Shown here: positions 1 to 64,000 of the stretch, one piece after another
How the letters are laid out: every line of letters begins with the position of its first letter
How positions within the stretch are numbered: position 1 is the first letter of the stretch
The notes under the pieces: generated by a model
Told to the model about the DNA's origin: nothing
What the model saw: only the letters and a program-made list of their open reading frames with translations
Database searches by the model: none
Source of the DNA: Ochromonas danica
Lineage: Eukaryota; Sar; Chrysophyceae; Chromulinales; Chromulinaceae
Assembly (NCBI GenBank): GCA_015146655.1
Contig: VKHL01000001.1
Coordinates: forward strand, 427,501 to 491,500
Reading direction: 5' to 3'
Length of the DNA stretch: 64,000 bases
Made by a program: the position numbers and the translations under genes

Positions 1-46
1 CTCTTCTTTGTACAATTTCAAAAACCATTCAAAAACTCACTGTTCG

Positions 47-809
47 TTAGAAGCAGTCAAAAGGTTTGCTGGGTGTGTGATGTTGTAATCTGGATGAAAC
101 ACGTCGACCATCTGGAGAGAAGACATAGCCCATGGGCTCTTCTGCTTGACGCCGTGCAGAAGAAGACATTCTCTTCTTTGGTGTCGCTGCAGCTTTCTCT
201 TGGTGATGTGTACTTGCTTTAGTCTCTTCTTCTTCCTCCTCTTGTGCGTTATCCTCACTTGAAGAGTTCCTCCCCGCAGAGCCTCTTCTCTTATTATGCC
301 TACTACCACCACTGCTGCTGCTGTTCTCTTGGCCTTCGATCTTAACCTTAATACGATGTCTCACTATATAGATGTCAGAAAACAAGAATCACAGAGAGAC
401 TATTAACAAAAAAGAGAACAAGGAGAAGGAGGAGAAGGAGAAGAAGAAGGATGGAAGGTTGTAAGTGTGGTGGATGATGATGACATGCCTCACCTTCTTT
501 CTCAGCAACAACAGGCCAATAGTCAAGGTCATCAGAAGAAGACGAAGAAGAAGAGGTGGAAGAAGTTGACGACTTATGACCCATTGAGTCACTTCTCAAC
601 CTTCTCTTCTCCACCATAGAAGAGATATCATGGTGTGTGTTACTATTGTTATCATAGTGTTTGACAGGTGAGGCGAGGGTTGTATTGGCAATGAATTTGT
701 TGTTCACATCAATAAACAATGCGAAATACACAATCAAACCAATACCCAGAAGAAGAATTAAGCAAGAAACAACTTCTTCATATTCAACATAAATATAGAC
801 GCCACTCAT
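47..809 (-). CDS. hypothetical single-pass membrane protein with basic low-complexity tail
   Basis: I do not recognise this gene. Two exons fit: 494..809 and 47..363. The donor GTGAGG and an acceptor after a pyrimidine-poor ATATAG join in phase and give about 210 residues. The N-terminus (from about residue 12) has one strongly hydrophobic segment of about 22 residues, a likely membrane anchor. It is followed by a Ser-rich acidic stretch and, in exon 2, a Lys/Arg-rich and Glu-rich low-complexity region. No conserved domain is visible. The ATG at 807-809 begins MSGVYIYVEY and is the first in frame. The gene is divergent from the TLC-domain gene at 1040. The intron join is inferred from sequence only. 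Confidence 0.5.
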
Positions 810-1039
810 CTCTTTTGTTATTCCACTTGGTTTCTGGTTTCATTGTGATAGACTTTTCCCTCACTTGGGAAGGACCCTTTGCGCAATTGCATTTGCGCGG
901 GAGACGGTATAATGGTAAAATACGGTAAAAGCTGGTAAAACCTCCCCTTCTCTGGCCACTGACCTGAGAGGTTGTGCAATTTTGCATGACAAACAAAAAA
1001 CAAGGACGGAACAACAACGAGGAGATTCGATTGATACAA

Positions 1040-1941
1040 ATGGCGGCTGCTGCTACTGCTTCAAATTTAACTATTACCATTTTCTATGCAATCTTTTGTA
1101 TTGCCTTACATTTGATCATTCTCAGTTTTCTGTCTTGGCAAAAGAGAAATAATAATCATACGTATAATACCAATACTAATGCTAATGCTACTACTGCTAC
1201 TAACACCAATACTACTACTCATCTGAGTCATCGTAAGAAAGTTAATATTGCTAACCGTGTCGTTAGTGCTATTCATGCCTCTATTATGACATGTCTCACT
1301 ACTTACTATTGGTTCCAGCAAGAAACCTCCTTTTGGATTGGAGAGGAGAAAGTCTTCATTGCTGCTGAAGTCACACCCTTGCAAGCATTGGCTGTAGAGC
1401 TCATGTTGGGTTACCTCATTGTTGACACTTGTGTAGAATGGATTTATAATAAAGACTATCTCACTCTTGCTCATCATTTTGCTGGAATGATTTCTCATCT
1501 CATTACTCTACTTGAGAATGATGGTTCAGCAGGTGCTTACAGGTGAGCGAACATCTCCCATTCATTATCATCTTCTTCTATTGTCACCCTCACTTCTTGT
1601 ACAGTATGTTAATCTATCTAGCGGAAAGTTCTACACCTTTCTTACATAGTTCATGGATTTTGAAAGAAATGAAAGCAGATCAGAGCATTTTCTTTTATCT
1701 GGCTATTCTCTGTTTACTGTTGACTTTCTTTGTCTTCCGTGTCTTACTGAGTCCTTATATGCTTTACCATATGATTCTCCATTGGTTACCCACTGGCAAG
1801 GCATATATCTTCTACCTTAATGTTGGCCTAGTCACTATCTTCGTGGGATTGAACTATTACTGGTTTTACCTTCTTCTGCGTCTTCTTCCTATTCCTGGCT
1901 TGCAGTCCAAGAAACAGCGTCCAGGCAAGAAGATTGATTAA
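1040..1941 (+). CDS. TLC-domain (TRAM-LAG1-CLN8) membrane protein
   Basis: Predicted multi-pass membrane protein of the TLC family, whose members act in lipid synthesis, sensing or ER transport. Exons are 1040..1542 and 1605..1941; the intron is 62 bases with GTGAGC...ACAG. Visible hallmarks are an N-terminal TM segment, an Asn/Thr-rich loop of about 40 residues, a D-x-x-x-E-W pair, then LAHHFAGMISHLITL and, after the splice, ESSTPFLHSSWIL. The paired His and the E-x-S-T-P-F-L-H motif are typical of TLCD-like proteins. The Lag1 motif of ceramide synthases is not obvious, so a TLCD-type role is more likely. I chose the ATG at 1040; an in-frame ATG at 986 would add 18 hydrophilic residues. Confidence 0.75.
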
Positions 1942-2072
1942 TCAAAGGTGTATAACCTCAGCGAGAGTAGAGACAATTCGACAACTTGTTGCCAAAGCAA
2001 TGCCTATGTATGGCATGTATGATGATGGTAATTAGAATTATTGGTTTGTAAATAGGTCTAATGGGCAAATGA

Positions 2073-4899
2073 CTAGCTCGTTTGGATGCGACTGTTCTTA
2101 GGGCATTGTCTTGTCAAATGATTCATCCAAGCATCATCACTGTCTTCCACAATCGATAGACATAAAGGGCAATACATGAAGTTGTTCGGTGCTGGTACAC
2201 ACTTGGGACTCTTTCTCCATTCATTAAATTCATTTTTGCGGATAGCAAGGCCTGTGATGTCGCACGGCACATAGCTGTCCTTGGCATCACACTCGTCCAA
2301 CAAATGCTCCGGTAATCCTGCTATCTCTACAATTTGGGCGCAAGAAGGACAAGAGATTAGCAGTGGACAGTCTTTCCAATAATGAAGATCCAGGTCATTC
2401 TCTTGCCAAGACTTATTCTGCACTCCGCAGAACATGCAAGAAGTAAAATCTTGAGGATCGCCTCCCTCATCTTCTGGGTCACCACCAACTGCCTTACGAG
2501 GCGAATTAAGAGGATAGCCTTCCTTTTGTTGCTGCACTTTGTTAGAACTGGTTGGGACTTTTCCTCCAGGGTGATGGGTGGCGTGCTGATGAGCCATGTC
2601 AGTCCGTTTGCCCGATGGACTCTCTCCCAACTCCTTCGCTGATGCATTGGGCCGGCCAGCTGGCGCAGCTTTACCTTGTGCTGCTCCACCTTTCGCATTG
2701 GCCTCAAAGGCAGCTTCATATTCTTCTCGTTGGTTCTTTCGCAACAATGCAAGTGTGGATTCTAGAGGGGGTGTACCCACTTGAGCCTGAATCGCCACGA
2801 TGAGATCTTTGGCTGCATCTCGCACCTCCTTGTTACTGTGTGCAAATGCTTGAGCAACTTTGGGAAAGTTTAACAAAGGATCCAATTGAAGTCCCGAAGA
2901 GCTGCCGATGCCATAAGTACGAACAATATCCTCTAACACCTCGAGTCGAGCCGCCAAAGCTCTCCAACTCTTCTGCTTCGCAGCCAAAGGTTTCGTCAAT
3001 TGAAATGCAATAGCAAATGGTCCAACAACAGGGCTTGCGGCGAGCAAATCAATACCCTTTCTTGCTCCATCACGCAAACGAGCATTGCCATCTGCAAGCT
3101 TGTCTGCAAACTGAACTATAACTGCCTCAAAAGCAGGTGCCACGGCAGCTTTGGCTAACTTTAGCCTAGAGATTAAAGAAATACATTGCGCAAGACAACA
3201 ATAAAGACAGCATAAAATAACTCAAGGAGTTGGTACGTACTGTTTGGCAAACTTGAGCACGGCTTCGAGAAGGTTCAAAGAGCTGAAGACAACTTGTTGC
3301 ATCTTATCCTCCGCCCCCACCTTTAGAACAGCCGCCAAGGCAGGCAATGCAGAGGAAAGAGTTGCGGAATCAACTGCAATGTCAGTTTGAAGTAGCTGCA
3401 GCAGTTTGATCATGCAAGCTTCATGAACACCCCAATTTTTGCTGAAAAGACAGCGTGCACGATACTCGCCGAACAGCTTTGTTATTCCTCGGATCTCGCA
3501 GAATTCACGAGTTGGTGCAGTCAACATTTCCGGAGTAGGAAGATCCATGAAGCCAGGGATGCCTTCAAGAGGATGCTCTCCGGGTGGGAAGCGTTCTAGT
3601 GGCATCCCAGTCCCTCCCGCCCCATCTCCTCCATCGTCTACAGATGGGTCTTTATCATCATACGTCATCTGAGCTTTGGGGCGGATAGGTCTGTCCGCGT
3701 CATCATCCAAGGCATCAGAATAGTTGGCAGCACCCTTGAGTGGGGGGGAACTGCTCTCAAAGCCAGGATGCTCAACAGTTTCCACTTTAACAGCTTTCTT
3801 TCCACTACTATTGAAGCTTTCTAAACGGGCCATCGGGGCTTTGCCACCTTTCCCGCCAACAGGCAGGTCATCAATGTTCACGGCTCCACGTGGAGTGATC
3901 CTGACTTCAGGTTCGCCAACGGCTTCTTCTTCCTCTATCATCCGAGAAGGTTTTCTAGCTCCAATCTTCTCAGAAACTAATCTGACACCTGGTATATCAA
4001 TTGCACGAATTTTCTTTTCAATTTCCAAACGTAAGCCATCACACTCGTCTTTGATTTCCTTTGCAAGGTCGTAATCCTCTGCTGCCACAGCTTCAGATTT
4101 GGCCATATCCAATTGAGCCAGGCGCGATCCTAGTGATTTCAAATCTTGTTCAACAACTTTGATTTGTTTTGCCGTTATATAGTCCTCAGATGCGATGGCC
4201 TTTGCTTTGGCCTCAGCTAGTTGACGTAATTTGTTGGCAGTTTGTGGGTCGAGATTGATGTCCACTGTGAGATCACTGCAAGGATTCTTGTAGATTGGTT
4301 TATCTCCTCTAACTGCTGGACTGACACTTTTAGCATCATCTCTATCATCTGCACCAAGCAAGGAGAGAGCTACCACTCCAACTTGATTAAATGTGTTCAT
4401 TTTATTGACATGGTTTTCAAATATTAACAATTTGAGAAAACTCCCCATATTATCCACAAAAACAGTTTTGAGTTCACGTGCTTGATAATTTGACCTTTCA
4501 TTACTATCTAAAGATAAATATCCAAGACGTTTGAAAGTAGCGGAAGCATAAGTTGGCCCTCGCCCCACAAAGATCTCCACTTTACTTGAAATCTTATTCT
4601 GATGACTAAGAAGCTGAATCTGTGTGACACGCTCTTCACCATCCAAAAACTGGAAACCAAGTTCTTGCGGATAAGAGCAAAACCGAACAGATTGCCAACC
4701 TTTGGTTGTTGGATGCACTTCATTGAGTTGCGAGGCAGGATAATCCGGATCTTCACTTGTAAAATGCACAACTTTGAATCTATTCGTTGTTGCAAAGCAT
4801 GCCATAAACATAAGATAACAAATAAACTAATCAACTAACTTATGAATATACAGTACATTGAAAAATTATCACTTACCTGATCTTAACTAAATTTGCCAT
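2073..4899 (-). CDS. CEP104: CEP104, ciliary-tip TOG-domain protein
   Basis: Ciliary tip protein that binds tubulin/EB1 and controls axoneme length. Three exons: 4877..4899, 3241..4779 and 2073..3165, all in phase, giving about 884 residues (human about 925). The 23-base first exon is required: it supplies MANLVKI, which splices onto RFKVVHFTSEDPDYPASQLN. The N-terminal jelly-roll domain (about 1-150) has the family motif KGWQSVRFCSYPQELGFQFL. It is followed by two UVR-like helical repeats (about 190-270), an acidic disordered linker, the TOG domain (about 400-640) and a C-terminal array of CxxC/HxxxC zinc fingers (about 764-880). It is divergent from the Tweety-like gene, with a shared 530-base upstream interval. 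Family assignment is strong; exon edges are by eye. Confidence 0.9.
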
Positions 4900-5429
4900 T
4901 TTTAGCGTTTCAATCAAGTCGAAAAAAAGGTAAAGGTTGTATCCAGAACTCCCAAGTATTCAATATGTTAAAAACCCTTGTTGTTAATTCAATTCACTCC
5001 AAGAAGAGTGGAAAAGATAGAAAGTTCTTCCAATATAGAATAGTAGATTACTAATCTAATCTATTCTAGATGATGATTTTGCTCATCCCCAACCCCCAAC
5101 AAGCAGACAAGAGGTTATGCCTGCGTGGCCAAAACCAAAACCGCTTTTCAAATTGGGTTTAACTTAACATTCTCTTGCGTGGTGCCAACAATGGTGCGGG
5201 TTGTGTAAGTGATCCAACGGATCCAACCCGCGGCTCCTCGGGTCTGGGAGATCATCCATTGATCTCTTCCTTCCCCTCGCGACCGTTCAACTCTTCATCA
5301 TCGCCACCATCATCATCAACATTTACATTTCCTTCCCTGTGATATCTGTTAACTGTTTCTTACTTGTACTATCCTCCATTTCTTCCTGTTTTATTATTAT
5401 CCTCTAGAAAAGACTAAGACTTAATCATC
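4900..5429. other. divergent intergenic region CEP104 / Tweety-like
   Basis: 530 bases between two divergent start codons, presumably both promoters. It holds the TTAACTTAA element at 5159-5167, preceded by a CTTTTCAAAT tract, and pyrimidine-rich runs just before the Tweety-like start. No coding potential seen. Confidence 0.5.
5144..5168 (+). promoter_or_regulatory. candidate promoter element (TTTTCAAAT...TTAACTTAA)
   Basis: A TTTTCAAATTGGG tract is followed directly by TTTAACTTAAC. Nearly the same arrangement stands at 40476..40499 upstream of MCM3. Single TTAACTTAA (or its complement) copies occur in many other upstream intervals. A regulatory role is inferred from recurrence only. Confidence 0.35.
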
Positions 5430-6933
5430 ATGACCGCAGGTGTTGCCAATGATTCTTATTCACCAAGTTGGATTGTCCGTCAAAGTCATAATCTCCTCCA
5501 TCTTGACTCAAGCTTGAAAACTGCGGGAAACGAGTTTGATATCTTCTATGATAACTATTGGAATAGTTATACCCGTTCTTTACTTCCAATCCCTATCATT
5601 TGTGGTGCATTGGGATTAATTGCTTTAGTTGTATTTCAGGTGTCCTTGTGTTCTCGTATGTGCAACACAAACTGCCGTTGTCTTCCTGAAGTCTCTGATC
5701 CAAATGCACAATTAACTCGTTTTGATATCAACAGGATCATACGCTCTCGTTACCACTTCCTTCTTGGTACGTTTATCTTCTTTGCCTTCTTGGCAATTGT
5801 CGCAGATCAAGGATTCATCTATGGCGGTGTCTCCCTCTCATCAGCTGTTAATACTGGACAAAATAGTCTTGACTATATCCATGATCTCTTCGTTGATTTG
5901 ACCAATGAGGGTAATAGTCTCTATATCTATGGTGAGGATTTGGACCATAACTTGGACCAGGCTGCTGCTTCGTGTCCTGGAGCTACCGTTTTGCAGCAGT
6001 ATCTGCCAGGGTATTTTACCAGTGTTGATGACTTCTTGGGATATGTAGATCCTGTTCCTGGTCAATGTGATGATGCAGAAAGTGGTATGGATCGCTGGGG
6101 AATATATTATAAGAATTGCAGCATTTGGGTCATGTATGGAGTTGTCCTAGGCACCATAGCTGTCTATGCACTTGGTATAATTTGTCAAAATAAAGCTGTC
6201 ATGCAAGTGGGTGTTGCCTTCTCTGAAATAATAATTCTCATCTTCTTTATCTTGGTAGCGGTGGAGATGGTTATTGTGGTAAGTTTTGTCCTCTTTGTTT
6301 GTTGTCAAGTCAACGCTGATTTCTAGTCTTATTTTTTAGATGGGCTTAGGTGATTATTGTATGAGTCCAGTGCTTTATGTACAAAATCTTGTTCCTCGTA
6401 GTATCTTTGATGTTACTGCATATTACACAACTTGTGAAGGTTCTAACCCATTGGATTCCTCTCTTGATGATCTCCAAACATTTTCCACCAATTTTCAAAT
6501 TGGTCTTGATGCTGTCAACACCGCATGCCCTGACAATAGCTATGTTGAAGCATGTTTTCCTATCATGGATGAAATCAATGTTGTTTTAAATACTGCTGTT
6601 GGTCAGTCCGCGTGTCCGCCTACCCAGAGTGAGATTAATGATGTCTTGGAGACTGGCATTTGTGAGCAAGGTTTTCGAGGAATCTATTCTATTTGGTTAG
6701 GTCAATATCTGACTGCTTCGTTTTTGCTGGTCAGTACCATTCTAGCCACTCTGCTTTATCAATATTTTGGATGCCATTGGGATGATGCGGAGGAATTGCC
6801 CCACAATCAGAACAACGTTCTTTTCACCCAAGCTGAGGTGCCAAGTGCTCCTTCTGGTTATCCTCCAAGTGGTATCACCTACAATAACCCTCAAGAGAGC
6901 ATTTACGTTGATAACGTGAAGATTATCCCTTAA
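5430..6933 (+). CDS. Tweety-like five-TM protein
   Basis: Two exons, 5430..6278 and 6340..6933 (intron 61 bases), give 480 residues. Topology is that of the Tweety (TTYH) family: TM1 (about 50-72) and TM2 (about 112-132) with a short Cys-rich loop, a first extracellular domain, TM3 and TM4 (about 222-283), a second extracellular domain, and TM5 (about 400-425). Motifs shared with animal TTYH proteins are G-x-x-D-Y-C with Y-V-x-N after TM4, Y-Y-x-x-C before an N-P pair, G-I-C-E-x-G-F before TM5, and NPQES near the C-terminus. Animal TTYH proteins are surface or endosomal membrane proteins linked to volume-regulated anion currents and lipid handling; their exact function is debated. Function here is inferred. 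Confidence 0.7.
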
Positions 6934-7251
6934 TAAAGCCAGTTTTGCCTTTAGTTCACTTAGACTTAAGTCTACGTGCCGCATTGTATGCCCAGCCCTT
7001 GTACAAGTAAGTTGTAGAAGAGCTATATGATATTCGGATTTCCACGTTTATTATTATTATAGTAAAGACTAAATCGCTTGAGAAGAAATTTTAAATTAAA
7101 ACAGTAGCGAGACTCGCCTATTACAAACCTAACAGGGTTTCTAAATGACTAAGCTTGGAGCATTTGTGATAGAGTACTTATTTGTCATCGCAACTTCTCT
7201 TCCGAGTACATTCACTTGAGTGTTAGGTCCATATCCTTAACAAGATATAGA
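6934..7251. other. convergent intergenic region
   Basis: 318 bases between two converging stop codons (Tweety-like and the adaptor-like gene). It is AT-rich and presumably holds both 3' UTRs. Nothing else seen. Confidence 0.5.
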
Positions 7252-10200
7252 TCAACAAAGCAGCTCCTTTGCCGTTTCCATAAGAGCGTTCGATGCCGCA
7301 GGGTGTAAAGTGCGCAGTGTCACTCGCATTGCATTGGCTTGCACATTCATTTCAATCTTGGCTAGGCATCCTACATTAATCTTCTCGCCAGCAGGAGTAC
7401 GAGCGCCAGTCTTCAGAGAAGCAGCGCCATAGATCACATAATCAGAACTGTCCGGCAAGCCTTGCACGCGACAGAACTTCAATGTCTAATTTTTTTAAAA
7501 CATGCAATAAAACATGCAATAAAATCAAACGTTTTTGGCGGACAGGTAACAATGAGGACGTACCGATTGAAGTGCAGCTTGGATTTGGGAAGGCACAATA
7601 GGATAAGGCGGTTTGAGGACTTCTTGTCTTTCTTGCCCAGCCCCAACTAACTGACCCCAACGAGCGGAAAAATCATTTCCCTCCATGGGGATGGGCTCGT
7701 TAAATGAACTAACAGTGAGTGGAAGCTTGACGGTATTGTCTCTTGAACCCACTAGAGTATCCACATAGCGGATATTCAATAGAGGTCCAGGCGCTACGGG
7801 TTTCATGCACTCGCACATGATGGTTTGAGTGGCTTTCCCAAGACCAGAGATATTTTCATCCAAGGACGAAGCTTCCAAACGAAGCAGGCCAGCAGTGTCA
7901 CGAATGTCAATCTTCAACTTCGAGATGGACGCAGGACTTTGATTTGTGTACTGCAGACTGAGGCGGCATTGTGAACCGCGCACTTCAACACGAGCAGCAA
8001 CTTGCAAGGTGCCATCGTCATAGATTGGTCCACCATTCTGAGATAGTGCTGCTACCCACCAAGAATTATGTTGCGATAATTGAGCGGGAGAGAGAGGTGG
8101 TGCGACCTTCGCAGCAGGCGCCGCGGAGGCAGCAGGAGCGGAGAAAGCATCGGAGCCGAAGGGATCACCACCGAAAGTATCAGCTTTAGCAGAAGCAGAA
8201 GCAGACGAGGGGGTGGCAAACACAGACCGAAGAGAGGTTGGACGAGAACTACGATCACCAAAGGGATCGTCGCCGAAACCACTCCCACCACTGGGAGAAG
8301 GAGGTACCGGAGGTGCGCTGGGAGGTACAGGAGAATCGCTAATTTCAAGCCCAAGCAAATCCAACTCTTCTCCATATTGACCCGAAGTGTGGGCGTCATG
8401 ATCATCATCAGCAATTTCATGTAAGCCACGCTTACCAGTGGGGGCGACCTCTGTGGCAACAGGCTCCTCCACAACATCAAACGCTCCCTCTTGGGTCTCC
8501 AGCCGAATGTGCATCACACTCATGAATTTCTCAATGAAGTACTCAATAGCAGTGGCCAATCGCTGAGCTTCTTTTGTGCGAAAGATATACTCATATCGTC
8601 GACTGAAAGATGAATCTGCGAAGACGTTGACTAATAGAGCCAATTTACCATCGGGATTCATTATAGACCACTTGTAAAAGTCTGTGTAAACCCAAAAGTA
8701 CAACTCTCTTTCTCCCACATCCTTCACATTGGGATCAGGAATACAGACACTAACACCATTCGCAGACACTTTCAAAGCGGTAGAATAATCAGTGGATGGT
8801 AAAGACTGAAGAGGATCCAGCTTGGGCTTCACCTTAAACACCAATTCCTCATCAGGTAAAATTGCAACATCTTCATCAACGGCACGGGTTATAAGCTGGA
8901 GCCAACGTTGAACATTTTCTTGGCTTTCTGCACACAGAGTCCATTCACGCTCAGTGGTAACAATATCGAAACAATAGGGAGGAGTATCAGGATTGTCCGA
9001 TTTATTTGATCCTGGGCGAATGAACGTAGCCTTTGCCAAATCCACAATATTACGATGATTCTTCTCGGAGGTATACATGGGACTTTCGGTAAAGTCACTG
9101 TAGTAGACTAAAAAGTGTCCTTGAGAGGTCTTGTAAAGAACAAAGTAGCGCTTGATCCAGCTTTTGTTGTTTCCGACGCCCACTCCACCTTGCTTCAACA
9201 ACCATCCCTGGTGCATAACCACCTTGTGCCAATGTCTTTTGACATTCCTATTCTCGTTGGGAACCACCTTCGGCTCTTTGCTTGTGGACATCACGCCAGC
9301 TGCCAATGAAGCTCTGCGAGGAGCCATTTTGCCACCAGGACGAACAACCAGACCATCCTGATCAACCACTTCTGTTTGACCCTGAGGAGATTCGGGTGGA
9401 GGAACTTCACCCGAAAGTGTCTGAACAGAGACAATCGGACGCCCGTGGGTACTACCAAGCTTTACCAGCTGCGAGTTGCCGTTATTAACATGGTAACTAT
9501 TCCAGAAATACTCCATGGTGTGTTTCACATCCCGCACAAAGTGAACGCCAAAGTAGATTGAATCACCACTACTCTTCAGAGTCACTTCGATTCCACTATC
9601 ATTCACACGATATTTATCATTGTCAATAGCATTCCACTGCTCGATGTCGTCGAAAAAGAACTCCACGCGAACGTCGGAATGATCACCGCGAGGTTTAAAT
9701 ATCAATGCCTCGTCACTAATAAGCAAAACAGAATCTGATCGGTACTGATTTGCAACAGAGGCAGCACCACGAACATTGAGAAGTGGGAAAGTATTATGAC
9801 CTTCATAGATATGTTGCAAGGCAATAGCTAAGCGACGAGACTCGCCTTGAGGGCAAGGACGATAGCTTCCGCGATGTAGATCCAAAGCGGTATTACGCAT
9901 TTCATTCAAAGGAGGAAGCTTGCCGGTGGCCAAATGAGATAAGTTGGGGCGCTTGCGCTGGAAAGGTTTTGGTTTTGTTGCTCCAGCAAACATACCAACA
10001 TACATTGGAGCAGGATTCTTCACACTACGATTAGAATGAGCAGCAGCTGTAAGCCTTAATTTCAACTCTTGTTCAAATTCTACCGAATTGGAAAGTGTCA
10101 ATATGACATAGTTGTCTTCATCAGAAGCAATCAGCGTTAACTTCAGCTCAGAATTCGCATGATCCCAGGCAATCCCAGTAATCTAAACAGGCAATAATGT

Positions 10201-10555
10201 TTAAAAAATGTGATCAAGAATCGATTTAAGAAAAGCTTACTTGTTCATAGGAGAGCTCAAATTCGTTTTTCTTCGTTATCCCCACTTCTTCGATTAAATC
10301 CATCCCACTGCCTTTACAGACAACCGTGATGGGACGCTTAGCAAACTTACATTCTCCAAATCTACTGGTTAGATTCGATCCTGCTACGGTGTGTAAATCT
10401 GCCTTAAACGAGTGATCGAAATGCTGTAAATTTCTTTGGGCAATGGTGTTAGGCTCGTCCGTCTGGAAGATATAATTCTCTGATTAAAACCAATATTCCT
10501 TTCAACTTCTCAAGAAAGAGAGACTTACCAAAGGGGAAGATCCTTGATTTCCCAT
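7252..10555 (-). CDS. PH-domain protein with C-terminal AP-2 alpha-type appendage (putative clathrin adaptor)
   Basis: Four exons: 10529..10555, 10241..10462, 7564..10182 and 7252..7485, all phase 0, giving 1033 residues. A canonical PH domain lies at about 405-520 (HQGWLLKQ, SWIKRYFVLY, C-terminal ENVQRWLQLI helix). Regions at about 60-135, 205-315 and 535-640 look like further PH-type folds. The disordered linker (about 660-785) has a clathrin-box-like LLGLE (about 692-696), a Pro-rich run and two DPF motifs in FGDDPFGD and GGDPFGSDAF. The C-terminus (about 790-1033) aligns with the AP-2 alpha-adaptin ear: Ig-like part with WW and YTNQS, platform part with SARWGQL, KINVGCLAKIEMN and MRVTLRT. 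The adaptin trunk is absent. I infer a monomeric endocytic adaptor at PIP-rich membranes; no experimental analogue is known to me. Confidence 0.8.
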
Positions 10556-11061
10556 GTCAGCTTCAAGAAGACGTTAGCAGCTAATAAAACACCAACAGCC
10601 GCGGATGAGTTCCAAGATCCTCCCTCTTCTTTGGCCCAGCAGCAGCGGCGGCACCTGTACTGTAACAGTGCTGAGCTTGACCCCCCTTAACTTCACACCA
10701 CAACATTCCCACACACTGGGCCTCGGGATTCTTTGACATGTATCCGTCGTGGGAAGGAGAACCCAGAGAAGCTGTTGTAGGTGACAGACAAGAGATACAA
10801 TAACCTTAATTGTGTGGGAGACCAGTAAATGAGTTGCTGCCAAGACCAATCTTTCCACTGCTCTGCCATCCACCAATGAAAGGCATTTATTGTTTCACAC
10901 GCAAACTAATAATATCTTGTGAAGGGGTAGGCCGTAGAATGATTGCTTTGATGAAGACGGTTATTGGTGGCTATCATAATAGAAATAGAAAAGGCAAAAT
11001 ATATAACGAAAAAGTTGTTCTACATGTTACAAGCTAGAAAACATAAAAAATACAATAAACA
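10556..11061. other. intergenic region
   Basis: 506 bases between the start of the adaptor-like gene and the stop of the next minus-strand gene. It has a G+C-rich patch near the adaptor start. Short ORFs on both strands look random. No RNA gene or repeat seen. Confidence 0.45.
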
Positions 11062-12195
11062 CTAAAAAGACGTGTAAGCCATCATATTCAAATGCATAGC
11101 AGACACTAGATTTGATTCATCTAGGTGCATTACTCCCAAACCATCCAGTTGGAAAGAGTACAAATTCGTCGGGCCAGCAGCAATAACTGAATCGTGTGAA
11201 GGTCGATATACCACTCCACAATCAGACGGTTCTCTTTCAACCTCCTTCAAAATGTTTGAGACAGTTTGAGTTTCATCACAAGACAGTTCATCTGCTGTGC
11301 TCAAACCATCCGAAAAGCTCTGCAACAAATCAGCTTCGCTGTCACTAGATACAATGGATGAACCTTCGCAATAGCGGGCGCTGTCACCAACAGAGAAAAC
11401 AGAATCATTCACAACTGCAGGTAATGCACGAGGCGGTGGCATTAATACTGTCCCCATCATTCGATACTTGAAATTAAGAACGCATGTGCCATCTGATCGT
11501 ACACATATGGTTGAATGACCAAGCTGCATTGCAAAATCAGGCTTGCACTTCAGGTTGTTAGTCCACACTTCAGCAAAGCATGCGGTACTATTCTGAGTAT
11601 AACTCTTCTTGCCAGTTTTCAAGGACAAGTCATTGGGGACTTGATGATAAAAAACACAATCAGGACGATAATAAGTGTTCAGAAATTGGTACAAGACAGT
11701 AGAATCGCACGCATTCAAGACATTCCTAAAAATTGCTGGAAAACTGCGGCGGGGATCGCTCTTTAAAATTTTGGGAACAATAATGTGAGGAATAATCCGC
11801 CCATCTCCACGTTTATTAAAATATATTCCACCATCATGCCCCAAAGAGTTTTTCTCAAAGCGTGAACGCTTTCTGGGTCTGGAAGTTTTCGTGGCATGCT
11901 TCTTGTTCAGCAACTGAATCAGCTTCTCACTGAACACAGGAGCACGTCAGTTTTAATGAACATCTCAAGTGAGAGAGAATAGTTACTAACCTGTCACTGC
12001 TGCTCGAGGGTTGAGGAGGAATGTTGGTTAGGGAAGAACTACTGGTCAGTGAATTATCTTCAAAATCGACGAAAGGGTCGAAATCTATAAAGCCAATCAG
12101 AATATTTAGCAAAAAATAATCATCATTACCACAGTCACAAGCATATTCTTACCACCATAATCATTCACAAGAGTATCAAAATGGTCAACCTGCAT
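11062..12195 (-). CDS. hypothetical protein, basic NLS-like segment and possible NTF2-like region
   Basis: Not recognised by name. Three exons fit in phase: 12153..12195, 11991..12084 and 11062..11929, giving 334 residues starting MQVDHFDTLVNDYG. The N-terminus is acidic with a Ser-rich run. Around residue 60-70 a basic cluster (TSRPRKRSRFE) resembles a nuclear localisation signal. The middle (about 100-205: FRNVLNACDSTVLYQFLNTY, then alternating strands) has a pattern that could be an NTF2/SnoaL-like cone fold; this is weak inference. The C-terminal third is acidic and Ser-rich. Such proteins in stramenopiles are often transcription-related, but I cannot show that here. Confidence 0.55.
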
Positions 12196-12621
12196 TATTT
12201 GATCAAAGACTTAATGGATGAAAACAGACAACAAAGCCTCGCTGTTCCCTTATTAAGTTAACTTTGGTGGCGGGACGATGTGCAAAATGAAGTGGCGCGG
12301 AGGAGCCAAAAACGCGTTTTCTGTCAATAAGCTTGCCAGAGGTTCTGTTGCCACGCAGGCATAATGGAAGTTCCGCTGATACCGGGAGGTCTGCCTGCGT
12401 GGGCAAAGCTTCATCATCCCCCCAGGACAGGTGAGCGATCAGCCGCCATCACAGAAAAAGATCCCGATTGAGTGGAAAGCCATTGCTTGCTCCATCTCGA
12501 CCTTCTTTGACGTCTTTTTTGCTTGATTCTTTTCATGTAGGATCTATCTTATTTTATTGCTTGTACTGGATATAGGGAATAATTTTTTATTGGTTGCTAA
12601 TAATGTTTGATTTTATACAGC
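12196..12621. other. divergent promoter region, possible 5' UTR intron
   Basis: 426 bases between the hypothetical gene and the proton-ATPase start. TTAAGTTAA sits at 12253-12261, 58 bases upstream of the minus-strand start. A GTGAGC donor-like site at 12431 and an acceptor-like TTATACAG ending at 12620, one base before the ATPase ATG, suggest a 5' UTR intron. Expression data would be needed to confirm it. Confidence 0.4.
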
Positions 12622-15608
12622 ATGCCTAGCCAGACTGCTAAGCCAGGGTACGTACCTCCAAGTCTTGACAAAAGTGACCTGTCTCAGAATGCTGATTCAG
12701 CTGTTAGTCAAGGTAAGTGTTTATATATGTTTTTCTTGGTTCGGAATACTTAGAGCGGTAATTTTGTCTAGGTATTCCAATGACCGAAGAAGGAGAAGGA
12801 AAAGTCAAAGATTTCATCCCTTCAAAAGGTCTCACTGAAGGACAAGCCAGAGAATTACTTTTGAAATGGGGTAGAAATGAGTTGGAGGACAAGAAAAAAG
12901 CTAAGGTGAAATCTTTTGTCTATGTCCAGTTTTCTGAACCTTGCTGACCTGACCGTTCTACTTGTCTTCTTCTTCTTCTTCAGTGGTTGATCTTCTGTGA
13001 ACAGCTTTGGCAGCCTATGCCTATTATGATCTGGATTGCTGCTATTACGGAAGCTGGTATTAGTAACTGGCCCGATATGGCTATCCTCTTAGCTATTCAG
13101 TTCATCAATGCCTCCTTGGGTTACTATGAAATTACCAAAGCCGGTGATGCTGTTGCAGCCTTGAAGAAGTCTTTGAAGCCTCTCGCTACTGTTAAGCGTG
13201 AAGGAAAATGGTCTAACATCGATGCCGCTGAGGTTGTTCCTGGTGATTTGGTCTTGCTTGCTGCTGGTTCTGCCATTCCAGCGGATTGCTTGGTCAACGA
13301 AGGAACAATTGATGTTGATCAAGCCGCTTTGACTGGTGAATCTCTTCCAGTGACTATGTACAAAGGAAGTTCTTGCAAGATGGGTTCTAACGTTGTGCGT
13401 GGCGAGGTTGAGGCCACAGTAGAGTTTACCGGATCAAACACTTTCTTTGGTAAAACAGCATCTTTGCTGCAAGGTGACGAAGAGTTGGGCAATCTTCAGA
13501 AAGTTCTGCTTAACATTGTCATCGTGCTCGTCATCTTGTCTTTCTTTTTCTCTGGTATTGTCTTCGGATACCTCTTGGGGTCTGGTCAAGGCATCACGGA
13601 AACGATCTCTTTCACTGTTGTGTTGATTGTTGCCTCTATCCCTGTCGCCATTGAGATTGTGTGCACAACCACTTTGGCTTTGGGTTCCAAAGAGCTTTCC
13701 AAGCATGGTGCAATTGTCACTCGTCTGGCTGCCATCGAGGATATGGCTGGTATGACTATGCTTTGCTCTGATAAGACGGGAACTCTTACCATGAACAAGA
13801 TGATGATTCAAGCTGAAACTCCTGTTTATACCTCTGGTGAAAATCAATACTCGATTCTTCGTTATGCTGCTATGGCCGCTAAGTGGCATGAGCCGGCTAG
13901 AGATGCCCTTGATACCATGGTTTTGGGCCAAGCTGATTTGAAGTCCTTGGATACTGTTGAGCAGCTTGACTATATGCCTTTCGATCCTGTGGTCAAGAGA
14001 ACTGAAGGAACTCTCCGTGATCGCAAAAGTGGAAAGACCTTCAAGACTACAAAGGGTGCTCCTCATGTCATCATGAAGTTGATCAAGAATCCTGATGTAT
14101 GCCACAAATGCGAACATGATGTCACCTTATTGGGTGGTAGAGGTATTCGTGCTTTGGCTGTTGCGAAGACTGATGATAGCGGAGAGTGGCAGCTTCTTGG
14201 TCTGTTGACTTTCTTGGACCCTCCTCGTCATGACACTAAGGAAACTATTCATCGTGCAATCTCTTACGGTGTTGAAGTTAAGATGATCACTGGTGATCAT
14301 CTTTTAATTGCTATGGAAACTGCCCGTCAGTTGGATCTTGGTGATCGCGTCGAAGGTCGTCATGGTGTTGTTCCTTTGATTCGAGGCCCTGAAGGATTGC
14401 CAATGTTGGACCCTGAGACAAAGAAAGCTCCTGACAATCTTGGTCGGAATTATGGTGATTATATTCGTTCTGGACATGGCTTTGCTCAAGTCTTCCCTGA
14501 GCATAAGTTCTTGATTGTGCAATGCTTGCGTGAACTTGGTTTCAAAACTGGAATGACTGGTGATGGTGTCAATGATGCACCTGCATTGAAAAGAGCTGAT
14601 GTGGGAATTGCTGTTGCTGGAGCCACTGATGCTGCTCGTGCTGCCTCTGATATTGTTCTTACCCAGGAAGGTCTCTCCACTATCGTTGAGGGCATCATTA
14701 TCTCTCGTTGTATTTTCCAAAGAATGAAGAACTTCATCACTTACCGTATCGCTGCTACCTTACAGCTGCTCATTTTCTTCTTCATTGCTGTCCTTTCTAT
14801 GAAGCCCAGCGACTACATGCCTGATAACTGGGAAACCATTGATGGCTTTGGAGATGAGTGGCCTGATTACTTCAAGCTTCCTGTTCTCATGCTCATGTTG
14901 ATTACTCTGCTCAACGATGGTACTTTGATTTCCGTTGGTTATGACAATGTCAACCCTTCTCGCTACCCCAACGTTTGGAACTTGCCTGTGCTTTTCACCG
15001 TGTCGAGTGTTTTGGCTGGTGTTGCGTTGTTCTCTTCCCTGATTCTCTTATATCTCTGCCTGGACTCTTGGAACGACAGTAGTCTTCTGCATGAGATGGG
15101 TATCGGAGATCTCACCTATGGTCAGATTACAACCATCATTTACTTGAAGGTTTCCATCTCAGATTTCTTGACTCTCTTCTCCGCTCGTACGCATGATGGT
15201 TTCTTTTGGTCTTCTACTCCATCTCCAATCTTACTCCTCGCAGCTCTTTTCTCATTGACTTTGTCGACTATTCTTGCTTGCGTTTGGCCAGATGGAGATG
15301 TTGATGATCAAAATGTTGAAGGTTTGGCCCGTCGCGATCCTAAGGCTATGGCTGTTTACGTTTGGCTCTACTGTATTTTCTGGTGGTTCGTGCAAGACGC
15401 GAGCAAGGTGGCTCTCTATTGGTGGATGGAAGCTTACAATATCTTAGGTATTAATGATTCGTTGATGATTAACTCTGGATTGGTTAACAAGGAGCTCCAG
15501 TCTGAGAACAACCCTCTTCTTGGAGATGAGGAGCGAGGTAGTAGCTTGCACAAGAGGCTCTTGTCTACTGGCCACCCCACTACTACTCCTCTTCACAGCA
15601 GTCATTAA
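12622..15608 (+). CDS. P3A-type plasma-membrane H+-ATPase
   Basis: Proton pump that energises the plasma membrane. Exons 12622..12712, 12772..12905 and 12984..15608 encode 949 residues, the normal length for the family. The 75 residues from the first two exons hold the cytosolic N-terminus. Hallmarks in order: TM1-2 (LWQPMPIMIWIAAITEA), the actuator LTGESLPV, TM4 ASIPVAIE, the phosphorylation site CSDKTGTLTMNKM (Asp about 335), the hinge MTGDGVNDAPALKRADVGIA, then VAGATDAARAASDIVL and TM5 with RMKNFITYRIAATLQLL. These are P3A rather than Ca2+ or Na+/K+ signatures. The C-terminal tail is short and Ser/His-rich. Codon choice favours GGT/GCT/CTT, suggesting high expression. Confidence 0.93.
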
Positions 15609-15858
15609 GTGTGTCCTGATATTGTTGGTGTGAGCACAATGTAACAGTAGTTTTGCGCCATTCGTTCTCAGCGATGGTAATGTTTTAGAGAATGTTACAA
15701 GCTTTATTAGGGTTCTATTGCTATGGCTGGTTAGTTATAGCACAGATTCTTTGACGTGATGCACTCAAGTACCTGCAATGTTACTAGAGATTTTCATTAA
15801 CTTGAGAGCATGACAAATATCCATCTTGTCTTCAGTTTTTTTTTGTCTCACATCAGTT

Positions 15859-16742
15859 TTACATAAAGTCATCTTCAAATCCTTTAGCAGCACTGTCAAA
15901 GTTAGGATTTATATGAGCCAAGCAAGGGTCAGCTAGCAAACCTCAAGAAGCAAATCAGAATGGCTGGACTAACCTGTCGTCTTTTGTGGCATGCATATCA
16001 GCATTAGAGTGCATATGATCAGCTCTCATGATCGAGCTATAGTTTTGTAGCTTCGCTAGTTCTTCACGTTCTCGGCGAGTATTCTTCTCTTCTTGTAGAC
16101 GTTGACGTGTCTCTGCTTTCTTCTCCGCACGAATCTCAGCATTTCGTTGTTCTTGTAGTTCTGCTAAGTCAGGATTACGCTCCTATACAGATGAGACATG
16201 GAATAAGGGAAGGATCATTCAATATATTAATCGCGATCCTATCTTCATTACCTCTTTAGTCTTCGTCAGGGCATTAACAATAGTCTTATCTCTTTTGATG
16301 CGAAGACGTTTAACTGCATGGCGGTCATGAAAGCCAATAGCACCAACATCCATATCAGATGTTTTATGCAAATTTTTCCAAGGTGTATAAACTAAACAGG
16401 ATTATTGGATATATCAGATCAGATCAGATCATGTCATCATAGTGTAAGCTGTGTGTTTATCTACTGCTGGAGGAGTGACTTACTAACAGCAACTTCAGAC
16501 AGTTTACATCCTTCAATACTATTGGCTTTAACTAACTGAGAACATTCTTGGATTGTCTTAGGTGAAACATCTTCCAAGTTTTCATTCTTCTTTAATCGCA
16601 AGTAGACATGTGCAGAGGAGAGATCGTCAACATGGAACCAGACGTCTTCAGGAAGACCATACTTGATTAAATCTTCATTTTCATATTTATCTCTTCCCAT
16701 GTAGATTATATAACCTTCTGAACTAGTGAAAAAGAAGACCAT
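15859..16742 (-). CDS. CCDC25: CCDC25 / NFACT-R domain protein
   Basis: Four exons, 16484..16742, 16252..16391, 15974..16182 and 15859..15892, join in phase to give 213 residues (human 208). The N-terminal NFACT-R domain is clear: [49 protein letters not shown], and across the splice YTPWKNL and [10 protein letters not shown]. The C-terminal half is a Glu/Lys/Arg coiled coil and ends in GFEDDFM, like the human protein. The last exon is only 34 bases; its acceptor (CTTTGACAG) was chosen because it alone restores this ending. Related NFACT-R proteins act in ribosome quality control. Human CCDC25 has also been reported as a DNA sensor at the cell surface; the role here is unknown. Confidence 0.88.
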
Positions 16743-17179
16743 TCTTTCTGTTTAGCACGCCTCAATTCATTTATAAAAGACAGTCGATGTCCGGCACAGA
16801 GCGGTGGGAGGTGTTATTGTCTTGCGCGCGCCTGTTGCAGATACTCGCTGTCATCAAAATAAACCAAAAATGACCCTTTGACAGAAGAGCGAATAATACT
16901 ACTGTCAAACTGTACTGTCAAACGATATTCAAGTTTATTCTTATCGCCAATACTTTTCAATGACCTGAGAGTTCTATAAGGTGGCAGATGCAAGTAAGTG
17001 ATGATGAATGAGATACAGAACATGACTTTTCACTGTTGTGTTATTATTGTGTTGCGCGCGTTCACCCCTCATTCCTATCACCACATCAATCTGATCGATG
17101 ACTAGAAGAGGAATTCTGGTCATAATCATCTGTACTAAGTACTACTTATAGTTCCAAACCAAATGCATGGGCAACTACT
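16743..17179. other. intergenic region with one small ORF
   Basis: 437 bases between two divergent genes. On the minus strand a 69-codon ORF (16814..17023) encodes a C-terminal part with beta-strand-like alternation. A perfect plus-strand donor (GTAAGTGATG) overlaps it. Neither is enough to call a gene. Confidence 0.3.
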
Positions 17180-18877
17180 ATGAGAAGATCTATGATAAAA
17201 GCAAGTGTCTTCATCAAGAATCTTCTCATCAACTTCCTCTATTTCCTTATTCATCATGTCGAAAGCAAAACAAAAGAATATCTTCGACAATTAAAAACAC
17301 ATGTCTTACAACTCAAGAAACAACAGCAGCAGCAACAACAACAAACCAATAATAGTCGTTTTGATGAAGATACAGTCTTATGGAGCGTATTCCAATTGCT
17401 CAAATTCTTTGTCAAATTCCCCTGGTTGATCTGCTATTACCTTTATATTGCACCTCTTGTCTATTTTCTTCGTCTTACCTGGTCATGTTGGATCTTTTTT
17501 TCCAGTGGCATTGGATTACAAAATAGACTAAAGAAAAGTCAAATTGCTCATTTTATTGGTCAACAGATTTGTTTCAAATATGATCGAATTCTATCAAAAG
17601 TGTCTTCTTCCAAACTATTCGAGCTAATTACATCATGTTTGGAAACCTTAGTAGAAGTGATTGTTTTGATTATTTGGCCATTTGCATCACCTCCACCTCA
17701 ATCTTCTACTCCTCCTCCAATTGATCTACCGAATCAGAAAGGTCTTGTTGGTGAAGATGAAATCTCCGAACTGGTTGATTATGAGGAAATGGAAAGTGAT
17801 CATTTAGAAATATCCCCGTTACATCGTCGCGCAGTTAAAGTGATGCACAATTATGTGCCACTCAATCCATTTCGTGCAACTGTTCGTCTGCACTCTGCTA
17901 CTGCCACAATTTCACCGCAGCACCTGTTGTCATCTAATAGTCTGGTTTGCACAGCATTAAGCCCAGCAGCAACACGCCCTGTACAAGTTATGGATTTGGT
18001 CGGGACAGACTCGCCGGCTTCTTTCCCTCCAACTCCTTTCTCGCGAGCATTCGTGATGAACAAAACTTCCGAAAAAGTTGTGAGCGTCATGTTTGCAGCT
18101 CGAGATCGTCTTCGCTTGGAGGCTCAATCAGTTTCCAGAGATGAATACAGTCGATCAGCTGCTAAAGAGGCTCAACGTCGAGGTCAATATGCTGTCTTTG
18201 ACCCACAGCAATCATCTGTTGGCATTGCGTTGACGTGTGGGAATCATTGTGCTATCAAAGTTGGCAAAGGTCTATGCTGTTCTTGCAGATCTATGATACC
18301 TATTCGGCCGAACTCTTTTGTTTATTTTGAGTTCTCAATTACAGTGTCTGACAACCAAGACCTAGCACTTGGATTAGGATTGAGTCCTCCGGATAGTCCT
18401 CTCAATGTTATGGTGGGTTCGTGGCCATGTTCAATTGGTCTTTATACAGATGGACAAGTTCTTGTGAGCAGTAAATGGCATCAGAGCATTCCTGGCGAGA
18501 AAATCTGCGCTGGGTCGACTATTGGAATGTTAGTATGTATCCCGTCGTCTTCCTCGTTGTCTCTTAAACCGCCCGAGTTAACAAGCGGTCCCAATGAAGA
18601 AAGTTTCAGACACGACTCCTTGCCCCTTCTTTGCAAGTTCAATGTGAATGGTAGCGGAATAGACTTTCCAGAACATGCCTTGGTCTCTTTGCACGAGGCG
18701 GCTTCTTTGCGCGCTCCATTGTTCCCCACAGTCAGTCTTTTCTCTGAGGAAGTTCGGGTATGGTGCCGATTTTGTGAGGCAGACATTGTTTATCGATCTC
18801 GTGGACACATCCAAGCTCCACCTGGTGTTCGGGTTTACTGTTTAGATGGGTCTCTACTGTTAGACGAGAATGAGTGA
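17180..18877 (+). CDS. membrane-anchored SPRY-domain protein
   Basis: Single-exon gene of 565 residues. The N-terminus carries a polyGln run (about 49-56, in a Q-rich basic segment) and three or four hydrophobic segments between about residues 75 and 170 (WLICYYLYIAPLVYFL, WSCWIFFSSGIGL, VEVIVLIIWPF), so it is probably a membrane or hairpin-anchored protein. A long linker follows, then a SPRY domain in the C-terminal 240 residues: NSFVYFEFSITVSD, LALGLGLSPPDSPLNVMVGS, CSIGLYTDGQVLV, STIGMLVCIP. SPRY domains mediate protein binding. The first ATG of the frame is at 17180, with other ATGs close by. Specific function unknown. Confidence 0.7.
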   Translation: MRRSMIKASVFIKNLLINFLYFLIHHVESKTKEYLRQLKTHVLQLKKQQQQQQQQTNNSRFDEDTVLWSVFQLLKFFVKFPWLICYYLYIAPLVYFLRLTWSCWIFFSSGIGLQNRLKKSQIAHFIGQQICFKYDRILSKVSSSKLFELITSCLETLVEVIVLIIWPFASPPPQSSTPPPIDLPNQKGLVGEDEISELVDYEEMESDHLEISPLHRRAVKVMHNYVPLNPFRATVRLHSATATISPQHLLSSNSLVCTALSPAATRPVQVMDLVGTDSPASFPPTPFSRAFVMNKTSEKVVSVMFAARDRLRLEAQSVSRDEYSRSAAKEAQRRGQYAVFDPQQSSVGIALTCGNHCAIKVGKGLCCSCRSMIPIRPNSFVYFEFSITVSDNQDLALGLGLSPPDSPLNVMVGSWPCSIGLYTDGQVLVSSKWHQSIPGEKICAGSTIGMLVCIPSSSSLSLKPPELTSGPNEESFRHDSLPLLCKFNVNGSGIDFPEHALVSLHEAASLRAPLFPTVSLFSEEVRVWCRFCEADIVYRSRGHIQAPPGVRVYCLDGSLLLDENE

Positions 18878-19088
18878 TATTGATTTTGAGGATAGATGAT
18901 GCGTAATTACCACAGACAGTTCAAAGTTCAAATTTACTAAAATTTTGTTATGTGAGGCAAAATTGGCATTTTCAATAGGTCTAACAATAATCAGGAATCG
19001 TGATCTTTCAGCAATTAAAAAGAGCACAGGAACGAGCAGAACAAAAAATTACAAAAATTCAAAACTGAGTTTAGCATAATTTGCTCCA

Positions 19089-20212
19089 TCAGCTACACTG
19101 GAGCTTGAATGAACACATAGCTTCATCAAAGGTTGGCACATAATCTCCCTCCTGCTGTTGGCCATTCCCACTGGCCGCGGAAGCAGATAAAGCACCAGTA
19201 GTATCATTCGCAGATAAGGGGTTGAAGAGTTCCAAAAGTTCCCTTTCATCCTGTACTGAATATTGATAACCAAGCGTTTCTACGGGAGCGCTTGGAAACG
19301 AAAAAGATGTTGTTGGAGGCATCGAGCAATTTGGAAGAATAAACTGACAATCTCGACGCTCACTAGCAAAATTTGAACCGACATTAACATTAGGTGGGAG
19401 TGGGAGTGAGGAAGAGAAAGTTGATGGAATCGTGGGAGGTCCTCGGGTTCCCTCGATACTGACATGGGGGATGTTGGTGGGCATGGCCAATGGCATTCTT
19501 TCGACAAAATTAATCGACGCTGGGAAAGAAATATTGCGACCATACCCAATATTCATTGTAAGTTTCGACATCGATTTTGGAGCAGACGAAGGAATACACC
19601 CAGGTACACCAGCTGCTGCTGCCATGGCACTGCTGGAACTGGAAGCTGCCACACTAATTGGAGCTTTTAGAATACCATTCGAAGATATTGGCTGTGTGAT
19701 ATTAATGGTAGAAGGTATCATAGAAGCTTTTGATTGCGTTGCAATAATTTTTCTTTTGTTAGAGAGTCTGTCTGCATTGGATTTCCCAGATGCGTGTAGT
19801 ACCTGGTCATAACTCTGCAGCGTCCCCTTAATAGGCAGGCGTTTAATCTCATGAAGTAACTCTTTTCTGTCCCTTTGAAACTTCGGATGAAAATAACAGC
19901 CTTGATCTTCACCTTTGGTTAGTCGACGAAAGCCATACAAGTTCAATTGACGTTGGAAAGATGTCAATTTTGTATCTAAAGGAGAGATTCTGCATTAACA
20001 CAACTGCTTATAGGTTTAACAAGACAATTCTTACGTTTAAAATACTTCGGAACGATATCATTAGCAAATATCTCTTGATCAATAATTCGAAAGCAAAGTC
20101 CATTTGCTGCCCATTGAACGATATCTCCATTCTCTTTCTCCATGAGTATAAATAATTTCTGAGGAAAAGACAATGTAGAATTAGCATAATCAGGTTCATT
20201 AGATGTGATCAT
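19089..20212 (-). CDS. heat-shock-factor-type transcription factor
   Basis: Two exons, 20035..20212 and 19089..19975, splice in phase inside the DNA-binding domain at the position KYFK-H and give 354 residues. The HSF winged-helix domain (about 13-107) is complete: FPQKLFILMEKENGDIVQW, FRIIDQEIFANDIVPKYFK, recognition helix TSFQRQLNLYGFRR, then GCYFHPKFQRDRKELL. The SFQRQLNLYGF form is common in stramenopile HSFs, which are greatly expanded in diatoms. No heptad HR-A/B region follows; instead there are Ser/Ala/Pro-rich stretches and a C-terminal acidic-aromatic segment. It is divergent from the Ca2+-ATPase. The start chosen (MITSNEPDYANSTLS) sits 12 residues before the domain. Confidence 0.88.
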
Positions 20213-20922
20213 CTTTTGTTTTCAAAAGGTCAAAAGCAAGAAATGATCCAAGGAAATATAGAAGTTGGCTGGTCGAACTAGAAGTTAGTGGGCTTGATGT
20301 CTGCTACTACGCTGATGCCCCACTGTGAGTGTGTGTGTGTGACCGCGACAAACACAGTGGGGTCGAGTGCGTAGGTCAACAGCAAGTTGATGTTGCTCGC
20401 TTTGCTTTTCGCGCAGGCAGACAGGCCCGGGGTCCCGGATCCGGGCCTCTTTGCATGCAAATGGAAAACCCATCAGTCTTTTCCCAGTTAACTGGTAAGA
20501 ACTGCTGTCGGGTTTTTGGTGGGGGTTTGACCGTTTCAGACTCATTTGGTTTGGTTGTGTGTAACGGTTCTCTCTGTTGCTGACACCCATGGGCTGGTTT
20601 GGCTGGGCTGCTGTTGTTGTTCTGCTGCTGTCGCCGTTGCGCGCACATGACCCCTTCCAGACAGAAGAATCCCATACAACAACTCCTTTGTCATCCATCC
20701 CCACTGGACATATTCCTTCTTGTTGACCATTGGACATCTTTTTCTCTAGTGATTGATTGATTGATTGATTTCTCAGTCACTCTAATTACTCTTTATTTAA
20801 TTTTTTAAGAATTAATAGGAAAGACGTTTCAGGCGATCGTATCCTATTTCCAAGGCAAAGAAATTACGGAGCTGCCGGCAGAAAGTACTCGTCAAATTAG
20901 CGTGCACCTGGACGGAGCAAGA
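20213..20922. other. divergent region HSF / Ca2+-ATPase
   Basis: 710 bases. It contains a short GT run near 20325-20341, a G+C-rich block with two palindromic elements (20423-20461), and five tandem GATT units near 20746-20770. The frame immediately upstream of the ATPase ATG is open from 20809. A 150-codon minus-strand ORF here has low-complexity, non-conserved sequence and is not called. Confidence 0.4.
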
Positions 20923-23900
20923 ATGTCCATCAGCGTAAGTTTGCTCGATTATTTTTTATATTATTTTTGACAACTGATCTGAGTTCCGACAATTTTTTAT
21001 TTTTGCTTCCCGTTTCCTTGATAAACAGAGTGAGCTCACTCAGGCATTGCTGGACTCTTTAAATGTGGAGCAACAAAGGGATGAGAATAGAAAAGTCCTA
21101 GATGATCTTGGTGGTGTTGAAGCCTTGGCCAGAATTATTGGACTGAACGTTCACACTGGCTTGACTCAACAACAAGTCAAGTTGCTAAGAGACAAGTTCG
21201 GAGCCAATGCCTATCCTGAAGCTCCACTTGACAGCTTCTTCAAGCTGCTTTTAGAAGCATTATCAGATATGATCTTGATCATTCTGATTATTGCTGCTAG
21301 TGTGTCGTTGATCATCGGTGTGTTGACCGAACCTGATCATGGCTGGATTGAAGGTTGTGCGATTTTCATTGCGATTGCTCTTGTCTCCACAATCTCGGCA
21401 GGCAATGACTATTCCAAGCAATTGCAGTTTCGAGCATTGGAACATTCTTCTGCTGATGATGAACGAACATCTGTTTTGCGTGAAGGTTGCGTGGAACGCA
21501 TTAATCCCAAGGATGTTGTTGTGGGAGACATCCTTGTCTTGCAGGTACTTCCCTGTATGTCCTATTTTCTCGATGATCTGTTCTAACAATGTTAAACATA
21601 GGCTGGTGATATGATTCCTGCTGATAGCATCATGTTGGACAAGTCTGTTTTGAAGAGCAATGAATCGTCACTCACTGGAGAACCTGATGATCTGAAGAAA
21701 ACTCGAGATCACGACTGCTTCCTTCTCTCCTCCTGTTTGATTACAGAAGGTGAAGATTGTAAGGCTTTGGTGATTGGTATCGGAACTCATTCTCAATGGG
21801 GAAAGATCAAAGCAAACTTAGTCTCTGAAGCCGTTAACACACCTCTCCAGGACAAGCTTGAAGACATGGCCAAGCTGGTAAGGCATTGCCATGACATAAT
21901 TTGACATGGGTTATATTTTGTAATGTGTGATTTTTGTTGCTATTAGATTGGAAAAGTTGGTATTGTGTTCTCTGTGGGAACATTTCTTGCTTTGGTTATT
22001 TCGATTTGGGCTCGACATCACGGAAATGATGTTCTCTTGGGTTTTGTGAATGCTTTTATCATTGCTGTTACGATTGTTGTCGTCGCTATTCCGGAGGGTT
22101 TGCCTCTTGCAGTGACTATTGCTTTGGCATATTCTACGAAAAAGATGTATAAGGATCAGTGCTTTATTCGAGTACTAGCAGCGTGCGAGACTATGGGAAA
22201 TGCTACTAATATTTGTTCTGACAAGACTGGAACATTGACCGAGAATCGCATGACTGTTGTAGAAGGTTGGTTTGGAAATACTGTCTACAATCAGGATGAC
22301 TTCGAACGAGCCCATACAAATATCCCAGAGGGAGTGCGCAAATTAATTGCTGAACAAGTTTCCATTAACCGTAGCGCTTATTTAGTCCACAGAGATCCTG
22401 ATGGTCGAGAATTAGATCGTCCAATTATTGTGGGTAACAAAACCGAAGGTGCTTTAATCATGATGTTACGCGCCTGGGGTTTGGACTATGAGGCGGTAAA
22501 GCAGCACGCTTTCAATGAAGAGAAAGACAGAATTTTTAATTTTAACTCTGGCAAGAAGCGCTCCACGGCTGTTGTTCATCAACCTGATGGTAGTGTGCGT
22601 ATCTTCTGTAAAGGAGCGAGTGAATGGATTCTGAAGGATTGTACTCATTTCCTCACTCCAAACTCCTCCGAACAAGTTCTTTCTGAAGATAAGCGTGCAG
22701 AGCTAGAGCGTCTCATCCTTTCCATGGCTGAGAATGCTTTACGAACACTTTGTTTGGCTCATCGTGATTTCAAGCGACCTTCTGATTTGCCATCAAATTG
22801 GCAGGAGAATCCCCCAGACAATGCTCATCTATGCCTTGACTGTATTGTGGGTATTATCGATCCTCTTCGTCCCGATGTGAAAGAGGCTGTTAGAATCGCC
22901 CAACAAGCTGGTGTCACTGTGCGCATGGTAACTGGAGACAATATCGCAACTGCTTGTGCAATTGCCAGACAGTGTGGTATCCTCACTCCCACTGGGTTGG
23001 CTGTCGAAGGCCCCACTTTCCGTAAAATGAAGCCTAAGGATGTTGATAATATTCTTCCTCGTCTCCAAGTCATGGCTCGTTCTTCTCCGGATGACAAATA
23101 TCTTTTGGTAACACGACTCAATGGTCATGGCATTCCCTCGGATCGCGAAGAGTGGGAAAAGAAATTTAAAGACAGAGAAGGTGTGACTTGGGAAAAGGAT
23201 CGTGATCTTTTGCTGCCTGGATATCGCGAAGAATGGGAGGACACGCGACCTGAAGGAGGACAGGTAGTTGGTGTGACGGGTGATGGAACCAACGATGCCC
23301 CAGCTCTAAAAGCTGCTGATGTAGGACTTTCCATGGGCATTACAGGAACCAAGGTTGCTCAAAGTGCTTCCGATATTGTCATTCTAGATGATAAATTCTC
23401 CTCCATTGTGAAGGCTATTTCTTGGGGGCGTTGTGTCTATGACAATATTCGCAAGTTTTTGCAGTTCCAGCTTTCGGTCAATCTGGTCGCTCTTATGCTT
23501 GTTTTTATCGCTGCGCTTGCAGATTTTGAGTCACCTCTTAACTCGGTGCAGCTTCTCTGGGTGAACCTGGTTATGGACACAATGGGAGCGCTTGCATTGG
23601 GAACAGAAACGCCCACACCAGAACTACTTGAACGAAAGCCGTACAAACGAACAGCTTCTCTTATTTCTTGGCCCATGCGTCGAAACATCGCGGTTCAGTC
23701 AATCTTCCAGTTGGCTATGTTGCTTATTCTACTTTTCACGGGTGCTCAATGGTTCGGTGTTCATGAAGGCGTAGCATGCTTGAACTACGACGTTAAGAGC
23801 AATGGTTACCGCTGGGATCCTTCCACCGGCGACAGAACAGACAATGGGGTGATTACTTGTTCTTCCTTTGATTCTTACTGCGATGGCGATAAAGATACTT

Positions 23901-24388
23901 CATGCTATCAAAGTACACACCATTATTGGAACGTTACTAACACAATCCCCTTCAAGTTCAAAGACCTCGACGAATACTCTGATAAGTGCCTGACATGCCA
24001 GAAGAATGATTATACTCATGGTAGCATTATCTTCAATACCTTCATCTTTTGCCAAGTCTTCAATGAATATACGTCACGGAGTATCTTTGATGAATGGAAT
24101 TTCCTTCGTGGCATTCTTGAGAACTACATCTTCATTTGTGTGTCTTTGGTCACGATAGGATGTCAAATTATGCTCATTGAGGTTGGTGGTGAGTTCCTCA
24201 AAACAACGCCTTTAACGATTGATCAGTGGCTGATCACGGTTGCTCTTGGAGCGATTGGTTTACCCATTGGTATACTCATGCGATTTATTCCTGTCAAAGA
24301 AGATCCAAAGTCATTCTTTGACAATGCGGGTAGTTCGGGAGTAACAGAGTCGGTTGGCCAGAATATCGCGCCAAGAGAGCTTGTATAA
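20923..24388 (+). CDS. P2B-type (PMCA-like) Ca2+-ATPase
   Basis: Calcium-exporting P-type ATPase. Exons 20923..20934, 21029..21544, 21602..21877 and 21947..24388 are all phase 0 and give 1081 residues. The first coding exon would be only MSIS. Motifs: TM2 region ILIILIIAASVSLIIG, actuator SSLTGEPDDLKK, TM4 VAIPEGLPLAVTIALAYS (the PEGL calcium-site motif), CSDKTGTLTENRMTVVEGWF, the nucleotide-domain segment FCKGASEWIL, the hinge VTGDGTNDAPALKAADVGLS, and TM6 LLWVNLVMDTMGALALGTE. These fit P2B/plant ACA pumps. No clear calmodulin-binding helix is seen at either end. The gene is convergent with the ABC transporter, 270 bases away. Confidence 0.92.
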
Positions 24389-24658
24389 AGATCGACAACA
24401 ACCCAGGACCTTCCATGTTGTATGCGTTGAGAGCGTGTTGAACAGAGATTGTAGTGTACAGTTAATCCTGACTATTCATTCGTTCCATTTATGAGAATTC
24501 AATCTCTGGTGGACTTATTGTTTTCTGTGTATGTTGATCGTGTGTTGGTGGCATGCTTGCACACGTGTTAAGCTTGGTTCAGTTAACACATTCTCAGCTT
24601 AATAAAAAACATATTCTTGTCTACATTTGACTGTACTGCCACTATTTTGTGTATATCA

Positions 24659-29618
<4,960 letters not shown>

Positions 29619-29947
29619 GACTTTCTATAAATCTTTATTAAGTTGCAAAATAATTCAAGATAAGTCAATAAGTTCTGGACATCATCCAATTACACCAAGA
29701 TGACAAGAAGAAGAAGAACCCAAGCAGAGCACCAGCTCACACAGAGCTAGCTGGCCTAGACTGCCAGCCTGCCAGTCTACCAGAATTTAGAAATCTGGTG
29801 TTTAACTTAAAGGAAGAAGTGGAGATGGGATGAGTGATGAGTGATGAGTGGGTATAATTAAGTAGTCTACTATTCTTTATTTTAATACTGATTGAAAGTA
29901 TTTGAATCTATTTAATTGGTTAAAGGAGATAATATTAATAGAAGAAA
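29619..29947. other. divergent intergenic region ABCC / ZCCHC10
   Basis: 329 bases with a TTAACTTAA element at 29802-29810 and an AAATCTGG word at 29791-29798. GATGAGT is tandemly repeated about three times near 29831-29850. No gene seen. Confidence 0.45.
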
Positions 29948-30586
29948 ATGATTCCCAATCGTCAGGCTATGAGTCGTAGAAAGAAGGAAGAAATCCCCAA
30001 AAACATGGTTTGTCAGAAGTGTTTGGCAGTGGGTCACTGGACCTATGAGTGCAAGAATCCTCGGGCTTATCTACAACGAGAATCTGTAACTCAAAGAATT
30101 AAGACGCAAAATGATCGGCAGTTCAACTTGGACAGACCTCCAGAGGACAGCAACATTGGAAATCGTTTTCTCTCGCGCGGCCCCCCCATCGCACCCAGCA
30201 ATGCCACCCCCACAGTGATAGCTAAGCTATCTTCTTCCGAGCCTACAGTGGAGGCGACTAAAACTGGAGCCCAAGAGAATGATGAAGATGCGCGCGCTTC
30301 TAAGAAGCGAAAGAGAAGACGAAGTTCCTCGAGTAGTTCAAGCTCGAGCAGTTCTAGTTCCAGTTCAAGCTCTAGCTCTAATTCGAGCAGTGATGATGAG
30401 AGTGTGAGCAGCCGCAGCTCTTCTTCTAGTTCCAGCAGCTCGAGCTCAAGTTCTTCGGGCTCCAGTAGTAGCTCTAGTGATTCCAGTAGCTCAAGTAGTT
30501 CGTCATCGTCCTCTAGTGCTTCGAGTTGTAGTGCTTCGAAGAAAAAGTCTCGAAACCATAAAAGAAGAAAGCTGGTGGACTTGTAA
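29948..30586 (+). CDS. ZCCHC10: ZCCHC10-like zinc-knuckle protein with long poly-Ser tail
   Basis: Single exon, 212 residues. The N-terminal CCHC knuckle VCQKCLAVGHWTYECKNPRA (about 22-41) matches the ZCCHC10 signature C-x2-C-x4-H-W-T-Y-E-C, followed by YLQRES as in the animal protein. A basic cluster KKRKRRR (about 119-125) and about 80 residues of nearly pure Ser with a few Asp, Glu and Arg follow, ending in basic KKKSRNHKRRK. This is the layout of SR-like nuclear RNA-associated proteins. Animal ZCCHC10 is poorly characterised. The Ser codons are mixed (TCT, AGC, AGT, TCG), so the tract is selected at protein level rather than being a DNA microsatellite. Confidence 0.85.
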   Translation: MIPNRQAMSRRKKEEIPKNMVCQKCLAVGHWTYECKNPRAYLQRESVTQRIKTQNDRQFNLDRPPEDSNIGNRFLSRGPPIAPSNATPTVIAKLSSSEPTVEATKTGAQENDEDARASKKRKRRRSSSSSSSSSSSSSSSSSSSNSSSDDESVSSRSSSSSSSSSSSSSSGSSSSSSDSSSSSSSSSSSSASSCSASKKKSRNHKRRKLVDL

Positions 30587-31134
30587 AATAGAACGAATGT
30601 ATTCTTGAAGGATTGGATTTCGTAAAATGTTCCGCACAACATTATTTTGAGTGAATTCGGGAATTGTGTGGATATTCTGAAGTGTACCAAACACAATGTT
30701 GGTTCATCTCACGAAGAGTGTCTCCTACAAGTGTTGAAGCAGAAATTCTCTAAATCGCAGTGTAAAAGATTGGCCCAAAACTCTCCACTGCATCTTGTTC
30801 TTTGCTACATCGTCTTCAAAACGATTTGTAAGGCATGGAGCACCAGTGAGATCCATCATCGCTTCATAAGACTAACCTGCTCGGATGGCATTACAGCTAC
30901 AATGCACTTTAGCATACGCTTTTTCAGCTCGCAAGACCTATAATTGTGGACCCACGAGAATGTATAGGGCCAACACCAGGATAACGAGGGAAATAGTCAT
31001 CCAAAAGAACATCCCGTTGGCTACCATTCTTGTAAATCTAATCAATAGCAGTAGCCCTAATCAATACCGAGGCGTGAAAAACCACCGACAATACCGGGCA
31101 GATCAGCTACGAGAATATTTAACAATTATCACTT
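30587..31134. other. intergenic region
   Basis: 548 bases between converging genes ZCCHC10 and QCR8-like. Several short plus-strand ORFs look random. A 29-codon minus-strand ORF (30938..31027) encodes one clean hydrophobic segment and is reported as a weak finding. Confidence 0.4.
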
Positions 31135-31511
31135 CTAAGCACGGTGATGGAAAGCAAGCTCCTTGTGCTTCGCTTCAGCCCAGTAGTAGACAGCAATGCC
31201 TACGCCAAGACCAATACCAGCCTCAACGAGACCTTCCTTCACCTTCTTGAGGATCTTGATAGGGAGCTCCTTCAAAAGAGGAGTAACGATGCGCTGCTCA
31301 AAAGGAGAAAGATGCTGTGTGACAAGACCATCCACCTGGTAGTGCTTCTTCCAGAGCTAACGAAAGGGAAAATCACAAAGCAGTTGTCAGTCGACTTCAT
31401 TTAACACAAATGGGCAAAGAATTTTCCGTAAAACAATTGTATCACCTTCTTCAAAGCAGGATGAATATCAGTTCTCTCAGCAAGGCGGACGAAGCTTCTA
31501 TGCCAAACCAT
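31135..31511 (-). CDS. UQCRQ: cytochrome bc1 complex subunit 8 (QCR8/UQCRQ-like)
   Basis: Small inner-mitochondrial-membrane subunit of complex III. Exons 31446..31511 and 31135..31356, phase 0, intron 89 bases, give 95 residues. The start MVWHRSFVRLAERTDIHPAL is in exon 1. Exon 2 carries the family core GLVTQHLSPFEQRIVTPLLK, a basic amphipathic helix and a single TM segment (GIGLGVGIAVYYWAEAKHKE), ending in a short hydrophilic tail. The YxLSPFEQ-type motif and the Y-x-W-x-x-x-x-H ending match UQCRQ. Length agrees with the family (about 80-95). Confidence 0.82.
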
Positions 31512-31862
31512 TTTTAATCCAACAAGCAAGACACAAGGACGGTAATGTTGTCAATGATCTCCTCTCTGCCTTGTTCGCTTGGTGCTGTCCGTGCTGCTCG
31601 TCTCTGCACCACCATCGCGTCCCGCTTTCGGTCAGTTAGGGACGAAGTGTTTTTCAGATGGACTTCTTCCGATCTCTCTGACTTCTTGCCTTCCCTTGCC
31701 CCTTCCACTCCTTCCACTCAGATAAAGAGACACAACAGTAGGTAGTCTACCCTCTCCAAGTCATTGTGATTTGCAACCTGGACGAGCAATAGAATTGACT
31801 ATTTATTATTGTTGTCATCTGACTTAGAAGAGAAGAGAGAGAACTCACATGAGATTATAAAG
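31512..31862. other. intergenic region
   Basis: 351 bases between divergent genes. A 66-codon plus-strand ORF (about 31545..31745) begins with an Arg/Ser-rich, presequence-like stretch but has no recognisable domain. It is not called. Confidence 0.35.
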
Positions 31863-32660
31863 ATGATTCCAGTGGCTATTCCCATCAATCAAAGTTATGT
31901 TTTTGAAAGTGATAATGAATCTCATGTAAATGCTGATGAGCTTTCTGATCTCTCTGATGTCTTTGATGACAATGAATCTGTCAATGGGTTGTCAAATAAT
32001 GAAGTCACTACGGCGGATTCAGGGGGTGGGGGTGGCAGATCGTTGATTAGTCTAGATGAGATTCCCTATGATCGTGATGTGAAGTGGATTAATGTACCCA
32101 CTAATGCTCGTCCCAGACACAGTCTCATCAACCCTGATGCATTGAGAATGCTGAAGAATGTAGATATTATTGCATCAGGTAAAGCCAATGATCGTGTAGA
32201 GGAGAGGAAGAAAAGCAGTGCTGAACCTCGTGGGCGACGTCGAGAATTGCGTGAAGGAGGTGAAACAAATGCTGGTGCAAGACAAGCAGAATATAATCGA
32301 TCACGGCATGCTGATGCAAATGCGACGGAACGTGCTCATAATCACAGTTATACCCATCACAAACAAAGCCCACGAGATGATCCTCCAGAGGCGGGAGGAG
32401 GACATCCTCGACGTGCACATGGTCGACGTAGTAGCAAAGAGCATACGCCTTTCACGAAGGCTACTCCTTCTCCCGGGGAATTTTCTGGTAAATCTAGTCG
32501 ACGTCAACAAAGTTATCAACAGCCCTCATCACAGCCAATGCAAATGTCAACTTCACTTAACGCCTCTTCGAACCAGATGACAACTTCTTCCGATGAAAAT
32601 GCTGGTTTTCAGCTCAACCCTTGTGCTAGAGAGTTTGTTCCATCTTTTTCCTTTCGTTGA
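31863..32660 (+). CDS. disordered protein with C-terminal PAM2 (PABP-binding) motif
   Basis: Single exon, 265 residues starting MIPVAIPINQSYVFES. Almost the whole protein is low complexity: an acidic Ser/Asp/Asn-rich N-terminus, then an Arg/His/Gln/Ser-rich region. The exception is the end, QLNPCAREFVPSF (about 250-262). It fits the PAM2 consensus L-N-x-x-A-x-E-F-x-P, which binds the MLLE domain of poly(A)-binding protein in PAIP, ataxin-2 and TOB proteins. I infer a cytoplasmic mRNA-associated PABP partner. No RNA-binding domain is visible, so the family cannot be named. Confidence 0.65.
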   Translation: MIPVAIPINQSYVFESDNESHVNADELSDLSDVFDDNESVNGLSNNEVTTADSGGGGGRSLISLDEIPYDRDVKWINVPTNARPRHSLINPDALRMLKNVDIIASGKANDRVEERKKSSAEPRGRRRELREGGETNAGARQAEYNRSRHADANATERAHNHSYTHHKQSPRDDPPEAGGGHPRRAHGRRSSKEHTPFTKATPSPGEFSGKSSRRQQSYQQPSSQPMQMSTSLNASSNQMTTSSDENAGFQLNPCAREFVPSFSFR

Positions 32661-33021
32661 TTTGTGAGCAGCTTTTTTGTTACTCTGTGATGGCTGTTTG
32701 GGTGAGTGGTGAGGTGAGCCCCTCTGATTGCTCCGAAGAAGCTGCTGTGATTTTTGCCGCCTCAAGCAATGGCTCGATGGCAACTGTGCAATATAGTCAA
32801 GCTTCAAGATATCCATTGTATGTGGAGAGGAGAAAGTTTAGTTTTTTGCGGAAACATGCCCCAAGCACATTTTAATCTCTGTTGAAACACCTTCTGCAAG
32901 AGAAAAGGCTTCCCTGTATGACCCTAACCCATTAATACACCAGTTATCCTCCTACTTTGTTAAGGAGAACTTTTCCAGGTTTCTTTCTTGCTTCCTCGGG
33001 GTCGGGGGGAAGGGGGCGGTG
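32661..33021. other. convergent intergenic region
   Basis: 361 bases between two converging stop codons, with a GGGG-rich patch near 33000-33020. No gene or repeat seen. Confidence 0.4.
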
Positions 33022-33522
33022 CTATGTAGTCGCTGTCTGGACCACAACTGTTTTTGTTAGCACATTTCGTAAATCCTCCAGTACAGGTTGCAACTCGTTG
33101 TCAATGTCCTTTGGCTCATAAACAACGAAGTGATCAGAAGGTTTGAGGCAGTAGAATACCAAGAGAAAATAGTCAGTCAATTGATAGAGACACAGGACAG
33201 TCTCATTCACACCACGCACTTTCAACCCATTCACTCTACCACCACCACTACCACCGCCTCCACTATCCCCTCCTCTTAACTTGACCAACAGCTCTTTCGA
33301 TAGGTTAAAGACACTCAAGACATGACTAATATACTCTGAAGTGATCGCACTCTTTTCCAGTGAAGCGAGAACATCACCATGAATAGTGAGGATGGCAGGA
33401 TATTGAACACGTTGAAAAGTGGAATAAATCCAAGAGAGATGATCTTTTAAAATAGACTCAAGCTCAGAAGTTGCTTTCTCAGGTGAAAGACTGTTTCTCT
33501 CTCGATCACTAAAGAGAGCCAT
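33022..33522 (-). CDS. hypothetical helical protein
   Basis: Single exon, 166 residues, not recognised. It is predicted mainly helical: a first helical block (about 15-85, ATSELESILKDHLSWIYSTF and SEYISHVLSVFNLSKELLVK), a Gly-rich linker (about 86-98), and a second hydrophobic helical block (ETVLCLYQLTDYFLLVFYCL) before a polar tail. The pattern suggests a small subunit of a larger complex. The start at 33522 is the only good ATG. It shares a 118-base divergent promoter with CCDC12, which contains TTAACTTAA at 33597. Confidence 0.5.
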   Translation of the reverse strand: MALFSDRERNSLSPEKATSELESILKDHLSWIYSTFQRVQYPAILTIHGDVLASLEKSAITSEYISHVLSVFNLSKELLVKLRGGDSGGGGSGGGRVNGLKVRGVNETVLCLYQLTDYFLLVFYCLKPSDHFVVYEPKDIDNELQPVLEDLRNVLTKTVVVQTATT

Positions 33523-33640
33523 CTCATCTCATCTCGTTCTAATTCAATTCATTCTCTTGCTCACTCAAAAACCGTTTCTGCGTCAAAACAGTTTTATTAA
33601 CTTAAGAGGAGATGCTCGACCAAAACAAACAAGAAAGGCA

Positions 33641-34128
33641 ATGGGAATGGAAGCGGAAATATTACAACGGAAGAGAAGGATTCAGGTAAATCTCATGTCT
33701 TTCTTTTCTATCAAAGAATAGTGTTATCATTGACTTGTCTATCTGGTTATCAGGAAATCCGTGAGAAAGCCTTAAAGGCCAATAATCATCACAACTCAGC
33801 AGCGGGTGCTGCCTCTGGAACTACTCCGAATGGTGACAATGATTTAAGTCAAGAGGTTGTGAAAGAACTTCCTCAAGAAGGTGAACATCGTGAGAAGAAA
33901 GGGAAAGTAGAGAGTCTTTTAGTTGACGCGATGCTAGCCAAGCCAGCGGATGTGATCAAAGCGGAGTTGGAGAAAGTCAGCCGGGAAGAAGTCGCCATCA
34001 TCCCAAAGAAAGTCAATTGGGACCTTAAAAAGCAGATAGAAGGTAAACTAGAAAAGCTTCGTCGGAGGACACAGAAGGCCATTGTGGAGATCTTGCGAGA
34101 GAAGCTGGCGACAGAGGAAGACAACTAA
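33641..34128 (+). CDS. CCDC12: CCDC12 / Cwf18 splicing factor
   Basis: Spliceosome-associated protein (Cwf18 family). Exons 33641..33685 and 33754..34128, phase 0, give 139 residues. Exon 1 encodes MGMEAEILQRKRRIQ, continuing EIREKALKANN, the basic start of the family. The C-terminal signature KKVNWDLKKQIEGKLEKLRR followed by RTQKAIVEILREKL matches the human PDWDLKRDVAKKLEKLKKRT region. The middle is low complexity. An upstream ATG at 33613 is in a different frame and was not used. Confidence 0.85.
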
Positions 34129-34315
34129 CCCACTATGTACACCAATACTACACCATAGCAATAAAATACAATACAATAGTCTCTCCTTCCCCTCTCCTCC
34201 CGTGAGCACAGAAACAACAACCTTCGCTTCGTTTGTATAAAGAATTATCATTAAAGAGTTGCCTTCATCATGTTATTGTTGAGTAATGAGAAAACTTATG
34301 AGTAGCATCACTTAT

Positions 34316-35823
34316 TTACTTCGAGCGCTTGTAGATCTTCTTGAGCAAGTCATTGAAGACGTCCTTAGGCATCTCGGACACCTGGCCAAGAAGCTTCTGG
34401 ATAGAGCGGAATGACTCCTCTTCGTAGTTCTTGAAGAGATTCTCCAAGTCAAGCTCTTGGTAAAGTTGTTTCACACGCTTGACGTTAACCTCTTCCTTCT
34501 TGCCGTAGTTGGCATGCAGAACTTCGAGTTGGGCAGGAGTGGCGCGGCTGAGAGCCTGCACCACAAGCCAAGAGCACTTGTTGTCTTCAATGTCGGTTCC
34601 GATCTTGCCAATCACCTCGGGCTTGCCATAGCAATCGAGATAATCATCTTGAATCTGGAAGTACTCGCCCATGATGAGCAAAATCTCCCTGGCTTGCGTG
34701 TACAGAGGACGATCAGTGATGCCAATCATGATCATGGGCAGAGCAACAGGCAGATAGAAAGAGTAGAAGGCAGTCTTATACTTGACAATCTTGCGATAAC
34801 GATCAATGGTGAAACGAGACAAATCAATAGGAGCATCCAAAGGCTGAGAAGTCAAGTCCAAGAGTTGGCCAAACTCGGTCTGTCGAGTAACTTCCAAGAA
34901 CAAGTCTACCAGAGCATAATAGTACTTCTCACGACCAAAGTAGCGCTTCAAAATCTTATAGACAAAGCTCTCAAGGATGAAAGAGTCGTTAATGGCGATC
35001 AGCTGGACGTTCTTCTTGCGGAACCAGCAAGGATTGCCACGGCGAGTAGTGCTGTCATCCATCAGATCGTCGGCCACAAGGAAGAAAGCCTGAAGAAATT
35101 CAATGCACCAACCCAAAGCAGCAGCCTGGATACGCTGCCTTTCAGTCACCTCACGACCATAGGACTTGGCCAAAGTGCGGTAAGCAGCCAAGACGGTAAG
35201 TCCTCTGTTCATTTTTCCTCCAGCCACAGTGTACTTGACCATCTCATCCACCCAGTTCACAGCCTCATCATTCAGTTCATAAACGGTCGCAATATCAGAA
35301 ATTAACTCCTTTGAGAGCCTAGTAAAAATATCAATAACAATCGATGGGTATTAAAAAACCAAACTACCAAAAGATGAAAAGAAAGAGAAACTAACTTGTC
35401 CAAGAGCTGTTCAAAGTAAACAACATCATCAGTAGCAGGATTCTTAGGGATGTCAAAGTCGACAGCGCTATCACAAGAGGCAGGGGCTTCAAGTAGAGAA
35501 GACACACCCTCCTCCTCGGAAGTCTGCACAGGACCAGCCAGGTACATGGCTCCACCAAAGTAGGTGGCACCAATCACCAACAAAGACACAGCAAAACGAA
35601 TTTCTGTACCCAAAGCTCCATAAAGTTCCCAAATCTTCAGTAATTGGGTATTGTTGGAGTAGATCAAGAAAGCAACCGTACTCGCAAAACTTGTACCAAA
35701 AATCGCGAACTGGAAGAAAGTTCTCTGGTTTTGATCTTTGATAGAGTTAGACACAAAAATAGTCAAAGAGGCCACAACAAGAGCACCAAAGCTCGGAATG
35801 AGAGTAGGAATCAATTCCGCCAT
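34316..35823 (-). CDS. FPPS: farnesyl diphosphate synthase with N-terminal membrane domain
   Basis: Makes FPP (C15) from DMAPP/GPP and IPP for sterols and prenyl groups. Exons 35396..35823 and 34316..35318 splice in phase (DK then LSKELI) to 476 residues. Residues 163-476 are a complete type I eukaryotic FPPS. The first Asp-rich motif DDLMDD (about 226) is preceded by Phe-Phe at -5/-4, which sets C15 length. The second is DDYLDCYGKPEVIGKIGTD (about 367), and EDNKCSWLV follows. The C-terminal basic residues KRSK are present. The first 140 residues are unusual: three hydrophobic segments (about 8-26, 36-56, 74-97) and an acidic linker. FPPS is normally about 340-350 residues and soluble, so this copy is probably membrane-tethered. 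The N-terminus does not look like a plastid presequence. Confidence 0.88.
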
Positions 35824-36086
35824 CTCTTCTGGAATAATGAGGTCTGATTGTGATTGAGAGACTTCCCAGCCTCAGCTGCCAGATGGACCATAAACAATCT
35901 TTCCACTCTTAACTTCCCCACAGATCTGCAAATCTGGCGAATTGGCTTCATCGGTCAGTGACCGTTTCAACTCACGCCACCATCACTTCTGTTGATCTAA
36001 TTTGATCCGGTCTATACCGTAGAACCCCCCTGTTTCAAGAAAAAAGACCTCGCAACCAGTTGATAGATAGATACAGATATAGATCA

Positions 36087-37669
36087 ATGAGGAATCCACC
36101 ATCAGGTACAAGAAAAACTATAAAAAGTGGAGGTGCAGAAACCCCCACAGGAGGACAGACAACCAACACAAGTGGTAAGGGAATGGGCACCTTGTCAGGA
36201 GAAGGAGGACAGTTCTTTAATGCAAGACCAACATCAGCAACCATTAATACTGAACATCATGATGATGGAATCTCTCTTCATGCACGAATTGGACAATTAG
36301 AGAAAGACTTGGAAAGAAGACAAGAGAGTTATATTACTCGTGAACGAGCTTACAAAATGAGAATTGATGAACTTGAAGAAGAATTAGCAGCACAACGTGA
36401 AGCTAAAACTGGATGGATGAAAAGTGATTCTAAAATAAGCAAACTAAAGTCCATGCATAATCAAATCTTAAGTAATGTTGAATTAGTTCAAGATCGAACA
36501 GCACGTATTTTACAAGAACAAGAACGAGATCTCCTTAGAGCATTTCGAGCACGTTTATTTGATGTTCAGACAGAACTAGAGAAAGAAAAAGGAAGAAAAG
36601 ATGATGGAGCAGCAGCTTGGATTGAACGTAGTCGTAAATTGGAAGCAGAGGTAGAATGGGCAAAAGAAGTGGCGGATCGTCTGGAAAGAGTCAATCAGAC
36701 TCTATTACAAGAAAATAATCGTCTAAAGAGTCAATTTACAAGTCAAGAAGAAGATAGAAATTTCCTTATTAAGCAGTTAGTAGCTGTAAAGAAAGACAAT
36801 GCTCGTCTTCGAGCTGAATATACCGAGTTAGAGAAAGAGAATGATGACTTGAAGGTGAGGTCCAGTTTGTTGGTCTTCTCACATCTAAAAACCTGTTACT
36901 CATGTTGTGCCTTGATGGTCATTTTGATAACAATAGGCTGAACTCAAAGAACTACGTGAAATTGGTCCAGCTATTCCTAGTCCAATGAAGGGGGCATTGG
37001 CAAGTAACGTGCAAACCAACAAAGAGAGTGAAGAAAGATATAAAGACATTAATGTTAGATTGAGGCGACTACTGGCTGAAGAGAGGAAGAGTGCCAAAGA
37101 AGTATGTTGCTTAGTTTTTCGTATTTTATTATTGACGACTGTGATTGATCACGATGTTCTATTTATAGGCTCGGCAAAATTATGAAAAGGAGCGAGGCAC
37201 TCGTACCGAGATGGAGTTATTGCTGCGACAATGCGTTGAAGATGTTCGAAAGGAAATTGCTCGAAGATACGTTGAAGAAGGACAATTCAATGCATCCACT
37301 GGCAATGATCTTGCTAAGTTATATGGTAAACAACCTGAACTTATTCCAGTTGAGGATTTCTCACAAGCAGACCGTGAGCGTGTTCTGGAGTTGTTATTGT
37401 CACAAGAGCGAGTGGTTTCTTTGCTTTATGCCAAAACTTTCCCAATCACGCAAGCAGCAAAAGGGAGTGCTATGCCATTGGATAATGGTGCAGCTCAAGC
37501 CAGTAATGTTGATTACTCACAGCTATTGGAAGCAGATCGCCCCGGCAGCAGTCCATCGATGGAAGGAGCTAATCTCAGTCGCCCAATGAGTACCGGAGGA
37601 AACGCCGTTGGCTCGTCGAAAATTCCCACTCTACCACCAGTCACAGGAAATCGCTTAGCTAGTAGATAA
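36087..37669 (+). CDS. conserved-looking coiled-coil protein
   Basis: Three exons, 36087..36854, 36937..37101 and 37169..37669, phase 0, give 477 residues. After a Gly/Thr-rich N-terminus (about 1-50) almost the whole of 60-370 is coiled coil (RIGQLEKDLERRQESYITRE, WIERSRKLEAEVEWAKEVAD). It holds a conserved-looking core DRNFLIKQLVAVKKDNARLR. The C-terminus is Ser/Pro-rich. Such proteins are frequent in cilia and basal bodies, and the window has several ciliary genes, but I cannot name a family. The in-frame TTG at 36060 precedes the first ATG (36087), which is taken as the start. Confidence 0.7.
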
Positions 37670-37829
37670 TGCTGATGTTACTAGAAGGGATTTAAGTTAA
37701 TTTTTTATTTCGGTTCACTACACTAAGGTAATGCATTGGCATGGGTGGAGTGCGTAATATAAATGGGTTGAGTGTGGACAAACTATACGCCAACGTATGG
37801 CATCAAATAGTCAGAGAACATTCCAGTGC

Positions 37830-40193
37830 TTAAATAAAGCAGATAGTGCTACCCCCCACAATCATAATCTAACATCAAAACAGAGAGAAGTCAAATTGGG
37901 AATAAAAATTAACGATCAATATAAAACTCACTTTATTGGTTTGTTCCATGATGTGCAAAATCGATTCAATCTGACCATCCACATCTTTGGATAGAGAGTG
38001 TAGTTCCCTTAACTCTGCGACCAAGTCAGGAAGTTCAATGCTCAACAGTCCTTGAGCGGACTTTTCCGCAAGAAGGCCATTAATATGCGCAGATAGAGAT
38101 GAACTATTTGACTCTCCGCCTTTGCTTTCTTCCACTCCATTTTGTTGTTTATCAGTGCTTTCGGATTGACTCGAAGAGCCATCAGGCAGAACATTTTGAT
38201 AGCCAACTTCGTGGAAAAGAACAAAATTAATCAGCTCCACAGCAACATCCACATCCAAATTGTCAACAGAATCTGATAACCGACTCTTAGCAGCAGCTGA
38301 GGAGATACGAATAATTGTCTCCAATGTTCGTGCTGTAATTGGCAAGTTCTTGCGCGTTTGCTGAGCGCGCATGTTTGTGTACGCTGAAGCGATCTGATCC
38401 ATGGCTTCGTTTGACAAGACAGGCTGAATACGATTCTTAGCGAAGTGAATATATTTCCGCAAGAAATCCTTAGTGAGAATATCATCCTTATGATCAGCAT
38501 TACGATGGACGTCTCCTGCAAACGTTTTACCGACACGTTGCCAGACCACAGAATCCACAGCTGTGCTATTATCAGTGGTATCTTCGAGACTTAAGGAAGA
38601 AGATGCTTGATTGATTGCTTCCGGCTCCATTATAGTACCAGGGCGACGATACTGGTGGGATCGAACAACATGTTCTGCCAATCTTCGATCAAAATTGGGA
38701 TCCAATTGATCAAGTACGATGAACAGTAAATCGAAACGAGAAAGCAATGAATCTGGTAACCCAATATTATCCTGAGGGCGACGAGTCTTATCATACTGAC
38801 CATAGACAGGATTGGCAGCCGCCAGAACACAGCAGTGAGCATTTAGTGTGGCATGAATTCCTGCCTTGGCGATCGTCACAGTTTGCTGCTCCATCACTTC
38901 ATGAATGGCTACACGATCAATCTCATTCATCTTGTCAAACTCGTCAATACATACAACACCACGATCTGCGAGAACCATTGCACCTGCTTCCAACCGACGC
39001 TCACCAGTCTCTGGATCCGAAGTAACAGCAGCAGTGAGACCCACACCTGACGAACCCCGACCTGTGGTCGAAATAGCGAGCGGTGCTATGTCCAGTACCG
39101 CACGCAAGAGCTGACTCTTTGCCGTAGATGGATCACCCACAAGCATAATATTAATATCACCACGTAAATGCGTGCCATTCTCCAGCACTCTCTCACATCC
39201 ACCTAATAGCTGCAAAATCAGGGCCTTTTTAATGTAATCATGCCCAAAAATAGAAGGACAAAGAGAACGAGCCATCACATCCAACACATCTTCTCGTGCA
39301 GAAATATCACGAATATTCTTCACATCATTACCAGTGAGTCGGACAGCACCAACTTCCTTCCCGATCACCGATACATTGTTGCAAATAAGAACTGTACGAA
39401 ACAAGCCATTCGTTTGGCCATTACTTTGGAAAGGCAGCGATCGGTAAACACCAACACACAGAACGCGGTCTCCAGGCTTGACACGATCAACTAAATCATG
39501 CTCAAGAATTACATCGACTGATCGCGGTAGTTGTCCAACACGTGACTTCTCAGGCATTTCTTGCAAGACAATCGATTGATAATCTTTGAAGAGACATAAG
39601 CCAGGCTCCAATTCTAAAGGATTACCATTTTGATCTTTGGTAGGAATAGCAGAGGAAGTGGGCATCTTCTCTCCTCCATTCTCTTTCACCTCAATACCGA
39701 TGTCCAAGGACGAAGAGTCTCGATACTCACGAAGAGAATATTGATTTGTTTTGGGACAATACTGAACAGATCGAACCAGTTTAGGACGAACACTAGAGCA
39801 TTTAACAACTATACCTTCCACTTCCACCAAACTATTGAGTAACCGCGAATTCAAACCTCTTGGGGAGATGGAATTGGAGCCAAAACTGCCTTCAAATCCC
39901 ACTTGTAAATCTTTCGAAGTGAGTGCTTTCTCAAAAGAAGGATCAAGACTTCTTGCTGTTTCAGTAGCAGCTTCTTGTAAGGCAATTATATATTCACGAG
40001 GTTGACGAATAATACGTGAGGCTAACTCAGTTTCTTTGGATCGTAATTCATTGATATTTAAGACAAATCGAAACTTCTTGTCCCCAATGGATTGTCTGAT
40101 TTGTTCCAAATACTTTCCTTCATATTCATCAGCTCCAAGAAACTCAATGAACTTTCTCTTATGTAATTCGATCGCTCTACTTTCTGTCTGCAT
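37830..40193 (-). CDS. MCM3: MCM3, replicative helicase subunit
   Basis: Subunit of the MCM2-7 replicative helicase. Exon 1 is 37932..40193. A 39-base last exon, 37830..37868, replaces the read-through tail and ends in a short hydrophobic strand like MCM3 of other eukaryotes; total 766 residues. Motifs: N-terminal OB/zinc region VEGIVVKCSSVRPKLVRSVQ, Walker A LVGDPSTAKSQLLR, TTGRGSSGVGLTAAV, Walker B VVCIDEFDKMNEIDR, sensor 1 VLAAANPVYGQYDKTRRPQD and Arg finger LLSRFDLLF. The CSSVRPKLVRSV segment and the lack of a full N-terminal C4 zinc finger favour MCM3 over MCM5. The ATG at 40193 is used; the frame runs open upstream without another ATG. Confidence 0.92.
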
Positions 40194-40832
40194 CTTCCTC
40201 GCAATACCTCTCACTCACAGTTGTCAACTCAAACCGTCACTCTTGTTGATGAGGAAAAACAGTCAAACTCTTTCTTTCACTCCTGGCTTTCTTCAAAACA
40301 AAAGAAAAGACTTCAATGAAGTGTGTATCAGTTCGACTAGTTGTAAGGTTAAATAACTGGAAGTCCAATGACTGACTACTAATATTATAGTAGACAAGAG
40401 GCTGGATGGAGTGATTGTGCTTGGGATTTGAATGACCGCGTCTGCTGCTGTCCTGCGCAACGAACAACAACGACTCCTTTTCAAATGGCTTAACTTAACA
40501 AGGTACAGTAAAAGTGGATGCGGATCCACTTATGGTGGTGGATGTTGGTGTAGATTATTATGGTACATATAATACAGGGATAGTTTTGATATAATATAAG
40601 GAATTCTATAGATATCCTTCTCTAAACGTCATTAAGGTGAATACCTGATGAAACGATGAGATCAATTGTTAGAGTAATTAGACCATGGACCACTCCACCA
40701 ACAGCATAAAATCAAACCACAGTTACTCGACAGTTAACTTAACAACCCAACCCAACCCAACCAATTCATACTGATGATAATAATAAAATCACTGCGTTTT
40801 ATTCCTCCTTCCTATGAGAAGAGCTGAAAGCT
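40194..40832. other. divergent intergenic region MCM3 / propeller gene
   Basis: 639 bases with two TTAACTTAA copies (40490-40498 and 40734-40742). The first is in the composite form also seen at 5144. Four AACCC units lie at 40744-40762. No coding region seen. Confidence 0.45.
40476..40499 (+). promoter_or_regulatory. candidate promoter element, same composite as at 5144
   Basis: CCTTTTCAAATGGC followed directly by TTAACTTAAC, about 290 bases upstream of the MCM3 start. The order and spacing match the copy at 5144..5168 to within two bases. Function inferred from recurrence. Confidence 0.35.
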
Positions 40833-43001
40833 ATGGATTCCTATCTATCATCACCTTCTACTACACAACTCTACTGTGTAGATTCTCCTTTTGTTGTCTT
40901 TCGGAATCGTGGAGGCTATACCTATCAACCAGAAAATGTGCTGACCTCCTCACAAGGTCTGGCAGGCTTCAGCCGATCAGAGCAATACTTGAATATGCTT
41001 TCACTTGAAAGAGCAAAGTTCTACCAATCTTTTGTCGCTGATCAACCTGTTCCAAGTCATTTGCTTCATCTTACACTTTCTTCCGAATGGTCACAACCAT
41101 CAATCTATTCCACAATACAGAAGCGTCTATCAACAATGTTAGCTGTACGCCATGGTGATAAACCACTAGTTATCCATCGTTCTGGTCGATATTTTGATGA
41201 ACTTTCAGTGAGAAACATTGAGACATTCTATCCTCGTGGAGCTACTCATCAGTCTGCCTTTACTTTGCGATTAAGTGAAGGCTCAGCCATCCGTCAGATC
41301 GTTGCTGCAGGGCAAAGCAACTTCAACACTTCATCCAATATTTTGGCTTCTACTCTTGCTGAGATTTATTTGTTAAGCACCTTAAGTGCTGAGGAGGTTA
41401 GTCCAAGGCTTAACTCACATGGTTTCATGCTCGAGCCTTTGCAAAAGTGGCAACTTCCTGATGAAGTGATTGATTTATCTGGCTCTCAATCTCATCTTCC
41501 TACGGCTCTATGTCTCACGAAAAGAGGGTCGGTCTACCAGTGGTCACCTTCTCTTGGTATGCACAAAGTCGCTTCGGTGGATGAGGCGGAGGAGACTTGG
41601 AGCATCTCCTCCTGTCAACACCCTCAGCTTGCCTTGCTTACTTCTCCTTTTCACCTCCAGCTTCTTGATCTACGTGTTGGAAAGCCTACAGATTTGTTAG
41701 AAGGCTATTTTTTAGCTGCAAGTGGGTGTCGTAAGCGTGGTCAGGAGGTTGTGGTGAGTGAAGAAGATGAACTAATGCTAGTTGATTTGCGCTGCTTGCG
41801 TTCCCCCATTCAAAGAAAACCTGGCAATAAGGATACATTTATATCGGCATACTCCTTCGATGCGCAAGATCGTGATATTCTCACTACCTACTCTCCTTGG
41901 GGAAGCACAGTACGTCTGCAAGATCTGAATGTATCGTTTGGGAAGCAACCTTCTCATCACCTTGCAGCAGCTTCTCCATTTAGCCCACGCTCTCGTAGAG
42001 AATGGCATACCTTGGCTCTACGACGGTTTGATGATCAAGCCCTAACTGGCGTAACTGTTGCTGCTGTTGAAAACGGCGATGCACTTGTCTTCCAACAAAG
42101 TATGGTCGGAGATGTCTTTGCACAAGTGGTTTCTATGAAATCCCCTCCTGCCTTTTCATCACCGTCTGTTCAACGAAGTGCGCCTGTAGGTACATGCTGC
42201 CTTGTGGATGAAAATACTCGTTCCTGGTTGAAAATCTCTTCTAATGAGGGGAGGCGTCTGGTTGGGCTCCGTGCCTCGCATATGGTTCACTCTGCTGATC
42301 GACGCCTCCGTACTGCTGCTTTGCCAAGTTCCACATTTCTTCCTGTTGTTCCTGAAGAAGGCTTGAAGAGATTTGATGGACTGTGCTTTCGACCTGCAAT
42401 TCTGCGCACTGATCTTCCGCGATTATTCTCTGGAGGAGTTTATACCTTTATTCCTGCCCCTCCATCTCCTATTACAGAGGAGGAGAGCGAAATTTGTTGG
42501 GAATCTATTGAGCCAAATATTCGAACTTTTGTATCAGAATTCAAACGTACGCTGTTCGAAATCTCACATTTCATACTATCGTCCACGAATCAACTCATTG
42601 GAGCACCACTACTCCGTAGTCTTCTTCTTGTTCATAACTATGAGGAATCACGCCTTCCATGTCGAGAAGAGCTTACACCTGGTCGATTACAGGCTTATTA
42701 TGGTGATGGGTTTATCATGTGTGAAGAGACAAAGACAGGCTATCCAGAAGATATGACAGAAGATATCGATAATCAAGGTTGTTATTTGTGTAGTTGTAAA
42801 GCTCAGGTTCTTGGAGATCTTCAACACTATGATTGTGAATATCGAAATTGTTGGATACCTCATTATCTGGCTTATTCCACATCAACAACAACAAGTAGAG
42901 CGAAACGCAAAGCTGACGATGATTTGGTTGAAAATGGAATCATCCATGCAGAGCTTTGTGATTTGTTAAGCATGGAATGGGATATGGATGATGAAAATTA
43001 G
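40833..43001 (+). CDS. WD40-like propeller protein, possibly TAF1C/Rrn6-like
   Basis: Single exon, 722 residues. The middle (about 150-420) has repeating beta-blade patterns with degenerate WD-type ends: LCLTKRGSVYQWSPSLGMHK, then QHPQLALLTSPFHLQLLDLR, then STVRLQDLNVSFGK. The phrase H-P-Q-L-A-L-L...LQLLDLR resembles the propeller of TAF1C/Rrn6, a subunit of the RNA polymerase I initiation factor, which would also fit the size. The C-terminal part has an acidic end and a Cys-rich patch (GCYLCSCKAQ). The TAF1C suggestion is tentative; another diverged propeller family is possible. Confidence 0.55.
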   Translation: MDSYLSSPSTTQLYCVDSPFVVFRNRGGYTYQPENVLTSSQGLAGFSRSEQYLNMLSLERAKFYQSFVADQPVPSHLLHLTLSSEWSQPSIYSTIQKRLSTMLAVRHGDKPLVIHRSGRYFDELSVRNIETFYPRGATHQSAFTLRLSEGSAIRQIVAAGQSNFNTSSNILASTLAEIYLLSTLSAEEVSPRLNSHGFMLEPLQKWQLPDEVIDLSGSQSHLPTALCLTKRGSVYQWSPSLGMHKVASVDEAEETWSISSCQHPQLALLTSPFHLQLLDLRVGKPTDLLEGYFLAASGCRKRGQEVVVSEEDELMLVDLRCLRSPIQRKPGNKDTFISAYSFDAQDRDILTTYSPWGSTVRLQDLNVSFGKQPSHHLAAASPFSPRSRREWHTLALRRFDDQALTGVTVAAVENGDALVFQQSMVGDVFAQVVSMKSPPAFSSPSVQRSAPVGTCCLVDENTRSWLKISSNEGRRLVGLRASHMVHSADRRLRTAALPSSTFLPVVPEEGLKRFDGLCFRPAILRTDLPRLFSGGVYTFIPAPPSPITEEESEICWESIEPNIRTFVSEFKRTLFEISHFILSSTNQLIGAPLLRSLLLVHNYEESRLPCREELTPGRLQAYYGDGFIMCEETKTGYPEDMTEDIDNQGCYLCSCKAQVLGDLQHYDCEYRNCWIPHYLAYSTSTTTSRAKRKADDDLVENGIIHAELCDLLSMEWDMDDEN

Positions 43002-43199
43002 TACTACTAGTATACTGTACATAAACAATTGTTACCCTCTGTAAATATCAGAAACCAATAATCTCCTAGAATCATGTCTTTATGTTGGCGCTAATCTAAA
43101 GACGACAGTGGGGCAATGTGAAGCCAGATCTAATCTTATTGGATCCGACAGGATCTTATAGTCCTGCTGGATGTAGACTTCCGAAGTTTATACCTTGGA

Positions 43200-43574
43200 G
43201 ATAGCCGACGAACGCAAGTTAGGAACAGAAAGAAAAGAAAAGCCTCAACGCAGAGCGTGGAGGGACAGAAGTCGCTGGATGCGTATTTTACTGTGCTTGG
43301 TAGAGAGGAAGAGGATGGTGACTAACAAGAGGATGGTTACTCACTCAAGTCTTTGACTGAGTTAGTCAAAAAGCTTAATGAGAATCCTTTATTATCTGAC
43401 TCGAGAGCCATCGACAAGAAATACAGAGACAGAACTCCAGCGGAAAATGTCATGTTTCTGTGTATTTTAAGATACTATCAGTTGTTGATCGAGCATATAA
43501 GGGAAATAGGTGAAGAGAAGCGTATTGTGGCATATGAAAATGTTGCACGAGTAATATTTGGAGCAAAAGTTTGA
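43200..43574 (+). pseudogene. ORF remnant, possibly of a DNA transposon
   Basis: A reading frame, interrupted at least once, encodes a basic NLS-like cluster (RKKRKAS), then GQKSLDAYFTVL, then a helical segment (LTELVKKLNENPLL ... NVMFLCILRYYQLLIEHIRE). The Q-x-x-L-x-x-Y-F pattern resembles a PCNA-interacting box and also occurs at the start of several transposase ORFs. No catalytic domain is present. It ends eight bases before a long inverted repeat. Class cannot be named; an orphan gene fragment is equally possible. Confidence 0.35.
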
Positions 43575-43581
43575 ATTACAG

Positions 43582-43708
43582 AGGGAGAAGGATTAGATGT
43601 TGGGGTAGAGATTATAATTGGAAGAGTTATTATTCATCCCCACGTCGGGATGGAGCAAGGGATTTGTTGCAAAACCAATCTCTACCTCAACGTCTAATCC
43701 TTCTCCCC
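43582..43708. repeat. long inverted repeat (about 31-base arms)
   Basis: Left arm 43583..43613 and right arm 43677..43708 are complementary over about 30 bases with two or three mismatches (core GAGAAGGATTAGA). They are separated by about 63 bases that themselves contain a small CCCCACGTCGGGATGG inverted motif. It could be a MITE-like or fold-back remnant or a strong transcript hairpin. No clear target-site duplication is seen. Confidence 0.6.
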
Positions 43709-43761
43709 ATCCACTCTAGACAGTGAAGAACTGCTTTAAGTTCGACTGCCTACCTATACAA

Positions 43762-45265
43762 AGTTACAAATTTACAATTTCATACAAATAATATTCAAAA
43801 TGATATCCACTACAACTACAACGACACATAAACATACACGCTTTTTCGTTTACTTAGATAATTAATATCAAACCATACACGCTTTTTACGTTTGCTTGGA
43901 TAATAATGACAAAACAGATAAGAACAAACAAAAACAACACTATATAGCTCACTGTTTATGGAAAGAAAATATTAACTTCTCTAGAAATCTCTGCTCGACA
44001 TACAACACAAACAAATCTTGGATCTGCCCTCTATGTACACAGACAAACACAAAGCAAATTAGTCTTATTGTGGGAAAATAACACGAAGAGAATCTTACCT
44101 TCATCTTATCAAAGCAAAACGAACAGAGGCAACAATGTCTACAATTCATGAACACTACATTACGAGGTCGATCTGAACAGATTAAGCAAAGGAAGCGATC
44201 TTCTCTATCTTGCAATTGTTTTTGCTTTCGTTCCAATTCTTCTTCAAGATTCTCCACACGTGCTTTCAGTCGCTCAATCTCGCGACGTTTTCGAAGACTT
44301 GACAGTGAAATATCAGGACTAGACAATGGTGCCGTATCTGAACCACTGGAAGCTTCTGAGTGGCGGATGGCTTCAATTTCATTATCCTCCTTACCAAGTA
44401 CTTCTGCTTCTTTCAGGAGGAAGTTATAGTCAGACTTGCCATGGAAACACTTTAGAAAGCGAATATGCTTGCTAGCGCTCATCAAAAGAAAGCCTTCTCT
44501 ATCCTCCAGTAACAGCTGATTCGTTAGACGTACTAACCCACGTACTGTGGCTGCTGCCCAACGACTTCTCTTCTCTGATGGAAATTCCCATTCAACTTTC
44601 CAAAAGACTTCTTTGACGCTACCCAGGACTAATTGGTTGAATATAGCTTGAGAGCAACCATCCAAGCAGTCAAGCAGATGAACAATGCGAGGGTGTAAAT
44701 CAACATAACCATCAAAGCTTGGCTTGATGGTGTCAGGAATGGTAACATGGAGGCGATGACTATCCAGACAAATATGATGAGCCACACCAAGAAACCATCC
44801 TCCATCCTGCTCAGCAACTTCTACAGTCCATTGAATAGGTACTGCATGTCTGGGGTAGACCATACACAATTGATCCCAAGCGTGATGCTGTTGAGGAGAT
44901 GTCTGATATTGATGAAGTAGAGTCTGGCAAAGTTCTCGGATCTTGCCTGGTTGATAGTTGGCTTTGGGCACATGTACTTCACGAACAATCATTCCTTCAA
45001 CTATCCCTCCTTCTTGCTGTTGTTGTTGTTTTTCTTCTTCTTCTCTTTGTTGTGATGAGAAGTGATTTGGAAGAGATTATTGATTATGAATTACTATTAT
45101 TCTCTCTTTTGAATATGAAGACTCTAGGAAAATTATGAGATTCATATTCTCCTTTGTCAAAGTCGCTCTTTTGAGCTATTCTCTCGTTGTTACCGCTGGT
45201 GTGGGAGAAGAAGGAAAGGAAAGCAAATCATATTTGCAGGAGAATCTCATAAGACAACCAAAACA
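43762..45265. repeat. direct repeat copy 1 (1504 bp, contains RING gene)
   Basis: The sequence matches 45656..47159 at a constant offset of 1894 bases. The encoded proteins and introns are identical, and I saw no difference on reading. The identity starts at AGTTACAAATTTAC and ends at CCAAAACA just before the N gap. It covers the whole RING gene plus about 190 bases downstream and 270 upstream. Confidence 0.85.
43956..44992 (-). CDS. RING-HC finger protein, copy 1
   Basis: Probable E3 ubiquitin ligase. Exons 44099..44992 and 43956..44030, phase 0, give 322 residues. The N-terminal half (about 1-190) has an unnamed globular region with PIQWTVEVAEQDGGWFLGVA and PSFDGYVDLHPRIVHLLDCL. A Ser-rich segment and a short coiled coil (RKRREIERLKARVENLEEEL) follow. 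The C-terminal RING is split by the intron: CLICSDRPRNVVFMNCRHCC then CSFC in exon 1, and CVVCRAEIS in exon 2, completing a C3HC4 finger like those of MYLIP and MGRN-type ligases. No membrane segment. An in-frame stop precedes the ATG, with a polyGln-coding stretch between. Identical to the gene at 45850. Confidence 0.8.
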
Positions 45266-45849
45266 ACCCTCTGCTGCAGCTGTGGCCTGACAAGTTAAAG
45301 ACAATTGGGTGTTTCATCTGCCTATAGTAAAGAGTTTTGATTGGATCTATGAAAAACGAAGTTTGCTCTTGTATTTATGATGTTACCATGAGCGAACAAG
45401 TTGATTGAGACTCTTGTGGTGTGGCATGGGAGCATAACGAACTATGAACTATGAATATAACGAATGAAAATGTAATTTCACTGATATTGACAACAAGAGA
45501 ATACGGAAAAGCTACATGATGGCGATTGACCATCTATACTATTCATCAAAGGTGACTGTGGAGGCCACTCGATCACCAAACGGGCACAGGAAACACTTTC
45601 AACTTGACATACTCACAGTTTGCATGAATACAGTCGGTTAGACCTCTTCGTTTACAGTTACAAATTTACAATTTCATACAAATAATATTCAAAATGATAT
45701 CCACTACAACTACAACGACACATAAACATACACGCTTTTTCGTTTACTTAGATAATTAATATCAAACCATACACGCTTTTTACGTTTGCTTGGATAATAA
45801 TGACAAAACAGATAAGAACAAACAAAAACAACACTATATAGCTCACTGT
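44993..45849. other. interval between the two RING copies
   Basis: The 5' flank of copy 1 up to 45265, then 390 unrepeated bases (45266..45655), then the 3' flank of copy 2. The unique part contains no ORF or RNA that I can support. Confidence 0.45.
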
Positions 45850-47159
45850 TTATGGAAAGAAAATATTAACTTCTCTAGAAATCTCTGCTCGACATACAAC
45901 ACAAACAAATCTTGGATCTGCCCTCTATGTACACAGACAAACACAAAGCAAATTAGTCTTATTGTGGGAAAATAACACGAAGAGAATCTTACCTTCATCT
46001 TATCAAAGCAAAACGAACAGAGGCAACAATGTCTACAATTCATGAACACTACATTACGAGGTCGATCTGAACAGATTAAGCAAAGGAAGCGATCTTCTCT
46101 ATCTTGCAATTGTTTTTGCTTTCGTTCCAATTCTTCTTCAAGATTCTCCACACGTGCTTTCAGTCGCTCAATCTCGCGACGTTTTCGAAGACTTGACAGT
46201 GAAATATCAGGACTAGACAATGGTGCCGTATCTGAACCACTGGAAGCTTCTGAGTGGCGGATGGCTTCAATTTCATTATCCTCCTTACCAAGTACTTCTG
46301 CTTCTTTCAGGAGGAAGTTATAGTCAGACTTGCCATGGAAACACTTTAGAAAGCGAATATGCTTGCTAGCGCTCATCAAAAGAAAGCCTTCTCTATCCTC
46401 CAGTAACAGCTGATTCGTTAGACGTACTAACCCACGTACTGTGGCTGCTGCCCAACGACTTCTCTTCTCTGATGGAAATTCCCATTCAACTTTCCAAAAG
46501 ACTTCTTTGACGCTACCCAGGACTAATTGGTTGAATATAGCTTGAGAGCAACCATCCAAGCAGTCAAGCAGATGAACAATGCGAGGGTGTAAATCAACAT
46601 AACCATCAAAGCTTGGCTTGATGGTGTCAGGAATGGTAACATGGAGGCGATGACTATCCAGACAAATATGATGAGCCACACCAAGAAACCATCCTCCATC
46701 CTGCTCAGCAACTTCTACAGTCCATTGAATAGGTACTGCATGTCTGGGGTAGACCATACACAATTGATCCCAAGCGTGATGCTGTTGAGGAGATGTCTGA
46801 TATTGATGAAGTAGAGTCTGGCAAAGTTCTCGGATCTTGCCTGGTTGATAGTTGGCTTTGGGCACATGTACTTCACGAACAATCATTCCTTCAACTATCC
46901 CTCCTTCTTGCTGTTGTTGTTGTTTTTCTTCTTCTTCTCTTTGTTGTGATGAGAAGTGATTTGGAAGAGATTATTGATTATGAATTACTATTATTCTCTC
47001 TTTTGAATATGAAGACTCTAGGAAAATTATGAGATTCATATTCTCCTTTGTCAAAGTCGCTCTTTTGAGCTATTCTCTCGTTGTTACCGCTGGTGTGGGA
47101 GAAGAAGGAAAGGAAAGCAAATCATATTTGCAGGAGAATCTCATAAGACAACCAAAACA
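45656..47159. repeat. direct repeat copy 2 (1504 bp), ends at assembly gap
   Basis: Second copy of 43762..45265 at offset 1894. It ends exactly where the run of N starts. Confidence 0.85.
45850..46886 (-). CDS. RING-HC finger protein, copy 2
   Basis: Identical to the gene at 43956 in every codon I compared. Exons 45993..46886 and 45850..45924. Because introns and flanks are also identical, this is either a very recent tandem duplication or an assembly artefact. The adjacent gap supports caution. Confidence 0.7.
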
Positions 47160-47169
47160 NNNNNNNNNN
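47160..47169. other. assembly gap (10 N)
   Basis: Ten N. The 77 bases to its right (47170..47246) equal the 77 bases to its left (47083..47159), so the two contig ends overlap and the gap length is arbitrary. Confidence 0.95.
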
Positions 47170-47246
47170 GTTACCGCTGGTGTGGGAGAAGAAGGAAAGG
47201 AAAGCAAATCATATTTGCAGGAGAATCTCATAAGACAACCAAAACA
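47170..47246. repeat. 77-base duplicate of the repeat end
   Basis: Equal to 45189..45265 and 47083..47159, from GTTACCGCTGG to CCAAAACA. The next base differs (T here, A after copy 1). Most simply the end of a contig that should be merged across the gap. Confidence 0.9.
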
Positions 47247-47396
47247 TTATCAAGAATGAAAAGCCCGTTTTTCTTGATTTCGAAGTTCGGATATTCGAAG
47301 TTTCGGAGCTTATTGTGTTGCGCGTGGTGAGAGGACAAGATTGGATCGCTCCAACAAACAAGAAGGAAGATTCCTTTGAAGAGATTCTCTTTGACA

Positions 47397-48518
47397 ATGA
47401 AGAGATTGTTAGCCTTCTTGGTTAGTGCATTGTTCTTAGTATTAGCTGATTGCTTGAGTGAAGTAAAGCATGTCGTACCAGATTTTATGACCTTAGTGTT
47501 GGAGAAAGAAGATCTGACAGGTTGGTTCATTTGTATTATAATCTACTTTCTTACCCTGATAACCACTTGTCTATGTGATTAACCTCTCTGTAGAAAGTGT
47601 TCAAATCTATGCAGAGAGTTCATCAGCAGCACAAGGCTGGGTCTATTACAACTTCTATGGTAGTACGAACTGCAGTGAGGAAGTCACCTACAGCACTGGT
47701 GTCCCTGATAATGTCTGCTTAAGTGCTGACATTCTTGCTGGTAAAGTGACACAGCGAAAGCTAACCTCCTCATTTAGTGCTTTCAAACTGGTGAATCAGA
47801 ACAACAATAACACAGGTGAGATTACGCCATACTGCTCTGTCTCTCACAGTCTCCGCCACTGACTGACTACCTGCCACTGTCATTAGGAAATTGCTCTAAT
47901 ATTGACATAATCTTTTACTCAGATAAGCAATGTACCACAGTCTATAACAGTCGCTCTCTCAATTCTACTTTTCAAAATTGTCGCAGTGCGTCAGCAGCTT
48001 TTGATATCGATGTGAGCAACATGCTCTCTGTCCAAGGCTTTTGTTCTGCTGCTTCTGATCCTCCTCTATCTTCCTCAAGCTATGTCTACAGTAACTTTGT
48101 GGGTAGTGATAGCTGCTCGTCTAATGCATTATCCCAATACAAGGCCTATACGCTGGATAGCTGCTTTGGCACAAATGAGGGTACTTCTACGTTATATTCC
48201 TTTTCAGATAGTCACCCTGATCAAGTAAGTATGACCAGCTATTATGGCTCAACTTGTTCTGCAACGCAGAACTTTGAATCTACTATACCTCTGGGATGTT
48301 CTAATACCACAACGAAATCCTCTGTCACTTCTCATCAAACTTCAGTCTATCCCCCTCCTGATGATAGCAGTGACAGCAATCGTCTTTCTGGTGCTGCTAG
48401 AGCAGGTATTTCCGTTGTTGTAGCAGTGGGTGGGTCGTTCTTGATCTACGGTACCGCTTATTTGCTGTTCCATCAAAGTGCCGTCGCCGGTGCGGCAGCT
48501 GCTGGTGCTGTACACTAA
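47397..48518 (+). CDS. secreted or surface Cys-repeat protein with C-terminal TM
   Basis: Exons 47397..47520, 47594..47815 and 47887..48518 give 325 residues. A clear signal peptide (MKRLLAFLVSALFLVLADC) starts the protein. The ectodomain has about four copies of a 40-residue unit with an aromatic-rich strand, G-S or S-D, then Cys, and a second Cys about 15-25 residues later: WVYYNFYGSTNCSEE, IIFYSDKQCTTVYNSR, YVYSNFVGSDSCSSN and MTSYYGSTCSATQNF. A Ser/Pro/Asp linker and one TM segment (GISVVVAVGGSFLIYGTAYL) end the protein. N-glycosylation sequons are frequent. Probably a type I surface protein; no named family is recognised. Confidence 0.7.
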
Positions 48519-49025
48519 TGTCAAGACGTGTATGATCAAACTAATTCTCAAATTTCGTAGAGATGTTTATTATAATATTGAATATTATTGACTTCGTGAG
48601 TAGAATAGAACTGTCAATTTAAACCTGAGCAACAACAATGGCCTTGACTAACTCACAGTTGCTGATTGCTGTTGACAAAGTTGTACTGTTGTCTGATTGT
48701 TTGTAACGTACTGACATTCATACATACGTACTGTAGCAATAGAATCGGCATCGTATCTCCTTTCTCTTGTCACTTGTCAAACATAGGCACAGATAACTAG
48801 ATCTGGAAATCTGGGGATTTGGTTTGGAGGTCTGGAGGTTTGAAGGACCGTTAGTCTGGTGATGTGATGATGATTTCGGATTTTAAAAATATCTATGACA
48901 AGGAAAGAGAATCCATACAAGCAATCTCTTGTCTTGTGATTGATACTTCAATTAGTTAGACTCTCTTAACCTTCCTATAGAGAGATCGTATTGTTATTGA
49001 ATAATAATAATAATAATAAATAGAA
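48519..49025. other. intergenic region
   Basis: 507 bases with a paired AGATCTGG/AAATCTGG word at 48799-48814 and an ATA microsatellite (49002-49020) just before the DZIP1-like start. No gene seen. Confidence 0.4.
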
Positions 49026-51075
49026 ATGACAAAAGCAGTCTCTCTGTTTAATTTTCGTCAACGTGTTGGTAAAGTAGATTGGAAATTACTTTCTTCATTA
49101 AATATAGAAGATATTATAGTTCATTGGAAAATACAAGATTTACAACTTGTATTAGATCATGTTACCTTTTGTGAATTCTTACCAAAAGATATTCAAAATA
49201 ATACAATTGATAATATTGCTAAAGTCATTCAAATTATGCAATTAATTATTGAATATTTATTAAATCATCAAGAAATACAATTAAAACAAATTCATGATAT
49301 TACAAAGAAATATCAATCTTGTAAATATCAAAGACAGAAAATAGAGAAATCAAATCATTTTCTTGTTGAAGAAGTTCATGCCTATCAACGACAATTACAT
49401 GTTTTACGGAAATCTTTACAATCTGTTGGTATGACACCACCTGTTATGCCAAGTGGTCGTATAATGGCTAAAGTAATTGATCCTTTTATGAAAGAAGAAG
49501 TTGATCGACGAGATCGCACAGAGAATCTTCTCATGGCATTAATGGATCATGAGCAAAAAGCAAGATTACAAACCATGCAAGTATTAGAAGATCAACGAAA
49601 AGTCTTTGCACAAGAGATTAACAATCTAATAACTACATTCAAAGATCAACAACATTCTCTTGCTTCTATGGATAGCAATAAACACAATAATAATAGTAAT
49701 GATAATAATGAGAAGATGATGACACTATTTGAAGGATTGAAGAAGCAATTAGAAGGACAATGTCAACAGTTAATGCTATCTGTTCAACAACAACAGCAAC
49801 AACAAATGCTATTTCAACAACAGCAACAACAACAGCATCTCATGACACAACCCCAACAACCAATAATAGCTGGTGGTGAGGCTTCTTCCTCTCTATTAGC
49901 GAAAGAGGCTGCTATAGAGAAAGAACTCACTCAATTAATGCGGCAACAAGCTGCCTTAGAGCTTCAAGAGCGAGAAGTCAAACGAAGAGAGATCGCAGTT
50001 ACAGAAAGGGAACAGGAACTAGCAGCTGAACAATTGGCCTTCTCTGCGAAGTCTCGCGGTCAGAGTCAAGCTAAAGACCTATCACAAGGTAGTTTAGCTT
50101 TAAGTCAAGCCATGTCTCAACAGAAAGTAATTCAAACAAGGAAACAAGCAGCTGTTCGCATGCTTTATTCAACTCTCAGACAAGGTAAGAAAGATTCATT
50201 TTCTTATTCATGGGGTTTACTTATTAGTTGAGTACTTGATATTCAGCAATGCGTAAACGCTGTGGTCGTTCTTTTCGAATATGGTCACAGCAAGTTCTAC
50301 AGCGAAGGGTATCTGATGACTTGGCTAAGCATGTTCGGGACTTGGCTCGACAAGCTGATGAACCATCTTCACGAGAGATAGTCTTGCAGCAACGAGTAAG
50401 TGAAGAACAAAGACGATACCAAGTCTTAGAAAGCCAATTTCTTCAACTCAATCGAGATTTGAACACAGCCAAGGATCAGGTAGAGCTTTTAGTTAAAAGT
50501 CAGAGTATTCGAAATAAACAAGATAGTGAGTTGTCGAATCAATTACGACAAGAGAAAGAACGCCTTGTCGTTATGACAGCTAAATACAATTCATTAGCAC
50601 AACGGGCAGATAAGGAAAAAGCTGATCTGTTAACTCAGTTAGATGCTGCCAATGAGAAATTGTCCAAACAGGGCAGTGTTGGCTTAACAACTTCTTTCAC
50701 CAAACAGCCGTCATCCTCTAGAATGTTAGTTCCTTTGGTTTCTTTTGACTTCATGTTTTAATAATTGGTCTTCACCATGTTTTGCTTTTTGGATGTATTC
50801 ATAGGGATTCATCGATGATGACTTCGTTGGACTATCCCTCCTCTTCATTGTTAAAGTATCTCAAACAAGGGGTGGATACTAGTATTCAAGCTAGTCCAAT
50901 GGAAGAAGAACATTATACAAATCAAAAGCTGTTCGAAGGTGATGATCTTGATGAACAAGCTCTTCTATCAAAGGCTCTAATGAGAATAGGTGCCAAACGA
51001 ACTGCGATGAATGCTCAACAAACTGCTATGGCCACGTTGGCGGAAGAGTTAACTTCCAAATTAGGTGTTATGTAA
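49026..51075 (+). CDS. DZIP1-like basal-body/ciliary protein
   Basis: Exons 49026..50184, 50247..50724 and 50805..51075 join in phase to 635 residues. The N-terminal domain matches DZIP1/Iguana: FNFRQRVGKVDWKLLSSLNI, then LVLDHVTFCEFL and MQLIIEYLLNHQE. DZIP1 acts at the basal body/transition zone in ciliogenesis and Hedgehog signalling in animals. Long coiled coils follow (about 85-330 and 330-560), with two polyGln-rich runs near 255-275. The C2H2 zinc finger of vertebrate DZIP1 and the Cys pair after TFC are not present here. Codon use in the first 400 bases is strikingly A+T-rich compared with neighbours. Confidence 0.75.
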
Positions 51076-51135
51076 CATTGAAAGCGATTTCCTTTACATC
51101 AACTAGCTTCAGAAACGAAAACAACATGGCGAAAA

Positions 51136-53031
51136 CTAAATGTCTAAACCTGCTGCTTCATCTTCTTCGTCTGGAGCACTGTGGATCGTGCGATGACTTC
51201 GTTGGTAGGCTTGAACTTCATCAAAGATATCAAGCAAATGTGATTCAATGAAGTCATTGTCAACAATTGCCACCAAAAAATAAGTATCATGAATCTAATA
51301 CAAGTACATGAATCCAGAATAAATGTCAGAATAGTAAATACATGTGTTAACAATTCAAAAACCAACCTTGTACAATAAATCTGCACTTTCGCTCACATCA
51401 TCATAAAGAGAAGCCCAGCACTCTGTCCATAATTGGAAAACCTCTCTGCTCCAAACCACAAAGGAATCAGGATCAAAAACTGTGGGTTGCAAGATCTCTT
51501 TGTTGGGAAAGCATCCCCAAGTCAAGGCTGTTACACTACGTGCACCAGATGAATGTTCCAAGCCATTGCTGTCAATGGCATAGAAGGTTAGGCTGGGATG
51601 ACTTGACAGTACTGCCATGATAGCCTGCAGGTGTTGAGGGGAAGCGAAAAATTCCACATACGCCTTTTGATATACGCGTCCACCAGGTCCACCCCAGCCA
51701 TAGAGAGGATGATCTGACTTCTCTCCATTCACAGCAGGCTGTGAGTTAATAGTCAGAAAGCCTCTACGATTGAGAGAAGCTAGACGTGCACATAATGGGA
51801 TTGTCTCTGGCTGTAGGGCAGACTCACACCATGGAATGATAGGAATCTTTCCCTCTAGATACTTTGCAAAGACTTCAAATACATCCTCTGGTTGTAATAG
51901 GACATCTCCCCACATGGCAAGCAAGTCTTCTTTTCTTCCTTCTACAGGACGAAAGAAATGAGAATCTGATAGTTCACCATAAGCAGGTGATCGATTATCA
52001 CCCCATCTACCGTTAGGAAACTCATCCCAATTCACTGTACGCTTAATATAAGATTTAGGACGATTTGCCCAATTGATAGGTCGAACTTCTTCAACCATTC
52101 CTTTAAGATTCGATCTTGATCCACGCCAAGGGAAGTTACGTCGAGAGTTAGCCACACCCAGTTCAGTTAACACCATAGTTACACTTTTCTCCAAGTTTAG
52201 CGTATAAAAATGGAATCCTTTTACACCAGCTGCTGAAAGAGTATGACACATTTCTACACATAACTTAACACCATAAGCTTTTGTTGCTTCATCATCTTCA
52301 CGTACAGGAGCTAAATCCTGCCAGATCTTATCAGGTACTTTCGTCTTACAAAAAGTAGTCATCTTTTGGAAAGATGAATAACTTTGAATAGGCATCATAC
52401 CAGGAATAATAGGGCAAGTGATACCAGCTCTCTGACATTTCTCGCGGAAAGATAAGAAGACTTGTGGATCATAAAAGAATTGTGTTAACATAAAGTCAAC
52501 ACCTGCATCAAACTTCTCTTTCAGATATTTAATATCACGATCAAGATCTACTGTTTTAGCTTGTGGATGACCTTCAGGAAACCCTGCAATGCCAATACAG
52601 AAATAGTCACCATGTTCACGACGAATGAGTTTAACTAAATCAATGGCATTCTCACAACCACCGGGTATGACTTCCCAAGATAACGATCCTTTAGGTGGAT
52701 CACCACGTAATGCAAGAATATTTTGAATACCAGCTTCACGTGCAGCATTTAAAATAGCTTTTAATTCTTCTACTTTTAGACCAGTACAGGTTAAATGCAT
52801 TAAAACATCAACACCAAAGTAGGTTTGTGTATATTCACAAATAGCCATAGTAAGTTCTTTGGTACATCCACCAGCACCCCAAGTAACATCAACAAAGATA
52901 GGTTGTAATGCTGTCATACGATCCATACGAAGATATAAATTATCTACACCTGCTTCTGTTTTTGGTGGAAAGAATTCAAAAGAAAAATAAGGTTCTACTG
53001 TATTTGATCGAATTTTATCAATTATCTTCAT
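51136..53031 (-). CDS. MTHFR: methylenetetrahydrofolate reductase
   Basis: Reduces 5,10-methylene-THF to 5-methyl-THF, the methyl donor for methionine synthesis. Exons 51367..53031 and 51136..51294 give 607 residues. The TIM-barrel catalytic domain (about 1-300) has FSFEFFPPKTEAGVDNL (catalytic Glu), FVDVTWGAGG, HLTCTG, NILALRGDPP, FCIGIAGFPEGHP and DFMLTQFFYDP. The eukaryotic C-terminal regulatory domain (about 330-607) is present, with WGDNRSPAYGE and the splice-completed LLYK-IHDTYFLVAIVDNDFI. The last exon ends in an acidic tail. Length and layout are standard. The intron is 72 bases. Confidence 0.93.
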
Positions 53032-53461
53032 CTTGCACTTTGATTTAATTACTCTTGAAGGAAGGAGGAGGGGGAGAGGGATGAGTTATTGGGGGGTGAG
53101 ATAGCTTTTGCTTTAGTGGATAGAATGGATTGGATTTAGTTCTGGATTGACCTCACAGAAGATGAGAAGATCAAGTTCGACTTCCACTTTAACTTAAGAA
53201 AACCGAAAACTCCCCGCATTGTCATCAATCAAGGAAGCATTATAACAACAATGCTATATATACTTCTTTACCAGCAATCTATATTTGCTTATATTCGCAT
53301 CAAGAAAAAAGATAACTCGCATAGTTGACAATATAAGGATAATGGAGGTAATGGAGAAGGGTTTGTTTTTAGGCTTGGTTCCCAGTCCAGTGGATTGGAA
53401 GGGTGCAAACCCCACGCATCGTCACAATAGCGTAGTGGTTGGCGGATGAAAAGGAGAGGAA
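53032..53461. other. divergent intergenic region MTHFR / YchF
   Basis: 430 bases with TTAACTTAA at 53189-53197, 158 bases upstream of MTHFR. A tRNA A-box-like word near 53433 was examined and rejected. No gene seen. Confidence 0.45.
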
Positions 53462-54843
53462 ATGATGGCTGTCTCCACAATGCAACTATCTTGGATAACT
53501 GTATATAGTTTATTCTTAGTATTTACCATGTTGAAGATTGGAGTGAATAGTTTTGGATTTGCTACTTCTCTTGTTCGACGAAGATTGCAGTCTCATCGAC
53601 TTGATACACGTATGCATCTCAATTGTGGTATCGTGGGTCTACCAAACGTCGGGAAAAGTACTTTATTCAATGCTCTGGTAGGATCAGAAGCAGCTCAAGC
53701 TGCTAATTTCCCCTTTTGTACCATCGGTAAGCTGATCTCTCTTCTTCTCTCTGACAATCGAGTAGATAGTAATACATGTGTTTGTTTTGTCCCTGATGAT
53801 AGAACCCAATGTTGGTCTGGTCAATGTTCCTGATACCAGATTAACATCTCTGGCTGAATTAGCGAAATCTCAGAAGTGTGTTCCTGCTGTGGTAAGTCCC
53901 TTCCTGCATCCTGTCCGATGGTACCGATATCGTCTTACACAGCGACATGACACAGATCGAGTTTGTGGACATTGCTGGTATTGTTAAGGGTGCTTCTGAA
54001 GGTGCAGGATTAGGAAACAAGTTTTTGGCTAATATTAGACAAACTGATGCCATTGTTCATGTGGTTCGCTGCTTTGTGGATGATGATATCATTCATGTCG
54101 ATGGCACAGTCGATCCTCTTAGGGATATTGAAATTATTAGCTTGGAGTTGATATTTGCCGATATCGCTCAAATTGAGAAACGCTTGGAAAAAGTACGGAA
54201 GGATAAGAAAACCCCACCTGAAGAAGTTTCAGCGTTAGAGAAGGTGAATACTGCCCTTTTAGCTGGCAAGCCTGCACGTGCTGCTGGCCTCACTGACTCA
54301 GAGGCTGAAACTCTCAAGGGTCTTATGTTACTTACCTTAAAGCCTGTGATCTATGCTGCTAACGTTGCTGATTCGGATCTCGCGGAAGGCAACGATTTAT
54401 CTCGTAAAGTTTTCGATTTTGCTGCCCAGGAAGGAAACAAGGCTGTCGTCGTTTCTGCTCAAGTTGAAGCGGAACTTGCTGGTTTAAGCGGTCCTGAGCG
54501 AGCAGAGTTTCTTGCTTCCATGGGTCTTAATGATGAAGATTGTGGTTTGAAAGCTCTTGTCCGTGTGGCGTATGACACTCTGGGGCTGCAGACCTATTAC
54601 ACTGTCGGCCCCATGGAGGCTCGTGCATGGACTATTCATAAGGGAATGACCGCCCCTCAGGCTGCAGGGGTTATTCATTCAGACTTTGAAAAGGGGTTCA
54701 TCCGCGCAGAGACCATGTCTTTTGATGACCTGTCTCGACTAGGAAGTGAGAAAGCTGTCAAAGAGGCGGGATTGCTTCGATCTGAAGGAAAGGAGTATGT
54801 CATGCGGGAAGGTGACATTGTTCTCTTCCGATTCAACGTGTAA
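53462..54843 (+). CDS. ychF: YchF/OLA1-family GTPase/ATPase with plastid-type presequence
   Basis: Exons 53462..53726, 53803..53891 and 53956..54843 give 413 residues. Residues 1-50 are an added presequence: a hydrophobic signal ([16 protein letters not shown]) followed by [18 protein letters not shown], a Phe-containing, basic, acid-free stretch as in secondary-plastid targeting signals. The mature protein is a bacterial-type YchF: P-loop GLPNVGKST (59-67), [27 protein letters not shown], the family NVxxSD in place of NKxD, a helical insert, and the TGS domain with [34 protein letters not shown]. YchF prefers ATP and binds ribosomes in bacteria. Plastid localisation is inferred. Confidence 0.88.
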
Positions 54844-54938
54844 TATAGAATAATTAAAAGCAAAGTCTATCAATGGGGATCATAACAAGTGATGGTGGTT
54901 TGTCGAAAGAATGAGTTAACATTATCCGTTAGTCTATC

Positions 54939-55691
54939 TTATGCAGATTCACTCTTGGAATTCAACTCATTCTGCTTACGCTCATAATTCTTTTGAAAAT
55001 CGATGATTTCCCATCGTTCAACAAAGTCCTTCTTGACAAGAGGATCTTCCTCCATGAAGGCATTGATCTCCTTTTGGACATTTTCTGCCTCTTCTTCACC
55101 TTCAGCTATTCCTACCCACAACATGCTCACACCACGAGTATTCTTGAATCTCATGGTTTCAGAAGTTAATAGACGCTTATACTTGGAACAGATGGTATTG
55201 TGATCAGCCAATGTAGAGTCCAAATTCGCATCAACGTATTCACGTCTAAACTTGTACAATACCGAGAAGATGGGGAACTTGGGATTCTTGATGTTTGGGT
55301 CATACTTCACTTTAGACTTAATTGGTTTAGCATCAGCAATTTCCTTTTCATCAGTAGGACTCAACTGCCACTTCTCCTCCAAGTAGGTCTTCTTACTGCC
55401 AGCAGCCTTTTGTTTAGAATTATTCTTGGCAGCAGATGCTCCTTCCTCATCATCAGCAAAAATATCATCTATCATAGTATAATTAACAGTCAATTAGATG
55501 ATATAATAAAGAAAATTATTTGGCATAGAATAGTTAGCTAGCTCACCAGAAAACAGGTCAGGTTTTGCATTCTGAACAATGCATCGTGATCTTGCAATAG
55601 CAGGAGCAATCAATGCTCTTGACTGAGGAATGATAGTAAAGGCATAGGATGCCGCAATGAATGATGCAAAGAGGACAGTCAGATAGAGCAT
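54939..55691 (-). CDS. plastid-targeted YCII-like domain protein
   Basis: Exons 55547..55691 and 54939..55468 give 224 residues. The start MLYLTVLFASFIAASYAFTI is a signal peptide with a cleavage-site Phe motif (ASYAF), followed by an Arg/Ser/Ala-rich, acid-free transit segment (RALIAPAIARSR). Both are hallmarks of plastid import in ochrophytes. After an acidic linker the C-terminal 100 residues look like a YCII/ferredoxin-like fold: FSVLYKFRREYVDANL, LWVGIAEGEEEAENVQKEIN and the diagnostic ending FMEEDPLVKKDFVERWEIID, matching the D-P-x-x-K-x-x-x-x-x-x-W-E-I pattern. Biochemical role unknown. TTAAGTTAA lies at 55806, 115 bases upstream. Confidence 0.75.
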
Positions 55692-57405
55692 GGTGTGTCT
55701 GATTGATTGTCAAGAGGTCGAAAGTGGAAGGAAGAGCTTTGCGCGTCGCTCACCATTGCAGCAAAGCCACCCTTTGGTAAGTTAACCATTCCCACTCCAA
55801 CATTCTTAAGTTAACGATAAAAAAGTTATGACTGTATATTTCAAGTATACAGTACTACAGTAGGTTTGTAATCAAGCGTGGTTCATGAAGAAGAATAGAA
55901 GAGTGAAGAATAAGAGATGAAATTATATCACAGCACGCAATGCCAAGTACAAGGAAACAAAAGCAAAAATTAAAACGATCGTCACGAGGGCTTCGCACGT
56001 GGTCACCCACCGTACTACTGGCCTCGCCTGAGCACGCTTAACTTCCTAGATCTGACGGGTTAGGGTGCAGTAGTGCTAGTATGAACGATCATGTCTGTAG
56101 GTGCACAGCCTCGCCATATAAAGAACAATCCTTCTCAATCTATGACATTTTGCTTTCTGAAACAGAGAACAAAGTAGACATGGGAATGAGTCAGAAGTGA
56201 TTGCTATTTCTTGCAGGTCATAGGGGATGTCATTAATTAGTATAAAATACACCACTTGCTATAACTGGGATGAGGCGATCATGGTGGCTTTGATTGTCCT
56301 TCACCTCATTGGCTGCTGAGTCAGCTGGGATCAGCATTGTCATTCCTGTGGGGTTCTCGTCATCTTAATTCATGCAACTGGAACACTTGGGGTTGTTTAT
56401 ATGGTAGGTAGATCATACAGTAGATAGGCGTTGATGGATAGATGGAGGATGCAACCATAGATGAACATACTGTCAACACAACCAGGTCTATCCCAACAAG
56501 CACCACTCATTCTCATTATATGAGAGATATCATCGACTTTGAGGTGACCAGGTCAATAAGTGACTATGAGTGCTGGCATGCAACAACACAATGCAATGCT
56601 TGCAGTGATTAATGTGATTTAATCTCACCTATCTGATCACTAATACTGGCCGATAAACCTTCGCCGGGCTATTTCGATGGCTTTGTGTGTCTTTACAGCT
56701 TGTGGTCTACACCGTGCCAGCAGTCACGGCTCAAGTGGTAAAAATTGCCGGTTGGATCTTCTTTGTCTTCGCTTTCAATTCTTTCATCTATCGACATCAG
56801 GTACGAAAATTGATTCCTTGTCGAGATTCTATCATCCTTGTACTGCCCAGGAAGTTGACGCAATTGGAACTTCCAGAGGGCCTTCGCTGTGCAAAGACGA
56901 ACTGTTGCCACGGCAACAACAACTACTTGTGGTGATGAGGGGCGGGGATATTCAACTATTCGCTTCTTCACTTCGCTCTTGAGGAATTTGGTGATGCACT
57001 TTATCTTGATCCAGTTTCGTGTTGTCACGGAACTATGTGGATGATGTCCATAACGGAAAAGACTGGCTTGGCTCTATGAAGTCATCATCCATCATAATTA
57101 CTTTAGTAATCTATCTCTTACCTTTAACTTGAATTAATTCGATCAATTTATTTGGAAGTCGATTGGCTCAGCAAGGGCTGCTGGCACCAGCACTGTGCAA
57201 CTACTAATTGCTAAAAGACTAACTGTCGCTTATTGACGATACAGCCTGCAGTATTTTAAAGGGCACGTGCGAAAGCATAACGAGCACTGTAGATATCGTA
57301 GCTTACTCACGAGATGGTGCGACTATCTTCTACCTTACTTTACAACAGTAGTTAGTTCTAACCAATGCGATGAGAGTGAGTTAGAGATTATACAAACAAA
57401 CAAAG
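55692..57405. other. long intergenic region containing the 5S rRNA gene
   Basis: About 1.7 kb, the longest gene-poor stretch here. It holds the 5S gene (minus strand) and, at about 56652..56935, a plus-strand exon-like open frame with one hydrophobic segment (weak). Nothing else could be supported; I found no tRNA. Confidence 0.45.
55976..56092 (-). rRNA. 5S ribosomal RNA
   Basis: On the minus strand the sequence matches eukaryotic 5S along its length: GATCGTTCATACTAGCAC at the 5' end, CCGTCAGATCT, the pol III A-box/internal control GTTAAGCGTGCTCAGGCG, then GTAGTACGGTGGGTGACCA and GAAGCCCTCGTGACGATC at the 3' end. The ends pair (GATCGT with ACGATC) to form helix I, and a TTTT terminator follows at once (55972-55975). 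Length about 115-118. The divergences from plant 5S lie mainly in the loop region around ACCCTAACC. It stands alone, without neighbouring rRNA genes. Confidence 0.85.
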
Positions 57406-58647
57406 CTATCTACTCAGATCAAATTGCAATTCATCCAGCTGATAACTTTTAGTGGGACTAACCATAGCCATCTCACCATTACCAAATAAAGCTCCTTCAT
57501 CAAACATTACCGAATTATTCTGTTGTTCAGCATATTTACCACTGAAGTAACCATGTCGACGAGTCCACTGCGCAGCACTTTTCCGCATTCTTCGCAGAAG
57601 AGAAGAAGAAGTACCGTAGACCTGCCAGTCCCAGAAATGGTGCATGCCTGTCATCTTTGCTACTCGTTTCCTTGCAAGACGAACTAAATCACGATCTCGT
57701 TGTTGTAATGCAAAGAAACGACGAAGTCGATCTTTCATAGCCTTTGCTTCGAGCATCATAGCATAACGATATGTTGGTCCCATCATTGAATGATCCCAAA
57801 TAGGATTGTTAGCCTGTGGGGCTAAGAAGACAAAAGTGGTATTATGCTTCTTGTCTCGGATCTCGTCGTAAGTTTCATTCTGTGTACGTCGCATGAGCGC
57901 ATTAGCACGTTGATCGATCAACGCTAGGGGGTCATTACGTGCATAATAGTTAAACACTCTCCCCATAAAATACTTGTTTGTAATAGACTTTCCTCCACCC
58001 AATGTGATGATATCAATACGACTTGTCTCATAACTTGTCAAATGATGTTTTGCTGCTAGATAGGTTAGAATAGCACCACCACTATGTGCAATATGAAGGA
58101 TACGACCACCAGGTTCGAGATCTTGTAATGTTTGTCGAAGATGTTCTGCTAACTGTTTTGATAATGCTAAATCTGTAGGACGCAGAACTAAATCAAATCC
58201 TGCTCGAGTAAAATCTTTTACCCACCACCCTGAAGATGGATTATAAAAAGGACGTACTTCCGCTGAGAAGAGTTGTCGAATATCATCTGTGATATTTCTC
58301 CAATCTTCTTCAGAATGATAAATCCCATTGACAAAAGTGATAATCACTGCTTTCTTCCCTGTTGTTCTTGTTGATACATTTTGATAAGCACTGAGTGGAA
58401 TGGACAGAGAAGAAGTGTTTCTAATACTTCTGTCATGGTTATTAGCAGTAGTGGTAGTAGTAGTAGTAGTAGGGATAGGGGTGGTAGTATGGGGAGTGGA
58501 TGTGTTGGTGTTGCTAATGGACGATTGTTGGTCAACAGGTCGTGCAATAGACAGAACTTTCCCTATAAAGCTTGTACTAAGATCAAAGTTAAGTGAAGGA
58601 TGGATTAATAGAGAAAGAATCAGAAGAAAGAATGCCAACCAAGACAT
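57406..58647 (-). CDS. secreted alpha/beta hydrolase (lipase/esterase-like)
   Basis: Single exon, 413 residues. It has an N-terminal signal peptide (MSWLAFFLLILSLLIHPSL), then a Thr-rich linker (about 47-70, encoded by an ACT/ACC microsatellite) with several N-glycosylation sites. The hydrolase core starts with AVIITFVNGIYHSEEDW. The nucleophile elbow is LHIAHSGGAIL (Ser about 189), A-x-S-x-G rather than G-x-S-x-G. Plausible partners are Asp about 239 in YARNDPLALID and His about 286 in PIWDHSMMG. A basic C-terminal region follows. Probably a secreted or vacuolar lipase/esterase; substrate unknown. It is divergent from WDR89, 110-150 bases away. Confidence 0.7.
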   Translation of the reverse strand: MSWLAFFLLILSLLIHPSLNFDLSTSFIGKVLSIARPVDQQSSISNTNTSTPHTTTPIPTTTTTTTTANNHDRSIRNTSSLSIPLSAYQNVSTRTTGKKAVIITFVNGIYHSEEDWRNITDDIRQLFSAEVRPFYNPSSGWWVKDFTRAGFDLVLRPTDLALSKQLAEHLRQTLQDLEPGGRILHIAHSGGAILTYLAAKHHLTSYETSRIDIITLGGGKSITNKYFMGRVFNYYARNDPLALIDQRANALMRRTQNETYDEIRDKKHNTTFVFLAPQANNPIWDHSMMGPTYRYAMMLEAKAMKDRLRRFFALQQRDRDLVRLARKRVAKMTGMHHFWDWQVYGTSSSLLRRMRKSAAQWTRRHGYFSGKYAEQQNNSVMFDEGALFGNGEMAMVSPTKSYQLDELQFDLSR

Positions 58648-58757
58648 ATCTATTCAAATCAGCAACCAGCAGGTTGTTGTCATAGCAAAACCCTTTTGGT
58701 TTCACTGCTTCAAGACAGGCCAGACGGTCAGAATTTAGCCATCTAGCCTGTTGCTGT

Positions 58758-60005
58758 ATGTGCTGTCTGCTCCACCAACAAACAAATGGAAGCGAAACAA
58801 TGATGGGGGACTATCATCCACATTGTAGACAAGCTGTACCTTTGTTAAAGAATCGTGTTGAATATATCCTTGATATTCATGGTAATCTGGATGGTGGGAA
58901 GATTGTTGCCTCATCCTCAGATCGACTAGTACGTGCTTATGATTCGTCTACTTTTGCACTCTTGGGCACTTACCAGGGACACAAAGATACTATCACTTCT
59001 TTAGCTTGTGCTAATCAGTCACCTACTATCTTCTTTACCTCCTCAGCTGATAAGTGTGTAGCCATCTGGGATCAACGAGTCTCTGATCGACCTATTTGTC
59101 GATTACGTGCTCAGAATGAAGTACAAGCAATAGCTGTCAACAAAAAGGACTTTCTATTAGCTGCAGCATGTGAAGAAGAGATTCAATTCTATGATATTCG
59201 AAAGATCGCCGCCACAGCTGGTGCTCCTAAACTGGGTGTCTACAGTGACTTACACTCTAACCTTATCACTCACTTGCTCTTCAGCCCAAAGAATGATGAT
59301 CTACTGATTTCTGGAGGAGAAGATGGATTAATCTGTCTATGTAATACCTCTATTGGTGAGGCAGAAGAGGCAGTAGAAAGTGTGTTAAATACTGATTGTG
59401 CTATGCGGCGTGTTGGTTGCTTTGGACCTGATCTGGAAGGTCTTTATTGCCTCTCTGCTATTGAGACTGCCTCATTCTGGCATCATCCTTCAGCTCAAAG
59501 AATAGTACAGTATAATAGTTTACGAGAGGAGCAGAGTATTGACTATCTGATCGATTGTTTCGAGGAGGAAGGCAAGCTGAGACTACTTGCTGGTTGTTTT
59601 GATGGCAGTCTCCGTCTTCTTAATGTTGAGCCTCATGGCTGTGAAGCATTGACTTCATTGGAAGGTGGGCACAAGGAAATGGTGAGGTGTAGCACATTGC
59701 TGTCCAATGGTTTGCTTTGCACAGGTGCGGAAGATGGCCAGCTGGTTGGATGGAAGCGTGGGCCAAGCCAAGATCCTGTCCTTCTCAGTCATGTGGACGA
59801 CTCTGAAGAAGTAGCCGAGGAAGAAGAGGTAGAAGAAGAAGAGAGAGTGAAGAGTGAAGAGTGTGGAGAAGGTGAAGAGGGCCCCATTAGTATAGCAGAA
59901 GAAGAAGAAGTGACAACAGAAACAAGTCAAGGAGGAGGAAGAGGAAGAAGAAGAGGAGGAGGAGGGCAGAAGAGGAAAAGAGTGAGAAATCAAAGTCAAA
60001 ATTAG
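58758..60005 (+). CDS. WDR89: WDR89-like WD40 protein
   Basis: Single exon, 415 residues from the ATG at 58758. The ATG at 58800 (MMGDYHPHC) is an equally good start and would remove 14 residues. Six or seven WD repeats: IVASSSDRLVRAYDSST, LGTYQGHKDTITSLA, FFTSSADKCVAIWDQRVSDR, LISGGEDGLICLCN, and LEGGHKEMVRCSTLLSNGLL followed by TGAEDGQLVGWK. The order and the nonstandard repeat ends match WDR89. The C-terminal tail (about 350-415) is highly acidic and then Arg/Gly-rich basic, ending RVRNQSQN, suggesting a nuclear or RNA-associated protein. Animal WDR89 has no well-established function. Confidence 0.7.
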   Translation: MCCLLHQQTNGSETMMGDYHPHCRQAVPLLKNRVEYILDIHGNLDGGKIVASSSDRLVRAYDSSTFALLGTYQGHKDTITSLACANQSPTIFFTSSADKCVAIWDQRVSDRPICRLRAQNEVQAIAVNKKDFLLAAACEEEIQFYDIRKIAATAGAPKLGVYSDLHSNLITHLLFSPKNDDLLISGGEDGLICLCNTSIGEAEEAVESVLNTDCAMRRVGCFGPDLEGLYCLSAIETASFWHHPSAQRIVQYNSLREEQSIDYLIDCFEEEGKLRLLAGCFDGSLRLLNVEPHGCEALTSLEGGHKEMVRCSTLLSNGLLCTGAEDGQLVGWKRGPSQDPVLLSHVDDSEEVAEEEEVEEEERVKSEECGEGEEGPISIAEEEEVTTETSQGGGRGRRRGGGGQKRKRVRNQSQN

Positions 60006-60017
60006 TTAACCAATAGA

Positions 60018-60395
60018 TTACACTATAGAAGTAGTGTCAAATAATTGAAAGTTCTGTATAGGGGAGGATTGGGTGAGAATGGCAGGCGCAGGTCGTGCTT
60101 CTAATGGTCGACGTGCTCCTGGAAAACAACGAACTTCAAAATCAGTAAATGGAACACCTACTTCACTTAATAAGTGTTTCTTCATCGTAGTATTTCCTTG
60201 TTGGTTTAGATTGTCACCAATATGAGTGAGATATTGTTGAATAGCATCTTGTTTGGAAGGATGTTGTTCTTCTGAGATATTTTCTAATTCATATAGTAAA
60301 CTTTCTATTTCACCTCTTAATTGCTCACTCTTTTGTGTTTCCACTGTAATAACTTTCAAATTTTCTTCTGTAATACTATCTATTGTTGTTGTCAT
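60018..60395 (-). CDS. small coiled-coil hypothetical protein
   Basis: Single exon, 125 residues starting MTTTIDSITEENLKVITVET; the frame is open upstream but has no earlier ATG. The first 70 residues are a heptad-like coiled coil (SEQLRGEIESLLYELENISE). The rest is a conserved-looking linker and a Pro-rich tail (RRPLEARPAPAIL). It converges on WDR89 with only 12 bases between the stop codons and is divergent from POC1. Not recognised. Confidence 0.55.
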   Translation of the reverse strand: MTTTIDSITEENLKVITVETQKSEQLRGEIESLLYELENISEEQHPSKQDAIQQYLTHIGDNLNQQGNTTMKKHLLSEVGVPFTDFEVRCFPGARRPLEARPAPAILTQSSPIQNFQLFDTTSIV

Positions 60396-60593
60396 CTTTC
60401 TTTCTATTTTGGTCTTCTCACAAAGCAAAACTACGCAGAATTATTATTACCAATCCCGCGCATTTAGAGATCTGGCTGGGAGGGTTTGGAGATTTAGCTG
60501 CTGCCATGGGCTGCTGCCTGCTGGATTTGAATTGGATTTGATTTGATTGCTTGCGTTATTCAAAATCAAGACTATCCATAGAAGACAAAACCA

Positions 60594-62485
60594 ATGGCTA
60601 CTGTGGAGCCAGTTCCTATCTCTTTGATTGATCCTTCTTTAGAAAGGACATTCAAAGGACATAAAAGCTATGTGACTTCTGTGGCATTCAGTCCCACCAT
60701 GAAACAGTTGGCGTCTGGATCAGGGGACAATAACATCATGTTATGGAATTTTAGACCTCAATTACGTGCTTTCCGCTTTGTTGGGCATAATGTAAGTGTC
60801 AGGTTACTTGATGCCATTCTAACTGTGTGAGTAGTTGACAGTGGCCGTTGGGATTGGCATGAGTACAGGGTGTTGTGACAGATGTTGCTTTCTCACATGA
60901 TGGTGAACATTTAGCATCTGCTTCCAAAGATAAAACAGTCCGTTTATGGACACCTTCAGCGTAAGAAAGTTTATCCTCCCTGATGTGATGATAATGTTCT
61001 TTGGTAACGATGTGTGTGTTTGTGTTTGTGTTTGGTGGGTATTTGCAGGCGAAGTGAGTCCATTGTGCTCAAGGGACATACAGGAGCTGTTCGATCTGTT
61101 CAGTTCTCTCCTGATAGTCATCATATCCTAACTGGAGCTGATGATAAGACAGCCAAGATTTGGTCCTTTCCTCATCGTCGCTTCCTTTGTTCTCTGGTTG
61201 GCCATAGCAACTGGGTACGATCAGCTAAGTTTAGTCCTGATGCTACTATCGCAGCAACGGGTAGTGATGATAAGACGGTTAAGCTTTGGGATGTCAGTGC
61301 TCATCAAGTGATGCACACTTTCTATGAACACGAGGAGTAAGTCTGCTGACAGAAAACTCGATCGTGCTCATGCTTATGCTTATGCTCACAATGTATGTTT
61401 TGTCTTAGTGTGGTGAATACAGTAGCTTTTCATCCTGAAGGGTCTTGCATCGCTTCTGGTGGTAATGATCGTACTATCAAAATGTGGGATGTTCGATCGC
61501 ATCTGTTGGTGCAACATTACAATGCTCATGATGATGCAGTCACAGCACTTTCAATGCACCCGGTAGGTCTCATCACTACTTGTCTTATTGTCATCGCCAT
61601 GTCTTTCTCTAACCATGTTCATACAGTCTGGTTACTATTTGTTATCCGCCTCGAAAGACTCACGGTTACGATTATGGGATCTCCGTGAAGGACGTCTACT
61701 TTTCACCATGCAAAGTCATCATGGTGCAGTTCAAGCTGCTTCGTTCTCTACTGATGGTCATTTCTTTGCATCCGGTGGAATTGATGAGCTTGTCATGGTC
61801 TGGAAGTCCAACATTTACGGTGTGTCATCCCCTCAGATTGATTGGGGTATGGGTGAACGACCTCGCAGTGCGCCTACGATCACTCCTGGTGCTTCATCTG
61901 CTGATCGATCTACTTCACCTAGTGCTATTCCAAAATCAAACAAAAAATCTGCCAAATCTGGTGCATCGAGTAGCTCTGCCGGTGCTGCTCCAGACAAGAC
62001 CATCAAGACCCCTGAGACCTCACGAATGAGAGCCCGCATGCAACACACGGTTAGTAGAGAACATAACATGGGCACTGTATATCGTTTTTACGATTTCTTT
62101 GTTGATAATACAGGATGATAGACGTTCTTCTGGAGCCGCGGAATCTAAAGTGCGCTCGTCCAGCCCATTGCCTCCGCCTCCTCCAACTCCTACAGCTGCT
62201 GCTGCTGCACCTCCCGTATCATCTCCAGCTCCTCTAAACACTTCTTCCTCTGCACAAGCTCCTCCTTTGCCTTCGAATCTTGCGCACACTCTTGATCAAA
62301 TTTTGGGTCAAATGAACTTGTTAACTCAGACAGTGGCCATTCTGGACCAACGATTGAGCCTGACAGAAGATCGCCTCTCTTCGTTACTGGCTGTTCAACA
62401 ACAGCAACAACAAGCAGCAGCGCAGGCAGCTCGAAAGAGTCCTTTGATTGATACTAGTGAGATGGCCATACCCCCGGCCTTGTAA
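60594..62485 (+). CDS. POC1: POC1, centriolar WD40 protein
   Basis: Centriole/basal-body stability protein. Six exons: 60594..60791, 60869..60960, 61049..61336, 61409..61562, 61627..62049 and 62114..62485, all in phase, 508 residues. Seven WD repeats occupy about 1-295: [95 protein letters not shown] and [17 protein letters not shown] Ser/Pro/Ala-rich linker leads to the short C-terminal POC1 coiled coil ([20 protein letters not shown] then [18 protein letters not shown], about 435-485) and a polyGln run. That coil distinguishes POC1 from other WD40 proteins. The introns are placed between WD blades. Confidence 0.9.
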
Positions 62486-62630
62486 GTACAGTAGTAGTTG
62501 TGGTGGCTCTTCAACGGAGGGTGTTGATATTTGTGTTTGGTTTTTAAAGATATGTAGCTGTTGTGTAAATTATCCACTTCGATGCAAACGATGCTATCGT
62601 TCGTTTGTTTACTATTCGTAATTGATATAC

Positions 62631-64000
62631 TTACAAGTAGTGGGTAACACTGATTAACGCAGTTAGTGCTTCCCCTCCATCATCTCTTCCGTCCCTGTTC
62701 GTCCTGCGCCTTGTTGTGCTGCCTGTTCGAAGCGAAGGTCTTCGCGCAGAGTTTGCGTGTGGTGTATCAACATCTATTGTCCAGGCAGCATCACCAAGCA
62801 AGGAAGGATTAGCTGCAGAGGAGGAACGAGAAAATGTAGGGACAACTCGAAGCTCAGCTAATCGACGCACTGGTCTTGATTCTGTTGTGATCTTTGTTGT
62901 ACTGAGTGCACCAGATTGTCTAGATTGTACAATCTCTTGCGACAAGGAATCAGGAATGCCAGCACTCAATAGACTTGCTGCTTGCAAGGCCACGATTCCT
63001 TCTGGAAGAGGCTGGGATGTATTAGAGATTGATCGCAGAGCTCCAATACCACGAGGAGGAAGTTTGTTGTTCTGTATTCGTCGTGGTTCTCTATTCAGAG
63101 TTTGTCCGGCCGCATCAATGATCAATAAACCTGGTAGAGATGATGGTATTGAGGTAGAGGACGAGGAAGAAGATGGAGTAGGCAATGAGACGGTCCTTCT
63201 GCGCACCATCTGTTGTTGCTGTTGTTGTTGCTGCTGTAGCTGTGAACTGCTTAGCTCAGGAAGCAAAGGGAAGGTGGGTACAGTCGAGAGACCAAGACCA
63301 TGTCCATTAATCTGCGGCAAAGCTCCCACCATCATACGAACTTGACCAAATTCTGACATCTTTTCTTGCACCTTTTCATGAGGCTTCTCTGCTGCTTTGC
63401 GAGGTGGCTGTCGTCGCCGTAAGATACCGAAGACAACTTTTCCACAACCACTGTGTGGACAGCGATAGGACGCGAGGGAGGAAACATCTTGTGTTGCTAG
63501 GACAGAAACTTCTTCATTCAAACACATTCTATGAGCTAAATGACCACATGGTAATGAAAGCATGAGTGCTGAATGTTCTTCACCACACCAACATCGTTCG
63601 TATTTGACCAAACCATTGCAGATAGTATCTTTTGAGATCTCAGGCATAACAGCCAACAATACAGAACTTATACTTTCCTCTTCTGGTTTCTCTTCTAATT
63701 GCATCAAGAGAGTATAGTCATCAACAGAAATATCCCGATGTTGTAGAGCAAGTAGAGCTGGAGGAAGTGGACGAGACCGTGCTTGGCGATCCAAAGGATT
63801 GCGTGCGGGATGCCAGCTGACTTCAGAAGAAACATTCACTGAAGCATCTGAAGTAAGAAAATGATGACCACGATGTGATTCACCTAATCGATCAAAGCAA
63901 TCATGACAGAAGTCCACATGTTTATGTGCCGTGGTGTAGGTCTTCTGACTGCATTCCAGGCAGCGATTGAACAATCTCCGCAATTTGCATTTACAACTCT
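62631..64000 (-). CDS. ZZ/RING-type zinc-finger protein (partial, runs off the window end)
   Basis: The reading frame is open to the last base, so the 5' part is missing. Visible are about 455 residues. The N-terminal part is a ZZ-like zinc finger (CKCKLRRLFNRCLECSQ, HVDFCHDCFDRLGESHRGHH). A linker is followed by a RING-like finger (CWCGEEHSALMLSLPCGHLA, HRMCLNEE, YRCPHSGCGKVVFG). The remaining 250 residues are low complexity with a polyGln run (SSQLQQQQ), a Ser run and Arg-rich segments. The combination suggests a ubiquitin ligase. The protein name cannot be given from this part. Confidence 0.65.
   Translation of the reverse strand, partial: SCKCKLRRLFNRCLECSQKTYTTAHKHVDFCHDCFDRLGESHRGHHFLTSDASVNVSSEVSWHPARNPLDRQARSRPLPPALLALQHRDISVDDYTLLMQLEEKPEEESISSVLLAVMPEISKDTICNGLVKYERCWCGEEHSALMLSLPCGHLAHRMCLNEEVSVLATQDVSSLASYRCPHSGCGKVVFGILRRRQPPRKAAEKPHEKVQEKMSEFGQVRMMVGALPQINGHGLGLSTVPTFPLLPELSSSQLQQQQQQQQQMVRRRTVSLPTPSSSSSSTSIPSSLPGLLIIDAAGQTLNREPRRIQNNKLPPRGIGALRSISNTSQPLPEGIVALQAASLLSAGIPDSLSQEIVQSRQSGALSTTKITTESRPVRRLAELRVVPTFSRSSSAANPSLLGDAAWTIDVDTPHANSARRPSLRTGSTTRRRTNRDGRDDGGEALTALISVTHYL

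Follow-up and report, generated by a model that had tools for sequence, protein, structure and literature searches.

AP-2 alpha is bound to the membrane through its trunk and to its partners through its ear. The GGAs combine VHS and GAT domains with a gamma-type ear that lacks a platform, and NECAP has a PH-type fold tied to alpha-ear biology. Ears that stand without a trunk have been described in alveolates. In Toxoplasma there are two divergent AP-2 alpha-related proteins, namely AP-2 alpha itself, whose ear is divergent, and KAE, which has a conserved C-terminal ear (PMC10105704). In the account given by its authors, KAE has beyond the ear no similarity to AP-2 alpha and no conserved domain save coiled-coil motifs; its ear, and not TgAP-2 alpha, binds Eps15L via WxxF at a specialised endocytic pore (PMC10105704). 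The same authors place the division into AP-2 alpha and KAE in all alveolates and report K13 only from Myzozoa (PMC10105704), and the word stramenopile is absent from the main text of that paper. In Plasmodium, KIC5 is reported to have alpha-ear subdomains without Adaptin_N, and KIC4, by its predicted structure, to be a GGA/beta hybrid that joins VHS and GAT domains to a beta-type platform; the domains of both were recognised largely from predicted structures (PMC10718435). The same source terms TgKAE a homologue of KIC4 (PMC10718435). Since a beta-type platform in KIC4 sits uneasily with an alpha-type ear in KAE, the make-up of KAE is not settled.

Here, we analysed a gene in a stretch of DNA of 64,000 nucleotides (the window). 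Read from the DNA, it lies on the minus strand at positions 7252-10555, consists of four exons and three introns and encodes a protein of 1033 aa. The introns, of 66, 58 and 78 nt, are all GT-AG and phase 0, and an in-frame TAA is found 7 codons 5' of the ATG. The features are as follows.

7252-10555, minus strand: whole gene, 1033-aa protein (open reading frame and splice-site reading of the DNA)
10529-10555, minus strand: exon 1, aa 1-9, MGNQGSSPL (DNA reading)
10463-10528, minus strand: intron 1 (DNA reading)
10241-10462, minus strand: exon 2, aa 10-83 (DNA reading)
10183-10240, minus strand: intron 2 (DNA reading)
7564-10182, minus strand: exon 3, aa 84-956 (single open frame with PH, hinge, ear sandwich and start of platform)
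7486-7563, minus strand: intron 3, within the platform (DNA reading)
7252-7485, minus strand: exon 4, aa 957-1033 and stop (DNA reading; its own Alpha_adaptin_C score is above cut-off)
10027-10432, minus strand: region d1, aa 20-135, spanning intron 2; claimed PH-like, unsupported (Pfam, PDB, profile)
9427-9864, minus strand: region d2, aa 190-335; claimed PH-like, unsupported (Pfam, PDB, profile)
8878-9219, minus strand: PH domain, aa 405-518 (PF00169, E 1.1e-16)
8467-8859, minus strand: region d4, aa 525-655; claimed PH-like, unsupported (Pfam, PDB, profile, AlphaFold)
8344-8358, minus strand: clathrin-box-like LLGLE, aa 692-696 (protein sequence, shuffles)
8260-8268, minus strand: DPF motif 1, aa 722-724 (protein sequence, shuffles)
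8158-8166, minus strand: DPF motif 2, aa 756-758 (protein sequence, shuffles)
7762-8028, minus strand: appendage sandwich Alpha_adaptinC2, aa 802-890 (E 4.5e-8)
7276-7704, minus strand: appendage platform Alpha_adaptin_C, aa 910-1026, with intron 3 inside (E 1.2e-11)

Exon 3 is one open frame of 873 aa that includes the PH domain, the hinge, the sandwich and the first part of the platform. Exon 4 by itself scores 28.7 bits against the end of Alpha_adaptin_C, over the cut-off of 25.4. The search of the gene's own genome (31.2 Mb, 337 contigs) was run exon by exon, and the platform accordingly came out as two pieces corresponding to the two exons, with the order of the profile kept: the first piece covers its positions 1-52 and, at 20.1 bits, stays under the cut-off, whereas the second covers positions 75-111 and, at 26.6 bits, exceeds it. 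The first-pass annotation had allowed that the last exons might belong to a separate gene. There is no sign of this, with PH, hinge and sandwich in one exon and exon 4 recognised alone as Alpha_adaptin_C; for the gene model as read from the DNA, a merger of two genes was thus rejected as very unlikely. Within exon 3, positions 9952-10115 of the window (about aa 106-160) match a stretch near the end of contig C48 (L024:2749-2912) over 164 bp at 97.6% identity. There, the copy sits in an unrelated frame of 114 aa, which points either to recent copying of part of the exon or to a join made during assembly. Collections of viral and genome contigs were also searched for relatives and yielded 8 and 13 pattern matches, respectively. 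None of them could be confirmed, which is no surprise given that the gene is eukaryotic.

By its sequence matches, the C-terminus of the protein is a complete AP-2 alpha appendage, comprising sandwich and platform. Alpha_adaptinC2 (PF02883) was found at aa 802-890 with E 4.5e-8 and Alpha_adaptin_C (PF02296) at aa 910-1026 with E 1.2e-11 and 45.2 bits, both over the Pfam cut-off. A phmmer search of the PDB with aa 780-1033 returned seven AP-2 alpha sequences (E 4e-20 to 1.5e-18), the remaining three matches being antibody chains (E 0.026, 0.026 and 0.67). From these matches we assign the ear to the AP-2 alpha type, with both subdomains present. This bears out the alpha-adaptin appendage proposed in the first-pass annotation, where a C-terminus of some other kind had been named as the result that would speak against it. 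The absence of an adaptin trunk, claimed there too, also stands: Adaptin_N was sought in the whole protein with Pfam at E up to 1, and no match was obtained.

In order to compare the binding surfaces of the ear, we used a list of 12 positions which we take to make up the platform pocket; of these, W840 is documented in the literature drawn on here. W840 is the centre of this pocket, and DPF and FxDxF bind the platform, WxxF the sandwich, in the account of PMC5694535. In an alignment with mouse AP-2 alpha and the AP-2 alpha of the same genome, the window ear keeps W840 (aa 925 of the protein), E907, R916 and R920, with R905 replaced by K. Identity with mouse reaches 8 of the 12 pocket positions as compared to 57 of the 212 others (Fisher p 0.006, for this list). 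The DPF/FxDxF platform pocket is, as judged from the alignment, kept in the window ear. The sandwich side site for WxxF, which we take to consist of K727, F740 and Q782, is not kept, the residues at these positions being R, Q and K. In the AP-2 alpha of the same genome they are A, T and E, so that the side site is likewise not kept. We also considered whether the window ear is a recent copy of the ear of this AP-2 alpha, which is unlikely: it is identical to that ear at 59 of 247 aligned positions and to the mouse ear at 65 of 224, and the two reference ears share 53 of 223. A further question was whether the genome's own AP-2 alpha has a degenerate ear, as in Toxoplasma, and here the scores point both ways. 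In comparison with the mouse ear, this ear reaches 55 bits, as against 75 bits for the window ear, and its sandwich stays below the Pfam cut-off; against the Pfam platform profile the order is reversed (50.9 bits for AP-2 alpha, 45.2 bits for the window ear).

Between the N-terminal part and the ear lies a linker of 135 aa (aa 656-790), in which the clathrin-box-like LLGLE (aa 692-696) and the two DPF motifs (aa 722-724 and 756-758) are present as had been claimed. At least two DP[FW] motifs occurred by chance in 0.21% of 20,000 linker shuffles and the clathrin-box pattern in 2.4%, all shuffle figures here being uncorrected for the several motifs sought; the clathrin box together with at least two DP[FW] was obtained in none of the 20,000. 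When the whole protein was shuffled (n = 5,000), these values were 1.8% for at least two DP[FW] and 50% for the box pattern. Thus, LLGLE is meaningful solely through its position in the hinge, and a second match to the box pattern, at aa 849, falls within the folded sandwich. The AP-2 alpha of the same genome, read from its sequence, has SVDLLSLDD in the hinge directly before its ear, and an adaptin that we label gamma-like has LLDLD in its hinge; both speak for the box, LLxL[DE] in hinges being local usage. On the other side, the hinge sequence of an adaptin that we label beta-like, LLDLLDD, falls outside the strict box pattern.

The canonical PH domain of the first-pass annotation was confirmed with Pfam (PF00169, aa 405-518, E 1.1e-16, 61.7 bits over a cut-off of 25.1), and it has the top score among the 83 PH matches listed for the genome. 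The region is basic (pI 8.6). Lipid-binding PH domains carry a basic signature, K-x(n)-[KR]-x-R. Judged by eye, the strict form is unmatched here, while basic residues are present: in LLKQGGVGVGNNKSWIKRYF, I occupies the position at which K or R is expected from the signature. Lipid binding by this domain is uncertain because the strict signature is incomplete. The start of exon 1, MGNQGS, fits the pattern for N-myristoylation.

For the further claim, that the chain probably holds another three folds of PH type, no support was obtained at the sequence level in Pfam, the PDB, a PH profile or internal similarity. Pieces covering nearly all of d1, d2 and d4 gave no Pfam PH match at E up to 10, a setting at which the filters of HMMER hide many weak matches, and the lone Pfam match in these pieces was the unrelated UvrB_inter (E 0.043). 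Sequence searches of the PDB with d1, d2 and d4 returned 0, 0 and 5 matches, the five being unrelated (E at least 0.58) and none a PH domain. A profile built from 25 PH domains of the genome, including the window protein's own, detected no signal in the three regions beyond reversed and shuffled controls. Comparison within the protein revealed no clear internal similarity, the top pair (d2-d4) being matched by 15 of 300 shuffles. AlphaFold run without relatives gave a mean pLDDT of 35 for aa 84-657 and of 34 for aa 520-655; these low-confidence models have strands followed by a helix, which would be compatible with a PH fold and is not evidence for one. All three regions are acidic, with net charges of -5, -3 and -5 for d1, d2 and d4.

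The genome also encodes a full AP-2 alpha on contig C26, in which the trunk was detected with E 1e-102 and the ear is present (Alpha_adaptin_C 50.9 bits, over cut-off; Alpha_adaptinC2 21.9 bits, below the cut-off of 27.6). Alpha_adaptin_C has three matches in the genome, this AP-2 alpha and the two exons of the window gene. As this ordinary AP-2 alpha possesses both a trunk and an ear, the window ear is an additional one. NECAP gave one strong match (E 6e-47) and one weaker match, ANTH one weak match (E 6e-5) and EH five matches, thus parts of the clathrin-uptake machinery exist in this genome. We then took seven loci with EH, ANTH or NECAP matches and looked for DP[FW] in the two longest open frames at each, which are partial genes and do not include the 182-aa NECAP frame, and found none; inspection of that NECAP frame by eye also gave none. 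As these partial genes show no DP[FW], the only known DPF ligand here is the protein itself. One EH-domain protein (locus L062, contig C69:11419-14613) contains repeated DF-rich acidic motifs such as DDFGDF, and we take it to resemble an adaptor partner of the gamma-synergin/aftiphilin type.

Light-harvesting proteins gave 47 matches in the genome, several being exons of one gene. One of these proteins had 19 matches in the PDB, to chains named LHCI, XLH, VCPI and FCPI; the top seven matches are to long LHCI chains, for which the score adds up several repeats. The host is therefore photosynthetic and probably an ochrophyte. Four light-harvesting matches with equal scores lie at a regular spacing of 2,407 bases on contig C224 (8673-16382), as a tandem array. 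Elsewhere in the window, positions 3225-4826 of the minus strand hold a CEP104 gene (CEP104_N, E 2e-42). CEP104 is a protein of the ciliary tip, and its gene near this locus suggests a flagellated stage. Positions 5418-6930 of the plus strand hold a Tweety-like membrane protein in two open frames, both below the Pfam cut-off, and a 294-aa open frame at 11065-11946 of the minus strand has no Pfam match at E up to 0.01.

What might such a protein do? We consider the chance slightly better than even that it is a single-chain endocytic adaptor or accessory hub, that is, the hinge-and-ear module of AP-2 alpha placed on a different chassis, in which a PH domain and the unassigned regions d1, d2 and d4 take the place of the trunk. 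The PH domain, perhaps together with N-myristoylation, would hold the protein at a phosphoinositide-bearing membrane, a task which in AP-2 falls to the trunk. Clathrin would be recruited through LLGLE, and the ear would gather accessory proteins bearing DPF or FxDxF, including further copies of the protein via its own DPF motifs, which could give rise to chains of copies or to a closed form. By analogy with KAE, which stands beside AP-2 in Toxoplasma, the hub would operate at the plasma membrane beside the ordinary AP-2 and not instead of it. This reading is favoured by the PDB search, in which the C-terminus had significant matches to AP-2 alpha ears and to nothing else, and it has a precedent in TgKAE, as far as described a trunkless ear at an endocytic site (PMC10105704). 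The membrane address is its weakest step, because the lipid signature of the PH domain is incomplete and the regions d1, d2 and d4 are acidic, which is no help to membrane binding. The WxxF site that KAE uses is not kept.

Since the DPF pocket is kept, auto-inhibition by contact between the ear and a DPF motif is possible. The protein could then be a negative regulator, a PH-held free ear that competes with AP-2 for accessory proteins or is kept shut by the DPF motifs of its own chain until it is released. We regard this as unlikely, even though one chain holds both the receptor pocket and DPF ligands and a separate full AP-2 alpha exists in the genome: DP[FW] peptides are given as weak ligands of the alpha ear (120 uM; PMC5694535), an affinity which linkage in one chain would raise. 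No greater chance is given to a scaffold at some other membrane (trans-Golgi, endosome or flagellar base), in which an alpha ear would have no role in endocytosis. The incomplete PH signature leaves the membrane unfixed, and the BBSome uses both ears and PH folds; however, the ear is of alpha type with an alpha pocket, and the hinge box resembles that of the genome's own AP-2 alpha. Finally, the gene model might wrongly join two genes, one for a PH protein and one for an ear, or the assembly might be in error. The model is built from DNA alone, and the 164-bp stretch of exon 3 that recurs with 97.6% identity on contig C48 indicates that part of the locus was once copied or mis-joined. However, that copy lies far from the PH-ear junction, the 873-aa frame runs from PH to platform and the same domain goes on in exon 4. 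An artefact of merged genes is very unlikely because PH and sandwich share this one exon, and we assign only a very slight residual chance to errors of either kind.

If the preferred reading, the single-chain endocytic hub, holds, a PH domain joined in an alga to the ear alone of AP-2 suggests that clathrin uptake can also be run in a second manner, by a single chain. Finding a PH domain and a trunkless alpha ear together in a eukaryote that is photosynthetic would widen the division of labour between KAE and AP-2 alpha, and in a one-chain system membrane binding, clathrin binding and hub function would be separable by mutation. More tentatively, and as a proposal that we think rather less probable than its opposite, the split of trunkless alpha ears might be an older or a repeated event, and would then not have arisen in alveolates in connection with K13 and the pellicle. 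Non-alveolate algae would then possess a PH-anchored, AP-independent, second single-chain endocytic adaptor with an ear and its own DPF ligands, able to self-assemble.

The first-pass annotation knew of no described protein with this set of parts. It overlooked the trunkless alveolate ears (KAE, KIC5 and KIC4), although the portions of the literature drawn on here mention a PH domain for none of the three; searches of the literature for a protein with both PH and alpha ear showed none in the titles and the starts of abstracts that were listed. According to InterPro, as quoted in PMC10718435, Adaptin_N accompanies the alpha-ear domains in more than 97% of the proteins that have them. With up to 3% left as trunkless on this quoted figure, the databases may already contain further PH-ear proteins that nobody has remarked on.

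The closest comparison is with KAE. As in KAE, a trunkless chain ends in an AP-2 alpha ear, the rest of the chain bears no relation to AP-2 alpha, and the same genome encodes an AP-2 alpha of its own that has the trunk. The window protein differs by its additional PH domain, DPF motifs and clathrin-box-like motif. KAE, as described, has a working WxxF site and an alveolate parasite as host, whereas here the side-site residues are not kept and the host is no alveolate parasite. With KIC5 and KIC4 it shares an adaptor ear without an Adaptin_N trunk, of alpha type in its subdomains in the case of KIC5; neither of these is described with a PH domain in the account available, and KIC4 has VHS, GAT and a beta-type platform. 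The hinge and the two-part appendage with its W840 pocket are those of AP-2 alpha, but for lack of a trunk no assembly with beta2, mu2 and sigma2 is predicted. The single-chain plan of membrane module, hinge with clathrin box and ear recalls the GGAs, yet membership in that family was rejected, the ear being of alpha type and a Pfam search at E up to 1 having given neither VHS nor GAT. NECAP differs in having no ear of its own, and the genome has a separate match to it. Judged on sequence, the window protein is thus of a known kind, that of the trunkless ear proteins; its novelty lies in having a PH domain and in occurring in a photosynthetic host, probably an ochrophyte, and the hinge with DPF and clathrin box and the lost WxxF site set it further apart from the trunkless ears described in alveolates.
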